In this document: positions 1-64,000 of the stretch, one piece after another
Layout of the letters: every line of letters begins with the position of its first letter
Numbering within the stretch: the stretch's first letter is position 1
Origin: Streptomyces formicae
GTDB taxonomy: Bacteria > Actinomycetota > Actinomycetes > Streptomycetales > Streptomycetaceae
Reading direction: 5' to 3'
Length of the DNA: 64,000 nucleotides
Assembly (NCBI RefSeq): GCF_002556545.1
Contig: NZ_CP022685.1
Span: forward strand, 6,240,001-6,304,000
Made by a program: the position numbers and the translations under genes
The notes under the pieces: model-generated
Seen by the model: only the letters and a program-made list of their open reading frames with translations
The model's database searches: none
What the model was told of the DNA's origin: nothing

Positions 1-701
1 TCTTCCACGACGACCAGCACGGCACGGCCGTCGTGACGCTGGCCGCCCTGCGGAACGCGGCGAAGCTGACCGGGCGCACGCTCGGCGATCTGCGCGCCGT
101 GATCTCCGGTGCGGGCGCGGCCGGTGTGGCCATCGCCAAGTTCCTGCTCGAAGCGGGACTCGGGGACGTGGCCGTGGCCGACCGCAAGGGCGTCGTGAGC
201 CGGGACAGGGACGACCTGACGCCGGTCAAGCGGGAGCTCGCCGAGATCACCAACAAGGCCGGTCTGAGCGGCTCCCTCGAGGCCGCGCTGAACGGCGCCG
301 ACGTGTTCATCGGCGTCTCCGGCGGCACCGTCCCGGAGCCCGCGGTGGCCTCCATGGCGCCCGACTCCTTCGTGTTCGCCATGGCCAACCCGAACCCCGA
401 GGTCCACCCGGACGTCGCGCACAAGTACGCGGCCGTGGTGGCGACGGGCCGCTCGGACTACCCGAACCAGATCAACAACGTCCTCGCCTTCCCCGGCATC
501 TTCGCCGGGGCGCTGCAGGTCCGTGCCTCGCGGATCACCGAGGGCATGAAGATCGCCGCCGCCGACGCGCTCGCGGGCGTCGTCGGTGACGAGCTCTCGG
601 CGGACTACGTGATCCCCTCGCCGTTCGACGAGCGGGTCGCCCCGGCCGTCACGGCGGCGGTCGCGGCCGCCGCGCGCGCCGAGGGCGTGGCCCGCCGCTG
701 A
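1..701 (+). CDS. NAD(P)-dependent malic enzyme, C-terminal part (5' truncated by window)
   Basis: The reading frame is open from base 3 and enters the window inside the conserved malic-enzyme segment FHDDQHGTA. It continues through a Rossmann nucleotide-binding motif (GAGAAGVAIAKFLL) and the MANPNPE and SDYPNQINN motifs of the NAD-binding half, ending with TGA at 699-701. The family oxidatively decarboxylates malate to pyruvate in the cytoplasm, linking the TCA cycle to pyruvate. The N-terminal catalytic part is outside the window, so cofactor preference cannot be judged. A strong hairpin follows 22 bases after the stop, suggesting the transcript ends here. The family call is secure; only the boundaries are incomplete. 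Confidence 0.93.
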   Translation, partial: FHDDQHGTAVVTLAALRNAAKLTGRTLGDLRAVISGAGAAGVAIAKFLLEAGLGDVAVADRKGVVSRDRDDLTPVKRELAEITNKAGLSGSLEAALNGADVFIGVSGGTVPEPAVASMAPDSFVFAMANPNPEVHPDVAHKYAAVVATGRSDYPNQINNVLAFPGIFAGALQVRASRITEGMKIAAADALAGVVGDELSADYVIPSPFDERVAPAVTAAVAAAARAEGVARR

Positions 702-723
702 GGCCCCGCCCCGTGGTGTGACC

Positions 724-773
724 CGCGCCCCCTGCCGTACGCGATGAGTTCGCGTCGTACGGCAGGGGGCGCG
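724..773. terminator. Intrinsic-type terminator after malic enzyme
   Basis: An 18-bp perfect inverted repeat (724-741 with 756-773; inner arms CCCTGCCGTACG and CGTACGGCAGGG) encloses a 14-nt loop just after the malic enzyme stop. There is no U-tract, as is usual for Streptomyces hairpin terminators. Confidence 0.75.
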
Positions 774-820
774 GTGCGTGTCACAGTCGTACGTGGTTCC
801 GCCGCGGCCCGGCGGCGGCC

Positions 821-833
821 TAGGGTCGGCGCA
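821..833 (+). promoter_or_regulatory. Putative -10 element giving a leaderless mRNA
   Basis: A TAGGGT hexamer at 821-826 is followed by exactly six bases and then ATG at 833. No Shine-Dalgarno sequence lies upstream. This spacing would start transcription at or next to the ATG. No convincing -35 box is visible, so this is inference from spacing. Confidence 0.45.
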
Positions 834-1795
834 TGTTCGCTGCCTATGCCGCCCGTATCGACCGTGACCAGCCGCTCGAAGGCCTTGAGTTGGGGGAGCG
901 GCCCGCCCCCGAGACGCGCCCCGGCTGGTCGACCGTGAACGTCCGTGCCGCCTCCCTCAACCACCACGACCTGTGGTCGCTGCGCGGGGTCGGTCTGGCC
1001 GAGGACAAGCTGCCGATGATCCTCGGCTGCGACGCCGCGGGCGTCGACGAGGACGGCAACGAGGTCGTCCTGCACTCCGTCATCGGCCAGTCCGGATACG
1101 GCGTCGGGCCCCGCGAGGGCCGGTCCATCCTGACCGAGAAGTACCAGGGGACCTTCGCCGAGCAGGTCTCCGTCCCCACCTGGAACGTGCTGCCCAAGCC
1201 GAAGGAACTGTCCTTCGCCGAGGCCGCCTGCCTGCCGACCGCGTGGCTCACCGCCTACCGGATGCTCTTCACCAACGCCGGTGTGCGCCCCGGGGATTCG
1301 GTGCTCGTCCAAGGGGCGGGCGGCGGCGTCGCCACGGCCGCGATCGTCCTCGGCAAGGCCGCGGGCCTGCGAGTCTTCGCCACCAGCCGGGACGAGGCCA
1401 AGCGCAAGCGCGCCCTCGAACTCGGCGCCGTGGAGGTCGTCGAGCCGGGCGCGCGCCTTCCGCAGCGGGTGGACGCGGTGATCGAGACGGTGGGCGCGGC
1501 GACCTGGTCCCACTCGGTCAAGTCGCTGAAGCCGGGCGGCTCGCTGGTGATCTCGGGGGCGACGAGCGGCGACCGGCCCTCGCACGCCGAGCTCACCCGG
1601 ATCTTCTTCCTGGAGCTGAAGGTCGTCGGCTCGACCATGGGCACCAAGGACGAGCTGGAGGACCTGCTCGCCTTCTGCGCCGCCACGGGTGTGCGGCCCG
1701 TCATCGACGAGGTGCTGCCGCTCGACCGGGCGCGCGAGGGGTTCGAGCGGATGGAGTCCGGCGGGCAGTTCGGGAAGATCGTGCTGGAGGTCTGA
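833..1795 (+). CDS. Zinc-independent MDR-family (quinone oxidoreductase-like) dehydrogenase
   Basis: This 320-residue protein has an N-terminal GroES-like domain (about 1-125) and a Rossmann domain with the glycine motif VLVQGAGGGVATAAI near residues 155-170. The cysteines that bind structural zinc in alcohol dehydrogenases are absent, which points to the NADPH quinone oxidoreductase/crotonyl reductase side of the medium-chain family. Enzymes of this group reduce activated double bonds or quinones with NAD(P)H; the substrate cannot be read from sequence. The ATG at 833 is chosen because a -10-like TAGGGT sits six bases before it. The gene stands alone between the malic enzyme terminator and a regulator with its own palindromic operator. 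Confidence 0.85.
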   Translation: MFAAYAARIDRDQPLEGLELGERPAPETRPGWSTVNVRAASLNHHDLWSLRGVGLAEDKLPMILGCDAAGVDEDGNEVVLHSVIGQSGYGVGPREGRSILTEKYQGTFAEQVSVPTWNVLPKPKELSFAEAACLPTAWLTAYRMLFTNAGVRPGDSVLVQGAGGGVATAAIVLGKAAGLRVFATSRDEAKRKRALELGAVEVVEPGARLPQRVDAVIETVGAATWSHSVKSLKPGGSLVISGATSGDRPSHAELTRIFFLELKVVGSTMGTKDELEDLLAFCAATGVRPVIDEVLPLDRAREGFERMESGGQFGKIVLEV

Positions 1796-1812
1796 GGGGC
1801 GTTCCTCGCTTG

Positions 1813-1863
1813 CCGGATGTCAACTGCGGTTGACATCCGGTGGCGTGTCAACCTACATTGACA
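1813..1863 (+). promoter_or_regulatory. Two palindromic operators with embedded promoter upstream of HTH gene
   Basis: There is a perfect 12-bp inverted repeat, CCGGATGTCAAC (1813-1824), TGCG, GTTGACATCCGG (1829-1840). A second palindrome, TGTCAA-N6-TTGACA, spans 1846-1863. The first contains TTGACA (1830-1835) and, 17 bases on, CTACAT (1853-1858), a good -35/-10 pair. Transcription would then start around 1865-1867, at the ATG (1867), so the mRNA would be leaderless. The shared TGTCAAC half-site suggests autoregulation by the HTH protein encoded next. Confidence 0.7.
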
Positions 1864-1866
1864 TGT

Positions 1867-2076
1867 ATGAGCGAAGCAACGGATCTCGCCGAGCGGGCGG
1901 GTGATCGCGATCCACGGATCGGGCTGCGAGCCGTGTCCGCGCTGCGGAAGCTGGTGGAGCAGTTGGAGGCCGTGCAGGTGCGCAGCGCGCGTGTGCAGGG
2001 CTGGTCGTGGCAGGAGATCGCCGCGGAGCTCGGGGTCAGCAGGCAGGCCGTGCACAAGAAGTACGGGAGGCAGTGA
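1867..2076 (+). CDS. Small helix-turn-helix DNA-binding protein
   Basis: This 69-residue protein has a basic C-terminal helix-turn-helix (WQEIAAELGVSRQAVHKKYG, residues about 48-67). The N-terminal part is helical and charged. A longer reading from GTG 1840 would start inside the operator, so ATG 1867 is preferred; it fits a leaderless transcript from the TTGACA-N17-CTACAT promoter. The stop overlaps the next ATG (TGATG), so the protein is probably coupled to the Clp-N protein downstream. The two palindromes directly upstream make it a likely autoregulator of this two-gene unit. No family name beyond HTH is assigned. Confidence 0.8.
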   Translation: MSEATDLAERAGDRDPRIGLRAVSALRKLVEQLEAVQVRSARVQGWSWQEIAAELGVSRQAVHKKYGRQ

Positions 2077-2654
2077 TGTTCGAACGGTTCACGCGCAACG
2101 CCAGGGATGTCGTCAAGGGTGCTGTCGTCCACTGCGAGCGGGCGGGGCACGACAGCGTCGAAGAGGCCCATCTCCTCCTCTCGCTCCTCGATCGCGAGGG
2201 CAGCCGGGCCTCCTTCGTCCTGGCCGCGCTCGGGGCGAAGGGGCGGCGTGACTCGATCGCCGCGGCCCTCGACGAGGTACGGCGCAGGGGCGGGATGAGC
2301 CGGGCGGACGTCGATGCCCTGGCCGGTCTCGGCATCGACCTCGGCGAGATCGTCTCCCGGGTCGAACAGGCGCATGGCGCCGGGGCGTTGTCGGACGCAC
2401 GCCCCCGACGCGGCCTGCTCGGCGTCGTACGGTCCGGTCACCGCCCCTTCACCCCCGAAGCCAAGGACGTACTCGTCCGGGCGCTGCGCATCGTCACCGG
2501 TGAACGGGGGCGCCAACTCGGCGACGAGCACCTCCTCCTCGCGCTCACCCTGGGGCGTGGCGCCGTCGCCGATGTCCTCGCGGACCACGGGGTGACGGAG
2601 GGGTCGGTCCGGAGGGTTCTTCATGGTGGGGGCGGGGAGGCGATGGCGGGGTAA
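2076..2654 (+). CDS. Clp N-terminal (Clp-R) domain protein without AAA+ domain
   Basis: This 192-residue protein consists of two Clp-N repeats. The first begins at the N-terminus (FERFTRNARDVV, with DSVEEAHLLLSLL), the second near residue 125 (FTPEAKDVLVRAL, GDEHLLLAL). In ClpC/ClpA these repeats receive substrates or adaptors. Here no AAA+ module follows, so the protein may act as a free-standing adaptor or decoy; that is inference. It starts one base inside the stop of the HTH gene and is probably co-regulated with it. Starts further upstream would overlap the HTH gene extensively. Two hairpins follow. Confidence 0.82.
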   Translation: MFERFTRNARDVVKGAVVHCERAGHDSVEEAHLLLSLLDREGSRASFVLAALGAKGRRDSIAAALDEVRRRGGMSRADVDALAGLGIDLGEIVSRVEQAHGAGALSDARPRRGLLGVVRSGHRPFTPEAKDVLVRALRIVTGERGRQLGDEHLLLALTLGRGAVADVLADHGVTEGSVRRVLHGGGGEAMAG

Positions 2655-2762
2655 CGGTGGACTGTTCCGCCCTGCGGGCGGCCCCCTTGCCCGCCCGCTC
2701 CACCCGTGCTCCTACCCGGCGAGCTGGAGTCTCTTGTGGGGGTGGGGGTTCGTTGGCGGCCG

Positions 2763-2836
2763 CGGGCGTGGGGCCTTCACCCCACGCCCGCCACCTCGTC
2801 CGTTGTGGCCCGCCTCGCCCCGTCTCAGGGGCGAGG
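2763..2836. terminator. Bidirectional terminator region (two hairpins)
   Basis: The first hairpin pairs CGGGCGTGGGG (2763-2773) with CCCCACGCCCG (2780-2790) across a 6-nt loop. The second pairs CCTCGCCCC (2813-2821) with GGGGCGAGG (2828-2836) and includes the stop codon of the minus-strand PadR gene. They sit between convergent genes. The rest of 2655-2824 holds nothing else recognisable. Confidence 0.7.
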
Positions 2837-3913
2837 TGACCGCAGCGTCGCTCCGATGTGGGCCGCCGCCGTGGACAAGTGCTGGCGGGCCTCCCGGAGT
2901 TGGTCGGAGGAGACTCCGTGGTCGCGGGCCGCGTCGCGGATGTCGTCGCGGAAGCGGTCCAGGAGGCGGTCCAGGTCGCGGGCCGGGTCGCCGGTCGGGT
3001 CCTCCTTGGCCCAGTCGGGGGCGTAGTCCACGGCCGGGCCTTCGGGGTCGCCCTTGCTGAACTTGGGCTGCTCGGTGGCCGGTCCGGGCTTGGCGCCCGC
3101 CTCCGCTTCGCCGCGGCCGAAGCCCTTGCCGAAGTCCTTGCCGAATTCCTTCCCGAACTCGCCGAACTCCTTGGCCAGTTCCGTCAGGCCCTCCCGCACG
3201 CCCGTCGGCCAGTCGCCCCGGGTGAAGTGGTCCTGCACCTGCTCCTGGACGTGCCGGGCGATGCGCTGGAACTCCTCCTTGGCCTGGGTCTGTGCCTGCT
3301 CCTGCGCCTCCTTGGCCTGGCGGCGCGCCCGCTGGGCCTCCTCGCGGGCCCGGCGGCTCTCGTCCTTCGCCCGCCGCGCCTGCTCCTTCCACTCCTGCTT
3401 GGCGCGCTTGAACTCCTCCTTCGCCTGGCGCCAGCCCTCCTTGTCGCCGGACGCCCAGTCGAAGAAGTCCGACGGGTCGGGGTAGCCGCGGCCTTGGCCC
3501 TTGCGGCCGCCGGACGGGCCGGAAGCGCGGGCCTCCTCCGCGGCCGCGCGCATCTCGCGGCGCAGGTCGCCAGCGGCGCCCTGCACGCCGTCCCGGATCT
3601 CGGCGGCGAGCTCGGCGACCGACTCGCGGATCTCCAGCTCCAGGTCGGCCAGTTCGCCGCTGCGGTCGGCCAGCTCGGCGCGGCCCGCGTCCGTGATGGA
3701 GTACACCTTCCTGCCGCCCTCCGTGGTGTGCGTGACCAGGCCCTCGGCCTCCAGCTTCGCCAGGCGCGGATACACCGTGCCCGCCGAAGGCGCGTACAGG
3801 CCCTGGAAGCGTTCTTCGAGGAGGCGGATCACCTCGTACCCATGGCGCGGCGCCTCGTCGAGCAGCTTCAGCAGGTACAGGCGGAGGCGGCCGTGGGCGA
3901 ACACGGGGGGCAT
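2825..3913 (-). CDS. PadR-family transcriptional regulator with long charged C-terminal extension
   Basis: Residues 1-90 form the PadR winged helix (LLKLLDEAPRHGYEVIRLLE, SAGTVYPRLAKLEAEGLV, GGRKVYSITDAG). The remaining roughly 270 residues are far longer than in usual PadR proteins. They are rich in K, E, R, A and Q, with a predicted coiled coil around residues 150-220, then a segment with repeated FGKEFGKDFGKGFG. PadR proteins usually repress an adjacent gene in response to ligand or stress. The gene lies one base after a DUF4097 gene and is co-transcribed with it. AT-rich palindromes upstream of that operon are the likely binding site. Confidence 0.88.
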   Translation of the reverse strand: MPPVFAHGRLRLYLLKLLDEAPRHGYEVIRLLEERFQGLYAPSAGTVYPRLAKLEAEGLVTHTTEGGRKVYSITDAGRAELADRSGELADLELEIRESVAELAAEIRDGVQGAAGDLRREMRAAAEEARASGPSGGRKGQGRGYPDPSDFFDWASGDKEGWRQAKEEFKRAKQEWKEQARRAKDESRRAREEAQRARRQAKEAQEQAQTQAKEEFQRIARHVQEQVQDHFTRGDWPTGVREGLTELAKEFGEFGKEFGKDFGKGFGRGEAEAGAKPGPATEQPKFSKGDPEGPAVDYAPDWAKEDPTGDPARDLDRLLDRFRDDIRDAARDHGVSSDQLREARQHLSTAAAHIGATLRSPRP

Positions 3914-3914
3914 T

Positions 3915-4856
3915 TCAGAGCACCTTCTTGTCGGTGGGGCCGTCGACGGGGCCGTCGGTCGGCTCGGGGGTGTGGTCCGTGGGTGGGGCGGGGTGGGCGG
4001 CGTCCTCCGGAGGGGTCTCCAGAGGGACCTCGTCGTAAGGATCTTCCTCCATCGGTGGCCTGCGCAGCAGCGCGATGGAGCCGGAGACCGTCGTCGCCTT
4101 GAGCCTGCCCCGGCCGCTGCCGAGCCGACCGGTGATCTTCTTCGCGCCCCACTGGCCGCTCACGCGCAGGTCCTCGAAGGCGTTCGACACCGAGCCGCTC
4201 GCGGTGTCCACCTCCACCTCCGCGTCCGCCGGGTGCGGCAGCCGGATCGCGATCTCGCCCGAGACGCTCGTCAGACCGACGTCGGTCGCGCCGCCCGCCG
4301 GGTCCAGGTCCACGATCATCGAGCCGCTCACCGAATCCGCCCGGACGGAGGAACCCGCCGCCTCGACGACGGTGAGGTCGCCGGAGACGGAGGAGAACCG
4401 CAGGCTGCCGGTGACGTCCTGGGCCTCGACGCTGCCCGACACCGTCTCCGCGCGGACCGGGCCCGAGAGTCCCACGAGGGTCGTCTGGCCCGTGACACCG
4501 CGCACCTCCGTGCGGCCCTCCATGCCGGAGACCATGGCGCCCGCGCCGACCGTGCCCACCTCGACGCGCGCTCCCGAGGGCACGGCGAGCGAGACCACCG
4601 CGCTGCGGCGCCAGCCCTTGCGGTCCAGCCACTTCAGGAAGCCCTTCCAGGGCAGGTCGTCATAGGCGACGGTGAGGGTGCCGTCCTCGTGGGTCACCGT
4701 CAGGGGCGGGCCCTCTATCTCGGAGACCTCCAGGCGGGCGGAACCTTCGTCGGTGCCCACGACGTTCACCGTGCCGTTGACGACGCGCACATGGAGTGTC
4801 GTCACAGGGGCGTCGAACGTGAGCTTCCGGGGCTCGGCGACGGACCACTCGGACAT
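3915..4856 (-). CDS. DUF4097 beta-strand repeat protein
   Basis: This 313-residue protein is built of short beta-repeats with recurring S-G motifs (VSGSVEAQDVTGSL, VSGDLTVVEAAGS, SVSGSMIVDL), the DUF4097 pattern of a right-handed beta structure. The tail (about 285-313) is rich in proline, glutamate and threonine. It has no signal peptide or membrane segment, so it is probably cytoplasmic. The start at 4856 is chosen because AAGGAGGTCACC precedes it; a longer reading to 4895 lacks a ribosome site. It is the first gene of a two-gene operon with PadR, a common pairing in Streptomyces. Its biochemical role is unknown. Confidence 0.82.
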   Translation of the reverse strand: MSEWSVAEPRKLTFDAPVTTLHVRVVNGTVNVVGTDEGSARLEVSEIEGPPLTVTHEDGTLTVAYDDLPWKGFLKWLDRKGWRRSAVVSLAVPSGARVEVGTVGAGAMVSGMEGRTEVRGVTGQTTLVGLSGPVRAETVSGSVEAQDVTGSLRFSSVSGDLTVVEAAGSSVRADSVSGSMIVDLDPAGGATDVGLTSVSGEIAIRLPHPADAEVEVDTASGSVSNAFEDLRVSGQWGAKKITGRLGSGRGRLKATTVSGSIALLRRPPMEEDPYDEVPLETPPEDAAHPAPPTDHTPEPTDGPVDGPTDKKVL

Positions 4857-4893
4857 GGTGACCTCCTTGGCGGATCGGGGGGCGCGACGCGCC

Positions 4894-4941
4894 ATATCGC
4901 GTCTCTGCTATTCACGATATATCGCGGATATGGAAAGTCAA
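4894..4941 (-). promoter_or_regulatory. AT-rich palindromic operator/promoter of the DUF4097-padR operon
   Basis: ATATCGCG occurs twice in direct orientation (4894-4901, 4919-4926). The 10-bp palindrome CGATATATCG lies at 4915-4924. On the minus strand a TTGACT box (4936-4941) lies just upstream of them. AT-rich sequence stands out in this GC-rich DNA and resembles PadR operators; the -10 is not clear. Confidence 0.5.
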
Positions 4942-5053
4942 GACATCAATGCGGACCCGAGCGGGAGACCGCCGACGAGAGACCGTCGGCGAGAGGCCGC
5001 CGTCCGGCTGCGGCATTTATGCGCCTCGTGCCGATCTGTCCTAGCGTGGGGCC

Positions 5054-5878
5054 ATGTCGTCCGATGTCTCCGAGCGCGCCGGATCGGCCGGTGCGCTGCT
5101 GCTCTGCCGGGCCGAGCCCGACACCGTCGACGCGGTGGCCCAGCTCCTGCGCGAGCGGATGCTGCTCGCGCCCGCCGGTCCCGGGTGGAGCGTGCTCGTG
5201 CCCGAGGGCAAGCCCTGGCTGCACGGTGAGGAGCCGGTCGACCGGGTCCTCACCGGCTGGGCCACCGCGCTCGCCGTCGGGTCGACCTGGCCGGTCCTCG
5301 CCCTGTGGTGGGACGCGGACCGCTCCGGCTACACCCTCGCCGCGGGCTTCCGGCGCACGGTCGGCTACGTGTGGCTGGCCAACGGGACGCCGGTCGGCGA
5401 GGACGAGGCGATGCGGACGTTCGCCGCGCGCCTCGGCCTCGACCCCGTCCTCGACATGCAGTCCCTGGAGGCGCTCGCCCGCCCCGACACCGAGGCCGAC
5501 GCCCGCGCGAGGATGCTCGGCCTCCTCGCGGTGCTCACCCGCACCGGACTCACGCTCCCCACCGGCCTCACCCCCGGCGAACCGGCCGACCGGCTGCGCG
5601 AGGTGGCGCGGGTCCAGCGGGGCGCGCGCCAGGTCGAGTGGTCCGGCTGGCGGGATGCGGTGCGGGCGGAGTTCGACGTGGTCGAGAAGGGCCCGCTGGG
5701 TCCCTGGGTGCGCGGCCCGAGGGCCCGCGCGCTCGCCGCGGCACAGGTGGCGGCCGGACTCCCGCTGGCCGCGTGGGCGGTACGGCGGCGCAGCGGGGGC
5801 TGGGCGGCGGCGGCCGCGCTGCTCCTGGTGCAGGGCGCGCTGGGCCTCGCGTACGACAGGCTGCGCGCCCGCGACTGA
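5054..5878 (+). CDS. Hypothetical protein with C-terminal hydrophobic segment
   Basis: This 274-residue protein is not assigned to a named family. Residues 1-220 look soluble, with tryptophan-rich stretches (WPVLALWWDADRSGYTL) and no recognisable catalytic motif. The C-terminal 50 residues carry two short hydrophobic segments (AAGLPLAAWAVRR and AAAALLLVQGALGLAY) separated by basic residues, possibly a membrane hairpin. ATG 5054 is preceded by TAGCGT (5042-5047) with a six-base gap, the same arrangement as at 833, suggesting a leaderless transcript. It stands alone between the divergent DUF4097 operon and a convergent TetR gene. Confidence 0.7.
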   Translation: MSSDVSERAGSAGALLLCRAEPDTVDAVAQLLRERMLLAPAGPGWSVLVPEGKPWLHGEEPVDRVLTGWATALAVGSTWPVLALWWDADRSGYTLAAGFRRTVGYVWLANGTPVGEDEAMRTFAARLGLDPVLDMQSLEALARPDTEADARARMLGLLAVLTRTGLTLPTGLTPGEPADRLREVARVQRGARQVEWSGWRDAVRAEFDVVEKGPLGPWVRGPRARALAAAQVAAGLPLAAWAVRRRSGGWAAAAALLLVQGALGLAYDRLRARD

Positions 5879-5930
5879 GGGGGTGCGCGCGCCCGCGATA
5901 GGCGGGCCGGTACCGGTACCGCAAAGGGCC

Positions 5931-6512
5931 TTAGGTCCGCCTCCCCACCACCGCGTCCAGCACCAACGCGAGCAGCCGCTCGGGCTGGGACGGATCCGTG
6001 GTGCGGTGCGTCGTGGAGAGGGCGATGCCGACCACCAGCTGGATCAGGTCCGTGGCCGTGAGGTCGGGGCGGGCCGTGCCCGCGTGCTGGGAGCGGGTCA
6101 GGAGGCGCTCGGCGGTGTCCTGGATGCGCTGGTGGCAGTCGAAGCCGAGAGCGTCGGGTCTGCTGAGTTCCTCGAGCATGGCGGCGCCGCCGAGGCCCTG
6201 GTTGGCACGGGCGTGGGTGAGTAGGACGTGCAGCCACCCGGCGAGCGCGTCGTCGGGGGAGTCCGTCGCGAGGAGCTCGTCCGCGCGGCCGCACAGCGTG
6301 TCGATGCGGTCCTTCAGGACCGCCGTCAGGAGGGCGGGGCGCGCGGGGAAGTGCCGGTAGAGCGTGCCGGGGCCGACTCCCGCGCGGCGGGCGATGTCGT
6401 TCAGGGAGGCGTCGGGCCCCGACTCGGCGAACGCTTCGCGCGCGGCGGCGACGATGCGCTCGCGATTGCGTCGGGCATCGGCGCGCGGCTGTCGTTCGTG
6501 GGCCGTCGTCAT
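5931..6512 (-). CDS. TetR-family transcriptional repressor
   Basis: This 193-residue protein has the TetR N-terminal HTH (RIVAAAREAFAE, LNDIARRAGVGPGTLYRHFP, residues about 20-60) and a variable ligand domain with an NHP-type end. It is divergent from an LLM-class oxidoreductase. Two copies of CGGAGA-N3-TCTCCG lie between the two genes, a strong indication that it represses itself and that oxidoreductase. The ligand is unknown. The size is typical of the family. Confidence 0.92.
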   Translation of the reverse strand: MTTAHERQPRADARRNRERIVAAAREAFAESGPDASLNDIARRAGVGPGTLYRHFPARPALLTAVLKDRIDTLCGRADELLATDSPDDALAGWLHVLLTHARANQGLGGAAMLEELSRPDALGFDCHQRIQDTAERLLTRSQHAGTARPDLTATDLIQLVVGIALSTTHRTTDPSQPERLLALVLDAVVGRRT

Positions 6513-6553
6513 GGGGCCATCCTTCCGTTCTCCGGGGCCGGGGGCTAGCCATG

Positions 6554-6602
6554 CGGAGAGGTTCTCCGTATGGTCTCATCCGGCAAGCGGAGAAGCTCTC
6601 CG
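6554..6602. promoter_or_regulatory. Tandem TetR-type operators
   Basis: Two inverted repeats share the arms CGGAGA and TCTCCG with a 3-bp spacer, at 6554-6568 and 6588-6602. Their centres are 34 bp apart, about three helical turns. They occupy the whole divergent intergenic space between the TetR gene and the LLM oxidoreductase. Confidence 0.75.
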
Positions 6603-6628
6603 CATCGACTGTGGCGCAAGGAGGGGCG

Positions 6629-7552
6629 ATGAGTGACGCCTTGGCACGGACGGGGCTCGGCGAGGCCGGGATCTGGACGTTCGCCTTCGAGGGACAGCCC
6701 GCGGGGCGGGTGCGTGAAGCGGCGGCGGAGATCGAGGAGCTGGGGTACGGGGCGCTCTGGTACGGGGAGGCGTTCGGCCGGGACTCGGCGGGGCAGGCCT
6801 GGCTGCTGCTGACCGCGACCCGCCGCATCGTCGTCGCGTCGGGCATCGCCAACATCGCCTTCAGGGAGCCGCTCGCCATGGCCGCGGCGGAGCGCACCCT
6901 CGGCGAGGCCTTTCCCGGGCGCTACGTGCTCGGCCTCGGCGGCCACCGGGTCGACGACACCGTCAGCGAGGTCGACGGATATCCGGTCCCCGCGCGCGGG
7001 AAGGCGCTGTCGACGATGCGCCGCTACCTGGACTCCATGGACGCGGCCCCGGCCCACGGACCGGCCCCCGACCCGGCGCCGCGCCGCGTCCTGGCCGCGC
7101 TCGGCCCGAAGATGCTGGGTCTCGCCGCCGAGCGGACCTGGGGCGCCCACCCGTACTTCGTCCCCGTCGAGCACACCGCGCTGGCCCGCGAGGCGATGGG
7201 GCCCGACGCGTTCCTCGGCGTCGAACAGGCCGTCGTCCTCGACACGGACGTCGACCGGGCCCGCGAGGTGGCCGCCGCGCACGTCGCGGGCTACGTCACG
7301 ATGGCGCCCCATCAGGCGGCGAGCATGCGCCGCCTGGGGTTCGGCGAGGAGGACCTGGCGGGAGGACGCCCCAGCCGCCGTCTGGTCGACGCGATCGTCG
7401 CCTACGGAGACGTGGACGCGCTCCACGCGCGCGTGCGGGAACACCTCGACGCGGGCGCCGACCACGTCTGCGTACAGGTGCTCACCGAGGACCCGGCCGA
7501 GCTGCCGCTGCCGCAGTGGCGCGAACTGGCCCCCGTCCTGCTCGGCAGGTGA
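6629..7552 (+). CDS. LLM-class F420-dependent oxidoreductase (TIGR03620-like)
   Basis: This 307-residue luciferase-like TIM-barrel protein begins GIWTFAFEGQPAGRVREAA and contains LGYGALWYGEAFGRDS and VASGIANIAFREP, typical of the actinobacterial F420-dependent subgroup. Such enzymes transfer hydride between reduced F420 and an organic substrate that cannot be predicted here. ATG 6629 is selected for the AAGGAGGGG ribosome site just before it; the earlier in-frame ATG lies inside the operators. It is probably repressed by the divergent TetR protein. Its stop abuts the stop of the convergent DUF6104 gene. Confidence 0.88.
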   Translation: MSDALARTGLGEAGIWTFAFEGQPAGRVREAAAEIEELGYGALWYGEAFGRDSAGQAWLLLTATRRIVVASGIANIAFREPLAMAAAERTLGEAFPGRYVLGLGGHRVDDTVSEVDGYPVPARGKALSTMRRYLDSMDAAPAHGPAPDPAPRRVLAALGPKMLGLAAERTWGAHPYFVPVEHTALAREAMGPDAFLGVEQAVVLDTDVDRAREVAAAHVAGYVTMAPHQAASMRRLGFGEEDLAGGRPSRRLVDAIVAYGDVDALHARVREHLDAGADHVCVQVLTEDPAELPLPQWRELAPVLLGR

Positions 7553-7735
7553 CTACTCGTCCTCGTCCTCGTCGTCGAGACGCGCCAGCCACGTGGCGAG
7601 GCGCTCGACCGGGACCTCGAAGTCCGGGTTGAGGTCCACGAAGGTGCGGAGCTGCTCGGCGAGCCACTCGAAGGTGACCTCCTCCTGGCCGCGCCGCTTC
7701 TCCAGCTCCTCGATGCCACGGTCGGTGAAGTACAA
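7553..7735 (-). CDS. Small acidic DUF6104-like protein
   Basis: This 60-residue protein (MYFTDRGIEELEKRRGQEEV start, DDEDEDE end) matches a small Streptomyces family commonly found beside the 2-oxoglutarate dehydrogenase gene. It has no membrane segment; the N-terminal part is helical and charged and the tail is acidic. Function is unknown. It is downstream of kgd on the same strand but separated by a strong hairpin, so it may have its own promoter. Confidence 0.75.
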   Translation of the reverse strand: MYFTDRGIEELEKRRGQEEVTFEWLAEQLRTFVDLNPDFEVPVERLATWLARLDDEDEDE

Positions 7736-7814
7736 CTCATGCTCCTGGTGCGGTCGGTCTCTTGCGTCTCATCGTAAGCGGTGGGTCGGCGGCGCCACCC
7801 GGGGCGCCAACGAC

Positions 7815-7859
7815 GGTGGGCCCGCCCCCGAGCGACAAGCGCTCGGGACCGGGCCCACC
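7815..7859. terminator. Terminator after kgd
   Basis: An outer stem GGTGGGCCCG (7815-7824) pairs with CGGGCCCACC (7850-7859). An inner stem CCGAGCG (7828-7834) pairs with CGCTCGG (7840-7846). It lies 20 bases past the kgd stop on the minus strand. Confidence 0.75.
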
Positions 7860-7879
7860 GTACGGAGAACCGCCGAGGT

Positions 7880-10800
7880 CTAGGCCTCGAACACCTCGCG
7901 TACGAGCTGCTCCTGCTCCTGCTCGTGACGCTTCTTCGAGCCGACCGCGGGGGACGAGCCGTGCGGGCGCGAGATGCGGCGCAGGCGCTCGCCGTGCGGG
8001 ATGTCGGCGCCGACCGCCAGGTCCAGGTGGTCGATGAGGTTGAGGGCGATGAAGGGCCACGCGCCCTGGTTCGCCGGCTCCTCCTGCGCCCACAGGTACT
8101 TCTCGGCGTTCGGGAACTTGGCGATCTCCGCCTGGAGCTCGGCACCCGGCAGCGGGTACAGGCGCTCGATGCGGATGAGGGCCGTGTCCGTGGCGCCGCG
8201 CTTGGTGCGCTCCGCCTCCAGGTCGTAGTAGAGCTTGCCCGCGCAGAACACCACCTTGCGCACCGCGGCCGGGTCGACCGTCGCGTCGCCGATCACCGGG
8301 CGGAAGCCACCGCTGGTGAACTCCTCCGTCTTCGACGCGGCGGCCTTCAGGCGCAGCATCGACTTCGGGGTGAAGACGACCAGCGGCTTGTGGTGCGGGT
8401 TGTGCACCTGCCACCGCAGGAGGTGGAAGTAGTTCGACGGGAGCGTCGGCATCGCGACGGTCATGTTGTTCTGCGCGCACAGCTGGAGGAAGCGCTCGAT
8501 GCGGGCGGACGAGTGGTCCGGGCCCTGGCCCTCGTAGCCGTGGGGCAGCAGCAGCGTGACGCCGGAGTGCTGGTTCCACTTCTGCTCGGCGGCCGAGATG
8601 TACTCGTCCACCACCGTCTGCGCGCCGTTGACGAAGTCGCCGAACTGCGCCTCCCACATCACCAGAGCCTCGGGGCGGGCCAGCGAGTAGCCGTACTCGA
8701 AGCCCATCACCGCGTACTCGGAGAGCAGCGAGTCGTAGACGTTGTAGCGCGCCTGGTCCTCGGAGAGGTACAGAAGCGGCGTGAAGTCCTCGCCCGTCGC
8801 GCGGTCGATGAGCACCGCGTGGCGCTGACCGAACGTGCCGCGGCGCGAGTCCTGGCCCGACAGGCGGACCGGGGTGCCCTCCAGGAGCAGCGAGCCGATG
8901 GCGAGGGTCTCGCCCATGCCCCAGTCGATCGTGCCCTCTTCGACCATCGTCGCGCGGCGCTGCAGCTGCGGCAGCAGGCGCGGGTGGACGGTGACCCGGT
9001 CGGGGATGTTGACCTGGGACTCGGCGATCCGCTTCACGATCTCCTGGGAGATCGCGGTGTCGATCTTGACGGGGAACTCGGCCTCCGGCGCCGGGACCTC
9101 GGCCTCGCCGGGCTGCGCGGTGGCCTCGCGGACCTCCGTGAAGACCTTCTCCAGCTGGCCCTGGAAGTCCTGGAGCGCCTGCTCGGCCTCTTCCAGGGTG
9201 ATGTCGCCGCGACCGATGAGGGACTCGGTGTAGAGCTTGCGCACCGAGCGCTTCTTGTCGATCAGGTCGTACATCAGCGGCTGCGTGAACGCCGGGTTGT
9301 CCGACTCGTTGTGACCGCGGCGGCGGTAGCAGATGAGGTCGATGACCACATCCTTGTTGAACGCCTGGCGGAACTCGAAGGCGAGGCGGGCGACGCGGAC
9401 GACGGCCTCGGGGTCGTCGCCGTTCACGTGGAAGATCGGCGCCTCGATCATGCGGGCCACGTCCGTGGCGTACATGGAGGAGCGCGACGACTCCGGGGCG
9501 GCGGTGAAGCCGACCTGGTTGTTGATGACGATGTGGACCGTGCCGCCCGTGCGGTAACCGCGCAGCTGCGACATGTTCAGCGTCTCGGCGACCACACCCT
9601 GGCCCGCGAAGGCCGCGTCACCGTGCAGGGCGACGGGCAGGACCGTGAAGTCCGTGCCGCCCTTGTTGATGATGTCCTGCTTGGCGCGGACGATGCCCTC
9701 GATGATCGGGTCGACCGTCTCCAGGTGGGACGGGTTCGCCGCGAGCGAGACCTTGATCTGCTCGCCGTCGAGGCCGGTGAAGGTGCCCTCGGCGCCCAGG
9801 TGGTACTTCACGTCGCCGGAGCCGTGCATGGACTTGGGGTCCATGTTGCCCTCGAACTCGCGGAAGATCTGGGCGTACGACTTGCCGACGATGTTGGCGA
9901 GGACGTTCAGGCGGCCGCGGTGGGCCATGCCGATGACGACCTCGTCCAGGCGCGACTCGGCGGCGCTGTCGATGACGGCGTCGAGCAGCGGGATGACCGA
10001 CTCGCCGCCCTCCAGGGAGAAGCGCTTCTGGCCGACGTACTTCGTCTGCAGGAAGGTCTCGAAGGCCTCGGCGGAGTTCAGCCGGCGCAGGATGCGCAGC
10101 TGCTCCTCGCGCTCCGGCTTCGTGGCGTGCTGGCGCTCGATGCGGTCCTGGAGCCACCTGCGCTGCTTCGGGTCCTGGATGTGCATGAACTCGACGCCGG
10201 TGGTGCGGCAGTACGAGTCGCGCAGGACGCCGAGGACGTCGCGCAGCTTCATCATCGACTTGCCGGCGAAGCCGCCGACCGCGAACTCCCGCTCCAGGTC
10301 CCACAGGGTGAGGCCGTGCTCGGTGATGTCCAGGTCGGGGTGCTTGCGCTGCTTGTACTCCAGCGGGTCCGTGTCGGCCATGACGTGGCCGCGCACCCGG
10401 TAGGAGTGGATCAGCTCGAAGACGCGGGCGGCCTTCGTGACGTCGTCGTCGTGCGAGGCGTCGATGTCCTTGAGCCAGCGGACCGGCTCGTAGGGGATCC
10501 GGAGCGCCTTGAAGATCTCGTCGTAGAAGTCCTGCTCGCCGAGGAGGAGGTTCGCGACGATGCGCAGGAACTCGCCGGAGGCGGCGCCCTGGATGACCCG
10601 GTGGTCGTAGGTCGACGTGAGCGTCATGACCTTCGAGATGCCGAGCTTGTTCAGGGTGTCCTGGGAGGTGCCCTGGAACTCCGCCGGGTAGTCCATCGAG
10701 CCGACGCCCATGATGACCGACTGGCCGGGCATCAGGCGGGGGACCGAGTGGACGGTGCCGAGGCCGCCGGGGTTGGTCAGCGAGACCGTGACGCCGGTGA

Positions 10801-11665
10801 AGTCGTCCATGCCGAGCTTGCCGTCGCGGGCGCGCCGGACGATGTCCTCGTAGGCCTGCCAGAACTCGAAGAAGTTCAGGGTCTCGGCCTTCTTGATGCC
10901 CGCGACCACGAGCTGGCGGTCGCCGTTGGGCTTCACCAGGTCGATGGCGAGGCCGAAGTTGATGTGCTCCGGCTTGACCAGGGTCGGCTTGCCGTCCTTC
11001 TCCACGAAGGAGTAGTTCATCGACGGCATGGCCTTGATGGCCTGCACCATCGCGTACCCGATGAGGTGCGTGAAGGAGATCTTCCCGCCGCGGGCGCGCT
11101 TGAGGTGGTTGTTGATGACGATGCGGTTGTCGAAGAGCAGCTTCACCGGGACCGCGCGCACCGACGTGGCGGTGGGGACCTCGATGGAGGCGTTCATGTT
11201 CTTCGCGACAGCGGCCGAGGGACCGCGCAGCGTCACGTACTCGGGCCCTGCCGGGGCCTCCTTCGCGGGCTCCGCCTTGGCGGCGGGCTTCGCGGCGGCG
11301 GGCTTGGCCGCGGGGGCCGGAGCGGCGGCCGCGGGCTTCGCGGCGGGGGCTGCCGGAGCCGCGGGGGCGGCGGGCGCGGCCTTGGCCGCGGGCTTCGCCG
11401 GGGCGGCGGGAGTGGTGGGCGCGGCCCCCGCGGCCGCGTCACCCGCCGGCTTCGCCGGGGCGGCGGCTACGGAAGCGCCCACCCCTGGCTTGTAGTCGGC
11501 GAAGAAGTCCCACCAGGCTCGGTCGACCGAATTCGGGTCCTGGAGGTACTGCTGATAGATCTCGTCGACGAGCCACTCGTTGGGACCGAAGGCAGCAGCA
11601 GGGTCCTTGCCCTGACCGTCTTGGTCGGTCGAGATGCTCGAGCTACTGGGGGACTGTGACGACAC
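7880..11665 (-). CDS. kgd: Multifunctional 2-oxoglutarate decarboxylase/dehydrogenase (Kgd/SucA-type)
   Basis: This protein of about 1261 residues has the actinobacterial OdhA/Kgd layout. An N-terminal segment ([20 protein letters not shown]) is followed by a long Ala/Pro/Lys linker (about 45-125). Next is an E2-like acyltransferase domain with the catalytic [13 protein letters not shown] near residue 355, then the thiamine-diphosphate E1 domain ([24 protein letters not shown]) and a C-terminal transketolase-like domain. It decarboxylates 2-oxoglutarate in the TCA cycle, working with the pyruvate dehydrogenase E2/E3 components. GTG 11665 is preferred because a purine-rich AGAGGG precedes it; GTG 11692 is an in-frame alternative adding nine residues. 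The long opposite-strand ORF here is a GC-bias shadow. Confidence 0.96.
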
Positions 11666-11941
11666 GGCGGTAACCGCCCTCTTCCGCTTCACAAGGTGAT
11701 GGACAGCGGGAATTAAGGCTACGCCTCCATTGCCACGAGGTGCAGACCGGGCCCGTCATCCGTCGCGTAAGTCACACCGGAACGAGGGTTTCAGGGCGCT
11801 GAATGGCGGGAAACAAGCGAGGTTCTGCAACGCCAGATGGCCGCGCGGGTACGCCGGTGAGGCGTCTACGCGCGGCGGCGGCGCCCGGGCGGGGCTGACA
11901 TCCGCCCGCGGTCCGCTTCCGTCTCGAACCCTACGTCAACT

Positions 11942-13021
11942 TCACACTTCGGGCAGGCCCGGAAGGGTGACCTGGATGCGGCAGCCCCGAGGGGATTCGG
12001 CCACTCCGATGTGACCGCCGTGCAGATCGACCGCCCAGCGGGCGATGGCGAGGCCGAGGCCCGTGCCGCCGTCGTTGCCCTGGCCGTGGACGGGGGCGCC
12101 CGCGTGGCTGCCCCGGTTGAAGCGCTCGAAGACGCGGTGCCACTCGGACTCCGGGATGCCGGGGCCCTCGTCGAGCACCTCCAGGTCCAGCGACTCGGGG
12201 TAGGGGCCGCGCCGGGCGCGCACCGTCACCCGCCCGTGCGGAGGGCTGTGCTTGACGGCGTTGTCGATGAGGTTCGCCACGACCTGGTGCAGCCGCTCCG
12301 CGTCCGCGTGGGCCGTCAGCTCGGGCGGCGACACGTCGAGGTGCAGATGGACGTCCGTACGCGTATGGCTGCCGGAGCCCGACGCGATGCCCGCGCGCGC
12401 GGAGGCGACCATGTTGGCCTCCTTCAGGACGCCCGACAGATAGGGCCACACCTCGAAGCGGCGGGCCTTCAGCGGGACGACGCCGTTGTCCAGGCGGGAC
12501 AGGTCCAGGAGGGTGTCCACGAGCCTGCCGAGGCGTTCCGTCTGCTTCAGGGCGGTACGCATGGTCTCCGGGTCGGCAGCGGAGACGCCGTCCACGACGT
12601 TCTCCAGGACCGCGCGCAGACCGGCGATGGGGGTGCGCAGCTCGTGCGAGACGTTGGCGACGAGTTCCTTGCGCTGCCGGTCCTGGGCCTCCAGGTCGTC
12701 GGCCATGCGGTTGATGGTGGAGGCCACGTCGCCCAGCTCGTCGCGCCGGTCGGCGCCGCGCACCCGGCGCGTGTAGTCGCCGTGCGAGACGGCGCGGGCC
12801 ACCGCGTTCATCTCGTCGAGCGGCGCGGTGAGGCTGTGCGCCACGAACTGGGTGATCAGGAGCGTGGCGATCACCGAGAAGACGGTGATGAAGCGCAGCT
12901 CGGTCTCCGTCTTCATCGCCACCAGGAGCAGGCCCGTGGTGATGAAGACGGAGACGACGACGAGGGCGCCGAGCTTCGTCTTGATGGAGAAAGGCTGCAG
13001 CCCTCCGAAGGGCCCGCTCAT
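11942..13021 (-). CDS. Two-component sensor histidine kinase
   Basis: This protein of about 359 residues has two N-terminal membrane segments (LGALVVVSVFITTGLLLVA and ITVFSVIATLLITQFVA), a HAMP linker, a phospho-acceptor helix (ANVSHELRTPIAGL) and a complete ATPase domain (N-box DNAVKHSPP, DEGPGIPE, GTGLGLAIA). The extracytoplasmic loop is very short, so it probably senses through the membrane or with a partner. The ATG at 13021 lies 13 bases after the response regulator stop. An in-frame start at 13069 would overlap the regulator by 35 bases. The pair forms one operon; its stimulus is unknown. Confidence 0.92.
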   Translation of the reverse strand: MSGPFGGLQPFSIKTKLGALVVVSVFITTGLLLVAMKTETELRFITVFSVIATLLITQFVAHSLTAPLDEMNAVARAVSHGDYTRRVRGADRRDELGDVASTINRMADDLEAQDRQRKELVANVSHELRTPIAGLRAVLENVVDGVSAADPETMRTALKQTERLGRLVDTLLDLSRLDNGVVPLKARRFEVWPYLSGVLKEANMVASARAGIASGSGSHTRTDVHLHLDVSPPELTAHADAERLHQVVANLIDNAVKHSPPHGRVTVRARRGPYPESLDLEVLDEGPGIPESEWHRVFERFNRGSHAGAPVHGQGNDGGTGLGLAIARWAVDLHGGHIGVAESPRGCRIQVTLPGLPEV

Positions 13022-13034
13022 CGCAGGGCCCGCC

Positions 13035-13775
13035 TCACGGTGTGGGTGTCTCGAGGGCGTACCCGACACCGTGCACCGTGCGGATCCGCTCCGCGCCGAT
13101 CTTCCGGCGCAGCGCCTTGATGTGGCTGTCGACGGTGCGGGTCCCCGACGCGTCGGCCCAGTCCCACACCTCGGCGAGCAGCTGCTCGCGCGAGAGCACC
13201 GCGCGCGGTGTGTTGGCCAGACAGACGAGCAGGTCGAACTCCGTGGGCGTCAGGTGGACGTCCTCGCTGCGCACCCGCACCCGCCGCTGGGCGTGGTCGA
13301 TCTCCAGCTCGCCCAGGCGCAGGATGCCGCTGCGGGGCGTGGTCGCGGCGAGCGCGGCCCGCTCGACCCTGCGCAGCAGCACGTGCACGCGCGCCGCCAG
13401 CTCTCGCATGGAGAACGGCTTGGTCATGTAGTCGTCCGCGCCGACGCCAAGCCCGACCAGCATGTCCGTCTCGTCGTCACGCGCGGTGAGCATGAGGACG
13501 GGCACGGGCCGCTGGGCCTGCACCCGGCGGCACACCTCCAGGCCGTCGAAGCCCGGCAGCATGATGTCGAGAATCAGCAGGTCGGGCTGCCACGCCTGGG
13601 CGGTGTCGACCGCCGAAGGACCGTCGCCCGCCGTTTGCACGACAAAACCCTCGGCGCGCAGCCGGGCGGCGATGGCGTCGACGATCGTCGGGTCGTCCTC
13701 GACCACCAGCACCCGGCGCTGGGCGCCGGGCATCGCCGCCGTAGCGCCGTTGTGGGAGGTGTGTGTCTGCTCCAT
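13035..13775 (-). CDS. OmpR-family response regulator
   Basis: This 246-residue protein has a receiver domain (VLVVEDDPTIVDAIAARL, phospho-acceptor Asp in LLILDIMLPGFDG, Lys in YMTKPFSM) and a C-terminal winged helix (LTPTEFDLLVCLANTP, DSHIKALRRKIG, TVHGVGYAL). It is the cognate partner of the histidine kinase that follows in the same operon. It is a transcription factor whose targets cannot be inferred from this window. Confidence 0.94.
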   Translation of the reverse strand: MEQTHTSHNGATAAMPGAQRRVLVVEDDPTIVDAIAARLRAEGFVVQTAGDGPSAVDTAQAWQPDLLILDIMLPGFDGLEVCRRVQAQRPVPVLMLTARDDETDMLVGLGVGADDYMTKPFSMRELAARVHVLLRRVERAALAATTPRSGILRLGELEIDHAQRRVRVRSEDVHLTPTEFDLLVCLANTPRAVLSREQLLAEVWDWADASGTRTVDSHIKALRRKIGAERIRTVHGVGYALETPTP

Positions 13776-13841
13776 CGCCCCGCCCCTGACACTGATCGCT
13801 TGTGTTCGGTCAGCAGGGTACGGGGCGCGAAGGCACCTCGG

Positions 13842-14519
13842 CTACGCAGCCCTTACGCCGAGATGCACCACGTCGGGGACGCCTCGGGCAACGGGGATCT
13901 CTTTGGTGCGTACCCCACAGAATCCGGCATTCCGTAGAGAGTCTTCGAAAATGGACGAGGGCTGGGCGGACCAGACGGCGAGTACTCCGCCGGGGTTGAG
14001 GCGGGCTTTGCAGGAGGCCAGACCGGCAGGCGAATAAAGGGAGTTGTTGCCCTCGGTCACGGTCCAGTCGGGTCCGTTGTCGATGTCGAGACAGAGGGCG
14101 TCGAAGGTGTCATCGGTGCCCTCGACGTACGCGACCAGGTCTGTGTGCAGGATCTCGGTGCGGGAATCGGCGAGGGCCGCGCCGGAGAGCCCGGCCAGCG
14201 GCCCGCCGCGATGCCAGTCGATGATCGCCCGCTCGCGCTCGACCACGGCGATGCGTCCCCAGCGCGGGTCCGCGGCGGCGTGGGCGAGCGAGAAGCCGAC
14301 GCCGAGTCCGCCGATCAGGACATCGGGCGCCGGCCGGTCGTCGAGGGCGTCGCGCGCCGCGTCGACGAGCAGCCGCTCCGAACGTCCGTCCGAGGTGTCC
14401 ATCAGGAAACAGCCGTTGGCGATGATCTGCAGCAGCTCACCGTGGCGCCGCAGTACGACTTCGCCGTACGGCCCCTCGCGCCGGTCGAGGACGACGGGGG
14501 CGGTGGTGTGGGTGTGCAT
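13842..14519 (-). CDS. Spermidine synthase-like methyltransferase-fold protein
   Basis: This 225-residue protein has the polyamine-synthase/methyltransferase fold. It shows a nucleotide-binding glycine motif (DVLIGGLGVGFSLAHA), an acidic residue at the end of strand 2 (IAVVERE) and the acidic LCLDIDNGPDW motif where spermidine synthases carry active-site aspartates. Whether it makes polyamines is uncertain, since many actinobacterial members are uncharacterised. ATG 14519 is chosen because a TACGCT -10-like hexamer lies seven bases upstream with no ribosome site, implying a leaderless mRNA; ATG 14549 is an alternative. The gene is monocistronic and divergent from the rhomboid-like gene. Confidence 0.75.
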   Translation of the reverse strand: MHTHTTAPVVLDRREGPYGEVVLRRHGELLQIIANGCFLMDTSDGRSERLLVDAARDALDDRPAPDVLIGGLGVGFSLAHAAADPRWGRIAVVERERAIIDWHRGGPLAGLSGAALADSRTEILHTDLVAYVEGTDDTFDALCLDIDNGPDWTVTEGNNSLYSPAGLASCKARLNPGGVLAVWSAQPSSIFEDSLRNAGFCGVRTKEIPVARGVPDVVHLGVRAA

Positions 14520-14692
14520 GGCGCTCAGCGTAGAAGAGAGGCCCGTCATCCCACCCGGCCCCGACCGAACCCGGCGACAACGCGCATTCGGGCTCCCGGG
14601 TTGCTGTGAATCGGCCCTCACGTGGCGTCGGTCATAGACAACGCGGGAAAAGGGGGCAAAGGGTGGGCCGGGACGGAAGGAGCGCCTCACCC

Positions 14693-15538
14693 GTGAACCA
14701 GAGCGTCAAGTCTGCCGAGGTCGCGCCCGGGTCCCAGGAGGACCCGGCGCCGCACCTGAACGGAATCCCCGCGCAGCCCCCACCGGCGGACGGCCGCGTT
14801 CGAGAACGGGTGTACCGGGACGGTCCCGCACTCGCGCAACCGGAGCCTTCCGCGCACTCGGCGGACACGCGCGGGCGGACCGTCACCGCGGCGAAGCTCC
14901 GCCCCCGGCACCTCCTCCCCACCCCCAAGGGCACCCCCTTCACCTTCGTCTACGCCCTGGTCCTGGTGGCCACCTCCCTCCTCACCGAGTACGCCGACCC
15001 GGACCTCGTCTACTCGCTGCTCCAGGGCTCCAGCACGGACGTCACCAACCTCGCCCACGCGCCCGCCCTGGTCCTGGTGGCCAGCGCCCTGTGGATCGCG
15101 GGCGGCATCACCTCGCCGTACGCGATCGGCTTCCTGCTCGTCCTGACCGCGCTGGAACGCCGCATCGGCGCCTGGCGCACCGCGGGCGTCTTCCTGCTCG
15201 GGCACGGGGTCGCCACGCTCGCCACCGAGATCCCCGTCGGCCTCTCGGTCCTCGCGGGCCACCTGCCCGACAGCTCGCTGCACCGCCTCGACTACGGCAT
15301 CAGCTTCGGCGTGGCGGCCAGCGTCGGCGCGCTCGCGGGCCTGCTCGCGCCCTGGCTGCGCTGGATCGTCCTGGCCGGTTTCGGTCTGATGCTGATCGAC
15401 GACCTGGTGGCGTTCGCCGACCCGATGACGAACTGGGGCCACCTGCTGGCGCTCCTGATCGGCGTGGCCACCTGGCCCCTGCTCAGGCGCGCGCGTCAGT
15501 CGCGCGCCCCGTCGGGACGCGCCCCGCACGAGGCGTAG
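14693..15538 (+). CDS. Rhomboid-like multi-pass membrane protein
   Basis: This 281-residue protein starts at GTG 14693, preceded by GGAAGGAG. A disordered N-terminal 75 residues lead into about six transmembrane helices (FTFVYALVLVATSLLTEYA, AHAPALVLVASALWIAGG, PYAIGFLLVLTALERRI, and others). The arrangement is rhomboid-like: a candidate serine in ISFGVAASVGALAG and a candidate histidine in the last helix (NWGHLLALLIG). The canonical GxSG is not intact, so protease activity is doubtful. Its 3' end overlaps the convergent membrane-protein gene by 43 bp. Confidence 0.72.
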   Translation: MNQSVKSAEVAPGSQEDPAPHLNGIPAQPPPADGRVRERVYRDGPALAQPEPSAHSADTRGRTVTAAKLRPRHLLPTPKGTPFTFVYALVLVATSLLTEYADPDLVYSLLQGSSTDVTNLAHAPALVLVASALWIAGGITSPYAIGFLLVLTALERRIGAWRTAGVFLLGHGVATLATEIPVGLSVLAGHLPDSSLHRLDYGISFGVAASVGALAGLLAPWLRWIVLAGFGLMLIDDLVAFADPMTNWGHLLALLIGVATWPLLRRARQSRAPSGRAPHEA

Positions 15539-16128
15539 AGCGCGCCGCCGCAGACGAAGAGAGCCGCCGCCACCGCCCAGGCCGCGCCCTGCGGCCCCGG
15601 CTGCATCGCCCAGGCCCAGACGGCGGAGGACCCGCCGGGCCGCGCGGGCGCGGCGAGGTAGACCGCGCCCGCGTAAACGGTCACCGGCAGCCAGCTCAGC
15701 CGCGCGCCGATCAGCGCGGCCGCCCCGGCCGCGAGGCCCACGTCCCCGAGGACGTTGCGGACGACCGCGGCGGCGCCGAACCGGGCGGGGAACCCCGGCA
15801 GGGCGAGCGCGAGCAGCCCCGCCGCGAGCGCCGTGAGGGCCACGAGCTGGGCGGCGCGCCGCGGCCACCACGGTCGTACGGCCGTGCGGTCGAGCTCGTC
15901 GCTGTGGCTGTGCAGCCCGGTGCCGACGGCGGCGGCGACGAGGAGCGGGGCGAGCACGACGACGGGGACGCGGGCGTTGTTCCCGTAGCCGAGCCGCTCC
16001 TGGAGCAGGTGGCCGCCCCAGGCGGCGGCAGCGGCGGCGCACAGCAGGCTCGCGAGGGTGAGGGGGAGCGCCTGGGACCGTGCGTGCAGCAGCCGACCGT
16101 CGGCGCGGGCCGGGTGGCGGAGGTTCAC
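15496..16128 (-). CDS. Integral membrane protein, last gene of the sigma/ABC operon
   Basis: This 210-residue hydrophobic protein has about five or six membrane helices (LPLTLASLLCAAAAAAWGGHLL, VPVVVLAPLLVAAAVGTGL, and others). GTG 16128 overlaps the stop of the preceding permease (GTGA), so it is translationally coupled and probably a second subunit of the exporter. No family motif is recognised. It ends inside the convergent rhomboid-like gene. Confidence 0.7.
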   Translation of the reverse strand: MNLRHPARADGRLLHARSQALPLTLASLLCAAAAAAWGGHLLQERLGYGNNARVPVVVLAPLLVAAAVGTGLHSHSDELDRTAVRPWWPRRAAQLVALTALAAGLLALALPGFPARFGAAAVVRNVLGDVGLAAGAAALIGARLSWLPVTVYAGAVYLAAPARPGGSSAVWAWAMQPGPQGAAWAVAAALFVCGGALYASCGARPDGARD

Positions 16129-17459
16129 GGCGACGGCACCCGAGCGGCGTCGCAGCGGTCCGCGGCGAAGTACTCCGTGAGGAAGGCCGCCCGCTCCCGG
16201 GCGCCCAACGCCTCGATCTTCCGCAACTGGCGCTCCGCACCGGGCCCGTAGTACGCGAAGGACGGCGACGGCGCGAGCCACTGGATCACGGCGTCGGCGA
16301 TCTCCGTGGACCGCGTCGAGTAACCGCCCCCGTCCGCGCCCGGCGGGCACTCCTCGGCGAACAGCTCGCCGGCGACGGAGTTCGCGTACGCGGCGGGGTC
16401 GACGAGCCGGTCGCGCACCGAGGCGAGTTCCAGGTCGGCCAGGCGGGCCGTGCCCGCGGCGGTGCCCGAGCGGGGCGCGGGACGGCCGTCGGGCGACGTC
16501 TCCCAGGGCCCGCCGACGAGCCGTTCGGGCGCGCTTCGCACCCCGCGCAGCTTGGTGCGCAGGTCCGTCAGGGCCGCACCCACCTGGGGGAGCAGCCGCC
16601 GCTCGACACGGGTCACACACACTTTCGGGGCGCCGTCGTCGCAGACGAGTGCGGCCGCCGCGGGATCGGGGCGCCACAGACCTCCGCCGGTCTGTACGAG
16701 CAGTGCCGCGGCGCAGCCCGCGGCGGCGAGCGGGACGAGTGCGGTGGACCGTGTCCTGGCCGCGAGCAGCAGCAGCGCGCCGACCGCGAGCCCGGCCGTC
16801 CAGAGGGCGCTCACCGGGCCGAACCACCACACGGGGCGGTCCCAGTCGTAGCCGTGGTCGAGGGCGGGGGAGAGCAGGCTGAGGTGCGACGTGGTGTAGC
16901 TCGCCGAGCCGAGGACGACGTAGGCCGCCGCGGCGAGCAGCGGCGCGGTCAGCCGCCAGGGGACCACACGGCCCGCCACGAAGCCGAGGACGGCCAGCGC
17001 GCCGAGTGCCACCGCGTCCGCCATGAGCAGCGACAGGAACGGGCGGCCCGCGCTCGCGTACGGCCAGGTCGCCAGCAGGCAGCCGGTCGCGGCGACGAGA
17101 TGGCCCAGTACGGGCCAGCACACGGCGGGCGCCAGCGCGAGCAGGGTCTGCCGCAGCGGCGACCGGGGCAGCGACGCGCGCAGGGCGAGGGTGCCGCGGC
17201 GCCGCTCGCGGCCCCCGGTCCAGCAGCCCGTCGCGAGCGCGAGCGGCCCGCCGAGCAGCAGTCCGGCGGTCCGCAGCGAGTCCCCGGTCCTGGCCCAACT
17301 GCCCTGCCAGTCCTGGGCGTGGGTGCCCATGGCGAGGGCGACGACACCCAGCACGGCGAGGCCGGACCAGGGGCCGGGGCCGCGGCGGAGTTCGGCGGCG
17401 AGGGGGTGCGGGGTGCGGGGATGTGCGCCGTGGGGGCGTGTGGTGCGGGAAGTGGTCAC
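16125..17459 (-). CDS. ABC-2-type transporter permease / membrane protein with large periplasmic-side domain
   Basis: This 444-residue protein has about six to eight membrane helices in residues 30-260 (PWSGLAVLGVVALAMGTHA, AGLLLGGPLALATGCWTGG, VALGALAVLGFVAGRVV, and others). A C-terminal domain of about 180 residues has cysteines and probably lies outside the membrane. It is encoded directly after the ABC ATPase in the same operon and is the likely permease. GTG 17459 overlaps the stop of the last of three 53-codon ORFs produced by tandem amplification of the ATPase/permease junction. Its first 25 residues are therefore repeated three more times upstream. Confidence 0.78.
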   Translation of the reverse strand: MTTSRTTRPHGAHPRTPHPLAAELRRGPGPWSGLAVLGVVALAMGTHAQDWQGSWARTGDSLRTAGLLLGGPLALATGCWTGGRERRRGTLALRASLPRSPLRQTLLALAPAVCWPVLGHLVAATGCLLATWPYASAGRPFLSLLMADAVALGALAVLGFVAGRVVPWRLTAPLLAAAAYVVLGSASYTTSHLSLLSPALDHGYDWDRPVWWFGPVSALWTAGLAVGALLLLAARTRSTALVPLAAAGCAAALLVQTGGGLWRPDPAAAALVCDDGAPKVCVTRVERRLLPQVGAALTDLRTKLRGVRSAPERLVGGPWETSPDGRPAPRSGTAAGTARLADLELASVRDRLVDPAAYANSVAGELFAEECPPGADGGGYSTRSTEIADAVIQWLAPSPSFAYYGPGAERQLRKIEALGARERAAFLTEYFAADRCDAARVPSP

Positions 17460-17617
17460 TTTCGGGCTCCGGCGGTGGCCGTGCGGTGGTCCCTCAGGGC
17501 CGTTGTGTAGCCGCGCTCGATGGGGTTGGGGCTGGGGTCGGGGCGGAGTTCGGCGGCCGGGGGATGCGTGGTGCGGGGGCGTGCGCCGTGGGGGCGTGTG
17601 GTGCGGGAAGTGGTCAC
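17456..17617 (-). CDS. 53-codon chimeric ORF, copy 3 of tandem junction array
   Basis: It starts with GTG 17617 inside the stop of copy 2 and ends with TGA overlapping the permease start (GTG 17459). It encodes the permease N-terminus ([18 protein letters not shown]) fused to the ATPase C-terminus (NPIERGYTAALRNHRTATAG). It is probably an amplification by-product, but it would have to be translated for ribosomes to reach the permease by coupling. Confidence 0.4.
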   Translation of the reverse strand: MTTSRTTRPHGARPRTTHPPAAELRPDPSPNPIERGYTTALRDHRTATAGARK

Positions 17618-17775
17618 TTTCGGGCTCCGGCGGTGGCCGTGCGGTGGTTCCTCAGGGCTGCCGTGTAGCCGCGCTCGATGGGGTTGGGGCTGGGGTCGGG
17701 GCGGAGTTCGGCGGCCGGGGGATGCGTGGTGCGGGGGCGTGCGCCGTGGGGGCGTGTGGTGCGGGAAGTGGTCAC
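17614..17775 (-). CDS. 53-codon chimeric ORF, copy 2 of tandem junction array
   Basis: Same composition as copy 3: permease N-terminus joined to ATPase C-terminus. GTG 17775 overlaps the stop of copy 1, and its TGA overlaps the start of copy 3. No independent function is expected. Confidence 0.4.
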   Translation of the reverse strand: MTTSRTTRPHGARPRTTHPPAAELRPDPSPNPIERGYTAALRNHRTATAGARK

Positions 17776-17933
17776 TTTCGGGCTCCGGCGGTGGCCGTGC
17801 GGTGGTTCCTCAGGGCTGCCGTGTAGCCGCGCTCGATGGGGTTGGGGCTGGGGTCGGGGCGGAGTTCGGCGGCCGGGGGATGCGTGGTGCGGAGGCGTGT
17901 GCCGTGGGGGCGTGTGGTGCGGGAAGTGGTCAC
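17772..17933 (-). CDS. 53-codon chimeric ORF, copy 1 of tandem junction array
   Basis: GTG 17933 overlaps the TGA of the full-length ABC ATPase, so this ORF sits where the permease originally began. It reads GTRLRTTH where the other copies read GARPRTTH, so it has diverged a little. It ends with a TGA overlapping copy 2. Confidence 0.4.
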   Translation of the reverse strand: MTTSRTTRPHGTRLRTTHPPAAELRPDPSPNPIERGYTAALRNHRTATAGARK

Positions 17934-18721
17934 TTTCGGGCTCCGGCGGTGGCCGTGCGGTGGTCCCGCAGGGCCGCCGTGTAGCCGCGCTCGATGGGGT
18001 TGGCGCCGGGGTCGGCGTCGGGGGCGGCGGCACCGAGTTCCGTCAGGGCGGCGGGCGTGCCCCGGTAGGCGACCCGGCCCGACTCCATGAGGGTCACCTC
18101 GGTGCAGGCCGCGGCCACGTCCTCCACCAGGTGGGTGGAGACGATGACGGTGCACCCGGTGCCCAGCTCCCTCAGCAGCTCGCGGAACGCGACCCGCTGT
18201 TCGGGGTCGAGTCCGGCGGTCGGCTCGTCGAGGAGCAGGACGTCGGGGTCGTTCACGACGGCCTGGGCGATGCCGACCCGGCGGACCATGCCGCCGCTGA
18301 GGGTGCGCACCTTCGCGTCGATGCGGTCGGCGAGACCCACGCGGCGCACCGCGCGCTCCACCGCGGCCGCGGTGCGCTCGCTCGGCATCTCCTTCAGCCA
18401 GGCGACGTACGAGACGAACTCGCGCACGGTGAAGCCCGGGTAGTAGCCGAACTCCTGCGGCAGATAGCCGAGCCTGCGGCGGGCCGCCGAGCGCTCGCGG
18501 TGGCCGGTCATGTCCTGGCCGAACAGCTCGACGCGGCCGCCGTCCGGTTTCGCGACCGTCGCGAGGACGCGGATCAGGGAGGTCTTGCCCGCGCCGTTCG
18601 GGCCGAGCAGGCCGTGCACCCCGGTGCCGAAGTCCAGGTCGACGGCGTCCAGGGCGAGGGCCTTGCGGTGGCGGACGGTGAGTCCGGTGACGCGGGCCGC
18701 GCCGGGGGCGGGGTGGTTCAC
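17930..18721 (-). CDS. ABC transporter ATP-binding protein
   Basis: This 263-residue ATPase has Walker A (GLLGPNGAGKTSLIR, about residues 37-52), Q-loop (LGYLPQEFGYYPGFT), signature (VRTLSGGMVRRVGIAQA), Walker B (DVLLLDEPTAGLDPEQR) and switch histidine (VIVSTHLVED). It belongs to the ABC-2 exporter type that pairs with two membrane subunits. GTG 18721 overlaps the stop of the zinc-finger membrane protein (GTGA). Its 3' end is the source of the repeated 158-bp units. The substrate is unknown; the operon position under an ECF sigma factor suggests an envelope-stress or antimicrobial role. Confidence 0.93.
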   Translation of the reverse strand: MNHPAPGAARVTGLTVRHRKALALDAVDLDFGTGVHGLLGPNGAGKTSLIRVLATVAKPDGGRVELFGQDMTGHRERSAARRRLGYLPQEFGYYPGFTVREFVSYVAWLKEMPSERTAAAVERAVRRVGLADRIDAKVRTLSGGMVRRVGIAQAVVNDPDVLLLDEPTAGLDPEQRVAFRELLRELGTGCTVIVSTHLVEDVAAACTEVTLMESGRVAYRGTPAALTELGAAAPDADPGANPIERGYTAALRDHRTATAGARK

Positions 18722-19590
18722 GGCTTCTCCAGGTCGAAGGAGTGGCGGCGCAGGGCGAGCAGGGCCGCGCCGAGGACGGCCGCGGCGGCCCAGCAGCTCT
18801 GGGCTCCGGGGCCCGCGAGGTACTGGGCGAGTTGCCGGTTCAGTGCGGTGACGGGGAGCACCCCGGTCCCGCCGTCGGGCCCGGCGAGCACCGGGGCGAG
18901 CACCGCGAGGAGCCACCCGGCGGCGACCGTCGCGGTGGCGGCGCGGCAGCCCACGTACGAACCGAGCACCAGGGCGGCCACCGTCAGGGCGAGCCCCGGC
19001 AGCAGCCAGGCGGCGGGACCCGGTGCGCCGCCCGTGCCGGGCGCCGCGGCACCGGCGGCGGTGAGCAGCGGCAGGCTCACGGCGAGCACGGCGAGGGTCC
19101 TGGTCAGGAGCAGCCGGAGGCCGCCCGACGGGGTGGAGGCGGCGAGCTCGTGCACGGGATCGGCGTGCGGACCGTAGGAGACGGCGACGCCCACGAGCGG
19201 CAGGACGGGGGAGAGCGCGAGCAGCAGGGTGCGCGCTCCGTGGAACCCCGTCGCGTACGCCAGCCCGACGGCCCCCGCGCACACCGTCACGAGCGCGACG
19301 AGCCAGGGCCCCCGCAGCGCGGGCCCCACGGCCCGGAACACCTGCCAGGAGCCGGGGAGGGGGGAGGGGGCCGGGCTCTCGGCGGACCCCTGTACCGCCG
19401 AGAGCACCGCCCCCCTGACGGCCGCCAGGTCCGGGCCCGAGGGCCCACGGCGGACCGCGCCGGTCACCAGGGGCGCGCAGCGGCCGCAGACCTCCACGTG
19501 CTTCTCCAGTGACCACGCGTCGGTGTCGGGCAGGTCGCCCGCCGCGTACCGGGCCGCGTTCGCGGCCGTCACGTGCCAGGTCGTCGTCAT
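18718..19590 (-). CDS. Zinc-finger (zf-HC2, anti-sigma-like) domain fused to ABC-2-like membrane domain
   Basis: This 290-residue protein begins with a ZAS/zf-HC2-type segment (YAAGDLPDTDAWSLEKHVEV then CGRC), with the H-x3-C-x2-C signature near residues 28-35. About six membrane helices follow (WLVALVTVCAGAVGLAYATG, LLLALSPVLPLVGVAVSYG, and others). The zinc finger suggests it holds the ECF sigma factor encoded just upstream, while the membrane part resembles an ABC-2 permease. ATG 19590 overlaps the sigma stop (ATGA). The fusion would put the sigma factor at the transporter. Confidence 0.78.
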   Translation of the reverse strand: MTTTWHVTAANAARYAAGDLPDTDAWSLEKHVEVCGRCAPLVTGAVRRGPSGPDLAAVRGAVLSAVQGSAESPAPSPLPGSWQVFRAVGPALRGPWLVALVTVCAGAVGLAYATGFHGARTLLLALSPVLPLVGVAVSYGPHADPVHELAASTPSGGLRLLLTRTLAVLAVSLPLLTAAGAAAPGTGGAPGPAAWLLPGLALTVAALVLGSYVGCRAATATVAAGWLLAVLAPVLAGPDGGTGVLPVTALNRQLAQYLAGPGAQSCWAAAAVLGAALLALRRHSFDLEKP

Positions 19591-20171
19591 GTCAGTCCTC
19601 CCAGGGCATCGCCGCCGGAGGCGAGGTGGGCCAGGGCTTCGCGCAGCTCGCGGCGGGCCCGCATGGCCCTGGTCTTGACCGTGCCCTCGGGTATCCCGAG
19701 CAGGTGCGCGGCCTCGCGGGTGGTCAGGCCGTCGACGACCGTGGCGCGCAGCACCTCGCGCAGCTCGGGGGAGATCCGGTCGAGCGCGGTGCCCACGTCC
19801 GCGTACTCCAGCCCGGCCAGCACGTGTTCCTCGGCGGAGGGCGCGAGCGCGGGGGGCTGGGCGAGGGCCGAGGGCGTCCGCGGCTGTGCGCGCCGCGCGT
19901 CCACCAGGCGGCGCGCCGCGATCACCCACAGCCAGCCGCCCGCCTCCCCGCCCCGGTGCGAGCCCGCCGACCGCCACACGGTCATGAAGGTGTCCTGGAG
20001 TACCTCGCGTACGACGTCGGGGTCGCCGCAGCGCCGCGCGAGGCGCGCGTACAGCCATCCGGCGTGCCGGTCGTAGAGCGCGGCGAGCGCCTGCGCGTCG
20101 CCCTCGGCGACGGACCGCAGCAGCGCCGCGTCGTCGTCGCGGTCGGCCCCCATGGGGCGGAACAGTCTCAC
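19587..20171 (-). CDS. ECF-type RNA polymerase sigma factor
   Basis: This 194-residue protein has region 2 (LLRSVAEGDAQALAALYDRH, VVREVLQDTFMTVWRSA) and region 4 (ISPELREVLRATVVDGLTTR, then EAAHLLGIPEGTVKTRAMRA). The linker is Ala/Pro-rich. It is the first gene of a five-gene operon with an anti-sigma-like membrane protein, an ABC ATPase and two permease-type proteins. GTG 20171 is chosen for the GGGAGGG just upstream; the in-frame ATG at 20153 has no ribosome site. It probably directs its own operon in response to a signal at the membrane. Confidence 0.9.
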   Translation of the reverse strand: MRLFRPMGADRDDDAALLRSVAEGDAQALAALYDRHAGWLYARLARRCGDPDVVREVLQDTFMTVWRSAGSHRGGEAGGWLWVIAARRLVDARRAQPRTPSALAQPPALAPSAEEHVLAGLEYADVGTALDRISPELREVLRATVVDGLTTREAAHLLGIPEGTVKTRAMRARRELREALAHLASGGDALGGLT

Positions 20172-20296
20172 GCCCTCCCTATCGGGCGTTCGCCGCCCGG
20201 CGGTTCACGGGAGCGGACCGCCGCCCGTCGCGGAGGAGATTTCGCTGATCGCTCACAGCGAACGCGCCCCGGGGAACATCCCGAAGCTCATAAGCA

Positions 20297-20315
20297 TTGA
20301 GTCGGTATAGCTCAA
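20297..20315 (+). promoter_or_regulatory. HAIR-like HspR operator at the lon promoter
   Basis: TTGAG (20297-20301), nine bases, CTCAA (20311-20315) matches the core of the HAIR element (CTTGAGT-N7-ACTCAAG). It overlaps a TATAGC -10-like hexamer (20306-20311) and lies 23 bases before the lon ATG. lon is an established member of the HspR/HAIR heat-shock regulon in Streptomyces. Confidence 0.75.
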
Positions 20316-20337
20316 CTTGAATGCCGAAGGGGAGATC

Positions 20338-22749
<2,412 letters not shown>

Positions 22750-22762
22750 GCGACGGGGGAAA

Positions 22763-22794
22763 GGCGGCCCGCCCCGGCACCGGGGCGGGCCGCC
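22763..22794. terminator. Terminator after lon
   Basis: A perfect 15-bp stem, GGCGGCCCGCCCCGG (22763-22777) with CCGGGGCGGGCCGCC (22780-22794), lies 13 bases past the lon stop. It also serves the convergent GH25 gene. Confidence 0.85.
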
Positions 22795-22805
22795 TCCTCG
22801 TGGGC

Positions 22806-23633
22806 TCAGCCGTTGGCGAGCGCCACCACCCTGTCCAGGGCGCCGTTGAACTTGTTGTGGTCACCGACCGTCGGTCCCGACGAGGTGTACTGCCACATCG
22901 TGTGGAAGCCCCAGCCCGCCGGGAGTTCGCCCGGGCTGGTGTCGTAGCGGGGGATCCACAGCGGGTTGGTGGAGCCGAAGCCGCCGTAGTTGCCGGTGCA
23001 CTGCTTCCACCAGCTGGTGGCCGTGTAGATCACCGCGTCGCGCCCGGTGCGCGCCTTGTACGTGGTCAGGAAGTCCCGGATCCAGCTGACCATCGCCGAC
23101 TGGGACTTGCCGAAGCAGGCCGCGCCGTACGGGTTCCACTCGATGTCGAGCGCGCCGGGCAGCGTCCTGCCGTCACGCGACCAGCCCCCGCCGTTGCTCG
23201 CGAAGTAGTTGGCCTGGGTGGCGCCGGACGAGGTGTCGGGGGTCGCGAAGTGGTACGCGCCGCGGATCATGCCCACGCCGTACGAACCGTTGTACTGCTG
23301 CGCGAAGTAGGGATTCTTGTACGAGGTGCTCTCGGTGGCCTTGACGTAGGCCCACTTCACGCCGCTGTTCCACAGCGTCTGCCAGGCGACGTTGCCCTGG
23401 TGGCTGCTGACGTCGACGCCCTCGGTCTGGGCGGCGTCACCGCCGGTGGGCCGGCCGCCCTGGCCGTCGTGTTCGATGACGCCCTGGCCGAGCCGGGCGG
23501 TGCCCCGCTCGGGGACGTCGTCCGCCTGGGCCGCCGTGGGGAGCGTCAGGAGGAGGGAGAGAGCGGACAGTACTGCGAGGAGAACCCCCGCCGGCGACAA
23601 GCGCGAGCGGCGGGCCGGTCTGTGCACGGGCAT
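22806..23633 (-). CDS. Secreted GH25 muramidase (lysozyme M1-like)
   Basis: This 275-residue protein has a clear Sec signal peptide (basic MPVHRPARRSR, hydrophobic LLAVLSALSLLLTL, cleavage after TAAQA). The GH25 domain follows with the catalytic signatures GVDVSSHQG and LDIEWNPYG (Asp and Glu) and the C-terminal WQYTSSG. The family cleaves the beta-1,4 bond of peptidoglycan, here outside the cell. ATG 23633 is preceded by GGAGG; a longer reading to 23795 has no ribosome site and would place a hydrophilic stretch before the signal peptide. It is monocistronic. Confidence 0.92.
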   Translation of the reverse strand: MPVHRPARRSRLSPAGVLLAVLSALSLLLTLPTAAQADDVPERGTARLGQGVIEHDGQGGRPTGGDAAQTEGVDVSSHQGNVAWQTLWNSGVKWAYVKATESTSYKNPYFAQQYNGSYGVGMIRGAYHFATPDTSSGATQANYFASNGGGWSRDGRTLPGALDIEWNPYGAACFGKSQSAMVSWIRDFLTTYKARTGRDAVIYTATSWWKQCTGNYGGFGSTNPLWIPRYDTSPGELPAGWGFHTMWQYTSSGPTVGDHNKFNGALDRVVALANG

Positions 23634-23891
23634 CTGCGTGCCTCCGAAGGCCTCGGTGGTGCTCGGTGGGGACCTGTCGACATGCCGTGGTGTGAACATG
23701 TCACGTGAAAAGCTACGCACGTAGACCCGTGCGGGGGAAGAGGGCGCGGGTTGTGCCGTTGGTCCACTCCTGTGACGGTGACTTCGGGGCGGCACCGTCC
23801 CGACCTTGCGAAATACTGGTCAGGCCGCTGCCACGACGGCCACGGCGAGCGGGTCATCCGGCGATAACTTTCAGAATCGGGAAAGCGGGAC

Positions 23892-24380
23892 ATGGGTGCT
23901 GCAGAAGAGGGTGCGCGGGGCGGCGCGCACGACGGCGTCGAACAAGGGGTGGACAGCGAGTTCCTCTCCCTCGAACGGGAGTTGTCGCTCCTGATGCGCC
24001 GCGCGCGGGCCTCGTCCGGCGAGATGGCGCGTCAGGTCCACCCCGACCTGGAGCCCGCCGCCTACGGCCTGCTCGTCTGTCTGGACGACTCGGGTCCGCA
24101 GCGGGCCACCGACCTCGCCGCGTTCATCGGTGTCGGCAAGGCCACGATGAGCCGTCAGCTGCGCGCCCTCGAGGAACTCGGCCTGGTGGCCAGGGAGCCC
24201 GACCCCGCCGACGGACGCGCCTGGCTGATCCAGCTGACGCCCGACGGCCGCACCCGCTTCCGTACGGTGCGGGCGGGGCGCCGCGCCCAGTACGTGCGCC
24301 GCCTCGCGGGCTGGGACCGGGCGGAGGTCGCCGAACTCGCCCGCCTCCTCGGCCAGCTGAACGCGAGCGCGGACACCTGA
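23892..24380 (+). CDS. MarR-family transcriptional regulator
   Basis: This 162-residue protein has the winged helix of MarR proteins (RATDLAAFIGVGKATMSRQL, residues about 75-95, and the wing LVAREPDPADGRAWLIQLTP). It probably binds DNA as a dimer and responds to small phenolic or oxidising ligands. No operator is evident in the 258-bp upstream region and no obvious target gene adjoins it. The size is usual for the family. Confidence 0.88.
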   Translation: MGAAEEGARGGAHDGVEQGVDSEFLSLERELSLLMRRARASSGEMARQVHPDLEPAAYGLLVCLDDSGPQRATDLAAFIGVGKATMSRQLRALEELGLVAREPDPADGRAWLIQLTPDGRTRFRTVRAGRRAQYVRRLAGWDRAEVAELARLLGQLNASADT

Positions 24381-24445
24381 GGGCGCCGGGGGAGGCCCCC
24401 GTCGGGGGACTCGGAACCCCGCCGGGACCGGAACCCCGTCGGGGC

Positions 24446-25291
24446 TCAGAACTCCGCGTACACCACCGCCGCGTCGTCGTGCCGCTTCCCGCGCGGGAAG
24501 GCGAGGCCCTGGGGGTCCGCCGTCTCCAACTCGCGCACCCGGTCGATCAGATGCTGCGGCCCCTCCTTGCGGAGCAGCGCGAAGCAGTCGGTCCAGTCGC
24601 CCTCGCGGAACGTGTCGGTCCAGCGGCCCGCGCCGTCGGTGAGCGCCGCCACCGCCGCCACGTCCGCCCGCGCCGTCTCGCCCGCGACCGCGCGCAGGGC
24701 GGCCGAGGGGTCGGCCGCGGCCGTGAAGAAGCCGTCCTCCGCGTTGCGCAGGGCCTCCACCTTCGCCGCGTAGGCGCGGCCCGCCACCTCGCGCTCCGTC
24801 GAGCCGCGCGGCAGGGCGCGCACCTGGTCACGCATGGCGCGGACCGGGGGCGGCAGCTCGGCGAGGCGCCGGTCGAGGACCGCGGTCACCGCGCCGCGGG
24901 GCCCCGCGAGGAGCAGCGCCGAGTCGGAGAGGACCAGATGCTCGACGCGCTCCGCGTCCCAGCGCACCAGGACCACGGTGGCCTGAGGGGTGCGTGGGTG
25001 AGAAAGGTCACAGGTTGAACTATGGGCCTCGGCGGTACGCGAGATGGACTCCGCCAGGATCTCAGGCAGCGTCATATCCCGGAGTGAAACGGACAGTTCG
25101 CTCAATGCGCCGCCGAGTCGCGCGGTGAACCAGGGGACGGAATGCAGACAGCCCACTGCCCCCTCGGGCGGCGTGACGCCGTCGAGGAGGACGAGCGATC
25201 CGCCCTGTCCGGAAGCGGGAAGCGCGACCGACGCGTAGTCCTCGTTGGGGCGCGCGGGGTCGCCGGGTTCGGTGGCGAGTTCGATACGCAT
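24446..25291 (-). CDS. PP2C-like serine/threonine phosphatase domain protein
   Basis: This 281-residue protein shows PP2C-fold motifs in order: RPNEDYASV, LVLLDGVTP, LVLSDSALLL, ALTDGAGR and the C-terminal DDAAVVYAEF. The aspartates of LDGV, LTDG and DDAA fit the metal-binding positions, although the classical DG(M/V)GG is altered, so activity is likely but not certain. It would dephosphorylate Ser/Thr-phosphorylated proteins in the cytoplasm. ATG 25291 is preferred over a longer reading to 25423. It is monocistronic, divergent from the conservon. Confidence 0.72.
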   Translation of the reverse strand: MRIELATEPGDPARPNEDYASVALPASGQGGSLVLLDGVTPPEGAVGCLHSVPWFTARLGGALSELSVSLRDMTLPEILAESISRTAEAHSSTCDLSHPRTPQATVVLVRWDAERVEHLVLSDSALLLAGPRGAVTAVLDRRLAELPPPVRAMRDQVRALPRGSTEREVAGRAYAAKVEALRNAEDGFFTAAADPSAALRAVAGETARADVAAVAALTDGAGRWTDTFREGDWTDCFALLRKEGPQHLIDRVRELETADPQGLAFPRGKRHDDAAVVYAEF

Positions 25292-25650
25292 CCGGCCAGT
25301 CTGCACGACCCCTTCACAAGGCCCACCAGAAGCCGCAAAGGGGCGGCCGAAAGGCCCGTACCAGCGCAAGGGGCGCCGGAATTCGGCCGGAATGATCACC
25401 TCCGGCGGGGTGTGGCGGCGCATCCTGCCAAAGCCTGTGGGAGACGTCCAACCGGCGCACCGCGCGGGCCCGCGACCCCGCCGACCGGGACTTGCCCGCC
25501 AACTCCCCGCCGATGTTCACTCCTTCGGGTGGCCGGGCAGGCGATGCCCGACCGCCACTCACCGGCGCTGGAAGGGTCGGGAGCCGTACCGGGGGCGCGC
25601 TCGTGTTGACAGATCGTCACCCGGGCCCAAGGGCAGACGAAAAACCAAGA
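25292..25650. other. 359-bp intergenic region upstream of the conservon
   Basis: This region probably holds the conservon promoter. A TTGACA box lies at 25605-25610, but no good -10 follows at 16-18 bp. A small hairpin (CGGGCA 25534-25539 with TGCCCG 25545-25550) is the only other structure seen. No convincing gene is present. Confidence 0.4.
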
Positions 25651-28521
25651 ATGCGAGCACCGGTGCAGAAGATGCGGCCTGGGCGCAAAGGCAAGCAGTC
25701 GGCCTCCCAAGAGGCCACGCCGGGCGCGACCACCCCGACCGAGCGTGCGTCGGAGCGCACCGCCACGGACCCGTCGGCGGCGCCGCCCGCGGCCTCATCG
25801 GCCCCAGGACCCGCCGCGTCCGCCCAGTCCGCCCCGCCCGCGCAGGGCGATCCGGCCGACTCGGGGTCCTTGTCGGCCGTGAGCACCCCCGCCGACCAGT
25901 CCGCCGCGCCCGAGCCGTCCACCGCGGCGCACGTCAACAAGGCGCCCACCGCGCGCGTACGCAATCGGCTGATGGTCGCCGTGGCCGTGGTGGCCGCCGC
26001 CGTCGTGGGCGCGGGCGCGCCCGCCATCCTCGCCGCCTCGGGTCAACTGAACGACGCGCAGAGCCTGGTGACGTTCGCCGAGCGGACCCAGCAGGCGGTC
26101 TCCCTCGGGCACTCGCTGGCCGACGAGCGCGACGAGGTCACCTCCTTCATCGCCGCGGGCCGCCCCCAGGGCAAGGGCCTCTCGCAGAGCCGCAGCGCCC
26201 GCGTCGACCGGCAGATCGACGAGCTGCGCGACGCGGAGGCGCCCGCCGGGCTGCGCGACGACCTCGCCGACATCGGAGCCGTCCGCAGAGAGGCGCTCAC
26301 CGGCAAGAGCACCGCTCTGGAAGCGCACGAGGCGTACACGAAGGTCATCGCCGAACTGCACGGGATGACCCGCGAACTGGCCGAGCGGCTGCCGCCCGAC
26401 GCCAACAGGGGCGCCCTCGCCCTGGCCGACCTCGACCACGCCGTCGAGCAGGCCGCCGCCGCCCGCGGACTGCTGCTCGCCGCGCTCGCCGTGCCGGGAT
26501 CCACCTCCACGTCGTCCGTCGACCCGGTCACCGGGCTGCCCACCACGGTCACCGAGGACTCCCCGGCCGACGGCAAGCGCCGTGACGAGCTCAGCGCCGC
26601 CGCCCAGCAGGCCCACGTCCGCGAACTGGCCGCGCTCGCCGACTTCAGCGACACCGCGGGCGACTCCGCCCGCGCGACGTACGAATCGGCCGTCACCGGC
26701 GCCGAGGTCGGCACCGCGGAGAAGTACCTGGCCCGCCTCACCGACGAGCCCACGCTCTCCGCCGCCGAGCGCCGCTTCGACCGCAAGAAGGTCGACGCCG
26801 CGCTCTCCGCCCGCATCGAGACGATGCGCGGCACCGAGTCCGCGCTCGGCGTCGCGCGCACCAAGCAGCTCGCCCAGCTGCGCGACGACGAGGTCACGGC
26901 CCTGGAGATCCGCGTCGCGCTCGTCGGCGTCTGCCTCCTCGTCGCGGTCGGCGTCTCGATGGCCGCGGCCCGTTCGCTGACCCGCCCGCTCGCCGTGCTG
27001 CGCCTGGGCTCGGCCCGCCTCGCCACCGAGCCCGCGCCGCAGGAGCCGATCCGCTTCACCGGCCGCGACGACGAGTTCGCCCAGGTCGTACGCTCCGTCA
27101 ACGCCCTGCACGGGCACGCGGCCGCGCTGCACGAGCGCATCACCACGCTCGAAGCGGACCGCAAGCACCTCATCGGCAGGCGCGAGTCCATGGCCGACGA
27201 GCGCGAGGCCCTGCGCGCCGAGCTCGCCGAGGCGTCCGTGCACCTGCAGCGGGTGCGCCAGTCCATCCACGGCACCTTCGTGAACCTGGCGCTGCGCACC
27301 CTCGGCCTGGTGGAGCGCCAGCTCGCCGTCATCGAGAACCTGGAGGACCGCGAGCAGGACCCCGACCGGCTCGCCACGCTCTTCAAGCTCGACCACTTCG
27401 CCACGGTCATGCGCAGGCACAGCGAGAACCTCCTGGTCCTCGCCGGTGCCGACCACGGCCACCAGCACCCGGGAGCGGTCCCGCTGGTCGACGTGGTGCG
27501 CGCCGCCGTCTCCGAGATCGAGCGGTACGAACGCGTTCGCATCGCCACGCTGCCGCCGCACGCGCACGTCGCGGGCTTCGCGGCGGACGACATCAGCCAC
27601 CTCACCGCCGAACTGCTGGAGAACGCGACGTCGTTCTCGCCGCCCGACGCCTCCGTCGAGGTCTCGGGATGGCTCCTGGAGAGCGGCGAGGTCATGCTCT
27701 CCGTCCAGGACGAGGGCATCGGCGTCACCCAGGACCGGATGCGCGAACTGAACGCGCGCCTGGCCGACTTCGACCCGGACGCGGCGTACGACCAGGAGGG
27801 CGGGGACGGCCTCGGCCTCGGTCTCTACGTGGTCGCCAGGCTCGCGGCGCGGCACGGGGCGCGGGTGCGGCTGCGGGAGCAGAAGCAGGGCGGCGTCGCG
27901 GCGGTCGTGGTGCTGCCCAAGTCGATCCTCGCGGCGGCGCCCTCGCCCGCGGTGGTCGCGCCGCCGCGCGCGGGCGAGCCCCTCACGCACCTGCCCGGCT
28001 CCGAGGCCGAGGCCAACTCCAACGTCCTGCCCGGGCGGCTGACCACCGGCGGGGAGGATCCGCTGATCGCGGCGGCCGAGCGGACCGTCGAGGCGGCTCT
28101 TCCGCAGGCGGCTCCCGAGTCCGGGCCGAAGCCCGAGCCCTCGTCGGAAACGACCATGGAGCTGACGCCTCCGCCCCCCGAGCCCGCGGAGCCCGCAGAG
28201 CCCGAGGAGCCCGAGGAGCCCGCAGAGCCCGCGCGGGAAGCCCCCGAGGCCCCCAAGTGGGAGCGCGTCACCGACAAGGGGCTGCCCAAGCGGACGCCGA
28301 AGGTCACCGCGCCCGCGCCCGCCGCGCCCAAGGCGCGGGGATCCGTGGACGCGGAGGCGCTCCGCCGCAGGCTCGGCGGCTTCCACCAGGGCGCGCTGAG
28401 CGGCCGACGGGACGTGGAGGCCGAGATCGCGGGACAAGGCGACGAACCGCCGCAAAGTAACGAAAAGAACGCAGAAGCCGCAGACGTAATGGGGGATTCA
28501 GTCGAGGAGGCAAGCAGTTGA
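25651..28521 (+). CDS. cvnA: Conservon sensor histidine kinase-like protein (CvnA)
   Basis: This protein of about 956 residues has a disordered N-terminal ~100 residues, a membrane helix (LMVAVAVVAAAVVGAGAPAI), a large extracytoplasmic NIT-type sensing region, a second membrane helix (VALVGVCLLVAVGVSMAAA) and a HAMP segment. A histidine-kinase-type ATPase domain follows (ELLENATSFSPPDASVEVSG, DEGIGVTQDRM, GLGLYVVARLAARHGA). A canonical phospho-acceptor SHELRTP box is not seen. The C-terminus is a long Pro/Glu/Ala tail. In conservons this membrane protein forms a complex with the roadblock, DUF742 and GTPase proteins. The start is uncertain: ATG 25651 is used, with GTG 25603 and GTG 25660 in frame. 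Confidence 0.9.
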   Translation: MRAPVQKMRPGRKGKQSASQEATPGATTPTERASERTATDPSAAPPAASSAPGPAASAQSAPPAQGDPADSGSLSAVSTPADQSAAPEPSTAAHVNKAPTARVRNRLMVAVAVVAAAVVGAGAPAILAASGQLNDAQSLVTFAERTQQAVSLGHSLADERDEVTSFIAAGRPQGKGLSQSRSARVDRQIDELRDAEAPAGLRDDLADIGAVRREALTGKSTALEAHEAYTKVIAELHGMTRELAERLPPDANRGALALADLDHAVEQAAAARGLLLAALAVPGSTSTSSVDPVTGLPTTVTEDSPADGKRRDELSAAAQQAHVRELAALADFSDTAGDSARATYESAVTGAEVGTAEKYLARLTDEPTLSAAERRFDRKKVDAALSARIETMRGTESALGVARTKQLAQLRDDEVTALEIRVALVGVCLLVAVGVSMAAARSLTRPLAVLRLGSARLATEPAPQEPIRFTGRDDEFAQVVRSVNALHGHAAALHERITTLEADRKHLIGRRESMADEREALRAELAEASVHLQRVRQSIHGTFVNLALRTLGLVERQLAVIENLEDREQDPDRLATLFKLDHFATVMRRHSENLLVLAGADHGHQHPGAVPLVDVVRAAVSEIERYERVRIATLPPHAHVAGFAADDISHLTAELLENATSFSPPDASVEVSGWLLESGEVMLSVQDEGIGVTQDRMRELNARLADFDPDAAYDQEGGDGLGLGLYVVARLAARHGARVRLREQKQGGVAAVVVLPKSILAAAPSPAVVAPPRAGEPLTHLPGSEAEANSNVLPGRLTTGGEDPLIAAAERTVEAALPQAAPESGPKPEPSSETTMELTPPPPEPAEPAEPEEPEEPAEPAREAPEAPKWERVTDKGLPKRTPKVTAPAPAAPKARGSVDAEALRRRLGGFHQGALSGRRDVEAEIAGQGDEPPQSNEKNAEAADVMGDSVEEASS

Positions 28522-29063
28522 CTGCGCCCATGCGCACGCCCAGTTCTTCCGCCGCAGCCGGTGCCGCCGGCCCATCCACCACGAAGGACCCGTCCGCGTA
28601 CGGACTCAGCAGCGAAGCCCGCAACCTGCACTGGCTGCTCACCAACCTCGTGGAGGAGGTGCCGGGCCTGCTCTCCGTCGCGGTGGTCTCCTCCGACGGA
28701 CTGCTGCTGCTCTCCTCCGACCCCGGGCGCAACGCCGAACGGCACCCCGCGGCGAGCCCCACGGGCCCCAAAGGGTCCAGCGCCGACCTGGCCACCATCG
28801 TGTCGGGCCTCGGTTCGCTCACCATCGGCGCCGCCAAGCTGATGGACGGCGGCGCGGTCAAGCAGACCGTCGTCGCGATGGAGGAGGGCAGCCTCTTCGT
28901 CACGTCGATCAGTGACGGCTCGCTGCTCGGCGTGCACGCAACGCCGGACTGCGACATGAGCGTCGTGGCGTACCACATGGCGCTGTTCGTCGGCCGCGCC
29001 GGACACGTCCTCACTCCCGAACTCCGCAGCGAACTGCGCCAGTCGATGGAGAGCGCCCGATGA
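28518..29063 (+). CDS. cvnB: Conservon roadblock/LC7 protein (CvnB)
   Basis: This 181-residue protein has the roadblock/LC7 fold (LHWLLTNLVEEVPGLLSVAV, VSSDGLLLLSSD, SLGSLTIGAAKLMDGG-like spacing, YHMALFVGRAGHVLTPELR). Such proteins regulate small GTPases as dimers. TTG 28518 overlaps the CvnA stop (TTGA) and has GGAGG seven bases upstream, so translation is coupled. It is the second gene of the conservon. Confidence 0.92.
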   Translation: MTAPMRTPSSSAAAGAAGPSTTKDPSAYGLSSEARNLHWLLTNLVEEVPGLLSVAVVSSDGLLLLSSDPGRNAERHPAASPTGPKGSSADLATIVSGLGSLTIGAAKLMDGGAVKQTVVAMEEGSLFVTSISDGSLLGVHATPDCDMSVVAYHMALFVGRAGHVLTPELRSELRQSMESAR

Positions 29064-29491
29064 GCGGTAGCAGGAGCAGCAGCCGTACGACGCCGAGGCT
29101 GCCGCAGCGCGGCGGCGACCGAAAACCCGCCCGGGTGCGTCCCTACTCGCTCACCGGCGGGCGGACCAGGTTCGGGCACGTGCTGCTCGTCGAGACGTTC
29201 GTCGCGAGCAACGCCGCGATCGAGGCGCCCGAGGAGCGCCTCGAACTGCCCAAGGGCAACCTCTCCACCCGTGTCATGCCGGAGATGCGGGCGATCGTCG
29301 AGATCTGCCGCCGGATGCGCACGGTCGCGGAGATCGCGGCCCTCCTCAAGATGCCGCTCGGCGTGGTCCGCGTCCTGCTGAGCGACCTCGCCGACCAGGG
29401 AAAGATCCGCGTGTACGGAACGGGCCACGGCCCGGGTCAGCCCGACCGCGCACTGCTGGAAAGGGTGCTGAGTGGACTCCGCCGTCTCTGA
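29060..29491 (+). CDS. cvnC: Conservon DUF742 protein (CvnC)
   Basis: This 143-residue DUF742 protein (VRPYSLTGGRTR, LPKGNLSTRVMPEM, MRTVAEIAALLKMPLGVVRV, VLLSDLADQGKIRVYG) contains a winged-helix-like C-terminal part. It starts within the CvnB stop (ATGA) and its end overlaps the start of the GTPase gene. The family occurs almost only in conservons and is thought to bridge the sensor and GTPase. Confidence 0.92.
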   Translation: MSGSRSSSRTTPRLPQRGGDRKPARVRPYSLTGGRTRFGHVLLVETFVASNAAIEAPEERLELPKGNLSTRVMPEMRAIVEICRRMRTVAEIAALLKMPLGVVRVLLSDLADQGKIRVYGTGHGPGQPDRALLERVLSGLRRL

Positions 29492-30089
29492 ACTCCTCGA
29501 GGACGAGGAGCAGTTGCAGCCCTGGCAGACGGACAGGTCGCGCGCCCCGATCGCCACGAAGATCGTGGTGGCGGGCGGCTTCGGCGTCGGCAAGACGACA
29601 CTGGTCACCGCCGTGTCCGAGATTCAGCCCCTCCAGACGGAGGCGCTGATGACCCAGGCCAGCGCCGAGACCGACGACCTCAGCGGCACGCCGGGCAAGA
29701 CCACCACCACGGTGGCGATGGACTTCGGCCGGATCACGCTCGACGACGACCTGGTCCTCTACCTCTTCGGTACGCCTGGGCAGCAGCGCTTCTGGTTCAT
29801 GTGGGACGACCTGGTGCGCGGCGCGATCGGCGCCGTCGTGCTCGCCGACACCCGGCGCCTGTCCGACTGCTTCCCCGCGCTCGACTACTTCGAGAGCTGC
29901 GGCCTGCCGTACATCGTGGCCGTCAACCACTTCGACGGCAGCGAGGAGTTCGCGGTGGCGGACGTGCGCGAGGCCCTGACGGTGCCGCCGCACATACCCG
30001 TGCTGATCATGGACGCCCGGCAGCGCATCTCGGCGATCGAGTCGCTCCTCGCCCTGGTCGGCCACGCGCTCGACGCCACCCCCGAGTAA
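29472..30089 (+). CDS. cvnD: Conservon small GTPase (CvnD)
   Basis: This 205-residue Ras-like GTPase of the MglA/Rab-related conservon type has G1 GGFGVGKTTL, G3 as FGTPGQQRFWF and G4 NHFD. GTG 29472 overlaps the CvnC gene by 20 bases. It is the switch component, with CvnB as probable regulator and CvnA as membrane anchor. The DxxG of G3 is replaced by GTPG, usual for this subgroup. Confidence 0.93.
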   Translation: MDSAVSELLEDEEQLQPWQTDRSRAPIATKIVVAGGFGVGKTTLVTAVSEIQPLQTEALMTQASAETDDLSGTPGKTTTTVAMDFGRITLDDDLVLYLFGTPGQQRFWFMWDDLVRGAIGAVVLADTRRLSDCFPALDYFESCGLPYIVAVNHFDGSEEFAVADVREALTVPPHIPVLIMDARQRISAIESLLALVGHALDATPE

Positions 30090-30116
30090 GAGCCCCGAGG
30101 AAGAAGAAGGACCCGC

Positions 30117-31355
30117 ATGCGGAAGATACTTGTCGTCGGAGCCGGTCAGTCCGGGCTCCAGATCGCCCTCGGGCTCCAGGCACAGGGGTACGAGGTCACC
30201 CTGATGTCCAACCGCACGGCGGACGAGATCCGGGCGGGCCGGGTCATGTCCACGCAGTGCATGTTCCACACGGCGCTCCAGAACGAGCGCGACATCCAGG
30301 CGAACTTCTGGGAGTCGCAGGCCCCGAAGATCGAGGGCGTCGGCGTCTCCGTCGCGGGCCCCGACGGCTCGCGCGTCATCGACTGGGTCGGCAAGCTCGA
30401 CGGGTATGCCCAGTCCGTCGACCAGCGCGTGAAGATGGCGGGCTGGATGGAGACGTTCGCCCAGCGCGGCGGCCAGCTGGTCATCCACGGTGCCGCGGTC
30501 GGCGACCTCGACTACTTCTCGCGCGCCTACGACCTGGTGCTCGTCTCCGCGGGCAAGGGCGAGCTCGTCTCGATGTTCGAGCGCGACGCGTCCCGCTCGC
30601 CGTTCACCGAGCCGCAGCGCGCGCTCTCCGTCGCGTACGTGCACGGGCTCGGCCCGCGCCCCGAGCACCCCGAGTTCGACGCGGTCCGCTGCAACCTGGT
30701 GCCCGGCGTCGGCGAGCTCTTCGTCATGCCGACGCTCACCACCTCGGGCCGCGCGGACATCCTCTTCTGGGAGGGCGTCCCCGGCGGCCCGCTCGACGTC
30801 TTCCAGGGCATCAAGGACCCGAGCGAGCACCTCGCCCTGACCCTCGAACTCCTGGAGAAGTTCCTGCCCTGGGAGTACGCGCGCGCCACGAAGGTCGAAC
30901 TGACCGACGCGGGCGGCACGCTGGCCGGGCGCTACGCCCCCACCGTGCGCAAGCCGATCGGCCGACTGCCCGGCGGCGGCCTGGTCCTGGGCGTCGCCGA
31001 CGTCGTCGTCGCCAACGACCCGATCACCGGGCAGGGCTCCAACTCGGCGTCCAAGTGCGCCGCTTCGTACATTTCCTCCATCGTCGAGCACGGCGACAAG
31101 CCGTTCGACGAGGAGTGGATGCAGTCCGCGTTCGACCGCTACTGGGACACCGCGCAGTGGGTCACCAAGTGGACCAACGCGATGCTGGGTGCGCCGCCCG
31201 AGCACGTCCTGAACATCCTCGGCGCGGCGGGCCAGTTGCAGCCGGTCGCCGACCGGTTCGCCAACGGCTTCAACGACCCGGCCGACTTCGAGAACTTCTT
31301 CTACGACCCGGACAAGGCCGCCGCCTACCTGGAGTCGGTCGCGCCGGGCGCCTGA
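30117..31355 (+). CDS. Styrene/indole monooxygenase-like FAD protein (StyA-like)
   Basis: This 412-residue flavoprotein starts with the dinucleotide-binding fold ILVVGAGQSGLQIALGLQAQ and shows StyA-family features (MSNRTADEIRAGRV, STQCMFHTALQNERD, NDPITGQGSNSASKC). StyA enzymes epoxidise styrene or oxidise indole with FADH2 from a separate reductase. No StyB-type reductase is nearby. It lies 27 bases after cvnD with AAGAAGGA before its ATG, so it is the last gene of the conservon operon and a candidate output or partner of the GTPase switch. The true substrate is unknown. Its 3' end overlaps the convergent NlpC/P60 gene by 31 bp. Confidence 0.87.
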   Translation: MRKILVVGAGQSGLQIALGLQAQGYEVTLMSNRTADEIRAGRVMSTQCMFHTALQNERDIQANFWESQAPKIEGVGVSVAGPDGSRVIDWVGKLDGYAQSVDQRVKMAGWMETFAQRGGQLVIHGAAVGDLDYFSRAYDLVLVSAGKGELVSMFERDASRSPFTEPQRALSVAYVHGLGPRPEHPEFDAVRCNLVPGVGELFVMPTLTTSGRADILFWEGVPGGPLDVFQGIKDPSEHLALTLELLEKFLPWEYARATKVELTDAGGTLAGRYAPTVRKPIGRLPGGGLVLGVADVVVANDPITGQGSNSASKCAASYISSIVEHGDKPFDEEWMQSAFDRYWDTAQWVTKWTNAMLGAPPEHVLNILGAAGQLQPVADRFANGFNDPADFENFFYDPDKAAAYLESVAPGA

Positions 31356-32482
31356 CCGGAGCCGTACCCCAGGTCGCTGCCCGAGGTGGCCCCCTCGGGC
31401 AGCACCGGCGGGGTGTAGTCGCGGTCGGCCCGGCCCTCGGGGTCGGGCCGCACCGCCCCGAGCACGGGGTTCGCCGCGATCGGCGAGACCTTGACCCGCG
31501 CGCCGGGGCGCGGCGCCTGGACGACCTTGCCGTCGCCCAGGTAGATCGCCACGTGCGTGGCCTTCGGGAAGTAGACGACGAGATCGCCGGGGCGCAGCTC
31601 GGACAGCGGAATGCGCCGCAGCTCGGCCCACTGCTCCTGACTCGTCCGGGGAATCTCCCGGCCCGCCCGCGCCCAGGCCCGCTGGGTCAGCCCCGAGCAG
31701 TCGTACGCCTCCGGGCCCTCGGCGCCCCACTCGTAGGGCCGCCCGATCTGCCGTACGGCGAAGTCGAGCGCGCGGCCGCCCTGCCGGGACGGCACCCGCG
31801 CGGCCTGTCCGCCGCTGAGCGCGCCGGAGTCCAGGAACTGGCGCTGGGCGTCGGCCGTGCCCGAGTCCTCCGCCTGCCGCAGGGCGGCCAACTCGTCCGC
31901 GGTCAGCGCGGCGAGCAGCTCCTCGACCTCCCTGAGCTGTCCGCGCACCGTGTCCCGCTGCTTCTTCTGGCGTCCGGCCAGGGCGAGTTGGGCGTCCAGG
32001 GCCTTCTTCGCCGCGCCCGCGAGGTCGTCCGCCTTCTTCTCGCCGCCGACCAGGCGCTCCACGGTGGCGGCCCGGCCCGCCGCCACCCGGCCGATCACAT
32101 GGCCCTGGTCGAGCGCGTGCTGCGGGTCGCGGGCGAGCAGCAGCCGCAGATAGGGGGAGAGCTCACTGACGCCCTGGTACTGCTGGCGGGCGAGGCGGCC
32201 CGCGTCGCCCCTGCTGTCGTGCACCGATGCGCGCGCCCTGACCAGCTTCTTGTGGAGGTCGGCCGCCTTCTTGCGCTGCGCCGTGAGCTTCTCCTCGGTC
32301 GCGTTGTACGTCTCCGATGCCTCTTCGGCGGACTGGTAGAGGCGCTGGAGGTCGGTGAGCAGTTCGGCGACGGGTCTGGCCCCTGGGCCTGGGGCGGGGT
32401 CGGCTCCGGCCGGGGGCGTGGTGGCGAGCAGTCCGCCGAGCGCGGCTCCGGTGCAGATCCAGCGAAGGAGCGTTCTTGACAC
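31325..32482 (-). CDS. Secreted NlpC/P60 peptidoglycan endopeptidase
   Basis: This 385-residue protein has an N-terminal signal peptide (MSRTLLRWICTGAALGGLLA, ending near PAGADP). A long coiled-coil region follows (about 35-220, rich in A, K, Q, E). The NlpC/P60 domain has its catalytic Cys in YDCSGLTQRAW and His in THVAIYLGDG. These enzymes cut D-Glu-mDAP-type links in cell wall peptides; the coiled coil is typical of RipA-like proteins. GTG 32482 has GGAGGTGACGAG before it. Confidence 0.93.
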   Translation of the reverse strand: MSRTLLRWICTGAALGGLLATTPPAGADPAPGPGARPVAELLTDLQRLYQSAEEASETYNATEEKLTAQRKKAADLHKKLVRARASVHDSRGDAGRLARQQYQGVSELSPYLRLLLARDPQHALDQGHVIGRVAAGRAATVERLVGGEKKADDLAGAAKKALDAQLALAGRQKKQRDTVRGQLREVEELLAALTADELAALRQAEDSGTADAQRQFLDSGALSGGQAARVPSRQGGRALDFAVRQIGRPYEWGAEGPEAYDCSGLTQRAWARAGREIPRTSQEQWAELRRIPLSELRPGDLVVYFPKATHVAIYLGDGKVVQAPRPGARVKVSPIAANPVLGAVRPDPEGRADRDYTPPVLPEGATSGSDLGYGSGQAPGATDSR

Positions 32483-32663
32483 CTCGTCACCTCCGGTGCG
32501 GGCGCCGGGGACTTCCCGGCGCGCACCGTGAGCATGTGGCCGGGCGCCCGGGGGCGCCTCCCGGCGGTGGGCGGGTGGCGCAATGAGGTCACTCGTGCGG
32601 TGGGCGTCGGCGTGGGGGGTTGCTTCCGCGTGTGGGTGGGCTTCCTCGGGCGCGTCCGGGTTG

Positions 32664-32691
32664 CTCGCGCAGTTCCCCGCGCCCCTTCGGG
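32664..32691. repeat. Single copy of the Streptomyces GGGGCGCGGGGAACTGCGCG interspersed repeat
   Basis: The stretch contains CGCGCAGTTCCCCGCGCCCC followed by TTCGGG. The same sequence forms both arms of a larger repeat at 39349-39482, and a decayed version lies near 33760-33790. It sits just downstream of the minus-strand hypothetical gene at 32713. Confidence 0.8.
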
Positions 32692-32712
32692 ACGCTCCTC
32701 TGCCCGCACCGC

Positions 32713-32985
32713 TCAGTTCTTGTCAGGCTTCGACCACGGCCACTTCAAGCCCGTGGTCTTGTCGCCGTCGGCGTCGTACTCGTAGTGCCAGTTCGGCGTG
32801 AGCGCGAGGCGCCTGCCGGTTTCCGCCGCCACCCTGCGGTACACCAGGACCGTCGGCGGGCCGCCCGCGTCGTCGGGGACCGGGACGCGGTAGACCTTCG
32901 GCGGGTGCCCGGTGGGGCCGAGCAGGACGGGCAGCACGCGGCCGTCCAGCGGGCCGCCGACGAAGGGGGTGTCTTGGCTCTTCAC
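32713..32985 (-). CDS. Small hypothetical protein
   Basis: This 90-residue protein (PFVGGPLDGRVLPVLLG, PPKVYRVPVPDD, LTPNWHYEYDADGDK) has no signal peptide or membrane helix. It resembles small actinobacterial proteins with a GGPxDGR start whose function is not known. GTG 32985 lacks a ribosome site; a GACACT hexamer six bases upstream could give a leaderless transcript. Confidence 0.65.
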   Translation of the reverse strand: MKSQDTPFVGGPLDGRVLPVLLGPTGHPPKVYRVPVPDDAGGPPTVLVYRRVAAETGRRLALTPNWHYEYDADGDKTTGLKWPWSKPDKN

Positions 32986-33007
32986 GGCACCAGTGTCACA
33001 CCACGGG

Positions 33008-33733
33008 TCACAGCAGATGCGCCGCGTCGCTGACCACCGGCAGCACGCGCCGCGCGAGGCCGCCCACGGGACCGTCCGGCGTTTCCAGGGCCAGCGCCCA
33101 CCGCACGACCCCCGCGGTCTGCTCGTCGCGGCCCGCCGTCGTCACGAGCACCGCCATGAACTGCTCGACGAGCGTGTCCCGCAGCTCGTCGAGCGGCGGC
33201 TGCTTCTCCTCGTCCAGCCAGATCAGCGAGGCCGCCTCGACCGAGGTGATCCACATCCGCACGGTCATCCGCAGCCGGGGTCCGGGCTCGGGCACGTCCA
33301 GGTGGACCAGGATGTGGTCGGCTGCGGCCCTGCGCACGCCGTCCACGATGGCGGTGGTCCGCGAGGTCTCCACGACGCTGCCGCCCTGGAGGAGTGCGCT
33401 GAAGCCCGTGTCGTGCTGGTCGACGAAGGCCAGGTACCGGTCGAGCGCGCGGGAGAGGCGCTGGGTGAGCGGGCCCTGCGGGGGCTCGGCGAAGCACTGC
33501 TCGAGCTCGTCCGCCGCAGACCGCAGCGCCGCCTCGTACAACTGCTGCTTGCCGCCCGGGAAGTAGCGGTAGACGAGCGGCCGCGAGACCCCGGCCGCCT
33601 CGGCGACGTCGTCGAGATTGACCTCCTCGGGCGCGCGGTGCGCGAAGAGGCCGAGCGCGGACTCCAGCAACTGCCTCCGCCGCGCTTCTACGCTCAGGCG
33701 GCGGTACGCGCGGGTGGTGGCAGGCGAAGTCAT
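33008..33733 (-). CDS. TetR-family regulator next to diiron enzyme genes
   Basis: This 241-residue regulator has the TetR HTH (RRRQLLESALGLFAHRAPEE, LDDVAEAAGVSRPLVYRYFP) and a C-terminal ligand domain. ATG 33733 is chosen as the usual distance from the HTH; a longer reading enters the decayed repeat. It is the nearest regulator to the AurF-like and ferritin-like diiron genes at 33841-36014 and may control them; this is inferred from position only. Confidence 0.88.
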   Translation of the reverse strand: MTSPATTRAYRRLSVEARRRQLLESALGLFAHRAPEEVNLDDVAEAAGVSRPLVYRYFPGGKQQLYEAALRSAADELEQCFAEPPQGPLTQRLSRALDRYLAFVDQHDTGFSALLQGGSVVETSRTTAIVDGVRRAAADHILVHLDVPEPGPRLRMTVRMWITSVEAASLIWLDEEKQPPLDELRDTLVEQFMAVLVTTAGRDEQTAGVVRWALALETPDGPVGGLARRVLPVVSDAAHLL

Positions 33734-33840
33734 GCCCGCAGCGTAACTCGGGGTGAGCCCCTTGAGGGGCGCGGGACTGCGACATATGCGGCTCCGCCGC
33801 GTGGGCGCGACAAGCCGCGACGCACCCGCGGTGAAAGAAC

Positions 33841-34779
33841 TCAGGCCAACAAACCCGAAGACCTCCAAAGGCGTCGCCCGACCCCCCGCATCACACCGAT
33901 GTCGTCCAAGAAGTCCGTCAAGCGCTTGGCGCCCGTCTGCATGACCTCCCTGCGATGCCCGCTCGCCTTCACCTGGGCCACCGCCTCACGGCGGTCGAGC
34001 CCGACGTTCGTGTACACCTCGGGATTCACGAAGGCGATGGAGAAGACGCGGGCTGCCTCACCGCAGCTGAGGCGGGTCAGCTGGCGCTCCCAGGCGGGCG
34101 CCGTCACCATCTGGCGGCGCAGCTCCTCGCGGGCGTAGCGGACATGGCGGGCTTCTTCGACCACATGGATGCGGGTCACGCCCCGGACGAGGGTCTGGAC
34201 GCGCTCGTCCGGGAAGGTCAGCCGCTGCATCCAGTCGAGGATCTCCTCGCCGAGCAGCGTGCAGGCGAAGGAACCGGGGGTCGTGGAGACGGTCTTGAGG
34301 ACGCGTGCGAGGTTGTGGTTGAGGCGCGTGACGGGGTACGTCGGGGCGCCGCCCTTCTGGATCATCCGCGCGAACATCATCGAGTGCCTGCACTCGTCGG
34401 CGATCTCGGTCAGCGCGTACCGCACGTGCGCGCTGGTCACCGACTTGTCGTAGATGTGCCGCACGAGCAACTGCATCAGGATGATCTCGAACCAGATGCC
34501 GAGCGAGGCGAGCGATGCGGCCTCGTGCCGGGCGAGGTCGAGGCGCTGCTCCTCGGACATCCGCTTCCACATCGGGGTGTCGTAGAGGGAGACGAGCTCG
34601 GGCGGCCAGAACCACTTGCCCTCTTCGACCGGGGCGTCCCAGTCGAGTTCCTTGTCGGGATCGAAGGAGTGCTTGGCCGAGGACTCCAGCAGACGCACGG
34701 CCACCTGTTCCCGGTCCTTGAGCAGACCGAGCGCGTCTCGCAGTCCTTCGAGCGAAACGTCTTCCGTCACGGTCGTCAT
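33841..34779 (-). CDS. AurF-like non-haem diiron oxygenase
   Basis: This 312-residue protein shows a four-helix diiron pattern of the AurF N-oxygenase family, with ligand clusters IADECRHSMMF and VVEEARHVRYA and additional glutamates in LLGEEILDWM. AurF converts an aryl amine to a nitro group; members outside the aureothin pathway have diverse or unknown substrates. ATG 34779 has AGGAA upstream. It is divergent from a second diiron protein, with a possible shared operator between them. Confidence 0.82.
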   Translation of the reverse strand: MTTVTEDVSLEGLRDALGLLKDREQVAVRLLESSAKHSFDPDKELDWDAPVEEGKWFWPPELVSLYDTPMWKRMSEEQRLDLARHEAASLASLGIWFEIILMQLLVRHIYDKSVTSAHVRYALTEIADECRHSMMFARMIQKGGAPTYPVTRLNHNLARVLKTVSTTPGSFACTLLGEEILDWMQRLTFPDERVQTLVRGVTRIHVVEEARHVRYAREELRRQMVTAPAWERQLTRLSCGEAARVFSIAFVNPEVYTNVGLDRREAVAQVKASGHRREVMQTGAKRLTDFLDDIGVMRGVGRRLWRSSGLLA

Positions 34780-34824
34780 GGCTGTTCCTGCCTTGTCGAT
34801 GCGGGTTACCGGCGGTCACCACTT

Positions 34825-34853
34825 ATGAGACTGCTTGTCAGTAAGGGCGTCAA
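34825..34853 (-). promoter_or_regulatory. Putative promoter with overlapping inverted repeat for the AurF-like gene
   Basis: On the minus strand TTGACG (34848-34853) and TCTCAT (34825-34830) are 17 bases apart. The spacer contains ACTG-N5-CAGT (34830-34842), where a TetR-type repressor could bind. Evidence is modest. Confidence 0.4.
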
Positions 34854-34907
34854 TCCCTCGCGCACGACTTGTTGACCCCTGGTACAACAGCGTGTGAGCC
34901 TGCCCGT

Positions 34908-36014
34908 ATGTCGACGCACGAGCTCTACACCACCACAACCGGAGGGCTCAACTGGCAGGTGCCGTCAGCCAGTTCGGCCCGCTTCAGCTGGGAGTACGAC
35001 GAAGGGCGCGACCGCCTCCTCGCTCTCTACCAGAAGGGCAAGGACAAGCAGTGGGACGGCAACAAGCGCATCGACTGGGACCTGGAGGTCGATCCGCTCG
35101 ACCCCCTCGGCACCCCCGACGAGTCGATGTCGCTCTACGGCACGCCGCACTGGGCGAAGATGACCGAGAAGGACAGGGGCGAGCTGCGCAAGCACTACAC
35201 CTCCTGGCAGTTCAGCCAGTTCCTGCACGGTGAGCAGGGCGCGATGGTGTGTGCGGCGCGCATCGTGGAGTCCGTCCCCGACCTGGACGCGAAGTTCTAC
35301 TCCGCGACCCAGACCATGGACGAGGCCCGGCACGCCGAGATCTACGGCCGCTTCCTGCACGAGAAGATCGGGATGCTCTACCCGGTCAACGACAACCTCA
35401 AGGCGCTGCTCGGCGACACCCTGCGCGACTCCCGCTGGGACATGCCCTACCTCGGCATGCAGGTCCTCATCGAGGGCCTCGCGCTCGCCGCCTTCGGCAT
35501 GATCCGCGACACCACCGAGAAGCCGCTGCCCAAGCAGATCCTGGCGTACGTCATGCAGGACGAGGCGCGGCACGTGGCCTTCGGGCGGATGGCGCTGCGC
35601 GACTACTACCGGCAGCTCACCGACGCGGAGCTGCGCGAGCGCGAGGAATTCGTCATCGAGGGCTGCTACTTGATGCGCGACCGGCTGCGCGGCGTGGAGG
35701 TCCTGGAGAACTTCGGCATTCCGCTGGCGCAGGCCGAGGAGTACAGCGAACAGTCCGAATACCTCGCGCTCTTCCGGCAGTTGCTCTTCTCCCGCATCGT
35801 GCCCTGCGTCAAGGACATCGGCCTGTGGGGCAAGCGCCTCCAGCAGGCGTACGTCGACATGGGCGTCTTCGAGATGGGCAACGCCAACCTCGACCAGCTC
35901 ATGGCCCAGGACGAGGAGATCGCGGAGAAGCTGGACGCGGAGCGTTTCGCGGCCGAGGAGCACGCGCGCGTGGCGGAGGTGTCGGACGCGATCGCGTCCG
36001 GTGAGGCGGTCTGA
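34908..36014 (+). CDS. Ferritin-like diiron protein (ribonucleotide reductase/oxygenase-like)
   Basis: This 368-residue all-helical protein has two strong diiron motifs, QTMDEARHAEIYGRF and MQDEARHVAFGRM, plus other conserved glutamates, as in ferritin-like oxygenases. The start ATG 34908 is the first good one; the ribosome site is weak. Its substrate is unknown. It is divergent from the AurF-like gene, and together they look like a small oxidative module rather than part of a full biosynthetic cluster. Confidence 0.8.
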   Translation: MSTHELYTTTTGGLNWQVPSASSARFSWEYDEGRDRLLALYQKGKDKQWDGNKRIDWDLEVDPLDPLGTPDESMSLYGTPHWAKMTEKDRGELRKHYTSWQFSQFLHGEQGAMVCAARIVESVPDLDAKFYSATQTMDEARHAEIYGRFLHEKIGMLYPVNDNLKALLGDTLRDSRWDMPYLGMQVLIEGLALAAFGMIRDTTEKPLPKQILAYVMQDEARHVAFGRMALRDYYRQLTDAELREREEFVIEGCYLMRDRLRGVEVLENFGIPLAQAEEYSEQSEYLALFRQLLFSRIVPCVKDIGLWGKRLQQAYVDMGVFEMGNANLDQLMAQDEEIAEKLDAERFAAEEHARVAEVSDAIASGEAV

Positions 36015-36039
36015 GCCCAGGGACCGGACGCCGGGGGCG

Positions 36040-37497
36040 TCAGTGCTTCAGCGCCGCCTCCATCACCGCCTTGGCGATCGGGGCCGCGCTGCCGCCCCCG
36101 CTGATGTCCCCTCGGTCCGCCGCCGCGTCCTCGACGACCACGGCGACGGCCACCGCGGGCTCCCCGGAGTCGGCGGCCTGCGCCCAGGAGACGAACCAGG
36201 CGTACGGCGTGCCGGAGTTGTCGATGCCGTGCTGGGCGGTGCCGGTCTTGCCGCCCACCGTCGCCCCGGGGATCGCCGCGTTCGTCCCCGTGCCCTCCTC
36301 GACGACGTCCGTCATCATCTCGCGCAGCTGCATCGCGGTGGCCGGATTCATCGCCTGGCGCAGGGTCTTGGTCCCGGTGGTGTCGACGACGTCGCCGTCC
36401 CGCGTGGTCGTACGGTCCACCAGGTAGGGGGACTTGACCGAGCCGCCGTTCGCGACGGCCGCCGCGACCATCGCCATTTGGAGCGGGGTGGCCCGGGTGT
36501 CGTACTGCCCGATGGCGGAGAGCGCCAGCTGCGCCTTGTCCATCGAGGTGTCGAAGTTGCTGGCCGCGACGGACGAGGGGATCCTCAGGCCGCTGTCGTT
36601 GAACCCGAAGTTCCGCGCCGTGCCCGCCATGTCGCTCAGCCCGGTGTCGACGCCGAGCTTGGCGAAGGCCGTGTTGCACGACCACTCGAAGGCGTAGCGC
36701 AGGCTCGCGTTGGTGCAGCCGTCCACCTCGTTGGTCAGCTGGGTGCTGGTGCCGGGCAGCGTGTACGGGTTGGGGGACTTGGTCGCCGCGTCCAGGTCCG
36801 TCACCACGCCCGCGTCGAGCGCCGCGGCGGCCGTCACCACCTTGAACGTCGACCCCGGCGGATAGGTCTGGCGGATCGCCCGGTTCAGCATCGGCTTGGC
36901 GGCGCTGCCGTTCAGCTCCGCCCAGGAGTCCGCCACCGATTTGCTCGTCCCGGAGAGCCGTTCGGGATCGTACGAAGGGGTGCTCACCAGCGCGAGGATC
37001 TTCCCGGTGGACGGCTCGATCGCGGCGACCGCGCCCTTCTTTCCGCCGAGCCCCGCGTAAGCGGCCTGCTGCACGGCCGACTTGATGGTGGTGACGACCT
37101 TGCCGCCGGGATTCTGCGCGCGCGTGATGTCGTTCCACAGGGGGAGCGGGGCGAGCATCGGGTCGGTGCCGGAGAGGATGTCGTCCTCGGCGTTCTCCAG
37201 GAACGTCGTGCCGTACACCTGCGAGGCGAAGCCGGTCACCGGGGCGTACAACGGCCCGTTCTTGTAGGTGCGTTCGTAGCGGAGCTGCTCCCCGGTGTCC
37301 TTGGAGCCGGTCACCGGGCGGTCGTCGACGACGATGTCGCCGCGCGGCTGGTCGAAGCGGACGATGGCGCCCCTGCGGTTGGCCGGGTTGTCGTCGAGCG
37401 CGTCGGACTGCACGACCTGCACACGGGTGGCGTTGACGAGCAGCGCGATCAGGAGCAGCGCGCAGAACGCGGCGGCGTGCCGGATGTAGCGGGTCAC
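36040..37497 (-). CDS. pbpA: Class B penicillin-binding protein (PbpA-type transpeptidase)
   Basis: This 485-residue protein has one N-terminal membrane helix (FCALLLIALLVNATRV), a dimerisation/pedestal region and the transpeptidase domain with SxxK (GSTFK, near residue 215), SxN (SCN) and KTG (GKTGTAQHG, near 416). It cross-links peptidoglycan. GTG 37497 overlaps the stop of the FtsW-like gene (GTGA), giving the usual SEDS/bPBP coupled pair. In actinomycetes this pair contributes to polar growth or division. Confidence 0.94.
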   Translation of the reverse strand: MTRYIRHAAAFCALLLIALLVNATRVQVVQSDALDDNPANRRGAIVRFDQPRGDIVVDDRPVTGSKDTGEQLRYERTYKNGPLYAPVTGFASQVYGTTFLENAEDDILSGTDPMLAPLPLWNDITRAQNPGGKVVTTIKSAVQQAAYAGLGGKKGAVAAIEPSTGKILALVSTPSYDPERLSGTSKSVADSWAELNGSAAKPMLNRAIRQTYPPGSTFKVVTAAAALDAGVVTDLDAATKSPNPYTLPGTSTQLTNEVDGCTNASLRYAFEWSCNTAFAKLGVDTGLSDMAGTARNFGFNDSGLRIPSSVAASNFDTSMDKAQLALSAIGQYDTRATPLQMAMVAAAVANGGSVKSPYLVDRTTTRDGDVVDTTGTKTLRQAMNPATAMQLREMMTDVVEEGTGTNAAIPGATVGGKTGTAQHGIDNSGTPYAWFVSWAQAADSGEPAVAVAVVVEDAAADRGDISGGGSAAPIAKAVMEAALKH

Positions 37498-38858
37498 CTG
37501 GCCTCCTTGCCGAGCGGCTGGCCGCGCGCCGAGTCGCTGACCCGGATGAGCAGCGCCACGATGATCCAGTTGGTGACGACGGACGAGCCGCCCTGGGCGA
37601 GGAACGGCATCGCCATGCCGGTGAGCGGGATCAGCCCCATCACGCCGCCCGCGATCACGAACACCTGGAGCGCGACGATCGAGGCGAGCCCGATGGCGAG
37701 CAGCCGCCCGAAGGAGTCGCGCAGCGCGAGCCCCGCGCGGTAGCCGCGCTCCACGAGCAGGGCGTAGAGCAGGAAGATCGCGCAGAGCCCCGCGAGGCCC
37801 AGCTCCTCGCCCGCCGTCGCCAGGATGAAGTCGGACTTCGCGGCGAAGCCGATCAGGATGGAGTGGCCCGCGCCGAGCCCGGTGCCGAGCATCCCGCCCG
37901 CCGCGAAGGAGAAGAGGGACTGGGCGAGCTGGTTGGGGCCCTGCCCCGCGTCGATGGAGGCGAAGGGGTGCAGCCAGTCGGTGACGCGGCTGTGCACGTG
38001 CGGTTCGAGCGAGCCGACCGCGAACGCGCCGAGCGCGGCGAGCAGCAGGCCCACCGCGATCCAGCCGGTGCGCCCCGTGGCGACGTACAGCAGGATCACG
38101 AAGAGCCCGAAGAAGAGCAGCGAGGTGCCGAGGTCGCGCTCCAGGACCAGGACCCCCACGCTCAGCAGCCAGATGGCGACGATGGGGCCGAGGACGCGTC
38201 CGGTGGGCAGTTGGAGCCGCTTGAACCGCCAGACGGTGCGGCCCGTGTAGGCGAGCGCGTTGCGGTTGGCCGCCAGATAGCTGGCGAAGAAGACCGCGAG
38301 CAGGATCTTGGCGAACTCGCCGGGCTGGATGGAGAAGCCGCCGATCCTGATCCAGATCCGGGCGCCGTTCACGGCGGGGAAGAAGATCGGCACGATCATC
38401 AGGACCAGCGCGGTGACGACGGAGAGGTAGGCGTAGCGCTGGAGCACCCGGTGGTCGCGCAGGACGAGCACGACGGCGATGAACAGGCCGACGCCGATGG
38501 TCGACCAGATCAGCTGGGTGGGCGCCGCCTCGTCGTGGGGGGTCTCCAGGTCGAGCCGGTAGATGAGGACGAGCCCGAGGCCGTTGAGGAGCACCGCGAT
38601 CGGCAGGAGCAGCGGATCGGCGTACGGGGCGCGGAAGCGGACGGCGAGGTGCGCGAGGAGCGCGAGCACGCCGAGCCCGGCGCCGTATCCGGCGGCGCCG
38701 GGCGGGACGGTGCCGTTCTTCGCGAGGCCGACGTCGCAGTAGCCGTACACGGAGAGCAGGACGGCGACGACGAGCAGGGCCAGTTCGGTGCCACGGCGCC
38801 GGGGGACGCGGACAGCGGGGACCACGGTGGATGCCGTGCCCGCTCTTGTTCCGCTCAT
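37494..38858 (-). CDS. FtsW/RodA/SpoVE (SEDS) peptidoglycan glycosyltransferase
   Basis: This 454-residue protein has about ten membrane helices and SEDS signatures (IPIFFPAVNGARIWIRIGGF, FSIQPGEFAKI, TGMAMPFLAQGGSS near the C-terminus). SEDS proteins polymerise glycan strands with a class B PBP, which is encoded immediately downstream. ATG 38858 begins MSGTRAGTAS. The assignment between FtsW and RodA paralogues is not decided. Confidence 0.95.
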   Translation of the reverse strand: MSGTRAGTASTVVPAVRVPRRRGTELALLVVAVLLSVYGYCDVGLAKNGTVPPGAAGYGAGLGVLALLAHLAVRFRAPYADPLLLPIAVLLNGLGLVLIYRLDLETPHDEAAPTQLIWSTIGVGLFIAVVLVLRDHRVLQRYAYLSVVTALVLMIVPIFFPAVNGARIWIRIGGFSIQPGEFAKILLAVFFASYLAANRNALAYTGRTVWRFKRLQLPTGRVLGPIVAIWLLSVGVLVLERDLGTSLLFFGLFVILLYVATGRTGWIAVGLLLAALGAFAVGSLEPHVHSRVTDWLHPFASIDAGQGPNQLAQSLFSFAAGGMLGTGLGAGHSILIGFAAKSDFILATAGEELGLAGLCAIFLLYALLVERGYRAGLALRDSFGRLLAIGLASIVALQVFVIAGGVMGLIPLTGMAMPFLAQGGSSVVTNWIIVALLIRVSDSARGQPLGKEAR

Positions 38859-38916
38859 GCCGGGAACGTAGCAAGTGACGGGACCTAAAGTCCGCTTATG
38901 TCGACTATGTCGACGT

Positions 38917-39267
38917 TCAGCACCAGCGCGGGACCTGTCCGATGTTGGCGATGTAGTGCGCGGCGCCCCAGGCCCAGGTCCCGTCCGTGAGGAGGTACCA
39001 GAGGTTGTTGCGGCCCACGGTGTCGCCGGTGGTCTTGCAGTAGATGGTGACGACCTTGCCGTACGGCTCGCTGCGGATCACGCGGCTGCCGCGGGTCGGG
39101 GCGTCGCGCAGCAGGAGTCCGGTCTTGGCGGTGACGCGCCCCTTGTAGACGGGCGGGTGGTTGTTCGAGTCGTCCAGGGCGGCGGCGGGACCGGCGACGG
39201 TCAGCGCGGCGACGGCGCCGCCGGCGGCGACTATGCCGAGCCGGGTGGTGGTGGTCCGCAGGGACAT
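38917..39267 (-). CDS. Secreted SH3-like domain protein
   Basis: This 116-residue protein has a signal peptide (LGIVAAGGAVAALTVAGPAA then ALDDS) and a bacterial SH3-type region (TGLLLRDAPTRGSRVIRSEP, VVTIYCKTTGDTVGRNNLWY, GAAHYI). Two cysteines may form a disulphide. Such domains often bind cell-wall peptides. It lies downstream of a terminator-like hairpin that separates it from the histidine kinase. Confidence 0.82.
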   Translation of the reverse strand: MSLRTTTTRLGIVAAGGAVAALTVAGPAAALDDSNNHPPVYKGRVTAKTGLLLRDAPTRGSRVIRSEPYGKVVTIYCKTTGDTVGRNNLWYLLTDGTWAWGAAHYIANIGQVPRWC

Positions 39268-39326
39268 GGGGCCTCCTCGGGGAGTGTTGCGGCGTCACTT
39301 AAGCCGCAATTCACCGTAAAAGTGGC

Positions 39327-39356
39327 ACGGGGCGTGTGCAATGGCACACGCCCCGT
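39327..39356. terminator. Perfect 13-bp hairpin with AATG loop
   Basis: ACGGGGCGTGTGC (39327-39339) pairs with GCACACGCCCCGT (39344-39356). It lies between the histidine kinase stop and the SH3-like gene on the minus strand and overlaps the left end of the interspersed repeat. Confidence 0.75.
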
Positions 39357-39482
39357 CAGGGGCGCGGGGAACTGCGCGCTCAGCGCGCGAAAAGCCGCAG
39401 TCGCGACTGCCGGGACCTCGGCAGACGCGGCTGCGACTTCTTCGTGGTCGCTCGCGCAGTTCCCCGCGCCCCTTACGGGGCG
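39349..39482. repeat. Inverted pair of 30-bp interspersed repeats
   Basis: The left arm at 39349-39378 and right arm at 39453-39482 match as inverted repeats at 29 of 30 positions, each containing GGGGCGCGGGGAACTGCGCG or its complement. A 74-bp spacer has further short inverted repeats. The right arm supplies the last codons and TAA stop of the histidine kinase. Confidence 0.85.
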
Positions 39483-40786
39483 TCCTCGGCGCCGTCCGAG
39501 TCCGCCTCGGGCGGTTCCTCGTAGGGGAGCCGCAACGTGGCGAGGGCGCCTCCGCCGGGAGCGTTGGCGAACGTCAGGCGGGCGCCGAGCACCCGCGTCT
39601 GCCCCAGCGCGATGGTGAGGCCAAGACCGTGCCCCTTCGTCGTGCCCTCGGTACGGAACCGCTGGGGCCCGTGCTCCACGAGATAGTCCGGGTACCCGTC
39701 CCCGTGGTCCCGCACGGTGACCACGGGCCCGTCGACCGTCACGACCACCGGCTCCCGCCCGTGCTTGAGCGCGTTGGCGACCAGGTTCCCGAGCACCCGC
39801 TCCAGGCGCCGCCGGTCGGTCTCCACGCACACGTCGCGTACGACGACGAGCTCCGTGCCGGGGCCCGAAGAACGCACCACCCGTTCCGCCAGTGGAGCGA
39901 GCCGGTGCGCGTCCAGGTCCACCCGCTCGCTCTTCGCGTCGAGCCGCGAGATCTCCAGGAGGTCCTCGGTCAGCGTGCGCAGCGCGGCGACCCGGTCCCG
40001 CACCAGTTCCGTGGGCCGTCCCGGTGGCAGCAGTTCGGCCGCCGCGTGCAGGCCGGTCAGCGGGGTGCGCAGCTCGTGCGCCACGTCCGCGGTGAAGCGC
40101 TGCTCGCTCAGGAGCTTGCCCTGGAGCGAGGACGCCATGGTGTCCAGGGCCCCGGCCACCGCGGCGACCTCGTCCTGGTGGCGCGGCGTGCCCTGGGCGG
40201 AAGGACCCGAGTGCGGGTCGTTGACGCGCGCGTCGAGGTCGCCCGCGCTGATCTTCCTGGCCACCTGCGCCGTCTGGTGCAGGCGCCGCGTCACCCGGGT
40301 CACCGCGAACGCGCCGACGAGCAGCGTCGCGCCGATCGCCAGGGCGGAGGAGCCGAGGATGGCCCGGTCGAGGCCGTCGATGGTGCGGGCGCCCTGCGCG
40401 TAGTCGACCTGGACGGCGATGGCGCGCCCCCCGTCGGCGGGCCCCGCCGCCCACATGGTGGGCCGGGACTCGTGGGCGGCGACCATCGTGGCGCGCTGTC
40501 CGCTCACCGCGAGGTCGCGCAGGCTCTCGGGCAGGCCCGCGGGATCGACGCCCGCGCCGGGGCCGAGCCGGTCGCCCGCCTCGTACCGCTCGGTGACGTC
40601 CTTGAGGCGGACGAGCGCGCGCTCGCGGGCCTGGCCCACGGTCTGGTTGGTCACCGAGACGTGCACGAGCGCGCCGAGCATCGCGGCGAGCGCGCAGCAC
40701 ATCACGGTGATGAAGACGGCCGCTTTCCAGGTGAGCGTCGCCGTCCACGCGGGCAGCCGCGGACCGCGCGGCTGACGGCGGGTCAT
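39473..40786 (-). CDS. Orphan sensor histidine kinase
   Basis: This 437-residue kinase has two membrane helices (AAVFITVMCCALAAMLGALV and LAIGATLLVGAFAVTRV), an extracytoplasmic loop of about 110 residues, HAMP, the H-box TADVAHELRTPLTGL, the N-box NLVANALKHGREP and G-box GHGLGLTIALG. No response regulator is adjacent on either side. ATG 40786 overlaps the stop of a lipoprotein gene, so the lipoprotein is likely a sensing partner, comparable to the CseA/CseC arrangement. The stop codon lies in an interspersed repeat. Confidence 0.9.
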   Translation of the reverse strand: MTRRQPRGPRLPAWTATLTWKAAVFITVMCCALAAMLGALVHVSVTNQTVGQARERALVRLKDVTERYEAGDRLGPGAGVDPAGLPESLRDLAVSGQRATMVAAHESRPTMWAAGPADGGRAIAVQVDYAQGARTIDGLDRAILGSSALAIGATLLVGAFAVTRVTRRLHQTAQVARKISAGDLDARVNDPHSGPSAQGTPRHQDEVAAVAGALDTMASSLQGKLLSEQRFTADVAHELRTPLTGLHAAAELLPPGRPTELVRDRVAALRTLTEDLLEISRLDAKSERVDLDAHRLAPLAERVVRSSGPGTELVVVRDVCVETDRRRLERVLGNLVANALKHGREPVVVTVDGPVVTVRDHGDGYPDYLVEHGPQRFRTEGTTKGHGLGLTIALGQTRVLGARLTFANAPGGGALATLRLPYEEPPEADSDGAEDAP

Positions 40787-41532
40787 CGGCTCCCACCCGC
40801 GGACGGCGAGGCGCTCCCGGAGGGCCTCGCGGGGGACGGCCTGGGCGACTTGGGGCGGGACGCGTTCGCGGAGCGGACGATCTCGTCGCTGGTCGGCAGC
40901 ATCGTCTTCTGGTGCGCGTCCCAGGACCAGACCGTGTGGTACTCGTACCCCGGCAGGCTGGAGATCGCCCGGATGATCAGGTCGCGGCCCGCCAGTTCGA
41001 CGCCGAGCACGGCATCGCTCATCTCCATGATCTGCGTCAGGCGCCGGTCCTCCTCGGCGTAGACGCGGATGTCGAGGTTGTCGTCGGGCGTCGAGATGCC
41101 GACGATCAGGTCGTCCTTGCCGTCGCCGGTCAGATCGCGGTAGTACGCCTTGAGGACCGGGCAGCGCCCCGTACCGCCGGAGTTGTCGGCGGCGCAGTCC
41201 TTGAGCCGGTCGACGGTCTTCTTGTAGGCGGTGTCGGAGGGTTCGTACGTCCCCGGGTTCTGGATGAAGTCCGCGCGCACGACGTCGGCCGGGTCGACCT
41301 TGTGCAGATCGCCGCCCGGCACCTTCACGCCCGTGACCTTCACGGCCTCTATCGCGCCGTAGTCCTCGGCGGGCGCGGACGGCGGCGGCAGGTCGGGCCA
41401 GAGGTGGGTGGGGCCCTCGGCGGTCGGCGTCGCCCCGGCCCCGCGCAGTCCGCCCGGGTCGCCGCAACCGGCGACGAGGAGCGCGGCAGCCGCGGTGAGG
41501 GCCGCGGCGAGCGCGAGGCGGCTGCGGTTCAC
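40783..41532 (-). CDS. Lipoprotein co-encoded with the histidine kinase
   Basis: This 249-residue protein has a lipoprotein signal with lipobox LVAGC near residue 23. The mature part includes an FG-GAP/VCBS-like calcium motif (DLTGDGKDDLIVG) and a Ser/Pro-rich C-terminus. It would be anchored on the outer face of the membrane. The kinase start lies within its stop codon (ATGA). CseA, a lipoprotein that tunes the CseBC envelope system, is a parallel in arrangement, not a demonstrated homologue. Confidence 0.8.
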   Translation of the reverse strand: MNRSRLALAAALTAAAALLVAGCGDPGGLRGAGATPTAEGPTHLWPDLPPPSAPAEDYGAIEAVKVTGVKVPGGDLHKVDPADVVRADFIQNPGTYEPSDTAYKKTVDRLKDCAADNSGGTGRCPVLKAYYRDLTGDGKDDLIVGISTPDDNLDIRVYAEEDRRLTQIMEMSDAVLGVELAGRDLIIRAISSLPGYEYHTVWSWDAHQKTMLPTSDEIVRSANASRPKSPRPSPARPSGSASPSAGGSR

Positions 41533-41583
41533 TGCACTCCTGCCTGCCGCGGGGCGCGGCCTGTCGTGGCACCAGGCCTGTTG

Positions 41584-42252
41584 TTACGACACCAGGTCGG
41601 CGTAGAGGATGATGTTGTCCGAGCGGTGACCGTCCACGATGGGTCCGCCGCAGGTCAGCAGGCGGAGTTCGGGTCGGTCGGTCGCCCCGTACACCTTATT
41701 GGTGGGGAAGTCCTTCTTGTCGACCTGCTGGATCTCGCGGACCTTGAACGTCGCCGTCGAGCCGTCCGCGCGGGGCACCTGCACAGTGTCGCCGACCTTG
41801 ACCTTCGCGACGTTCTTCATCAGCGCGGGGCCCTTGGCCGTGTCGTAGTGCGCGACGATCACGGCCGCGCCCTTCTCGCCGGGCGTGACGCCACCGGTCC
41901 ACCAGCCGGGCTCGTCGGCCTTGTCCACCGGCGGCACTTCGAGCGCCTTGTCCGCGCCCACGCCCAGGTCGAGCATCGACGTGGCGTCGACGCCCGCCGA
42001 GGGGATCCGCAGACCGGTCGGCTTGGACGCCTTCAGCGACTCGGGGGACTGCCTGGCCTGCGTGGTGGCCGCGTTGTCGACCTTCACGTCGGGGGCCGGG
42101 TCGCCCTTGCCGCCCTGGCCGCAGGCGATCAGGCCGACGCCGAGGGTCACCAGGAGCGCCGCGGAGGCGGCGATGCGGAGGGTGTGGCGGCGCTGTCGGG
42201 CCTCGGGGCCTTCGGGGGTCTCGACGGGCTCGTAGTCGGTGGGGGTGCTCAC
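41584..42252 (-). CDS. Class F (actinobacterial) sortase
   Basis: This 222-residue protein has an N-terminal membrane anchor (LRIAASAALLVTLGVGLIAC) and the sortase domain with catalytic His in VIVAHYDT, Cys in LLTCGG and Arg in DGHRSDN. Class F sortases attach surface proteins in high-GC actinomycetes. GTG 42252 is the likely start. It is 55 bases downstream of a secreted protein with a C-terminal membrane segment, its probable partner, and 51 bases upstream of the lipoprotein gene. Confidence 0.88.
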   Translation of the reverse strand: MSTPTDYEPVETPEGPEARQRRHTLRIAASAALLVTLGVGLIACGQGGKGDPAPDVKVDNAATTQARQSPESLKASKPTGLRIPSAGVDATSMLDLGVGADKALEVPPVDKADEPGWWTGGVTPGEKGAAVIVAHYDTAKGPALMKNVAKVKVGDTVQVPRADGSTATFKVREIQQVDKKDFPTNKVYGATDRPELRLLTCGGPIVDGHRSDNIILYADLVS

Positions 42253-42307
42253 GAGGGCTCCTGGGAGGGAGGGAAGCGGGGGAGGGGGGCTTCTGGGGGG
42301 TGCGGCG

Positions 42308-42817
42308 TCAGGCGTCCGTGCGGCCCCGGCGCAGCATCGCGAAGCCGAGGCCCGCCGCACCTGCCGCCGCCATCCCGCCGCCCGCCACCAGGAAGGCGGG
42401 GTCACCGGCGCCGTGCACGCCCTCCGCGCCGGCCTTGACGCCGCCCTTCGGGGTGGCCTGCCGCTCGTGCTCGCCCTTCAGGTAGGTGATGCCGATGTGG
42501 CCGTTGGAGGGGTAGAGCTCGTACCGCACGCCGTCCTGGGTGGTGGTCGAGTGGGTGGCGGAGAGGGTCGCGGTCTCCTTGCCCTTGACGGAGATCGTCG
42601 CGACGTACGCGCCGCCGCGGTTCTGGACCTTGGCCTTGGCGCCGTTGCCGAGGGTGACCTCGAAGACGGGTCCCCGCTTGTCGCTCGGCTGCGAGGCGGT
42701 CGGCTCGGGCGAGGGGGTGGCCGCGAAGGCGCCCGCCGCTGGTATCAGCAGCGCGCCGCCGACGAGGGTGGAGACGGCGGCGGTGCGGAGGAGGGGGTGG
42801 CGGCGGTGGGTGCTCAC
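42308..42817 (-). CDS. Secreted surface protein with C-terminal membrane anchor
   Basis: This 169-residue protein has a signal peptide (TAAVSTLVGGALLIPAAGAF, AATPSPEP) and a beta-rich domain (VFEVTLGNGAKAKVQNRGG, YELYPSNGHIGITYL). The C-terminal helix is followed by basic residues (AAAGAAGLGFAMLRRGR). This is the layout of a sortase substrate, yet no LPxTG-type motif precedes the helix. GTG 42817 follows AAGGAACG. Function is unknown; it heads the sortase-lipoprotein-kinase cluster. Confidence 0.75.
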   Translation of the reverse strand: MSTHRRHPLLRTAAVSTLVGGALLIPAAGAFAATPSPEPTASQPSDKRGPVFEVTLGNGAKAKVQNRGGAYVATISVKGKETATLSATHSTTTQDGVRYELYPSNGHIGITYLKGEHERQATPKGGVKAGAEGVHGAGDPAFLVAGGGMAAAGAAGLGFAMLRRGRTDA

Positions 42818-42866
42818 GGGACGTTCCTTACGGTCTGTCGGCTGGTCGCTCCGGTGCGGTGGGGTG

Positions 42867-42888
42867 GACATCTACGAAGCTAGATGTC
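42867..42888. promoter_or_regulatory. Perfect 8-bp palindromic operator upstream of the surface protein
   Basis: GACATCTA (42867-42874) and TAGATGTC (42881-42888) flank CGAAGC, about 50 bases before the minus-strand start codon at 42817. The sequence is AT-richer than its surroundings. The binding protein is unknown. Confidence 0.5.
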
Positions 42889-43081
42889 TGCCGTTGCGGC
42901 AATTCAGCGGCTACGTAACAGCCCGCCATAGCTGTGCAGGCAGTGCCGTTACGGGACCGGAGGGACATCACGCGGGGAACGGCCGAAGTCGGCGCAAAGA
43001 CGCCCCAACTTCTCTCCGCCCCCACCGGGTTCTTGCCCCCGGGCTTCCGGGCTGCTCCCATGGTCGAGGGGGTGGTGGTGC

Positions 43082-43891
43082 ATGAGCGGACTGCGCGTCG
43101 TACCGGCTTGGCGGCATGGCCAGGAGCGGCTTTACGTCTGCCTCGCCGACGGCAGGAATGTGGCGTGGTACGACCGGGAGACGTCCCGGGTGAACCTGCT
43201 GAGCGAGGACCGCGAGGCGGAGGTGCTCGACGCTCTCGGGCCCTTCCTCACCGGTCAGGTCGCGGTGGGCCCGCCGCCGGTGCCGACCCCCGTCGAGATG
43301 GCCCGCATGGCCCTGCACCCCGATGACGACCTCGCGCCGAACCGGCCCGGCGAGGCCCTGCGGATCGCCCTGGAGCGCGACCCGGTGGCGCCCCGCAGGC
43401 TGCGTGCCGACGCCAGGCACAGCGCGCTCGTCGGCGAGAAGGCCGTCGGCGCCGCGCTCGACGGGCTCGAAGGCGCGGGCTGGCGCGTGCTCCACTCGAT
43501 CCCGCTGCCCGGTGGCGCCCGCGTCCACCACCTGCTGATCGGGCCCGGCGGGCTGTTCTGCGTGGGCACCCTCGCCGTCCGCAAGCAGCGGGTGCGCATC
43601 GCCGACCCGCTGGTGACGGTCGGCAGGGGAGACCCCGTACCGCTGCTGCGCGGGCTGCGCTCCGACGCGGGCCGCGCCTCCTTCGCGCTGACGGCGGAGG
43701 TCCGGCCGGTCCTCGCCATCGCGGGGACCGGCGCGGTGGACCTGCACCTCGCGGCGCCGCCGCGCGACGTGCGGGTCCTGCGCGAGCCGGACCTGCCGGG
43801 CCTCGCGCGTCTGGGCGGCGTGCTGAAACCGGCCGACGTGGAGGCGCTGCACGCGCTGGCCAGGGACCGCCGTACCTGGCAGCGCGTCTGA
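43082..43891 (+). CDS. NERD-domain-like protein
   Basis: This 269-residue protein has a C-terminal NERD/nuclease-related region (SALVGEKAVGAALDGLEGAG, WRVLHSIPLPGGARVHHLLI, IGPGGLFCVGTLAVRKQRVR). The N-terminal 110 residues include LADGRNVAWYDRETSRVNLL. NERD domains are related to Holliday-junction and restriction-type nucleases, but many lack activity. The typical lysine of a QxK motif seems altered. It stands alone. The cellular role is unknown. Confidence 0.72.
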   Translation: MSGLRVVPAWRHGQERLYVCLADGRNVAWYDRETSRVNLLSEDREAEVLDALGPFLTGQVAVGPPPVPTPVEMARMALHPDDDLAPNRPGEALRIALERDPVAPRRLRADARHSALVGEKAVGAALDGLEGAGWRVLHSIPLPGGARVHHLLIGPGGLFCVGTLAVRKQRVRIADPLVTVGRGDPVPLLRGLRSDAGRASFALTAEVRPVLAIAGTGAVDLHLAAPPRDVRVLREPDLPGLARLGGVLKPADVEALHALARDRRTWQRV

Positions 43892-43915
43892 CGGCCGCGC
43901 GGGGGCCGGTGGCGC

Positions 43916-44344
43916 TTACAGGTTGTCTCCCCAGCCGCCCTGGATCATCGTCTGGAACGCCCAGGATCCGCCGCGCCTGATCAGGATGTCGGCGTACCGC
44001 AGGTGCTGCTTCTCGCCGTTCGCCGTCATCACCGAGTCGGTGAAGACGACGGCCATCGCGGGGGAGAGGAAGACGGGCGTGCGCGTGGACTCGAAGGTGA
44101 TGTCCTCGCCGCCCTCGCCCATCACGTGCGTCATGGTGCCCACGAACTGCTCCCGGTCCCACTGCGCGGCCCGCCCGTCGCCCGCGGAGTCGTCGCTGAC
44201 CAGGTTGAGCGGGAAGACGGCCAGGTCGGCCATGCGCTCCACGTCGCGCCGCGCGCTGTGCCCGTCGTAGGCGGCGAACCAGGCGTCCAGGCTCGCGCGG
44301 TCCTCGTCGGTCGGCGCGTATCCGGTCTCGGGAAGGAAGGTCAC
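43916..44344 (-). CDS. SnoaL/NTF2-like fold protein
   Basis: This 142-residue protein has an NTF2-like pattern (DRASLDAWFAAYDGHSARRD, VFLSPAMAVVFTDSVM, YADILIRRGGSWAFQTMI). The fold serves as enzyme or ligand-binding domain, so function is open. GTG 44344 is chosen because AAGGAGACC lies before it. A strong promoter flanked by a 12-bp inverted repeat precedes it, so expression appears tightly controlled. Confidence 0.75.
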   Translation of the reverse strand: MTFLPETGYAPTDEDRASLDAWFAAYDGHSARRDVERMADLAVFPLNLVSDDSAGDGRAAQWDREQFVGTMTHVMGEGGEDITFESTRTPVFLSPAMAVVFTDSVMTANGEKQHLRYADILIRRGGSWAFQTMIQGGWGDNL

Positions 44345-44369
44345 ACGGTCTCCTTGTTCAGCAACTCGC

Positions 44370-44424
44370 CAAGTTTGACTACTGATGGAGAAGGTATGCC
44401 TCGGATGCTCACTAGTCAAACTTG
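44370..44424 (-). promoter_or_regulatory. Promoter bracketed by a 12-bp inverted repeat
   Basis: CAAGTTTGACTA (44370-44381) and TAGTCAAACTTG (44413-44424) are perfect inverted copies. On the minus strand, TTGACT (44414-44419) and TACCTT (44391-44396) are 17 bases apart. One arm covers the -35 box and the other the start-site region, as expected for a repressor bound at two sites. Confidence 0.72.
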
Positions 44425-44470
44425 ATGAGTGGTGATGCCCGTCACATGTCCGCGGTGCGCGCGACGGCGC

Positions 44471-45364
44471 TCACGTGCGGAACCGCACCACCACCGCCGT
44501 CGCGTGCCGGGTCGTGTTCTGCCGGACTTCGACCAGGACCACCGGCTCCGCGGGCAGCGCCGCGTACGTGACGTCGCCGATGCCGATCGCCGTCGCCACG
44601 CCCTCGCCCGCCGGTGCGGGCAGCGTCCGTGCGGCGGCCGCGCGCACGGCGGGCGAGAGCGGGGACGACACCACCGGGGTGCCGTCGCCCGGCAGGGCGA
44701 GGACCAGGGCCTGCGGGCGCGCGGGGTCTCCGGTGCAGCCGATGACCACCGCGTCGCGGGTGTCGCTGTGCCGCAGCTTCAGCCACGCGCGCGTGCCGCC
44801 CCGGTACGCGCCGTCGAGCCGCTTGATCACCAGGCCCTCGACGCCGGTCGAGGGCAGCGTCTCGTACCAGGTCAGCGCCAGTGCGCGGTCTGTCGTCGAG
44901 GGGACCGCCTGGAGGGGAGGCCCGAGCGGTTCGAGCAGGTGTACGAGGTGGGCGCGGCGTTCCGCGTACGGCGCGCTCCTGCGGTCCGTGCCGTCCTCGG
45001 TGAGCAGGTCGAAGGCGGCGTACGAGGCGGGCAGGGCCCTGGCGAGCTGGGTGGCGTGCGTCCGCGTGGCCGCGGCCCGCCGCTGGACGGCGGCGAAGTC
45101 GATGCGGCCCTCGGTCCACACCACGACCTCGCCGTCCAGGACCGTGCCCGCGGGCAGCGCGGCCGCCGCCTCCACGAGGTCGGGGAAGGCCGTCGTGACC
45201 AGGCGCCCGGAGCGCGCCTGGAGCGTCACCCGGCCGTCCGCCGCGCGGTGCACGACCAGGCGGTGGCCGTCGAACTTGGGCTCGTAGGCCCAGCCGCCGC
45301 CCTCCGGCAGCGCGCTCACCGCCTTGGCGAGGGCCACCCGGACGGGAGCGTCGATCGGGCTCAC
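44471..45364 (-). CDS. ligC: ATP-dependent DNA ligase (LigC-type)
   Basis: This 297-residue ligase has the adenylation motif YEPKFDGHRLVV (Lys nucleophile, near residue 30), DGEVVVW, EGLVIKRLDGAY and a short OB-fold C-terminus. It seals DNA breaks using ATP. GTG 45364 overlaps the stop of the polymerase-domain gene, so the two form a split LigD-like unit. With Ku divergent alongside, this is the actinobacterial non-homologous end-joining set. Confidence 0.93.
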   Translation of the reverse strand: MSPIDAPVRVALAKAVSALPEGGGWAYEPKFDGHRLVVHRAADGRVTLQARSGRLVTTAFPDLVEAAAALPAGTVLDGEVVVWTEGRIDFAAVQRRAAATRTHATQLARALPASYAAFDLLTEDGTDRRSAPYAERRAHLVHLLEPLGPPLQAVPSTTDRALALTWYETLPSTGVEGLVIKRLDGAYRGGTRAWLKLRHSDTRDAVVIGCTGDPARPQALVLALPGDGTPVVSSPLSPAVRAAAARTLPAPAGEGVATAIGIGDVTYAALPAEPVVLVEVRQNTTRHATAVVVRFRT

Positions 45365-46257
45365 CGCGCCGCCCGCGCGGGCAGCGGTCTGGCCCGGTTG
45401 AGGTTGATGAGCGGGCCGAGCAGGTCCCCGTACCTGCGCAGGCGGGGCGCGATGTCGTCCGCGCGGAAGACCAGCTGCTCCTGGTCGTCGCACTCCTCGA
45501 TCTCCGCCCAGGTCACCGGGGTGGAGACCGTCGGCTCGGGGCGGGCCCGCAGGGTGTAGGGCGTGGCGGTCGTCTTCGCCGCGGCGTTCTGGCTGAAGTC
45601 GACGAAGACCTTGCCGGGGCGCAGGCTCCGCGTCATCCGGTGCACGACGAGCGCGGGCAGCTCGCGCTCGGCCTCGACGGCCAGCTCCTTCGCGTACGCC
45701 GTGACCCGTTCGGCGGGGGTCGGCTCCAGCGGTACGAGCAGGTGCAGGCCCTTGCTGCCCGACGTCTTCGCGTACACGTGGAGGCCGTCCGCCGTCAGCC
45801 GCTCCCGCAGCCAGAGCGCGGCCGCGCAGCACTCCACGACGGTGGCGGGGGCGCCGGGGTCCAGGTCGAGGACCAGGCGGTCGGCCTGTCCCGGGGCGTC
45901 CGCCTGCCACTGCGGGGTGTGGAACTCGGTGACCAGGTTGGCCGCCCACATCAGCGTGGCCAGGTCCTGGACGAGGATCTGGCGCGCGGTGCCGTCGGAG
46001 CGGGGCACGTCGGCGGTGCGCACCCAGGCGGGGGTGCCCGGCGGCACGTTCTTGGCGAAGAAGCGCTGTCCTTCGGGGCCGTCCGGGTAGCGCAGGAACG
46101 AGACGGGCCGGTTGTGGAGGTGCGCGAGGAGGGCGCCCGCCGTGCTGGCGTAGTAGTGCAGCAGCTCGCCCTTGGTGAAGCCGACCGCCGGGTACAGCAC
46201 CTTCTCCAGGTTGCTGAGCGCGAGCCTTCGGCCCTCCACCTCCGTGATCGGCGTCAT
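45361..46257 (-). CDS. LigD-type polymerase domain (archaeo-eukaryotic primase-like) of NHEJ
   Basis: This 298-residue protein corresponds to the stand-alone LigD PolDom (LSNLEKVLYPAVGFTKGELL, PVSFLRYPDGPEGQRFFAKN, DRLVLDLDPGAPA with metal-binding Asp residues, KTSGSKGLHLLVPL). It fills in ends during end joining. It is translationally coupled to the ligase and divergent from ku. The short intergenic region has a TCCCA-TAAAT-TGGGA palindrome (46268-46282). Confidence 0.93.
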   Translation of the reverse strand: MTPITEVEGRRLALSNLEKVLYPAVGFTKGELLHYYASTAGALLAHLHNRPVSFLRYPDGPEGQRFFAKNVPPGTPAWVRTADVPRSDGTARQILVQDLATLMWAANLVTEFHTPQWQADAPGQADRLVLDLDPGAPATVVECCAAALWLRERLTADGLHVYAKTSGSKGLHLLVPLEPTPAERVTAYAKELAVEAERELPALVVHRMTRSLRPGKVFVDFSQNAAAKTTATPYTLRARPEPTVSTPVTWAEIEECDDQEQLVFRADDIAPRLRRYGDLLGPLINLNRARPLPARAAR

Positions 46258-46326
46258 ACGATGAGAGTCCCATAAATTGGGATATGTCGACTTTCTCCTC
46301 TGTCTCACCCGTGAGAGGTGCCGGAC

Positions 46327-47361
46327 GTGCGATCCATATGGAACGGTGCGATCTCCTTCGGTCTGGTCAGCATCCCGATCAAGCTCGTGAACGCCACGGA
46401 GAACCACTCCATCTCCTTCCGTCAGATCCACACCGAGGACGGCGGGCGGATCCGCTACCGCAAGGTGTGCGAGCTGGAGGACCGCGAGGTGACGTCGGCG
46501 GAGATCGGCAAGGGGTACGAGGACGCGGACGGCTCCGTCATCCCCATCACGGACGAGGACCTGGCCGCGCTGCCGATCCCGACCGCCAAGACGATCGAGA
46601 TCGTCGCCTTCGTCCCCGCCGACCGCATCGATCCGCTCCAGATGGACGCGGCGTACTACCTCTCGGCGAACGGCGTCCCCGCCGCCAAGCCCTACACGCT
46701 GCTGCGCGAGGCGCTGAAGCGCAGCAAGAAGGTCGCCATCGCCAAGTTCGCACTGCGGGGCAAGGAGCGGCTCGGCATGCTGCGGGTGGTCGACGACGTG
46801 ATCGCCATGCACGGGCTGCTCTGGCCGGACGAGATCCGGGTCCCCGAAGGCGTCGCGCCCGACTCGCACGTCACCGTCCGCGACGCCGAACTCGACCTGG
46901 CGGACGCCCTGATGGACACCCTCGGCGAGGTCGACATCTCCACGCTCCACGACGACTACCGCGACGCGGTCGAGGAGCTCATCGCCGCGAAGGTCGGGGG
47001 GACGGCCCCCACGGAGCAGACGCCCGCCGCCGAGGCGGGGGGCGGCAAGGTCATCGATCTGATGGCCGCTCTGGAGAGCAGTGTGCGCGCGGCCCGCTCC
47101 GCGCGGGGCGAGGGCGGCGAGGAGGTGGCGGAGGTGACTCCGTTGCCGTCCCGGCGCGGCAAGTCGGCCCCTGCCGCTCCGAAGCAGGTGGGGGGCAAGA
47201 AGTCGACCGCCACCAAGAAGAAGGCGGCGGCCGCGCCCGCGAAGAAGTCCGCGTCCAAGTCGGCGCAGTCGGGGCGCAAGGCGGCCGCTTCCAAGAAGGC
47301 GACGCAGAAGAAGTCGGCTACGGGGAAGAAGACGACGGCCAAGAGGCGTGCGTCCGCCTGA
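46327..47361 (+). CDS. ku: Ku DNA end-binding protein
   Basis: This 344-residue Ku has the bridge-and-pillar core (SIWNGAISFGLVSIPIKLVN, YRKVCELEDREVTSAEIGKG, MLRVVDDVIAMHGLLWPDEI). The C-terminal extension of about 80 residues consists largely of lysine, alanine and serine (KKAAAAPAKK type). Ku encircles DNA ends and recruits the ligase and polymerase encoded divergently. GTG 46327 is chosen because GAGAGG lies at good distance; GTG 46318 would add three residues. The basic tail probably binds DNA non-specifically. Confidence 0.95.
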   Translation: MRSIWNGAISFGLVSIPIKLVNATENHSISFRQIHTEDGGRIRYRKVCELEDREVTSAEIGKGYEDADGSVIPITDEDLAALPIPTAKTIEIVAFVPADRIDPLQMDAAYYLSANGVPAAKPYTLLREALKRSKKVAIAKFALRGKERLGMLRVVDDVIAMHGLLWPDEIRVPEGVAPDSHVTVRDAELDLADALMDTLGEVDISTLHDDYRDAVEELIAAKVGGTAPTEQTPAAEAGGGKVIDLMAALESSVRAARSARGEGGEEVAEVTPLPSRRGKSAPAAPKQVGGKKSTATKKKAAAAPAKKSASKSAQSGRKAAASKKATQKKSATGKKTTAKRRASA

Positions 47362-47381
47362 CGTCCCGGCGGGCCACGGCG

Positions 47382-48152
47382 TCAGCCCACCCGGGCGCCC
47401 TCGGTCTCGCGGTGGCGCAGTGCGGAGGCGATGACCTCCGTGACGTACGGCAGGTGGGCGTCCAGGAAGAAGTGGCCGCCCGCCAGGACGTGGCAGTCGA
47501 AGGCCGCGCTCGTCTCGTCCGCCCAGGGGCGTACGCCGTCGGGGGCGACGCGGGGGTCGCTGTCGCCGGTCAGGGCGATGATCGGGCAGGTGAGGCGGGG
47601 GCCCGCGCGGTGGACGTGGTCGTCGAGCAGCTGGTAGTCGGCGCGCATCGGCGGAAGGATGAGCGGCAGCAGGTCGGGGTCGGTGAGCAGTTCGTCGGCC
47701 GTGCCGGACAACTGCCGCATGTCTTCGAGGAGTTCGGCGTCGCTCAGCTCGCGGGCCGGGCGCGGTCCTGCGGTCCTGCGCGGCAGCGCGGGTGCCTGGC
47801 GTCCGGAGACGAACAGGGCTACGGGCGGGCGCCCTTGGGCCGTCAGGCGCCGGGCCGTCTCGTAGGCGATGACCGCGCCCATGCTGTGTCCGAACAGGGC
47901 GAGCGGGGCGTCTCCTCGGCGTCGCGGAAGCGCGCCCACCACCGCGTCGACGACCTGCTCGGTCCGCTCGGCGAACGGCTCGCCGTGCCGGTCCTGCCGG
48001 CCCGGGTACTGCACGACCAGCGGCTCCACCGTGCCGCTGACGGCGGCCGACAGCGGGTGGTAGGCACTGGCCGAGCCACCCGCGTGCGGGAAGCAGAGCA
48101 GCCGGGCCGGGGCCTCGGGGGCGGGGTGGAAGCACCGTATCCAGTCGCTCAC
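47382..48152 (-). CDS. Type II thioesterase (alpha/beta hydrolase)
   Basis: This 256-residue thioesterase has LLCFPHAGGSASAYHPL, the nucleophile elbow ALFGHSMGAVIA (Ser), an acidic residue in LTGDSDPRV and the catalytic His in AGGHFFLDAH. Type II thioesterases remove wrong acyl groups from carrier proteins of polyketide or nonribosomal synthases. No such synthase is in the window, so it may act at a distance. GTG 48152 lies within the stop of the degraded gene upstream (GTGA), showing they once formed one translational unit. Confidence 0.88.
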   Translation of the reverse strand: MSDWIRCFHPAPEAPARLLCFPHAGGSASAYHPLSAAVSGTVEPLVVQYPGRQDRHGEPFAERTEQVVDAVVGALPRRRGDAPLALFGHSMGAVIAYETARRLTAQGRPPVALFVSGRQAPALPRRTAGPRPARELSDAELLEDMRQLSGTADELLTDPDLLPLILPPMRADYQLLDDHVHRAGPRLTCPIIALTGDSDPRVAPDGVRPWADETSAAFDCHVLAGGHFFLDAHLPYVTEVIASALRHRETEGARVG

Positions 48153-48640
48153 TGACCGCGTCCTCTCGTCATCTCCGTGATGGGGGCGCCTGCCGTCCAC
48201 GGCTTCGGCACCGTCTCGGACAGGATGCCATTCCTCGGCCTTGGCCAGGCCCGGGTGAACAACTCGCGGGCAGGGAGGGGCGGGAGCAGGGTGCGGGGCC
48301 TTGGCCTCGGTCCAGCCGCCCGGCACGAACGCCGTGCGGCCCGCGCGTGGGCGCTTGCCCGTCTCCACTGCGCCCGTCGCGGTCGGTCGGGCGGGGCAGG
48401 GTGAGCAGTTGCAGAGGGAGCTCCGCCGCGTCCGTGCCGACGCCCAGCGCCCCGGCGGCCACGGCAACCAGGTCGGGGGCGCTCAGCCGCGGTCGCACTC
48501 CTAACCGCCCGCAACTGCGGGGGAATTGGCGGCGTGTTCGACCATGCGGGACAGGCCGCCGACGCCGTCGTGCAGCGTCTGGACCTGGCGTACGCGCAGG
48601 AGCAGGCCCGGCAGGTCGAGGTCGGCATCGACCTACACGG
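48149..48640 (-). pseudogene. Frameshifted remnant of a gene once coupled to the thioesterase
   Basis: Protein-like segments follow each other in order but in different frames: LLLRVRQVQTLHDGVGGLSR up to a TAG at 48501, then LSAPDLVAVAAGALGVGTDA with ELPLQLLTLPRPTDR, then RAGRTAFVPGGWTEAKAPH, then LPARELFTRAWPRPRNGILS with KPWTAGAPIT ending in a TGA that overlaps the thioesterase GTG. At least two frameshifts and one stop have inactivated it. The family is not identified. No intact gene fits between 48153 and 48754. Confidence 0.7.
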
Positions 48641-48707
48641 TCGACGAGTTCGCCCGGTGGGGGAGTGTCACGGTCATGCGAGCGGTCATGGCACGCGCCA
48701 CCGACAA

Positions 48708-48741
48708 GGCGGGGGCGGCCCGGCACCGGACCGCCCCCGCC
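48708..48741. terminator. Terminator of the eCIS operon
   Basis: GGCGGGGGCGG (48708-48718) pairs with CCGCCCCCGCC (48731-48741), with an inner CCGG-CA-CCGG stem. It lies 14 bases past the stop of the last eCIS gene on the minus strand. Confidence 0.8.
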
Positions 48742-48754
48742 CTCGCCTACCGGC

Positions 48755-49981
48755 TCACTGGCCGCCGGTCGACCTGCCGAAGTACTCCAGCTCGGCGATG
48801 GCCAGCTGGCGCTTGTCGCCCGCGCCGTACGCGGAGCGGACCACCAGGCGGACGGAGACCGCGTCGCGGACCCGCACGTCGACCTTCTGCGCGCCGCCGT
48901 CGTTGATCCGGCGCTTGAAGGTGCGCTCCTTGCCCGCCGAGTCCGTCACCACGAGGTCGAACTCCATGGGACGCGCCTGCTCGGCGGCCTGCGCGGTGCG
49001 CGGCGACGTGCCGGGCGTGATCAGCAGGTTGAGCAGGTCGGTGGGCTGGCCGAACTCGGCCTGCAGCCACTGGCCCGCCGAGTCGCCCGAATAGCCCGTC
49101 CCCCACCAGGTGTTGGAGTAGCCGTCGAAGGCCACCTTGGGGCCGTGCTTGGGCGAGGAGTGCGAGGCGCTGAAGTCCGTCGGACGGACCGGGACCCGCT
49201 TGGCGAAGTGGTCCTGCACGGCCCGCGCGGCGGGCGGTCCGCCGAAGATCCCGCCGAGCACCACGCCGACGACGATCGCGGCCACCACGGCGCGGTAGAT
49301 CCACCGGGTGCGGTCCCGGTTCAGGCGCGGCCGCTGACCGGCGTACGGGCCTTCGGCCGCCGGGCCCGAGTGGTCCTTCAGGGGCGTCGCGCAGCTGCGG
49401 CAGAAGTTCCTGCGCGGCGCGTTGGGGGTCCCGCAGCCCGGGCACGGCATGCCCGACTCGGGCTCGGCGGGCACGGCGGCCTGGCGCACCCTGGGGCGGG
49501 CGGCCTCGGGCCTGCCGGGCAGCACGCCGCCCGGCGCCTCGGGCGGTGCGACGGGCTCGGACTCGGGCACCGGCACGAGCAGCGACCTGATCGCGGTGTC
49601 GGAGTTCCCGGCGGGCGGCCGCTGGTCGTCCTGGCGGGCGTAACCGCCGTCGGGGTGGGCCGCCTGCTGCTGCGGGGCGTGCGGGGGCTGGGCGGGCTCG
49701 CCGGGCGCGGCCGTCGGCAGCGGCACGGTCGTCGCCGACGCGCCGGGCACGGAGCCCTCCCGCGCGTGGTCCCGCGCCGGGCCCGGCGGCAGGTCGGGCA
49801 CGGCGTCGTCGGCGGGGGGAGCGCCGGGCCCGGTGCCCGCGGGGGCGGCCGGGGTGTCCCAGCGCAGGAAGGCGCCGCAGGAGTCGCAGAAGGACTGGCC
49901 GTGCTTGCGGGCCGGGGTGCCGCACTCGGGGCAGGGAGCGGTGTTCGCAGGGGAGTCGGGCATCTCAGGCTTCTCGGTCAT
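48755..49981 (-). CDS. cisA: CisA-like membrane protein: zinc ribbons, one TM helix, C-terminal glycan-binding-like (discoidin) domain
   Basis: This 408-residue protein has an N-terminal zinc ribbon (CPECG...FCDSCG, residues 17-36), a long Pro-rich linker, a second zinc ribbon (CPGCGTPNAPRRNFCRSC, near 180-197), one membrane helix (IYRAVVAAIVVGVVLGGIFG, near 227-246) and an extracytoplasmic beta-sandwich (FDGYSNTWWGTG, MEFDLVVTDSAG, RLVVRSAYGAG) of the NADase-type glycan-binding/discoidin kind. In Streptomyces eCIS loci such a protein, CisA, is reported to link contractile particles to the membrane. It is the last gene of the operon, overlapping gpI by 17 bases. Confidence 0.85.
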   Translation of the reverse strand: MTEKPEMPDSPANTAPCPECGTPARKHGQSFCDSCGAFLRWDTPAAPAGTGPGAPPADDAVPDLPPGPARDHAREGSVPGASATTVPLPTAAPGEPAQPPHAPQQQAAHPDGGYARQDDQRPPAGNSDTAIRSLLVPVPESEPVAPPEAPGGVLPGRPEAARPRVRQAAVPAEPESGMPCPGCGTPNAPRRNFCRSCATPLKDHSGPAAEGPYAGQRPRLNRDRTRWIYRAVVAAIVVGVVLGGIFGGPPAARAVQDHFAKRVPVRPTDFSASHSSPKHGPKVAFDGYSNTWWGTGYSGDSAGQWLQAEFGQPTDLLNLLITPGTSPRTAQAAEQARPMEFDLVVTDSAGKERTFKRRINDGGAQKVDVRVRDAVSVRLVVRSAYGAGDKRQLAIAELEYFGRSTGGQ

Positions 49982-50690
49982 GGGTGGGTTCCCTCAGGGA
50001 CGGTGTGGTGGTCACCTCGGCCGTGAAGGGGAGGTGGGCGGGGCGGGCCGCGGCGACGACGGCGTGCAGGCGGTGCTCGTCCACCGACGCCGGGTCGCGG
50101 ACCGGCAGAGCGATGTGCAGTCCGGGGCGCGGGTTGCCGGGAAAGGAGCCGAGCGGCCGCGCCGACCAGGTGGCGCCGCCGCTCTCGGTGATCTCGGGCC
50201 GTACCCCGAAGGCGAGTTCGACGGCGGCGGCCAGGCCGCGCCGGGTGCCGCGCACCCGGTGCAGGGCGACCGCCGAGGCCACCGCGTGCCGACGGAGCAC
50301 CAGCGGCTCCGTGCCGTCGAGCTCCGTGCCGACCCAGTCGGTCAGCCAGCCGAGGAAGTCCTCGGGCGCCAGGGCGGGCGTGAAGTACGCCTCCAGACAG
50401 TCGAGGACGGTGAAGACGGGGGCGAGCACGACGTCGAGCCCGGAGACGAACCGCAGCACGAAGTCGTCGTCGGCGAAGACGGCGGGGAGCTGCTCGTCGA
50501 GCGGATGGGCGGAGCCGAGCGTCGCGATGCTGCCCCGGTGCGACACGGTCGCGGGCCCGGTGCCGTTCTCGGCGCCGTTCCCGGTCCCCTGCCCGGCGGA
50601 CGGCGAGCCCTTGGACATGTACGCGGAGGACGACCCCGCGCCCTTGGACATGGACGCGGCGCCGGACCCGTCGCCGTTCTGCCCGCTCAT
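49965..50690 (-). CDS. cis12: eCIS baseplate protein, gpI-like (Afp12-like)
   Basis: This 241-residue protein matches phage tail protein I/gpI (LDEQLPAVFADDDFVLRFVS, CLEAYFTPALAPEDFLGWLT, GTRRGLAAAVELAFG). The first 45 residues are a Gly/Ser-rich extension. gpI forms part of the wedge between baseplate J and fibres. ATG 50690 overlaps the stop of the J gene (ATGA). It is encoded in the same order as in other Streptomyces eCIS clusters. Confidence 0.87.
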   Translation of the reverse strand: MSGQNGDGSGAASMSKGAGSSSAYMSKGSPSAGQGTGNGAENGTGPATVSHRGSIATLGSAHPLDEQLPAVFADDDFVLRFVSGLDVVLAPVFTVLDCLEAYFTPALAPEDFLGWLTDWVGTELDGTEPLVLRRHAVASAVALHRVRGTRRGLAAAVELAFGVRPEITESGGATWSARPLGSFPGNPRPGLHIALPVRDPASVDEHRLHAVVAAARPAHLPFTAEVTTTPSLREPTHDREA

Positions 50691-52678
50691 CGGGCCTCGA
50701 TGACGCGGACGCGGTGGTCGAAGGGGAACAGCAGCGCGGACGGCGCGAGGTCGATGCGGTCGGTGGCGTCACCGCGCCGCCCGGTCAGCGGGTCCGCGGG
50801 GTGCAGGAGCACCTCGTCGACCAGCTCGACGCCGGGCACGCGCTGCAGCGCGGCGAAGATCTCACCCGCGCGCAGCGGACGCCCGAACGGCCAGCCGTCG
50901 CCGTGCGCGCCGCCGGTCAGCGGGTCCAGGTAGGCGTACAGCGCGTCGAGCGCCTCGGTGCGCACCTTCTCCGACTGGGCGGCGCGGAAGGAGTGCAGCG
51001 TGGCGACGACCGTGACGCCCTGGTAGAACGGCGGCCCGACCGCGAGCCGGGTGCCGATCGGGCGCCGGTCGTCGAGGAACTGCGTGACGCGCGAGAGGAG
51101 TTCCTCGCCCGGCACCAGCTGCTCGAAGCGGAGCCGTCCGCCCCGGTCCGACACGGCCTGCGGGACGACGAGAACCCGCACGGCGTTCTCGCCCGCCTCG
51201 GCGGCGTCCGCGGCCAGACAGTGGATGCGGGCCGTCTCGGGCGCCGCGCGCCGCGCGAGCTCCTCGTAGTCGCGCGCGGTCACCGCGCGCTCCTGGGCGC
51301 GCAGCGCGATCGGCGCGCGGACCTTGGCCTCTTGCACGGTCTCGCCGTCCACGCCGCCGCGCGCCGCCTCCCGGTTCTCCACGCGGGCGACGTACGGGAT
51401 GGAGCTGCGGAGCACCTGGATGGCGCCGCGCGCCACGTTGCCCGCGCGGCCGCCGCCGGTGCGGTAGCGGGTCGCGCGGATCGCCGCGCCCTTGGCGGGC
51501 ACCGCGCCGAACTGCCGCAGGGAGCCGTCGGGTTCGCGCACCGCGGGGCCGAACGCGATCTCGCCGGTCGCCGCGTCGAGCGTCACGTGCGGGTCGAAGG
51601 GGCCCGACGAGGCGAAGTCGGAGACGACCTGCCACTGGTGCCAGCCCGCGCCCTCGTTCTCGCCGTCGCCCCCGTCGTCGGCGGAGTGCTCGGCGATCTC
51701 CAGGACCAGCGGCGGCCGGTCGGCGACGACCGGCGCCTGGGCGAGCCGCAGCCGCTGCCCCGGCACGCCGGAGGAGTCACCGAGCGATTCGTCGCGCACC
51801 ACGTCGGCGTGCGCCACCGCCGTCGTACCGCCGATGGTGAAGGCGGACGCGGCACGCACGGTCGGCGAGGCGCTGTAGAAGGGCTGGCCCTGCACGGCCT
51901 CGGTCACCCGGCAGCGCAGCCAGCCCGCGTCCTGTCGGCCGATCCGCGAGACGGTGTGCCCCACGGGGATGTGCAGGACCACGTCGCCCGGCCGGTTGAG
52001 GCCACCGGTGGAGTCCTCCTCCACCTCGCACTCCGTCCAGCCCTCCGCGGTCCACGCCTCCCACACCAGGGGCGGCTGGCGCGGGTCGACGCCGACGCCG
52101 TCGACGCGGCTGTCGAGCTGGAGCACGGCGGCGCAGCGCGGGACCGGCGAACTGAGCCCGAACAGCAGGGTGTCGCCGGGCTGCGGCGAGGCCGAGAAGG
52201 CGGCCACGTCGCGGCCGCCGAAGACGTCCTGGCCGCAGTCCTGCGGGGTGCCGCCCGACTCCTGGCGAAGGACCGACTCCAGCTCGCAGGGCACCACCGT
52301 CAGGTCGTCCTCGGTGGCGAAGGCCACCGCCTCCTCGGTCTCGGTGCGGCTGGTGGCCACCTCCGTACCGGCGGGCAGGACCACCGGCTCGGTCTGCGGC
52401 GCGGAGAGCCAGAAGGTGACGTCGGCGCGGGCCGCGGCGGGCGGGAAGAGGGTGACGCCGAGCAGGTCGAGGAAGGCCAGGTGGTTCTTCTCCGGCACCC
52501 GGTTGAGGCGGTAGACGACCTGGTCGGCCATGTGCGCGACCGCCTCGATGAGGGTGACGCCCGGGTCGGAGACGTTGTGGTCGGTCCACTCCGGGCAGCG
52601 CTGCTGAATGTAGCGCTTGGCGTCGTCGACGAACTGCTGGAAGCGCCGGTCGTCGAGGTGGGGTGCGGGCAGGGCCAT
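50687..52678 (-). CDS. cis11: eCIS baseplate J protein (Afp11-like)
   Basis: This 663-residue protein has the baseplate J layout (DDAKRYIQQRCPEWTDHNVS, DPGVTLIEAVAHMADQVVYR, LNRVPEKNHLAFLDLLGVTL at the N-terminus, VTARDYEELARRAAPETARI and LRAGEIFAALQRVPGVELVD near the C-terminus). It builds the wedges of the contractile baseplate. It lies six bases after the gp25 gene and is coupled to gpI downstream. Confidence 0.93.
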   Translation of the reverse strand: MALPAPHLDDRRFQQFVDDAKRYIQQRCPEWTDHNVSDPGVTLIEAVAHMADQVVYRLNRVPEKNHLAFLDLLGVTLFPPAAARADVTFWLSAPQTEPVVLPAGTEVATSRTETEEAVAFATEDDLTVVPCELESVLRQESGGTPQDCGQDVFGGRDVAAFSASPQPGDTLLFGLSSPVPRCAAVLQLDSRVDGVGVDPRQPPLVWEAWTAEGWTECEVEEDSTGGLNRPGDVVLHIPVGHTVSRIGRQDAGWLRCRVTEAVQGQPFYSASPTVRAASAFTIGGTTAVAHADVVRDESLGDSSGVPGQRLRLAQAPVVADRPPLVLEIAEHSADDGGDGENEGAGWHQWQVVSDFASSGPFDPHVTLDAATGEIAFGPAVREPDGSLRQFGAVPAKGAAIRATRYRTGGGRAGNVARGAIQVLRSSIPYVARVENREAARGGVDGETVQEAKVRAPIALRAQERAVTARDYEELARRAAPETARIHCLAADAAEAGENAVRVLVVPQAVSDRGGRLRFEQLVPGEELLSRVTQFLDDRRPIGTRLAVGPPFYQGVTVVATLHSFRAAQSEKVRTEALDALYAYLDPLTGGAHGDGWPFGRPLRAGEIFAALQRVPGVELVDEVLLHPADPLTGRRGDATDRIDLAPSALLFPFDHRVRVIEAR

Positions 52679-52684
52679 CGGACT

Positions 52685-53098
52685 TCAGACTCCGCTTTCG
52701 GTTTCCGTGGAAGGGATCACGTAGAAGGGGAAGACGAGGCTGCGCGGGTTGTTGGTGCCGCGCACGCTGTAGCTCACGTCGATGAACAGGACGGACGGGT
52801 CGTCGGGGGCGGGGCTGACCTCGACGTCGATGACCTCGATCCGCGGCTCCCAGCGGTCGAGCGAGGACCGCACCTCGTACCGGATCCGGCCCGCCGTCGC
52901 CTCGTTGACCGGCGCGAAGACCATGTCGTGGACGGCACAGCCGAATTCGGGCCGCATCGGCCGCTCGCCGGGCGCGGTGGCGAGGACCAGCCTGATCGAC
53001 TCCTCGATCTCGCGCTCGCGGCGGGCGAGCGCGATGCCGCCGCCCGCGTCCGTGCGCAGCGGGAAGGTCCAGCCCGCGCCGACGAACTGTTCACTCAT
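52685..53098 (-). CDS. cis9: eCIS baseplate wedge protein gp25/GPW (Afp9-like)
   Basis: This 137-residue gp25 protein contains the conserved EIEESIRLVLATAPGERPMR and PEFGCAVHDMVF region. gp25 connects the sheath to the baseplate and starts contraction. It lies 48 bases after the spike gene in the operon. Confidence 0.93.
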   Translation of the reverse strand: MSEQFVGAGWTFPLRTDAGGGIALARREREIEESIRLVLATAPGERPMRPEFGCAVHDMVFAPVNEATAGRIRYEVRSSLDRWEPRIEVIDVEVSPAPDDPSVLFIDVSYSVRGTNNPRSLVFPFYVIPSTETESGV

Positions 53099-53146
53099 CT
53101 CCGGTGACCCCCTTGCGGCACATGTGACTCCACTTCCTCACGTCCT

Positions 53147-55066
53147 CTAGAACGGGATGCCGTTGCGCAGGACGGCCGGTGCGCTCAGCGCGACCGTGGC
53201 GGGCGAGCTGATCGCCGCCGCCGCGCCCGCCTGGACGGCCACGGCGCCGACCGCGGTGACGGAGACCGCGCCGACCGAGTTGACGGCCACCGCGCCCGCC
53301 GACTTGAGGCTGACGGCGCCGGTCGCGTTGATGTCGGCCGCGGCGCCCGCCATCACGCCGAACTTGGCGCCCGCCTTGATGTCGACCGCCCCGCCCGCGC
53401 TCATCGTCAGCGAACCGCCCGCGGTCAGCGAGAGGTTGCCGCCCGCCTTGATGCTGACGTTCCGGGTCCCGGTGATGGAGACGGAGCCGTCGCTCTTGAT
53501 GGTCACGCTGGTCTTCGTCTCGTCCATGTGGACGGTGAGGCGGCCGTTGCCGGTCTGGAGCCTGATGCCGCTCTTCATGCGGGACTTGGCGTCGACGAGC
53601 TCCATGGTGTGGCCGCTGCGCGAGGAGATGGAGCGCCAGTTGACCCGCCCGCTGGTCGGGTCGATCGGCTGGAGCCCGTCCGTGTTCGGCGTCGGCTTGT
53701 CCCTGCCGTTGTACAGACCGGCGAGCACGTAGGGGTGCTCCAGCGAGCCCCGGTCGAAGGCGACGAGCACCTCGTCACCCACCTCCGGCATGATCAGACC
53801 GCCACCGCGTACGCCGCCCAGCTGGGCGATCCGGCACCAGTCGCTCTCGTAGGTGTCCGAGAGCCACGGGAAGCGCAGCTTGACCCGGTTCATCTTCAGC
53901 GGGTCCTTGGCGTTGCTGACCAGCGCCATGGCGACGCCCGGCATCGGCGGCGCGGCGTCCGCGCCGCCGGAAGCGAGCCCGTACAGCGAACGGAACTGCC
54001 GCCCCGACACGGTCAGCCAGGTGGTGAAGGGACGCCCGGACTCGAAGACGTGGCGCACCCCGGTCGCCGTGTACTTCCCCTCGAAGGGGAAGCCCGCGCC
54101 CTTGAGCGCCACCGGCCTGCCCGGCTGCAGGTCGGGGTTGCCGGTGACCGCGACCTCCAGCTCCGCGAAGGAGCCCGACACGTCGTCGGCGAGCGACTTG
54201 GCGGCGTGCCGCACCTGGGCCTGGGTGGTGTACGGCGTCTGCGTGCTGGTGAGTTCGGACTTGCCGAACGGCTGGGACAGCTGCGCCGGGGTGATGCCGG
54301 CGTCGATGTCCTTGCTGACGGTGGCCGGGGACGTCGAAGAAAGGGCGCGCTTGGACCGCACGTCCCAGCCGCGCGCACCGGCGGTGGCCACCTGCCCCGA
54401 CGCGGTCACCGCGACCCGGCTGTGCAGGGCGTTGTGCCTGAATTCCAGGACGTACGGACTCTGCGAGGACGGAGTGGTGTCGGCGGGCGCCCCCGCGGCG
54501 GGCTTGAGACCCGCGAAGTTCAGCTTGCCGTCCTCGTCGAAGGAGAGCCTGCTGTCGTTCTCCTGGGCGAGGCGGGACAGGAAGTCCCAGTCCGTGATGT
54601 TGGGCTGGGTCGCCAGCTCGTACACGGTCGGAGTGGATTCGATCTTGCCGATCTTGAGGCGGTTCAGACCGGCGACGCGGCGCACGATGTCGGAGGCCGT
54701 CATGTTCGGATAGCCCTGCACCCGGCGGTTGCGAAGGAGACGGTGCCCCGGGTCGTAGCCGCGCACCACGAGGGTCTTGCCGCTCGCGTCCGAGTCCACC
54801 TCCAGGGCGGTCACCTCGCCGGTCAGCATGGGCTTGCCGCGCACGCCGTCGGTGAACGGGGCGAGCACCGCCTCCGCGCCCACCTTGATCTGCGGGAACT
54901 TCTCCAGGATGTCGCCGCCGCTGTCGACGAAGGTCAACTGGAATGCGGACGGCACGTTCACGCTGGAGTCCACCCAGCCCTCCACGAGCAGCACGGCCAG
55001 CTTGTCGGGCAGCCGGGAGCCGCCGATCTCGGCGTGCAGGACTGTCGTGTACGTCTTCTCGCTCAT
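53147..55066 (-). CDS. cis8: eCIS spike protein, VgrG/gp27-gp5-like (Afp8-like)
   Basis: This 639-residue protein has a gp27-like N-terminal region (1 to about 370), an OB-fold gp5-like core (MALVSNAKDPLKMNRVKLRF, MPEVGDEVLVAFDRGSLEHP, YVLAGLYNGRDKP) and a C-terminal beta-helix of short repeats (GNLSLTAGGSLTMSAGGAVD, SVGAVSVTAVGAVAVQAG). It is the trimeric spike at the tip of the tube. No separate PAAR protein gene is found next to it. ATG 55066 overlaps the LysM gene stop. The VgrG resemblance does not make this a type VI system, as the tube, sheath and LysM proteins are of eCIS type. Confidence 0.93.
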   Translation of the reverse strand: MSEKTYTTVLHAEIGGSRLPDKLAVLLVEGWVDSSVNVPSAFQLTFVDSGGDILEKFPQIKVGAEAVLAPFTDGVRGKPMLTGEVTALEVDSDASGKTLVVRGYDPGHRLLRNRRVQGYPNMTASDIVRRVAGLNRLKIGKIESTPTVYELATQPNITDWDFLSRLAQENDSRLSFDEDGKLNFAGLKPAAGAPADTTPSSQSPYVLEFRHNALHSRVAVTASGQVATAGARGWDVRSKRALSSTSPATVSKDIDAGITPAQLSQPFGKSELTSTQTPYTTQAQVRHAAKSLADDVSGSFAELEVAVTGNPDLQPGRPVALKGAGFPFEGKYTATGVRHVFESGRPFTTWLTVSGRQFRSLYGLASGGADAAPPMPGVAMALVSNAKDPLKMNRVKLRFPWLSDTYESDWCRIAQLGGVRGGGLIMPEVGDEVLVAFDRGSLEHPYVLAGLYNGRDKPTPNTDGLQPIDPTSGRVNWRSISSRSGHTMELVDAKSRMKSGIRLQTGNGRLTVHMDETKTSVTIKSDGSVSITGTRNVSIKAGGNLSLTAGGSLTMSAGGAVDIKAGAKFGVMAGAAADINATGAVSLKSAGAVAVNSVGAVSVTAVGAVAVQAGAAAAISSPATVALSAPAVLRNGIPF

Positions 55067-55812
55067 GCGGACTCCGGGTGAACGGGGGCGATGCGGGGCT
55101 CGTCGGCGGCGGGCAGGAGCAGTTCCGTGCCCGGCCGCAGCCGCATCGGGTCGTCGATGTCGTTGGCCTCCGCGATCAGCCGCCAGCGCGTCGCGTCGCC
55201 GTACTCGCGCCAGGCCAGCGAGGCCAGCGAGTCACCGGCGACGGTGCGGTGCACGCGCCGCGCGGACAGCGCGCCCGAGGTCGGGTTCTGCCCCTTGGTG
55301 GGCATGGCCACCTCGGTCAGGGCCAGCGAACAGGTGGCGCGCAGCGGCTCGCCGGTCGGGTTGAACAGGGTGTACGTCGCGTTGACGCTGGTCACGTACG
55401 CGACGAACTGCACCGTGTTGAACGACCCCCACGAGAACCGCACCCACGGCGGCGAGGGACGCTTGGTCGACACGCTCTGCGGCGTCACCTCGCAGCAGGA
55501 GAGCAGCATCTCCACCTGCTTCTGCACCTTGCCGCCGTTGGGCTTGCCGGAGGAGTCGAGGAAGACCTCAAGCTGCAGCGTGGCGGGCTGGGAGCCGGTG
55601 AACTTCGGCGGTGCGCCCCGCGTGTAGGCGACCGCGGGCTGCGTGCGCCACTCCGCGGTGCGGCCCATCTGGAGCTGCGTCGGGTTGAACTGGAACTCCA
55701 CCTCCCCGATGCGCCCGCCCATCGATCCACCGAGATCGGTGGGCGGCTGGTGGATGGCGAGGGCGGCGCGGACCAGGCTCGCGCCCGCCTTGCCGCCGGA
55801 CGGCGCGGCCAT
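55063..55812 (-). CDS. cis7: eCIS LysM baseplate hub protein (Afp7-like)
   Basis: This 249-residue protein has an N-terminal tail-hub region (VEFQFNPTQLQMGRTAEWRT, FTGSQPATLQLEVFLDSSGK) and a C-terminal LysM motif (VHRTVAGDSLASLAWREYGD, WRLIAEANDIDDPMRLRPGT). In contractile tails it joins tube and spike. ATG 55812 is preferred; GTG 55821 would overlap the tube gene. It is coupled to the spike gene by ATGA. Confidence 0.9.
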   Translation of the reverse strand: MAAPSGGKAGASLVRAALAIHQPPTDLGGSMGGRIGEVEFQFNPTQLQMGRTAEWRTQPAVAYTRGAPPKFTGSQPATLQLEVFLDSSGKPNGGKVQKQVEMLLSCCEVTPQSVSTKRPSPPWVRFSWGSFNTVQFVAYVTSVNATYTLFNPTGEPLRATCSLALTEVAMPTKGQNPTSGALSARRVHRTVAGDSLASLAWREYGDATRWRLIAEANDIDDPMRLRPGTELLLPAADEPRIAPVHPESA

Positions 55813-55813
55813 C

Positions 55814-56251
55814 TCAGGCACCCCCCGCGTCGGTGAAGCCGTGGTGGGCGATCTCCAGCGTCTCGGTCGCCACGCCGGGGCTGTCCGGGCTCAGGCTCGG
55901 CCCCTGCCAGCTCACCGGGAGCACCTCGACGAGCCCCCACTGGGCGACGATCGAGCCGTCCGCGCGCAGCGCGGCGATCTGCGCGGTGGGTCGCGTGATC
56001 CCGGTCGCGATGGACGAGATCCAGGCGGCCACGCGGGAGGTGTCGGCGGTCAGCGGCCGGGTCAGCCGGATCGTCGAGAACGTCACGCGGGTGGGCAACT
56101 GCCAGACGAACCCGTTGTTGCCGCCCTCCTGTCGCTGCTCCACCTCCACCTGGGAGGACAGGCCGTCACACCCGTTGAACAGGCCGAGGTCCTGGCCGTC
56201 GATGGTCAGCTTGAAGAAGACGGTGGAACCGGGGTCCAGGGTCGAGGGCAT
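55814..56251 (-). CDS. eCIS second tube protein (gp19-like, tube-initiator type)
   Basis: This 145-residue gp19-type tube protein (FFKLTIDGQDLGLFNGCDGL, RVTFSTIRLTRPLTADTSRV, LEIAHHGFTDAGGA) differs in sequence from the main tube protein at 60644. eCIS loci usually encode two or three tube paralogues, the minor ones forming the ring between spike hub and tube. ATG 56251 has AGGAAAG before it. Confidence 0.87.
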   Translation of the reverse strand: MPSTLDPGSTVFFKLTIDGQDLGLFNGCDGLSSQVEVEQRQEGGNNGFVWQLPTRVTFSTIRLTRPLTADTSRVAAWISSIATGITRPTAQIAALRADGSIVAQWGLVEVLPVSWQGPSLSPDSPGVATETLEIAHHGFTDAGGA

Positions 56252-56316
56252 CGGGCTGTTCTTTCCTGTGGCGGACGGAGGGGAGACCGGGTGGTCGAGT
56301 ACGGCGGGCGGACGGA

Positions 56317-59300
56317 TCAGCGGCCGTGGTCACGCAGCCGCCCGAGCCGCTCGCGGTCACCGCGCAACTCGGCCCGCAGGAGCCGGGACAGGGGCGCGAC
56401 GAGCCGCCGGGCGAGCTCGTCGATCTCGGCGGGGGCGGGCGGCTCCGGGGACGAGGGACCGGACTCGGAGGCCCCGACGGGTGCCGCCGCCTTGGGCGCG
56501 GCGCCGGTGCTGGACTGCTGGCCGCCGTGGTCGGCGGGGGCGGTGCGCTGGACGGGTGCGGGGCGCTGGGGCGCGGGGGCGGGCGCGGGTGCGGGTGCCG
56601 GGGCCGGCGGGGGCGGCGGCGCGGGAGCGGGCGTGGGGGCCGCCGCGCGCCGCTGGACGGTGGGGCGCACGGGGGCCGGTGCCGGGGCGGGCACGGCGGG
56701 GCGCGCGGGCGCCTGGGCCGCGTGCCTGGCCAGGGGTACGACGACGGGGGCCGCGGCGTGGAAGGGCGTCGCGGCGGACCGCTGGAGGGGCACGGGGGCG
56801 GACGCTGCCGCCTGTGCAGGTGTGGTGCTCTTCGGAGATGCGGGAGATGCGGGAGATGCGGGAGATGTGGGAGGTACGGAGGGCGCGGGTCCGGAGTCGT
56901 CCGGCGTCGGGACCGCGAGTCCCCGGGAGGAACTGAGCGGCAGCGGACGAGGACCACCGAGGCCGCCGGGCCGGTAACTCCCGGGTGCGATGCGCCGGTT
57001 GACGGGCACGACGGGGAGGGGCCGGGGGAGGGGCTTGGGGGCGGGCGCGGTCACCGGTGCGGGTGCCTCCGCCGATGCGGGCGTGGGCGGGGGCGTGGGC
57101 ATGGGCAAAGGCGTGGCTGTCGGCACCGGCGGGTCCGCGGGGGCGGGCGCGGGTGCTTCGGCCTTGGCCGCGGCCCGCTGCACGGGGGCGGAGGTCTCCG
57201 GGGGCGTGACGGGCGCGCCGATCGGGCTGCGGCGAGAGCCTGCCTTGCTGCTGGGCGCGGGTGCGGGCGGGGCCGCGGGCGCGGGGCCGCTGGTGGGCAC
57301 CTCAGCGAGAGGCGAGCCGAGTCCCGTACGGGGACGTCCCTTGGCGGCGGCGGCAGCGCTGCCGCCCCCGTCGGGCTTGCGCTGGATCCGGCGAACCGGG
57401 GCCCGACGCTGCACGGACGGAACGGGGGTAGTACCCGCCCGTGCAGCGACGGGACCCGCCGCCTCGGACGCGCTCGCGGACGTGCGAGCGGTCCGGGTCT
57501 GCGTCCCCGGACCGGCCGGGGGAACCGGCCCGGGGACTTCGGTCGGCCCGGAGGGGGCCGGGTCTGAGGGGGCCATCGCGGGGGCGGAGCTTGCGGCGGG
57601 CACGGCGGGCACGGTGGGCACCGAGCCGACGGGGAACAACCGCCGCTGAGGCTCCACGGGCGGCGTCGCGGAAACCAGCGGCGACCGCTTCACGGGCATC
57701 CGCTGCACGACGGGAACGGCCGGTCCGAGCGCCTGAACGTCCGCGTCGGACAGCGGAGTCAGCCGGGGCCCGGGGCCTTCGCCCGAGGGCGCGCTCGCGC
57801 TGCGCTGTACGGGGGACGAGCCCTTGTCGGCCGTACGGGCTTCGCCTGCCGGGGAGTTGTCCGCGCCGGGCACGGAGAGGGACCGGTCACCGGCGAGTGG
57901 CGCGGTGCGCCCGGGACGGTCGGACCCGCCCGTACGGACGGGAGCGGGTGCGGACGTGGCGGGAGTTCCGGAAGGGTCGGGAGTTCCGGAGGGTCCGGGC
58001 GTACGGCTGGGAGTGCGTGTTCCGGAGTCGCGCGGCACGGCGGCGGTGCGCTGGACGGCGGGGCTGGCGCCCGACGAGGCGCGCGGCGCGGGCGCGACAG
58101 GGGTCCCGGACGGACCCGAAGTCCCGGACGTACTCGGGGCCTTGGGTGAGCCGGGCGTCGCGGAAGGGCCGTCGGTCGCGGGCGGGTTGAGGGGGACGAC
58201 CGGTCCCGAGGTCCTGGACGGGCCAGGAGCGCTGGACGAGTCGGATGGGCTGGACGGGTTCCCGGTCCTGGCCGACCTGGCGATCGTGGGCGGACCGGAC
58301 GCCGCAGACGGGCCACCCGCCCCGGTCGGGCCCGAAGTCCCGGACTGGACGGGCCCCTTGGCAGGACCGCTGCTCCTGGAGGGGTCGGAAGACAAGGGCC
58401 GGTGGGCAGGTGCGGACGGACCGGGTCCCGTGGCGGGGCCGGGTGCCGACGGCTTGGAGGCGCTGGACGGGCCAGGCGTTACGGGCAGCCCTGATGCCCC
58501 GGACTGGGCGGGCCTCTTGGCGGGGCCGGAGGCCGGGGCCTGCCCGGAGCTCTTGGACGGGTTGGAGGTCGAGGGCGGCTGGGTAGCGCCGGTCGGGCCA
58601 GGAGCCACGGGCAGCCCCGAGGTCCCGGACGGACCGGTCCCCTTGGCGGGACCTGAGGCCGGGGCTGGACCGGAGCCCTTGGCGGGGGCGGAAGCCGAGG
58701 GCGGCTGAGTAGCGCCGGTCGGGCCAGGAGCCACGGGCAGCCCCGATGCCCCGGACTGGCCGGGCCCCTTGGCGGGGCCGGAGGCCGAGGCCGGACCGGA
58801 GCTCTTGGACGGGTTGGAGGTCGAGGGCCGCTGGGTAGCGCCGGTCGGGCCAGGAGCCACGGGCAGCCCCGATGCCCCGGACGGACCGGTCCCCTTGGCG
58901 GGACCTGAGGCCGGGGCCGGACCGGAGCCCTTGGCGGGGGCGGAAGCCGAAGGCGGCTGGGTAGCGCCGGTCGGGCCAGGAGTTACGGGCAGCCCTGATG
59001 CCCCGGACTGGCCGGGCCTCTTGGCGGGGCCGGAGGCCGAGGCCGGACCGGAGGTCCTGGACGGGTCGGAGGACAAGGGCCGCTGAGACGTCCCGGACTG
59101 CCCCGGCCCCTTGGACGAGCCGGAAGCGGCGGACCGCTCGGCGCCCCCGGACGGACCGGGAGTCACGGCAGCCGGTCCCGAAGCCCCGGACGTACGGGAT
59201 GCCGTGGACGACCCCGAAGCCCCGCTCGCCCCCGGACCCCTGCCCGGCGCCGAAGCCGCACCGGGCGCGGGAGCAGCCTTGGACGACCCCGAAGCGGCCC

Positions 59301-59979
59301 GCTGCACCGGAGCGCCGGTCCCGGCCGAAGACCCACCTGCCGCCGAAGAAGCCCCTCCAGCCGGAGAAGTCCCTCCCGCCGAAGCCGTACGCGGCGTCAC
59401 CGCAGCAGCCCCCGGCCCCTTCCGCGTCGCAGCAGACCCACGCCCCCGAGGCGCCGCCTGCCCGCCACCGGAAGAACCGAAGGCGCCGGAAGCAGCAGAA
59501 GTAGCAGAAGCAGCAGACGCACCCGTCCCGTCGCCGACCTCGGCCGATCCCGTCTCGGCCCCGCCCTCCCGCCGCACCGGCAACCGGAGCGACGGCAGGT
59601 CGAGGCTGCCCGGCGTGCCCGCGACGGGCGTGAGCACGTCGCGGAGCAGGCCGCCGGGGGCCGACGAGCGGACGGCGTGGCCCAACTGGCCGCCGAAGGA
59701 CGGGTTCTGGTGAGTGGCGAGCATCGAGGCGAAGCCGGGCTCGGAGACCGGGCGCGGCGCGGCGAGCACCCGCTGGACGGGCGGCGCGGCGGCCCAGCCA
59801 CCGTCACGGGGCGCACCGGACGCACCGGACGCACCGGGCGCACCGGACGACGCGGCAACCACACCGTCCGCACCCGCGTCCGGAGCGGTCGCCTCGGGCG
59901 CGACCGGCGCACCCGGCGTCACCGCGGCATCCCGCTGCCCCCGGGACCGATCCCCCCGGCCCCACCTGAACAAGCCCAT
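56317..59979 (-). CDS. Giant low-complexity eCIS-associated protein with VQR motifs and 42-residue repeats
   Basis: This 1220-residue protein of unknown function is rich in Pro, Ala, Ser, Gly and Thr and predicted disordered. It starts MGLFRWGRGDRS; a folded-looking part near 55-110 includes SMLATHQNPSFGGQLGHAV. Residues 325-492 are four 42-residue repeats (SGASGLPVAPGPTGATQPPS followed by S/A/K/G-rich text). At least ten copies of a VQR or LQR tripeptide preceded by P/A/S/V/T are spread along the chain. A helical C-terminus (ELARRLVAPLSRLLRAEL, residues about 1185-1203) ends it. ATG 59979 is used, with GAGG upstream. It lies between the DUF6760-like and second tube genes, where eCIS loci carry large variable proteins. 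Confidence 0.8.
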   Translation of the reverse strand: MGLFRWGRGDRSRGQRDAAVTPGAPVAPEATAPDAGADGVVAASSGAPGASGASGAPRDGGWAAAPPVQRVLAAPRPVSEPGFASMLATHQNPSFGGQLGHAVRSSAPGGLLRDVLTPVAGTPGSLDLPSLRLPVRREGGAETGSAEVGDGTGASAASATSAASGAFGSSGGGQAAPRGRGSAATRKGPGAAAVTPRTASAGGTSPAGGASSAAGGSSAGTGAPVQRAASGSSKAAPAPGAASAPGRGPGASGASGSSTASRTSGASGPAAVTPGPSGGAERSAASGSSKGPGQSGTSQRPLSSDPSRTSGPASASGPAKRPGQSGASGLPVTPGPTGATQPPSASAPAKGSGPAPASGPAKGTGPSGASGLPVAPGPTGATQRPSTSNPSKSSGPASASGPAKGPGQSGASGLPVAPGPTGATQPPSASAPAKGSGPAPASGPAKGTGPSGTSGLPVAPGPTGATQPPSTSNPSKSSGQAPASGPAKRPAQSGASGLPVTPGPSSASKPSAPGPATGPGPSAPAHRPLSSDPSRSSGPAKGPVQSGTSGPTGAGGPSAASGPPTIARSARTGNPSSPSDSSSAPGPSRTSGPVVPLNPPATDGPSATPGSPKAPSTSGTSGPSGTPVAPAPRASSGASPAVQRTAAVPRDSGTRTPSRTPGPSGTPDPSGTPATSAPAPVRTGGSDRPGRTAPLAGDRSLSVPGADNSPAGEARTADKGSSPVQRSASAPSGEGPGPRLTPLSDADVQALGPAVPVVQRMPVKRSPLVSATPPVEPQRRLFPVGSVPTVPAVPAASSAPAMAPSDPAPSGPTEVPGPVPPAGPGTQTRTARTSASASEAAGPVAARAGTTPVPSVQRRAPVRRIQRKPDGGGSAAAAAKGRPRTGLGSPLAEVPTSGPAPAAPPAPAPSSKAGSRRSPIGAPVTPPETSAPVQRAAAKAEAPAPAPADPPVPTATPLPMPTPPPTPASAEAPAPVTAPAPKPLPRPLPVVPVNRRIAPGSYRPGGLGGPRPLPLSSSRGLAVPTPDDSGPAPSVPPTSPASPASPASPKSTTPAQAAASAPVPLQRSAATPFHAAAPVVVPLARHAAQAPARPAVPAPAPAPVRPTVQRRAAAPTPAPAPPPPPAPAPAPAPAPAPQRPAPVQRTAPADHGGQQSSTGAAPKAAAPVGASESGPSSPEPPAPAEIDELARRLVAPLSRLLRAELRGDRERLGRLRDHGR
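58504..59007 (-). repeat. Four tandem 126-bp repeats within the low-complexity gene
   Basis: Four contiguous units of exactly 126 bp encode 42-residue repeats starting SG(A/T)SGLPV(A/T)PGPTGATQ. Units alternate between two versions (ASAPAKGSGPAPASGPAKGTGP and TSNPSKSSG types), so a 252-bp higher-order repeat is also present. Frame is preserved. Confidence 0.88.
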
Positions 59980-60021
59980 CACTTACCTCGACTCACCGAC
60001 CACCGACACCACACTGTCCCG

Positions 60022-60183
60022 TCACTGCCGTGCTGCTTCGGCCTGTTCCACCAGCGAGGCCGTCCGCGACACGTACCCGCGCCGGTCGGCGTGCTCGAGG
60101 TCGAGGATGTCGTCCAGGCCCCAGTGGAAGTGATAGGCGAGGTACGCGACTTCCTCCTCGATGCGGTCGGCCGCGTACGTCAC
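60022..60183 (-). CDS. Small DUF6760-like eCIS protein
   Basis: This 53-residue protein reads VTYAADRIEEEVAYLAYHFH, then WGLDDILDLEHADRRGYVSR and a helical C-terminus. This is the pattern of the small DUF6760 proteins found in actinobacterial eCIS and tail loci, next to the tail assembly gene. GTG 60183 lies in the stop of the upstream gene (GTGA), supporting expression. It is easily missed because of its size. The role is probably in tail assembly. Confidence 0.8.
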   Translation of the reverse strand: MTYAADRIEEEVAYLAYHFHWGLDDILDLEHADRRGYVSRTASLVEQAEAARQ

Positions 60184-60644
60184 GATTCCCCCAGGCGGCT
60201 CCCGGCCAGCTCGACCTCGAAGGACTCCGAGCAGTGCGGGCAGGCCACCGCCGCGCGGGTGTGCCCCTCCGCGTTGATCTGCCGGTAGAAGTCCTGGAGG
60301 AAGGCGAGGTCGGAGGCGAACATGTTCTCCACCGTGCCGTCGTGGACGGAGCCGAGTGTGCCGAGCCGGGTGATGACCCGGCCGAGCAGCACGACGGAGA
60401 GGTAGGCGGGGTTCTCGCGCACGCGCACGTCCCGCAGCGGGACGAGTTCGTCGCGCGCCGTCGCGAGCCGCATCGCGCCGTTGCGGTGCACGGTGCCCGA
60501 CTCGTCGACGTACCCGCGCGGGAGCTCGAACTCGAACTCCGTACGCAGGGATTCACGCGCCCCCGCACCGGTCCCCGCCGCGGCGGGCCCCGCCGGACCC
60601 GCCGTACCCGCTGCCATGCCCGCCGCCGGGCCATCACGCCGCAT
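60180..60644 (-). CDS. eCIS tail-assembly-like protein with CxxC motif
   Basis: This 154-residue protein has a Gly/Ala/Pro-rich start (about 25 residues), then a compact domain (FEFELPRGYVDESGTVHRNG, VRENPAYLSVVLLGRVITRL, LQDFYRQINAEGHT). It ends with a zinc-ribbon-like VACPHCSESFEVEL. It corresponds by position to tail assembly chaperone-type genes between tube and tape-measure genes in phages. ATG 60644 shares a base with the tube stop. Confidence 0.78.
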   Translation of the reverse strand: MRRDGPAAGMAAGTAGPAGPAAAGTGAGARESLRTEFEFELPRGYVDESGTVHRNGAMRLATARDELVPLRDVRVRENPAYLSVVLLGRVITRLGTLGSVHDGTVENMFASDLAFLQDFYRQINAEGHTRAAVACPHCSESFEVELAGSRLGES

Positions 60645-61087
60645 TACTCGATGACCAGCTCTTCGAAGACGATGGTGACCTGCTCGGTCAGCGCGGCGGC
60701 GTCGCCGGCCTTGACCCCGCTGGTCTCCACCTTGCTGCACCAGGCGTTGCGCAGGTTGTACCGCTTCACCGGGGAGTTCTGGTAGTCCATCATCATGATC
60801 GTGGCGTTCTTGCGCGCCGAACCCATGTCACCGGCGATGGACTTGTTGATCCACTCGCTGAAGACCGGGCTCTGCGTCATGCCGCGCGTGACGGTGCACT
60901 CACCGGCCTTCTTGACGCCGGGCATCTTCTTGACGACGGGCTTGCCGTCCGCCGAGACCTGCTGGTACTCGATGACTTCCTGCTCCATCGACAGGCCGCT
61001 GACCTCCTGGAGGTACTCGACCATGACGCCGTCGATCTGGAGGCCGAAGTTGTGGGTAGTGAGCGCATCACCGGGCTGAAGGGACAA
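60644..61087 (-). CDS. cis1: eCIS inner tube protein (gp19/Hcp-like, Afp1-like)
   Basis: This 147-residue tube protein (THNFGLQIDGVMVEYLQEVS, GLSMEQEVIEYQQVSADGKP, GECTVTRGMTQSPVFSEWIN, VTIVFEELVIE) belongs to the phage T4 gp19-like/eCIS tube family. Hexameric rings stack into the inner tube pushed out upon contraction. It starts with TTG 61087, preceded by AGGAG; no ATG or GTG in frame fits. It follows the sheath gene by 86 bases. Confidence 0.93.
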   Translation of the reverse strand: MSLQPGDALTTHNFGLQIDGVMVEYLQEVSGLSMEQEVIEYQQVSADGKPVVKKMPGVKKAGECTVTRGMTQSPVFSEWINKSIAGDMGSARKNATIMMMDYQNSPVKRYNLRNAWCSKVETSGVKAGDAAALTEQVTIVFEELVIE

Positions 61088-61173
61088 GGGGGTTCACTCC
61101 TGTTGCGGTTCTTGCCGATACGTATGTGGGGTCCGGAAGCGCGCGGGCCGACGCGGCCCGCGCGCGGGGCGGG

Positions 61174-62763
61174 CTACTCCTCCAGCTCGCCGCCACCGCC
61201 GGAGAACTGCGCGAGGCGGAACACCACGAACTCGGCGGGCTTGACCGGCGCGATGCCGATCTCGCAGACGACGCGGCCGAGGTCGACCGACTCCGGCGGG
61301 TTCGTCTCCTCGTCACACTTCACGTAGAAGGCGTCCTCGGGGCGCTGGCCGAACAGGGCGCCCGAGCGCCACTCGTTGACCAGGAACGCCGAGACGTTGC
61401 GGCGGATGCGCGCCCACAGGGCGTGGTCGTTCGGCTCGAAGACGACCCACTGGGTGCCGATGAGGATCGACTCTTCGAGGTAGTTGAAGTAGCGGCGCAC
61501 GTTCAGGTAGCGCCAGGCCGGGTCGGAGGCCATCGTGCGCGCGCCCCACACGCGGATGCCGCGGCCGGGGAAGGCACGGATGCAGTTCACGCCGATGGGG
61601 TTGAGCAGGTCCTGCTCACCGCGGGTGATCTGCAGCTCCAGGTCGATCGCGCCGCGCACGATCTCGTTGGCGGGCGCCTTGTGCACACCGCGCTCGGCGT
61701 CGTTGCGCGCCCACACACCGGCCATGTGGCCGGACGGGGGCACGACCACGGACTGGCCGCTCGCCGGGTCGAAGGACTTGATCCACGGGTAGTAGAGCGC
61801 GGCGTAGCGCGAGTCGTAGCCCGCGAGCTCCTGGCGCCACTGGCGGACCTGGCGGGCGTTGAGGCCCGGCGGCGGGTCGATGATCGCCATGCGGTCGCCC
61901 ATGAGCTCGCAGTGCGAGATCAGGCCGAGCTGGACGGCCTTGACCTGCTCCTCGTCGATCAGGCCCTGCTGGTAGGCGGCCATCAGGTCCGGCACCGCGA
62001 CCATGTTGATCTCGTCGAGGGCCTCGAGGCCGCCGAAGCCGGTGCGGTCGGCGGAGTCGCCGATGAACTGGCCGGTCTGGATCGGGGCGGCCGCGCCGTT
62101 CGACGCGGGCACGGCGGGGGCGGGCGCGGCGGCGGGCGGCGCGAGCGTGACGGTCTGCGCGTCGGGCTTGGCCACCTGGCCACCGGCCGCGGCCTCTTCC
62201 AGGACGATCGTCTTGGAGCGCTGCTTGACCTGCGTGACGACGTAGTTGCGGGCCGTCTTCTTCGAGCTGACGTCGAAGCTCTCGACGACCTTCTCGCCGT
62301 CCTTGACGACCAGCTTGAAGCGGTCGGCGGCGCTCTCGCCCTCGCCGTCCTGCACCTCGACGGTCAGGGCCCCACCGGCGGCGGAACCGGCGGTGATCGC
62401 CGCGACCGAGAAGCCGCCGAGCGCCACGGGGGTGCCCGCGGTCAGCTCCTTGGGGGCCTGCGCGGTGGCGGCTGCGGGCTGCTGCGGCTCGTCGGCGCCG
62501 TGGCCGCCGACGCGCACGACGTACGCGGCGGAGCCGCCGTTGTTGAAGAAGCCGTAGACGGAGTGCGCCAGGTAGTACCCGTCCGTGAACTCGCCGAACG
62601 CGGCCACGTACTGCGACCAGTTGGTCACCAGCGTCGGCTCGTTGAGCGGTCCGTGGGGCGCGAGACCGACGAAGGCCGCCACCGAGGTACCGACTCCCTC
62701 GATGGGCCGCGAGCCGCTGGCGACTTCCTCGATGTAGACGCCGGGGGACAGGTAGTTGGGCAT
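61174..62763 (-). CDS. cis2: eCIS contractile sheath protein (Afp2-like)
   Basis: This 529-residue sheath protein begins NYLSPGVYIEEVASGSRPIE, with AAFVGLAPHGPLNEPTLVTN following. It has a variable inserted domain (about 100-230) and the conserved C-terminal part (INPIGVNCIRAFPGRGIRVW-like text, GARTMASDPAWRYLNVRRYF, SILIGTQWVVFEPND, FRLAQFSGGGGELEE). The sheath contracts to drive the tube. ATG 62763 has GAGGAG upstream. It is the first gene of the operon, downstream of a 579-bp regulatory region shared with the SARP gene. Confidence 0.96.
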   Translation of the reverse strand: MPNYLSPGVYIEEVASGSRPIEGVGTSVAAFVGLAPHGPLNEPTLVTNWSQYVAAFGEFTDGYYLAHSVYGFFNNGGSAAYVVRVGGHGADEPQQPAAATAQAPKELTAGTPVALGGFSVAAITAGSAAGGALTVEVQDGEGESAADRFKLVVKDGEKVVESFDVSSKKTARNYVVTQVKQRSKTIVLEEAAAGGQVAKPDAQTVTLAPPAAAPAPAVPASNGAAAPIQTGQFIGDSADRTGFGGLEALDEINMVAVPDLMAAYQQGLIDEEQVKAVQLGLISHCELMGDRMAIIDPPPGLNARQVRQWRQELAGYDSRYAALYYPWIKSFDPASGQSVVVPPSGHMAGVWARNDAERGVHKAPANEIVRGAIDLELQITRGEQDLLNPIGVNCIRAFPGRGIRVWGARTMASDPAWRYLNVRRYFNYLEESILIGTQWVVFEPNDHALWARIRRNVSAFLVNEWRSGALFGQRPEDAFYVKCDEETNPPESVDLGRVVCEIGIAPVKPAEFVVFRLAQFSGGGGELEE

Positions 62764-63342
62764 GTTTCCGTTCTCTCCTCGCGATGACGGGATCCTGCGC
62801 CGGCACGTCGGCCCGGGTGTGCCGGTTCCCCGTGGCCGCGGTCTGCTCCCGCTGGTCGTACGGTCTTCATACGACGATGTCCCAGGGCACGGCCGTGCAG
62901 TAGAGACGGACGGACGTCACCGAGGGCAGAGGCCACTGCCCGTTCGGCCACCGCACGGGTCGGCCGATGGCTCGCGGCGGCTGGCGCGGCTCCTCGCGCG
63001 GGATCGGTCCGGTCGCGGTACGGACGCCCGTCCCGATGGTGCGGCGTCCGCGCGGCTGGCCACAGAGGCGGACGGACGTCCCCGGGGGCAGGGCGGACTG
63101 CCCGTTCGATCATGGACGACGGGCGGAACGCGCGGTCCGGCCGAATGTGACTCCTCGATGGCGCGTTTCCCTTGCCCTGTGGCTTGTTCCACGTCAATTG
63201 CTGGTCAACAAGGTCGGCAAGGTTCCTACGGGGTCCGGGTGACCCGGGGTACTGACGTAACGTTTGGTTCGTATGGCCAACCGCGGCCAGTACGAACGGG
63301 CACATTCGCGGTGCGTCACGGGGCAAGGGGTGCGGGCTGACA
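62764..63342. promoter_or_regulatory. Divergent regulatory region between eCIS sheath and SARP gene
   Basis: Two related ~42-bp direct repeats (62905-62946 and 63067-63108), 162 bp apart, share CGGACGGACGTC, then GGGCAG-N6-CTGCCC (62924-62941 and 63086-63103) and CGTTCG. A near-perfect inverted repeat, GTTCGTA (63267-63273) with TACGAAC (63291-63297), including inner TGGCC/GGCCA, lies close to the SARP start. No gene is seen. Confidence 0.65.
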
Positions 63343-64000
63343 ATGCTGGGCGACGCGGACGGCGACCCGGGCCGGAACACGGAATCCGAAGCGGACGGGA
63401 ACGGTCCGGGCCGCTCGGGCGATCCGAGCGGCCCGGGGGAGGAGGCCGGTCCCGGCGGCCCACCGGAGCCCACCGACCCTGCCTCCCCCAGCCACACCCT
63501 GACCTTCCAGCTCCTCGGCCCCGTCCGCGCCTGGCGCGGCGGGAGGCAGTTGGCGCTCGGGTCGCCGCAGCAGCGGGCCATCCTCGCGGTGCTGCTCCTG
63601 AGCCACGGCCGCCCCGTGTCCGTGTCGGAGCTGGTGGACGCGTTGTGGGGCGAGGAGCCGCCGCCGCGTGCGGTCGGCACCCTGCGTACGTACGTCTCCC
63701 GGCTGCGCGCCCTCCTCGAACCCGACCGGCAGGCCAGGGGGCGTGCCAGCCTCCTCGTCTCGGCGGGCGGCGGCTACGCCCTGCGGGTGCCGCGCGGCGC
63801 GCTCGACGCGACCGGCCTCGAAGACCGCCTCACCGCCGCGCGCCGACTGCGCGGAGCCGGCCAGCACGCGGGTGCGTACGGAGAGCTGACCGCGGCCCTC
63901 GCCCTGTCGAACGGCACGCCGCTCGCCGGACTCCCGGGCCCCTACGCCGAGCGCCAGCGCGACCGGTTCACCGAACTCTCCGTCACCGCCCAGGAGGAAC
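63343..64000 (+). CDS. SARP/AfsR-family transcriptional regulator (3' truncated by window)
   Basis: The frame is open from ATG 63343 to the window edge (219 codons). After a Gly/Pro/Asp-rich N-terminal ~48 residues comes an OmpR-type winged helix (LTFQLLGPVRAWRGGRQLAL, SVSELVDALWGEEPPPRAVG, TLRTYVSRLRALLEP) and the start of a bacterial transcriptional activation domain (LDATGLEDRLTAARRLRGAG, GTPLAGLPGPYAERQRDRFT). SARP proteins activate specialised gene clusters. Its position divergent from the sheath gene makes it a candidate eCIS regulator. Whether it carries an NB-ARC/TPR extension like AfsR cannot be seen. AAGGGG precedes the ATG at a rather long distance. Confidence 0.88.
   Translation, partial: MLGDADGDPGRNTESEADGNGPGRSGDPSGPGEEAGPGGPPEPTDPASPSHTLTFQLLGPVRAWRGGRQLALGSPQQRAILAVLLLSHGRPVSVSELVDALWGEEPPPRAVGTLRTYVSRLRALLEPDRQARGRASLLVSAGGGYALRVPRGALDATGLEDRLTAARRLRGAGQHAGAYGELTAALALSNGTPLAGLPGPYAERQRDRFTELSVTAQEE

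Follow-up and report, generated by a model that had tools for sequence, protein, structure and literature searches.

Here, we found that the junction between an ABC transporter ATPase gene and its permease-like partner in Streptomyces formicae is multiplied into a tandem array, each unit of which reads, in this order, ATPase frame end, GGAG, seven bases, GTGA and permease frame start, such that three mini-ORFs stand in an unbroken chain of overlaps between the two genes. Smaller chains of the same kind recur at a few orthologous junctions, and the duplicated units recovered by a scan made without a frame condition all share one length class modulo three. The window, i.e. the whole stretch of 64,000 nt that was analysed, belongs to a source assembly of one 9,611,874-base contig (completeness 100, contamination 0.57).

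The junction array and its gene row

The earlier note on this DNA had described a 158-bp junction unit present about 3.9 times, and this was borne out by TRF, which reported a period of 158 with 4.1 copies, 95% matches, 0% indels and a score of 1152. The array and the genes around it are arranged as follows.

19587..20171, minus strand: ECF-type sigma factor at the head of the gene cluster (Sigma70_r4_2, E 4.7e-13; Sigma70_r2, E 6e-10)
18718..19527, minus strand: upstream gene, 269 aa, GTGA overlap with the ATPase start (from sequence)
17930..18721, minus strand: ABC transporter ATPase (ABC_tran, E 3.1e-31), GTG start overlapping the upstream stop, C-terminal NPIERGYTAALRDHRTATAGARK within the first repeat
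17370..18015, minus strand: tandem array of the 158-bp unit, 4.1 copies, junction duplication (TRF)
17505..17892, minus strand: perfectly periodic core, 230 nt identical at shift 158 (sequence self-comparison)
17941..17944, minus strand: GGAG, 7 nt before GTG 17933 (from sequence)
17783-17786, 17625-17628 and 17467-17470, minus strand: GGAG before the next three junctions, same 7-nt spacing
17772..17933, minus strand: mini-ORF 1, 53 codons, permease-like head and ATPase-like tail (ORF reading)
17614..17775, minus strand: mini-ORF 2, 53 codons (ORF reading)
17456..17617, minus strand: mini-ORF 3, 53 codons (ORF reading)
16125..17459, minus strand: membrane-protein-like partner, 444 aa, GTG start overlapping the last mini-ORF stop (from sequence)
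15496..16128, minus strand: next gene, 210 aa, GTGA overlap with the permease stop, also downstream of the array (from sequence)

The four GTGA junctions at 17933, 17775, 17617 and 17459 lie in identical 27-nt contexts. The ATPase ends at the first of them, where mini-ORF 1 begins; this in turn stops 53 codons on at 17775, and the chain continues by way of 17617 until the permease starts at 17459, all by 4-nt overlaps, with 53 codons plus a stop in each mini-ORF. The claim that every copy re-creates the stop/start coupling and that three mini-ORFs result thus held. A stop is present in every frame through 17370-18015, which ruled out that the array is one long repeat protein made by read-through.

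Positions 17892-17735 are exactly the same as 17734-17577. When each unit is taken from one GTG to the next, copies 1 and 2 differ by 2 bases, copies 2 and 3 by 4 bases and copies 1 and 3 by 6 bases. The statement that copies 2 and 3 are identical is therefore correct in the former register and fails in the latter. The match at shift 158, exact over 230 nt, shows the last expansion to be recent, which agrees with the recent expansion proposed earlier as far as the last round is concerned.

Compared with the real genes, the unit shows 8-10 differences from the permease head in its first 83 nt and 5 from the ATPase tail in its last 75 nt. The unit is a fusion of the permease head with the ATPase tail, and this supports a duplication of the ATPase/permease junction, and with it the tandem amplification that had been suggested, as the origin. 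A join in codon phase together with the 4-nt overlap gives a unit length of 2 mod 3; at such a length neither the ATPase nor the permease is interrupted, and the extra DNA forms a mini-ORF reaching from one GTGA to the next. The earlier note had explained the chain by 158 not being divisible by three. Coupling is indeed rebuilt at each copy, but the true condition is a length of 2 mod 3, as a length of 1 mod 3, which is not divisible by three either, would break the rebuilding. A second long tandem array in the window, at 58460-59085, consists of 126/252-bp units (5.0 or 2.5 copies), which are multiples of three, and is probably an in-frame coding repeat.

GTGA overlaps are also present at the ATPase start (18721) and at the start of the next gene (16128), so that at least four genes form one coupled row, which stands behind the gene of the ECF-type sigma factor. 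We call the partner at 16125..17459 permease-like on account of its position; one of its homologues carries the source label 'ABC transporter permease', and the nearest ones are 67% and 64% identical. The product of the upstream gene, with a Cys/His-containing N-terminus followed by hydrophobic segments, appears anti-sigma-like by reading of its sequence, without a family match. Neither the permease nor the genes flanking the ATPase/permease pair matched a family in Pfam or NCBIfam, and Rfam at the gathering threshold gave no match within 15000-20500.

Mini-ORF chains at orthologous junctions

Is the chain a peculiarity of a single locus? Permease searches gave a match in 88 of 392 Streptomyces genomes (E <= 0.001) and in 55 of 394 genomes from the family (E <= 1e-30). 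With a permease alignment as query, 93 relatives were found among named GTDB contigs, of which the best 80 of 93 were kept, while a single-sequence permease query against named genomes yielded 32 pattern matches, none of them confirmed. Of the resulting 208 loci (L021-L228), 5 had no ATPase match; the 203 analysed contained 135 distinct junction sequences. This comparison, which had been proposed as a check, revealed a plain NTGA overlap in 122 of the 135 and a perfect mini-ORF chain in seven, the window locus among them. Judged by this count, the plain overlap is the ancestral state. Additional genome sets, mostly already covered, showed no new junction kind. The junctions that depart from the plain overlap are:

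G000 (window locus): perfect chain, 53, 53 and 53 codons
L032, S. gardneri: perfect chain, 15 codons
L119, S. tanashiensis: perfect chain, 15 codons
L123, S. narbonensis: perfect chain, 38 codons
G323: perfect chain, 22 codons
G015: perfect chain, 12 codons
G705: perfect chain, 31 codons
L039/G203: mini-ORF of 57 codons, closed not by NTGA but by a TAG that lies about 11 nt into the permease
L109/G391: repeated junctions, chain broken; genome 55% complete, permease in three pieces
L108: frameshifted permease
L139: run of N at the junction
L167: overlap as GTGCTGA
L188: normal ATGA junction behind a frameshifted ATPase

In the clearest chains (L032, L035 and L123) the mini-ORF is permease-like at its start and ATPase-like at its end. 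The mini-ORFs of the relatives measure 12-38 codons and share little beyond these ends. At L109, several copies of a junction-like motif occur at spacings of 38 and 80, and a separate scan pointed to a low-complexity 24-bp repeat (0 mod 3) across the ATPase/permease junction of L024.

A tree was built from 133 of the 135 junction sequences (two were too short), and several of its nodes are weakly supported. The nine loci with mini-ORFs, including L039 and L109, require 7 changes on it; in 300 label shuffles the number averaged 8.8 and never fell below 7. The trait thus scatters nearly like random labels, which implies repeated gain or loss. Two pairs of tree neighbours, L032 and L123 (15 against 38 codons) and L119 and L034 (G323; 15 against 22 codons), differ in mini-ORF length and keep both overlaps.

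At the border of the permease and the next gene, a duplicated junction was found in 2 of 100 loci. S. olivaceoviridis (L187) has a single 12-codon mini-ORF there, originating from a 35-bp duplication. S. dysideae RV15 (L169) has two coupled 32-bp units, i.e. 11-codon mini-ORFs, and behind them three 33-bp units that stay in frame and extend the next protein, whereby the array changes from 2 mod 3 to 0 mod 3. This locus holds two solutions, each keeping the downstream gene readable. In S. actinomycinicus (L173), the start region at the same border is present twice in frame (GTGACGACGACC), as an N-terminal extension instead of a mini-ORF.

How common are such arrangements elsewhere? We surveyed 1.6 Mb of the source chromosome with crude gene calls based on GC-by-codon-position rules, which makes all rates rough. 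A total of 150 direct NTGA pairs stood against 26 gene pairs with some mini-ORF chain, hence coupled mini-ORFs are not rare in themselves; in those 26 pairs the first and the last junction agree at no more than 24 of 42 bases. In a junction-repeat scan of the same chromosome, 365 NTGA gene ends yielded 3 cases, whose first lengths are 27, 20 and 15. Compared with this rate, repeats at ATPase/permease junctions are somewhat enriched (6/133 versus 3/365, Fisher p = 0.013) and the three junction kinds pooled are not (8/344 versus 3/365, p = 0.13); both tests are a rough guide, because one genome is set against many. Two loci in the stretch 4240001-5840000 of the source genome (G000) were recorded besides. 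At minus-strand index 47159 of the joined sequence, a 20-bp unit recurs at shifts 20, 40 and 60 at the end of a coding-like ORF, each copy with GTGA or similar and no clear gene coupled behind it. At plus-strand index 1017733, an 8-codon mini-ORF lies between two ATGA overlaps that join two coding-like genes; the overlaps are alike in 24 of 42 bases and perhaps represent a decayed 26-bp junction duplication.

Unit lengths and the proposed passage of ribosomes

To avoid circularity, the junctions were scanned without a frame condition: any further copy of the 30-nt junction window that lay downstream and contained an NTG was counted, at a threshold of 20/30 matches. The scan detected 6/133 ATPase/permease, 2/100 permease/next and 0/111 upstream/ATPase junctions; the chains of G323 and G705 are decayed and fell below the threshold. 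The first units of the eight loci are 158, 44, 35, 38, 44, 113, 32 and 35 nt long, and all eight lengths are 2 mod 3. Controls comparing each locus with other loci gave 5/660, 12/493 and 7/546 at 20/30, and 3/661, 4/494 and 0/552 at 22/30. The permease/next count of two is not above its control at 20/30, and both cases therefore rest on their high matches (29 and 27 of 30).

We consider coupling-permissive junction duplication the best overall explanation, with a probability of roughly 0.6. According to this explanation, a first tandem duplication of the ATPase/permease junction would have fused the head of the permease and the tail of the ATPase in codon phase, and two further rounds would have led to three mini-ORFs. 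Ribosomes leaving the ATPase would then travel along the chain by termination-reinitiation and reach the permease and the gene behind it; alternatively, they may open the RNA and allow initiation at each junction's own ribosome site. Either way, the mini-ORFs, which we infer to be translated, would carry ribosomes across a 474-nt insert that otherwise separates ATPase and permease, and the peptides themselves probably do nothing. That genes overlapping by -4 nt are translationally coupled is firmly established. In reporter experiments in E. coli and H. volcanii, strong coupling was reported at -4 nt and hardly any at a distance of tens of nt, with 15 nt of the upstream gene being enough for it (PMC10666635); PMC6728339 is cited alongside for coupling in E. 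coli. Due to this steep fall with distance, ATPase and permease would be expected to lose their coupling if the 474 nt between them were untranslated. On this explanation, insertions would survive where the frame permits coupling, which would account for the recurrence within one operon family.

The main competitor, which we hold to be unlikely but well worth weighing, is that the duplications are neutral and coupling is irrelevant: the permease would initiate alone at 17459, and the 2 mod 3 lengths would reflect nothing but codon-phased microhomology at the breakpoints. The predicted unpaired fraction is 0.30, 0.32 and 0.32 at the first three junctions and 0.45 at 17459, i.e. the permease start is predicted to be slightly more open than the other three, and in orthologous permease starts (60 of 129) it averages 0.33. 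As GGAG stands 7 nt before every GTG, independent initiation at the permease GTG is possible, and the four restarts that the earlier note demanded of the ribosomes may not be needed. A ribosome site was recognised by the same motif test at 119 of 129 permease starts but not at the first junction of G705. With respect to the lengths, the probability that seven of seven fall in the 2 mod 3 class is 0.0005 under p = 1/3. Microhomology alone makes such joins likelier than 1/3: in the 122 plain junctions, exact 4-8 nt microhomologies between permease head and ATPase tail fall into the 2 mod 3 class at a frequency of 0.39-0.65. The probability of seven out of seven then becomes 0.0015-0.051 for ATPase/permease junctions, and 0.13-0.28 with 10-nt microhomologies (4, 18 and 16 cases across three window sizes), so that codon phasing explains part of the pattern. 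The observed eight of eight nevertheless demands a strong phase bias, and microhomologies of 4-6 nt put the seven at 0.007 or less. The persistence of both overlaps in the two neighbour pairs with different mini-ORF lengths likewise speaks against the neutral reading. Since phase bias also yields 2 mod 3 joins, selection for coupling behind these lengths is supported by the sequences, but not proven.

Could the array instead be an adaptive rheostat, in which recombination alters the copy number and, with each step passing a fraction of the ribosomes, sets the ATPase:permease ratio? The 230 identical nt and three near-identical units make copy-number change plausible, and the permease and one further gene lie downstream of the array. 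Most orthologues, however, lack an array altogether, as the prevalence of plain overlaps shows, and we regard a rheostat as improbable. No other strain with a different copy number was found among the genomes searched, in which no close strain was met (nearest homologue 67% identical).

An assembly artefact hiding a single junction in the living strain is very improbable, given six differing positions in a pattern unlike assembly stutter, a contig that is a complete single chromosome, and similar small arrays in other, separately sequenced species. Least credible of all are functional small proteins, e.g. competitors bearing an ATPase C-terminal motif: NPIERGYTxALRxHR does occur in each mini-ORF, as at the ATPase C-terminus of many orthologues, but four residues vary among the three peptides and one of the six variable bases is silent, the mini-ORFs of relatives have other lengths and little in common, and a search of mini-ORF 1 against about 5.8 billion proteins returned no homologue, upon which it was rejected as a protein family.

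Relation to MIRU repeats and other coupled systems

Coupled junction duplication can be set beside three known systems. The mycobacterial MIRUs, e.g. in the senX3-regX3 intergenic region, are likewise short tandem units between operon genes with small ORFs and -4 nt overlaps; a 2025 review describes them as apparently mobile repeats that insert at start codons with their own ORF coupled at -4 nt, which probably limits the harm to the gene (PMC12548453). Their reported unit sizes are 77 and 53 bp (PMC4213456, PMC2453075), and the ETR-D/MIRU04 spacer contains 1-7 copies of the 77-bp unit, varying by strain (PMC2453075). By our own arithmetic, 77 and 53 are both 2 mod 3, like 158. The array resembles them in its tandem units, with four GTGA overlaps and three mini-ORFs. 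In contrast, MIRUs, to which we compare it by description, are interspersed and occur in many mycobacteria, whereas here the unit is built from the flanking genes, as the small differences from permease head (8-10 of 83 nt) and ATPase tail (5 of 75 nt) indicate. A blastn search of 17300-18100 against its own genome returned the locus itself and two weak partial hits, over 43 and 31 bases of the query. Thus, the array is MIRU-like in its working yet no MIRU, because it is made of its neighbours and a second copy was not found in the genome.

Like a bicistronic design, in which a short ORF hands ribosomes to the next gene whose ribosome site sits inside it (PMC12548453), the mini-ORFs precede a gene to be translated; the array is natural, placed mid-operon and threefold, while the design has an engineered short leader ORF. 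The likeness to ordinary termination-reinitiation coupling lies in the exact -4 nt overlap at all four junctions, each with GGAG at the 7-nt spacing inside the upstream ORF. This overlap is reported as the commonest spacing among co-directional genes (PMC12548453, PMC10666635). The ordinary case has one junction, while the array multiplies the junction itself. In the open-access literature, to which our search was confined (subscription papers, including the 1997 MIRU paper, lay outside its scope), we found no account of junction-duplication arrays in Streptomyces. What is new here, as judged from the sequences compared, is a locally born array and its recurrence in one Streptomyces operon family.

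NTGA overlaps can be seen as self-compatible duplication points, since a copy of 2 mod 3 length adds a coupled mini-ORF and breaks neither gene. Tentatively, and with the odds rather against the idea in full, we speculate that 'junction satellites' of Streptomyces operons arise repeatedly, expand like MIRUs and serve as evolvable dividers of ribosome flow, and that the MIRU class possibly began in this way and then spread. The array suggests a route by which MIRU-like arrays could begin without a mobile element. Overall, the array has the look of an accident that densely packed bacterial genes suffer repeatedly and tolerate; the mycobacterial MIRU repeats are a comparable case. The pattern of lengths modulo three represents a natural genetic test of coupling that is applicable to any genome collection. 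Moreover, the passage of ribosomes from gene to gene is usually studied with engineered constructs, and this operon family supplies a series made by nature, in which the number of inserted coupled ORFs is 0, 1, 2 or 3.
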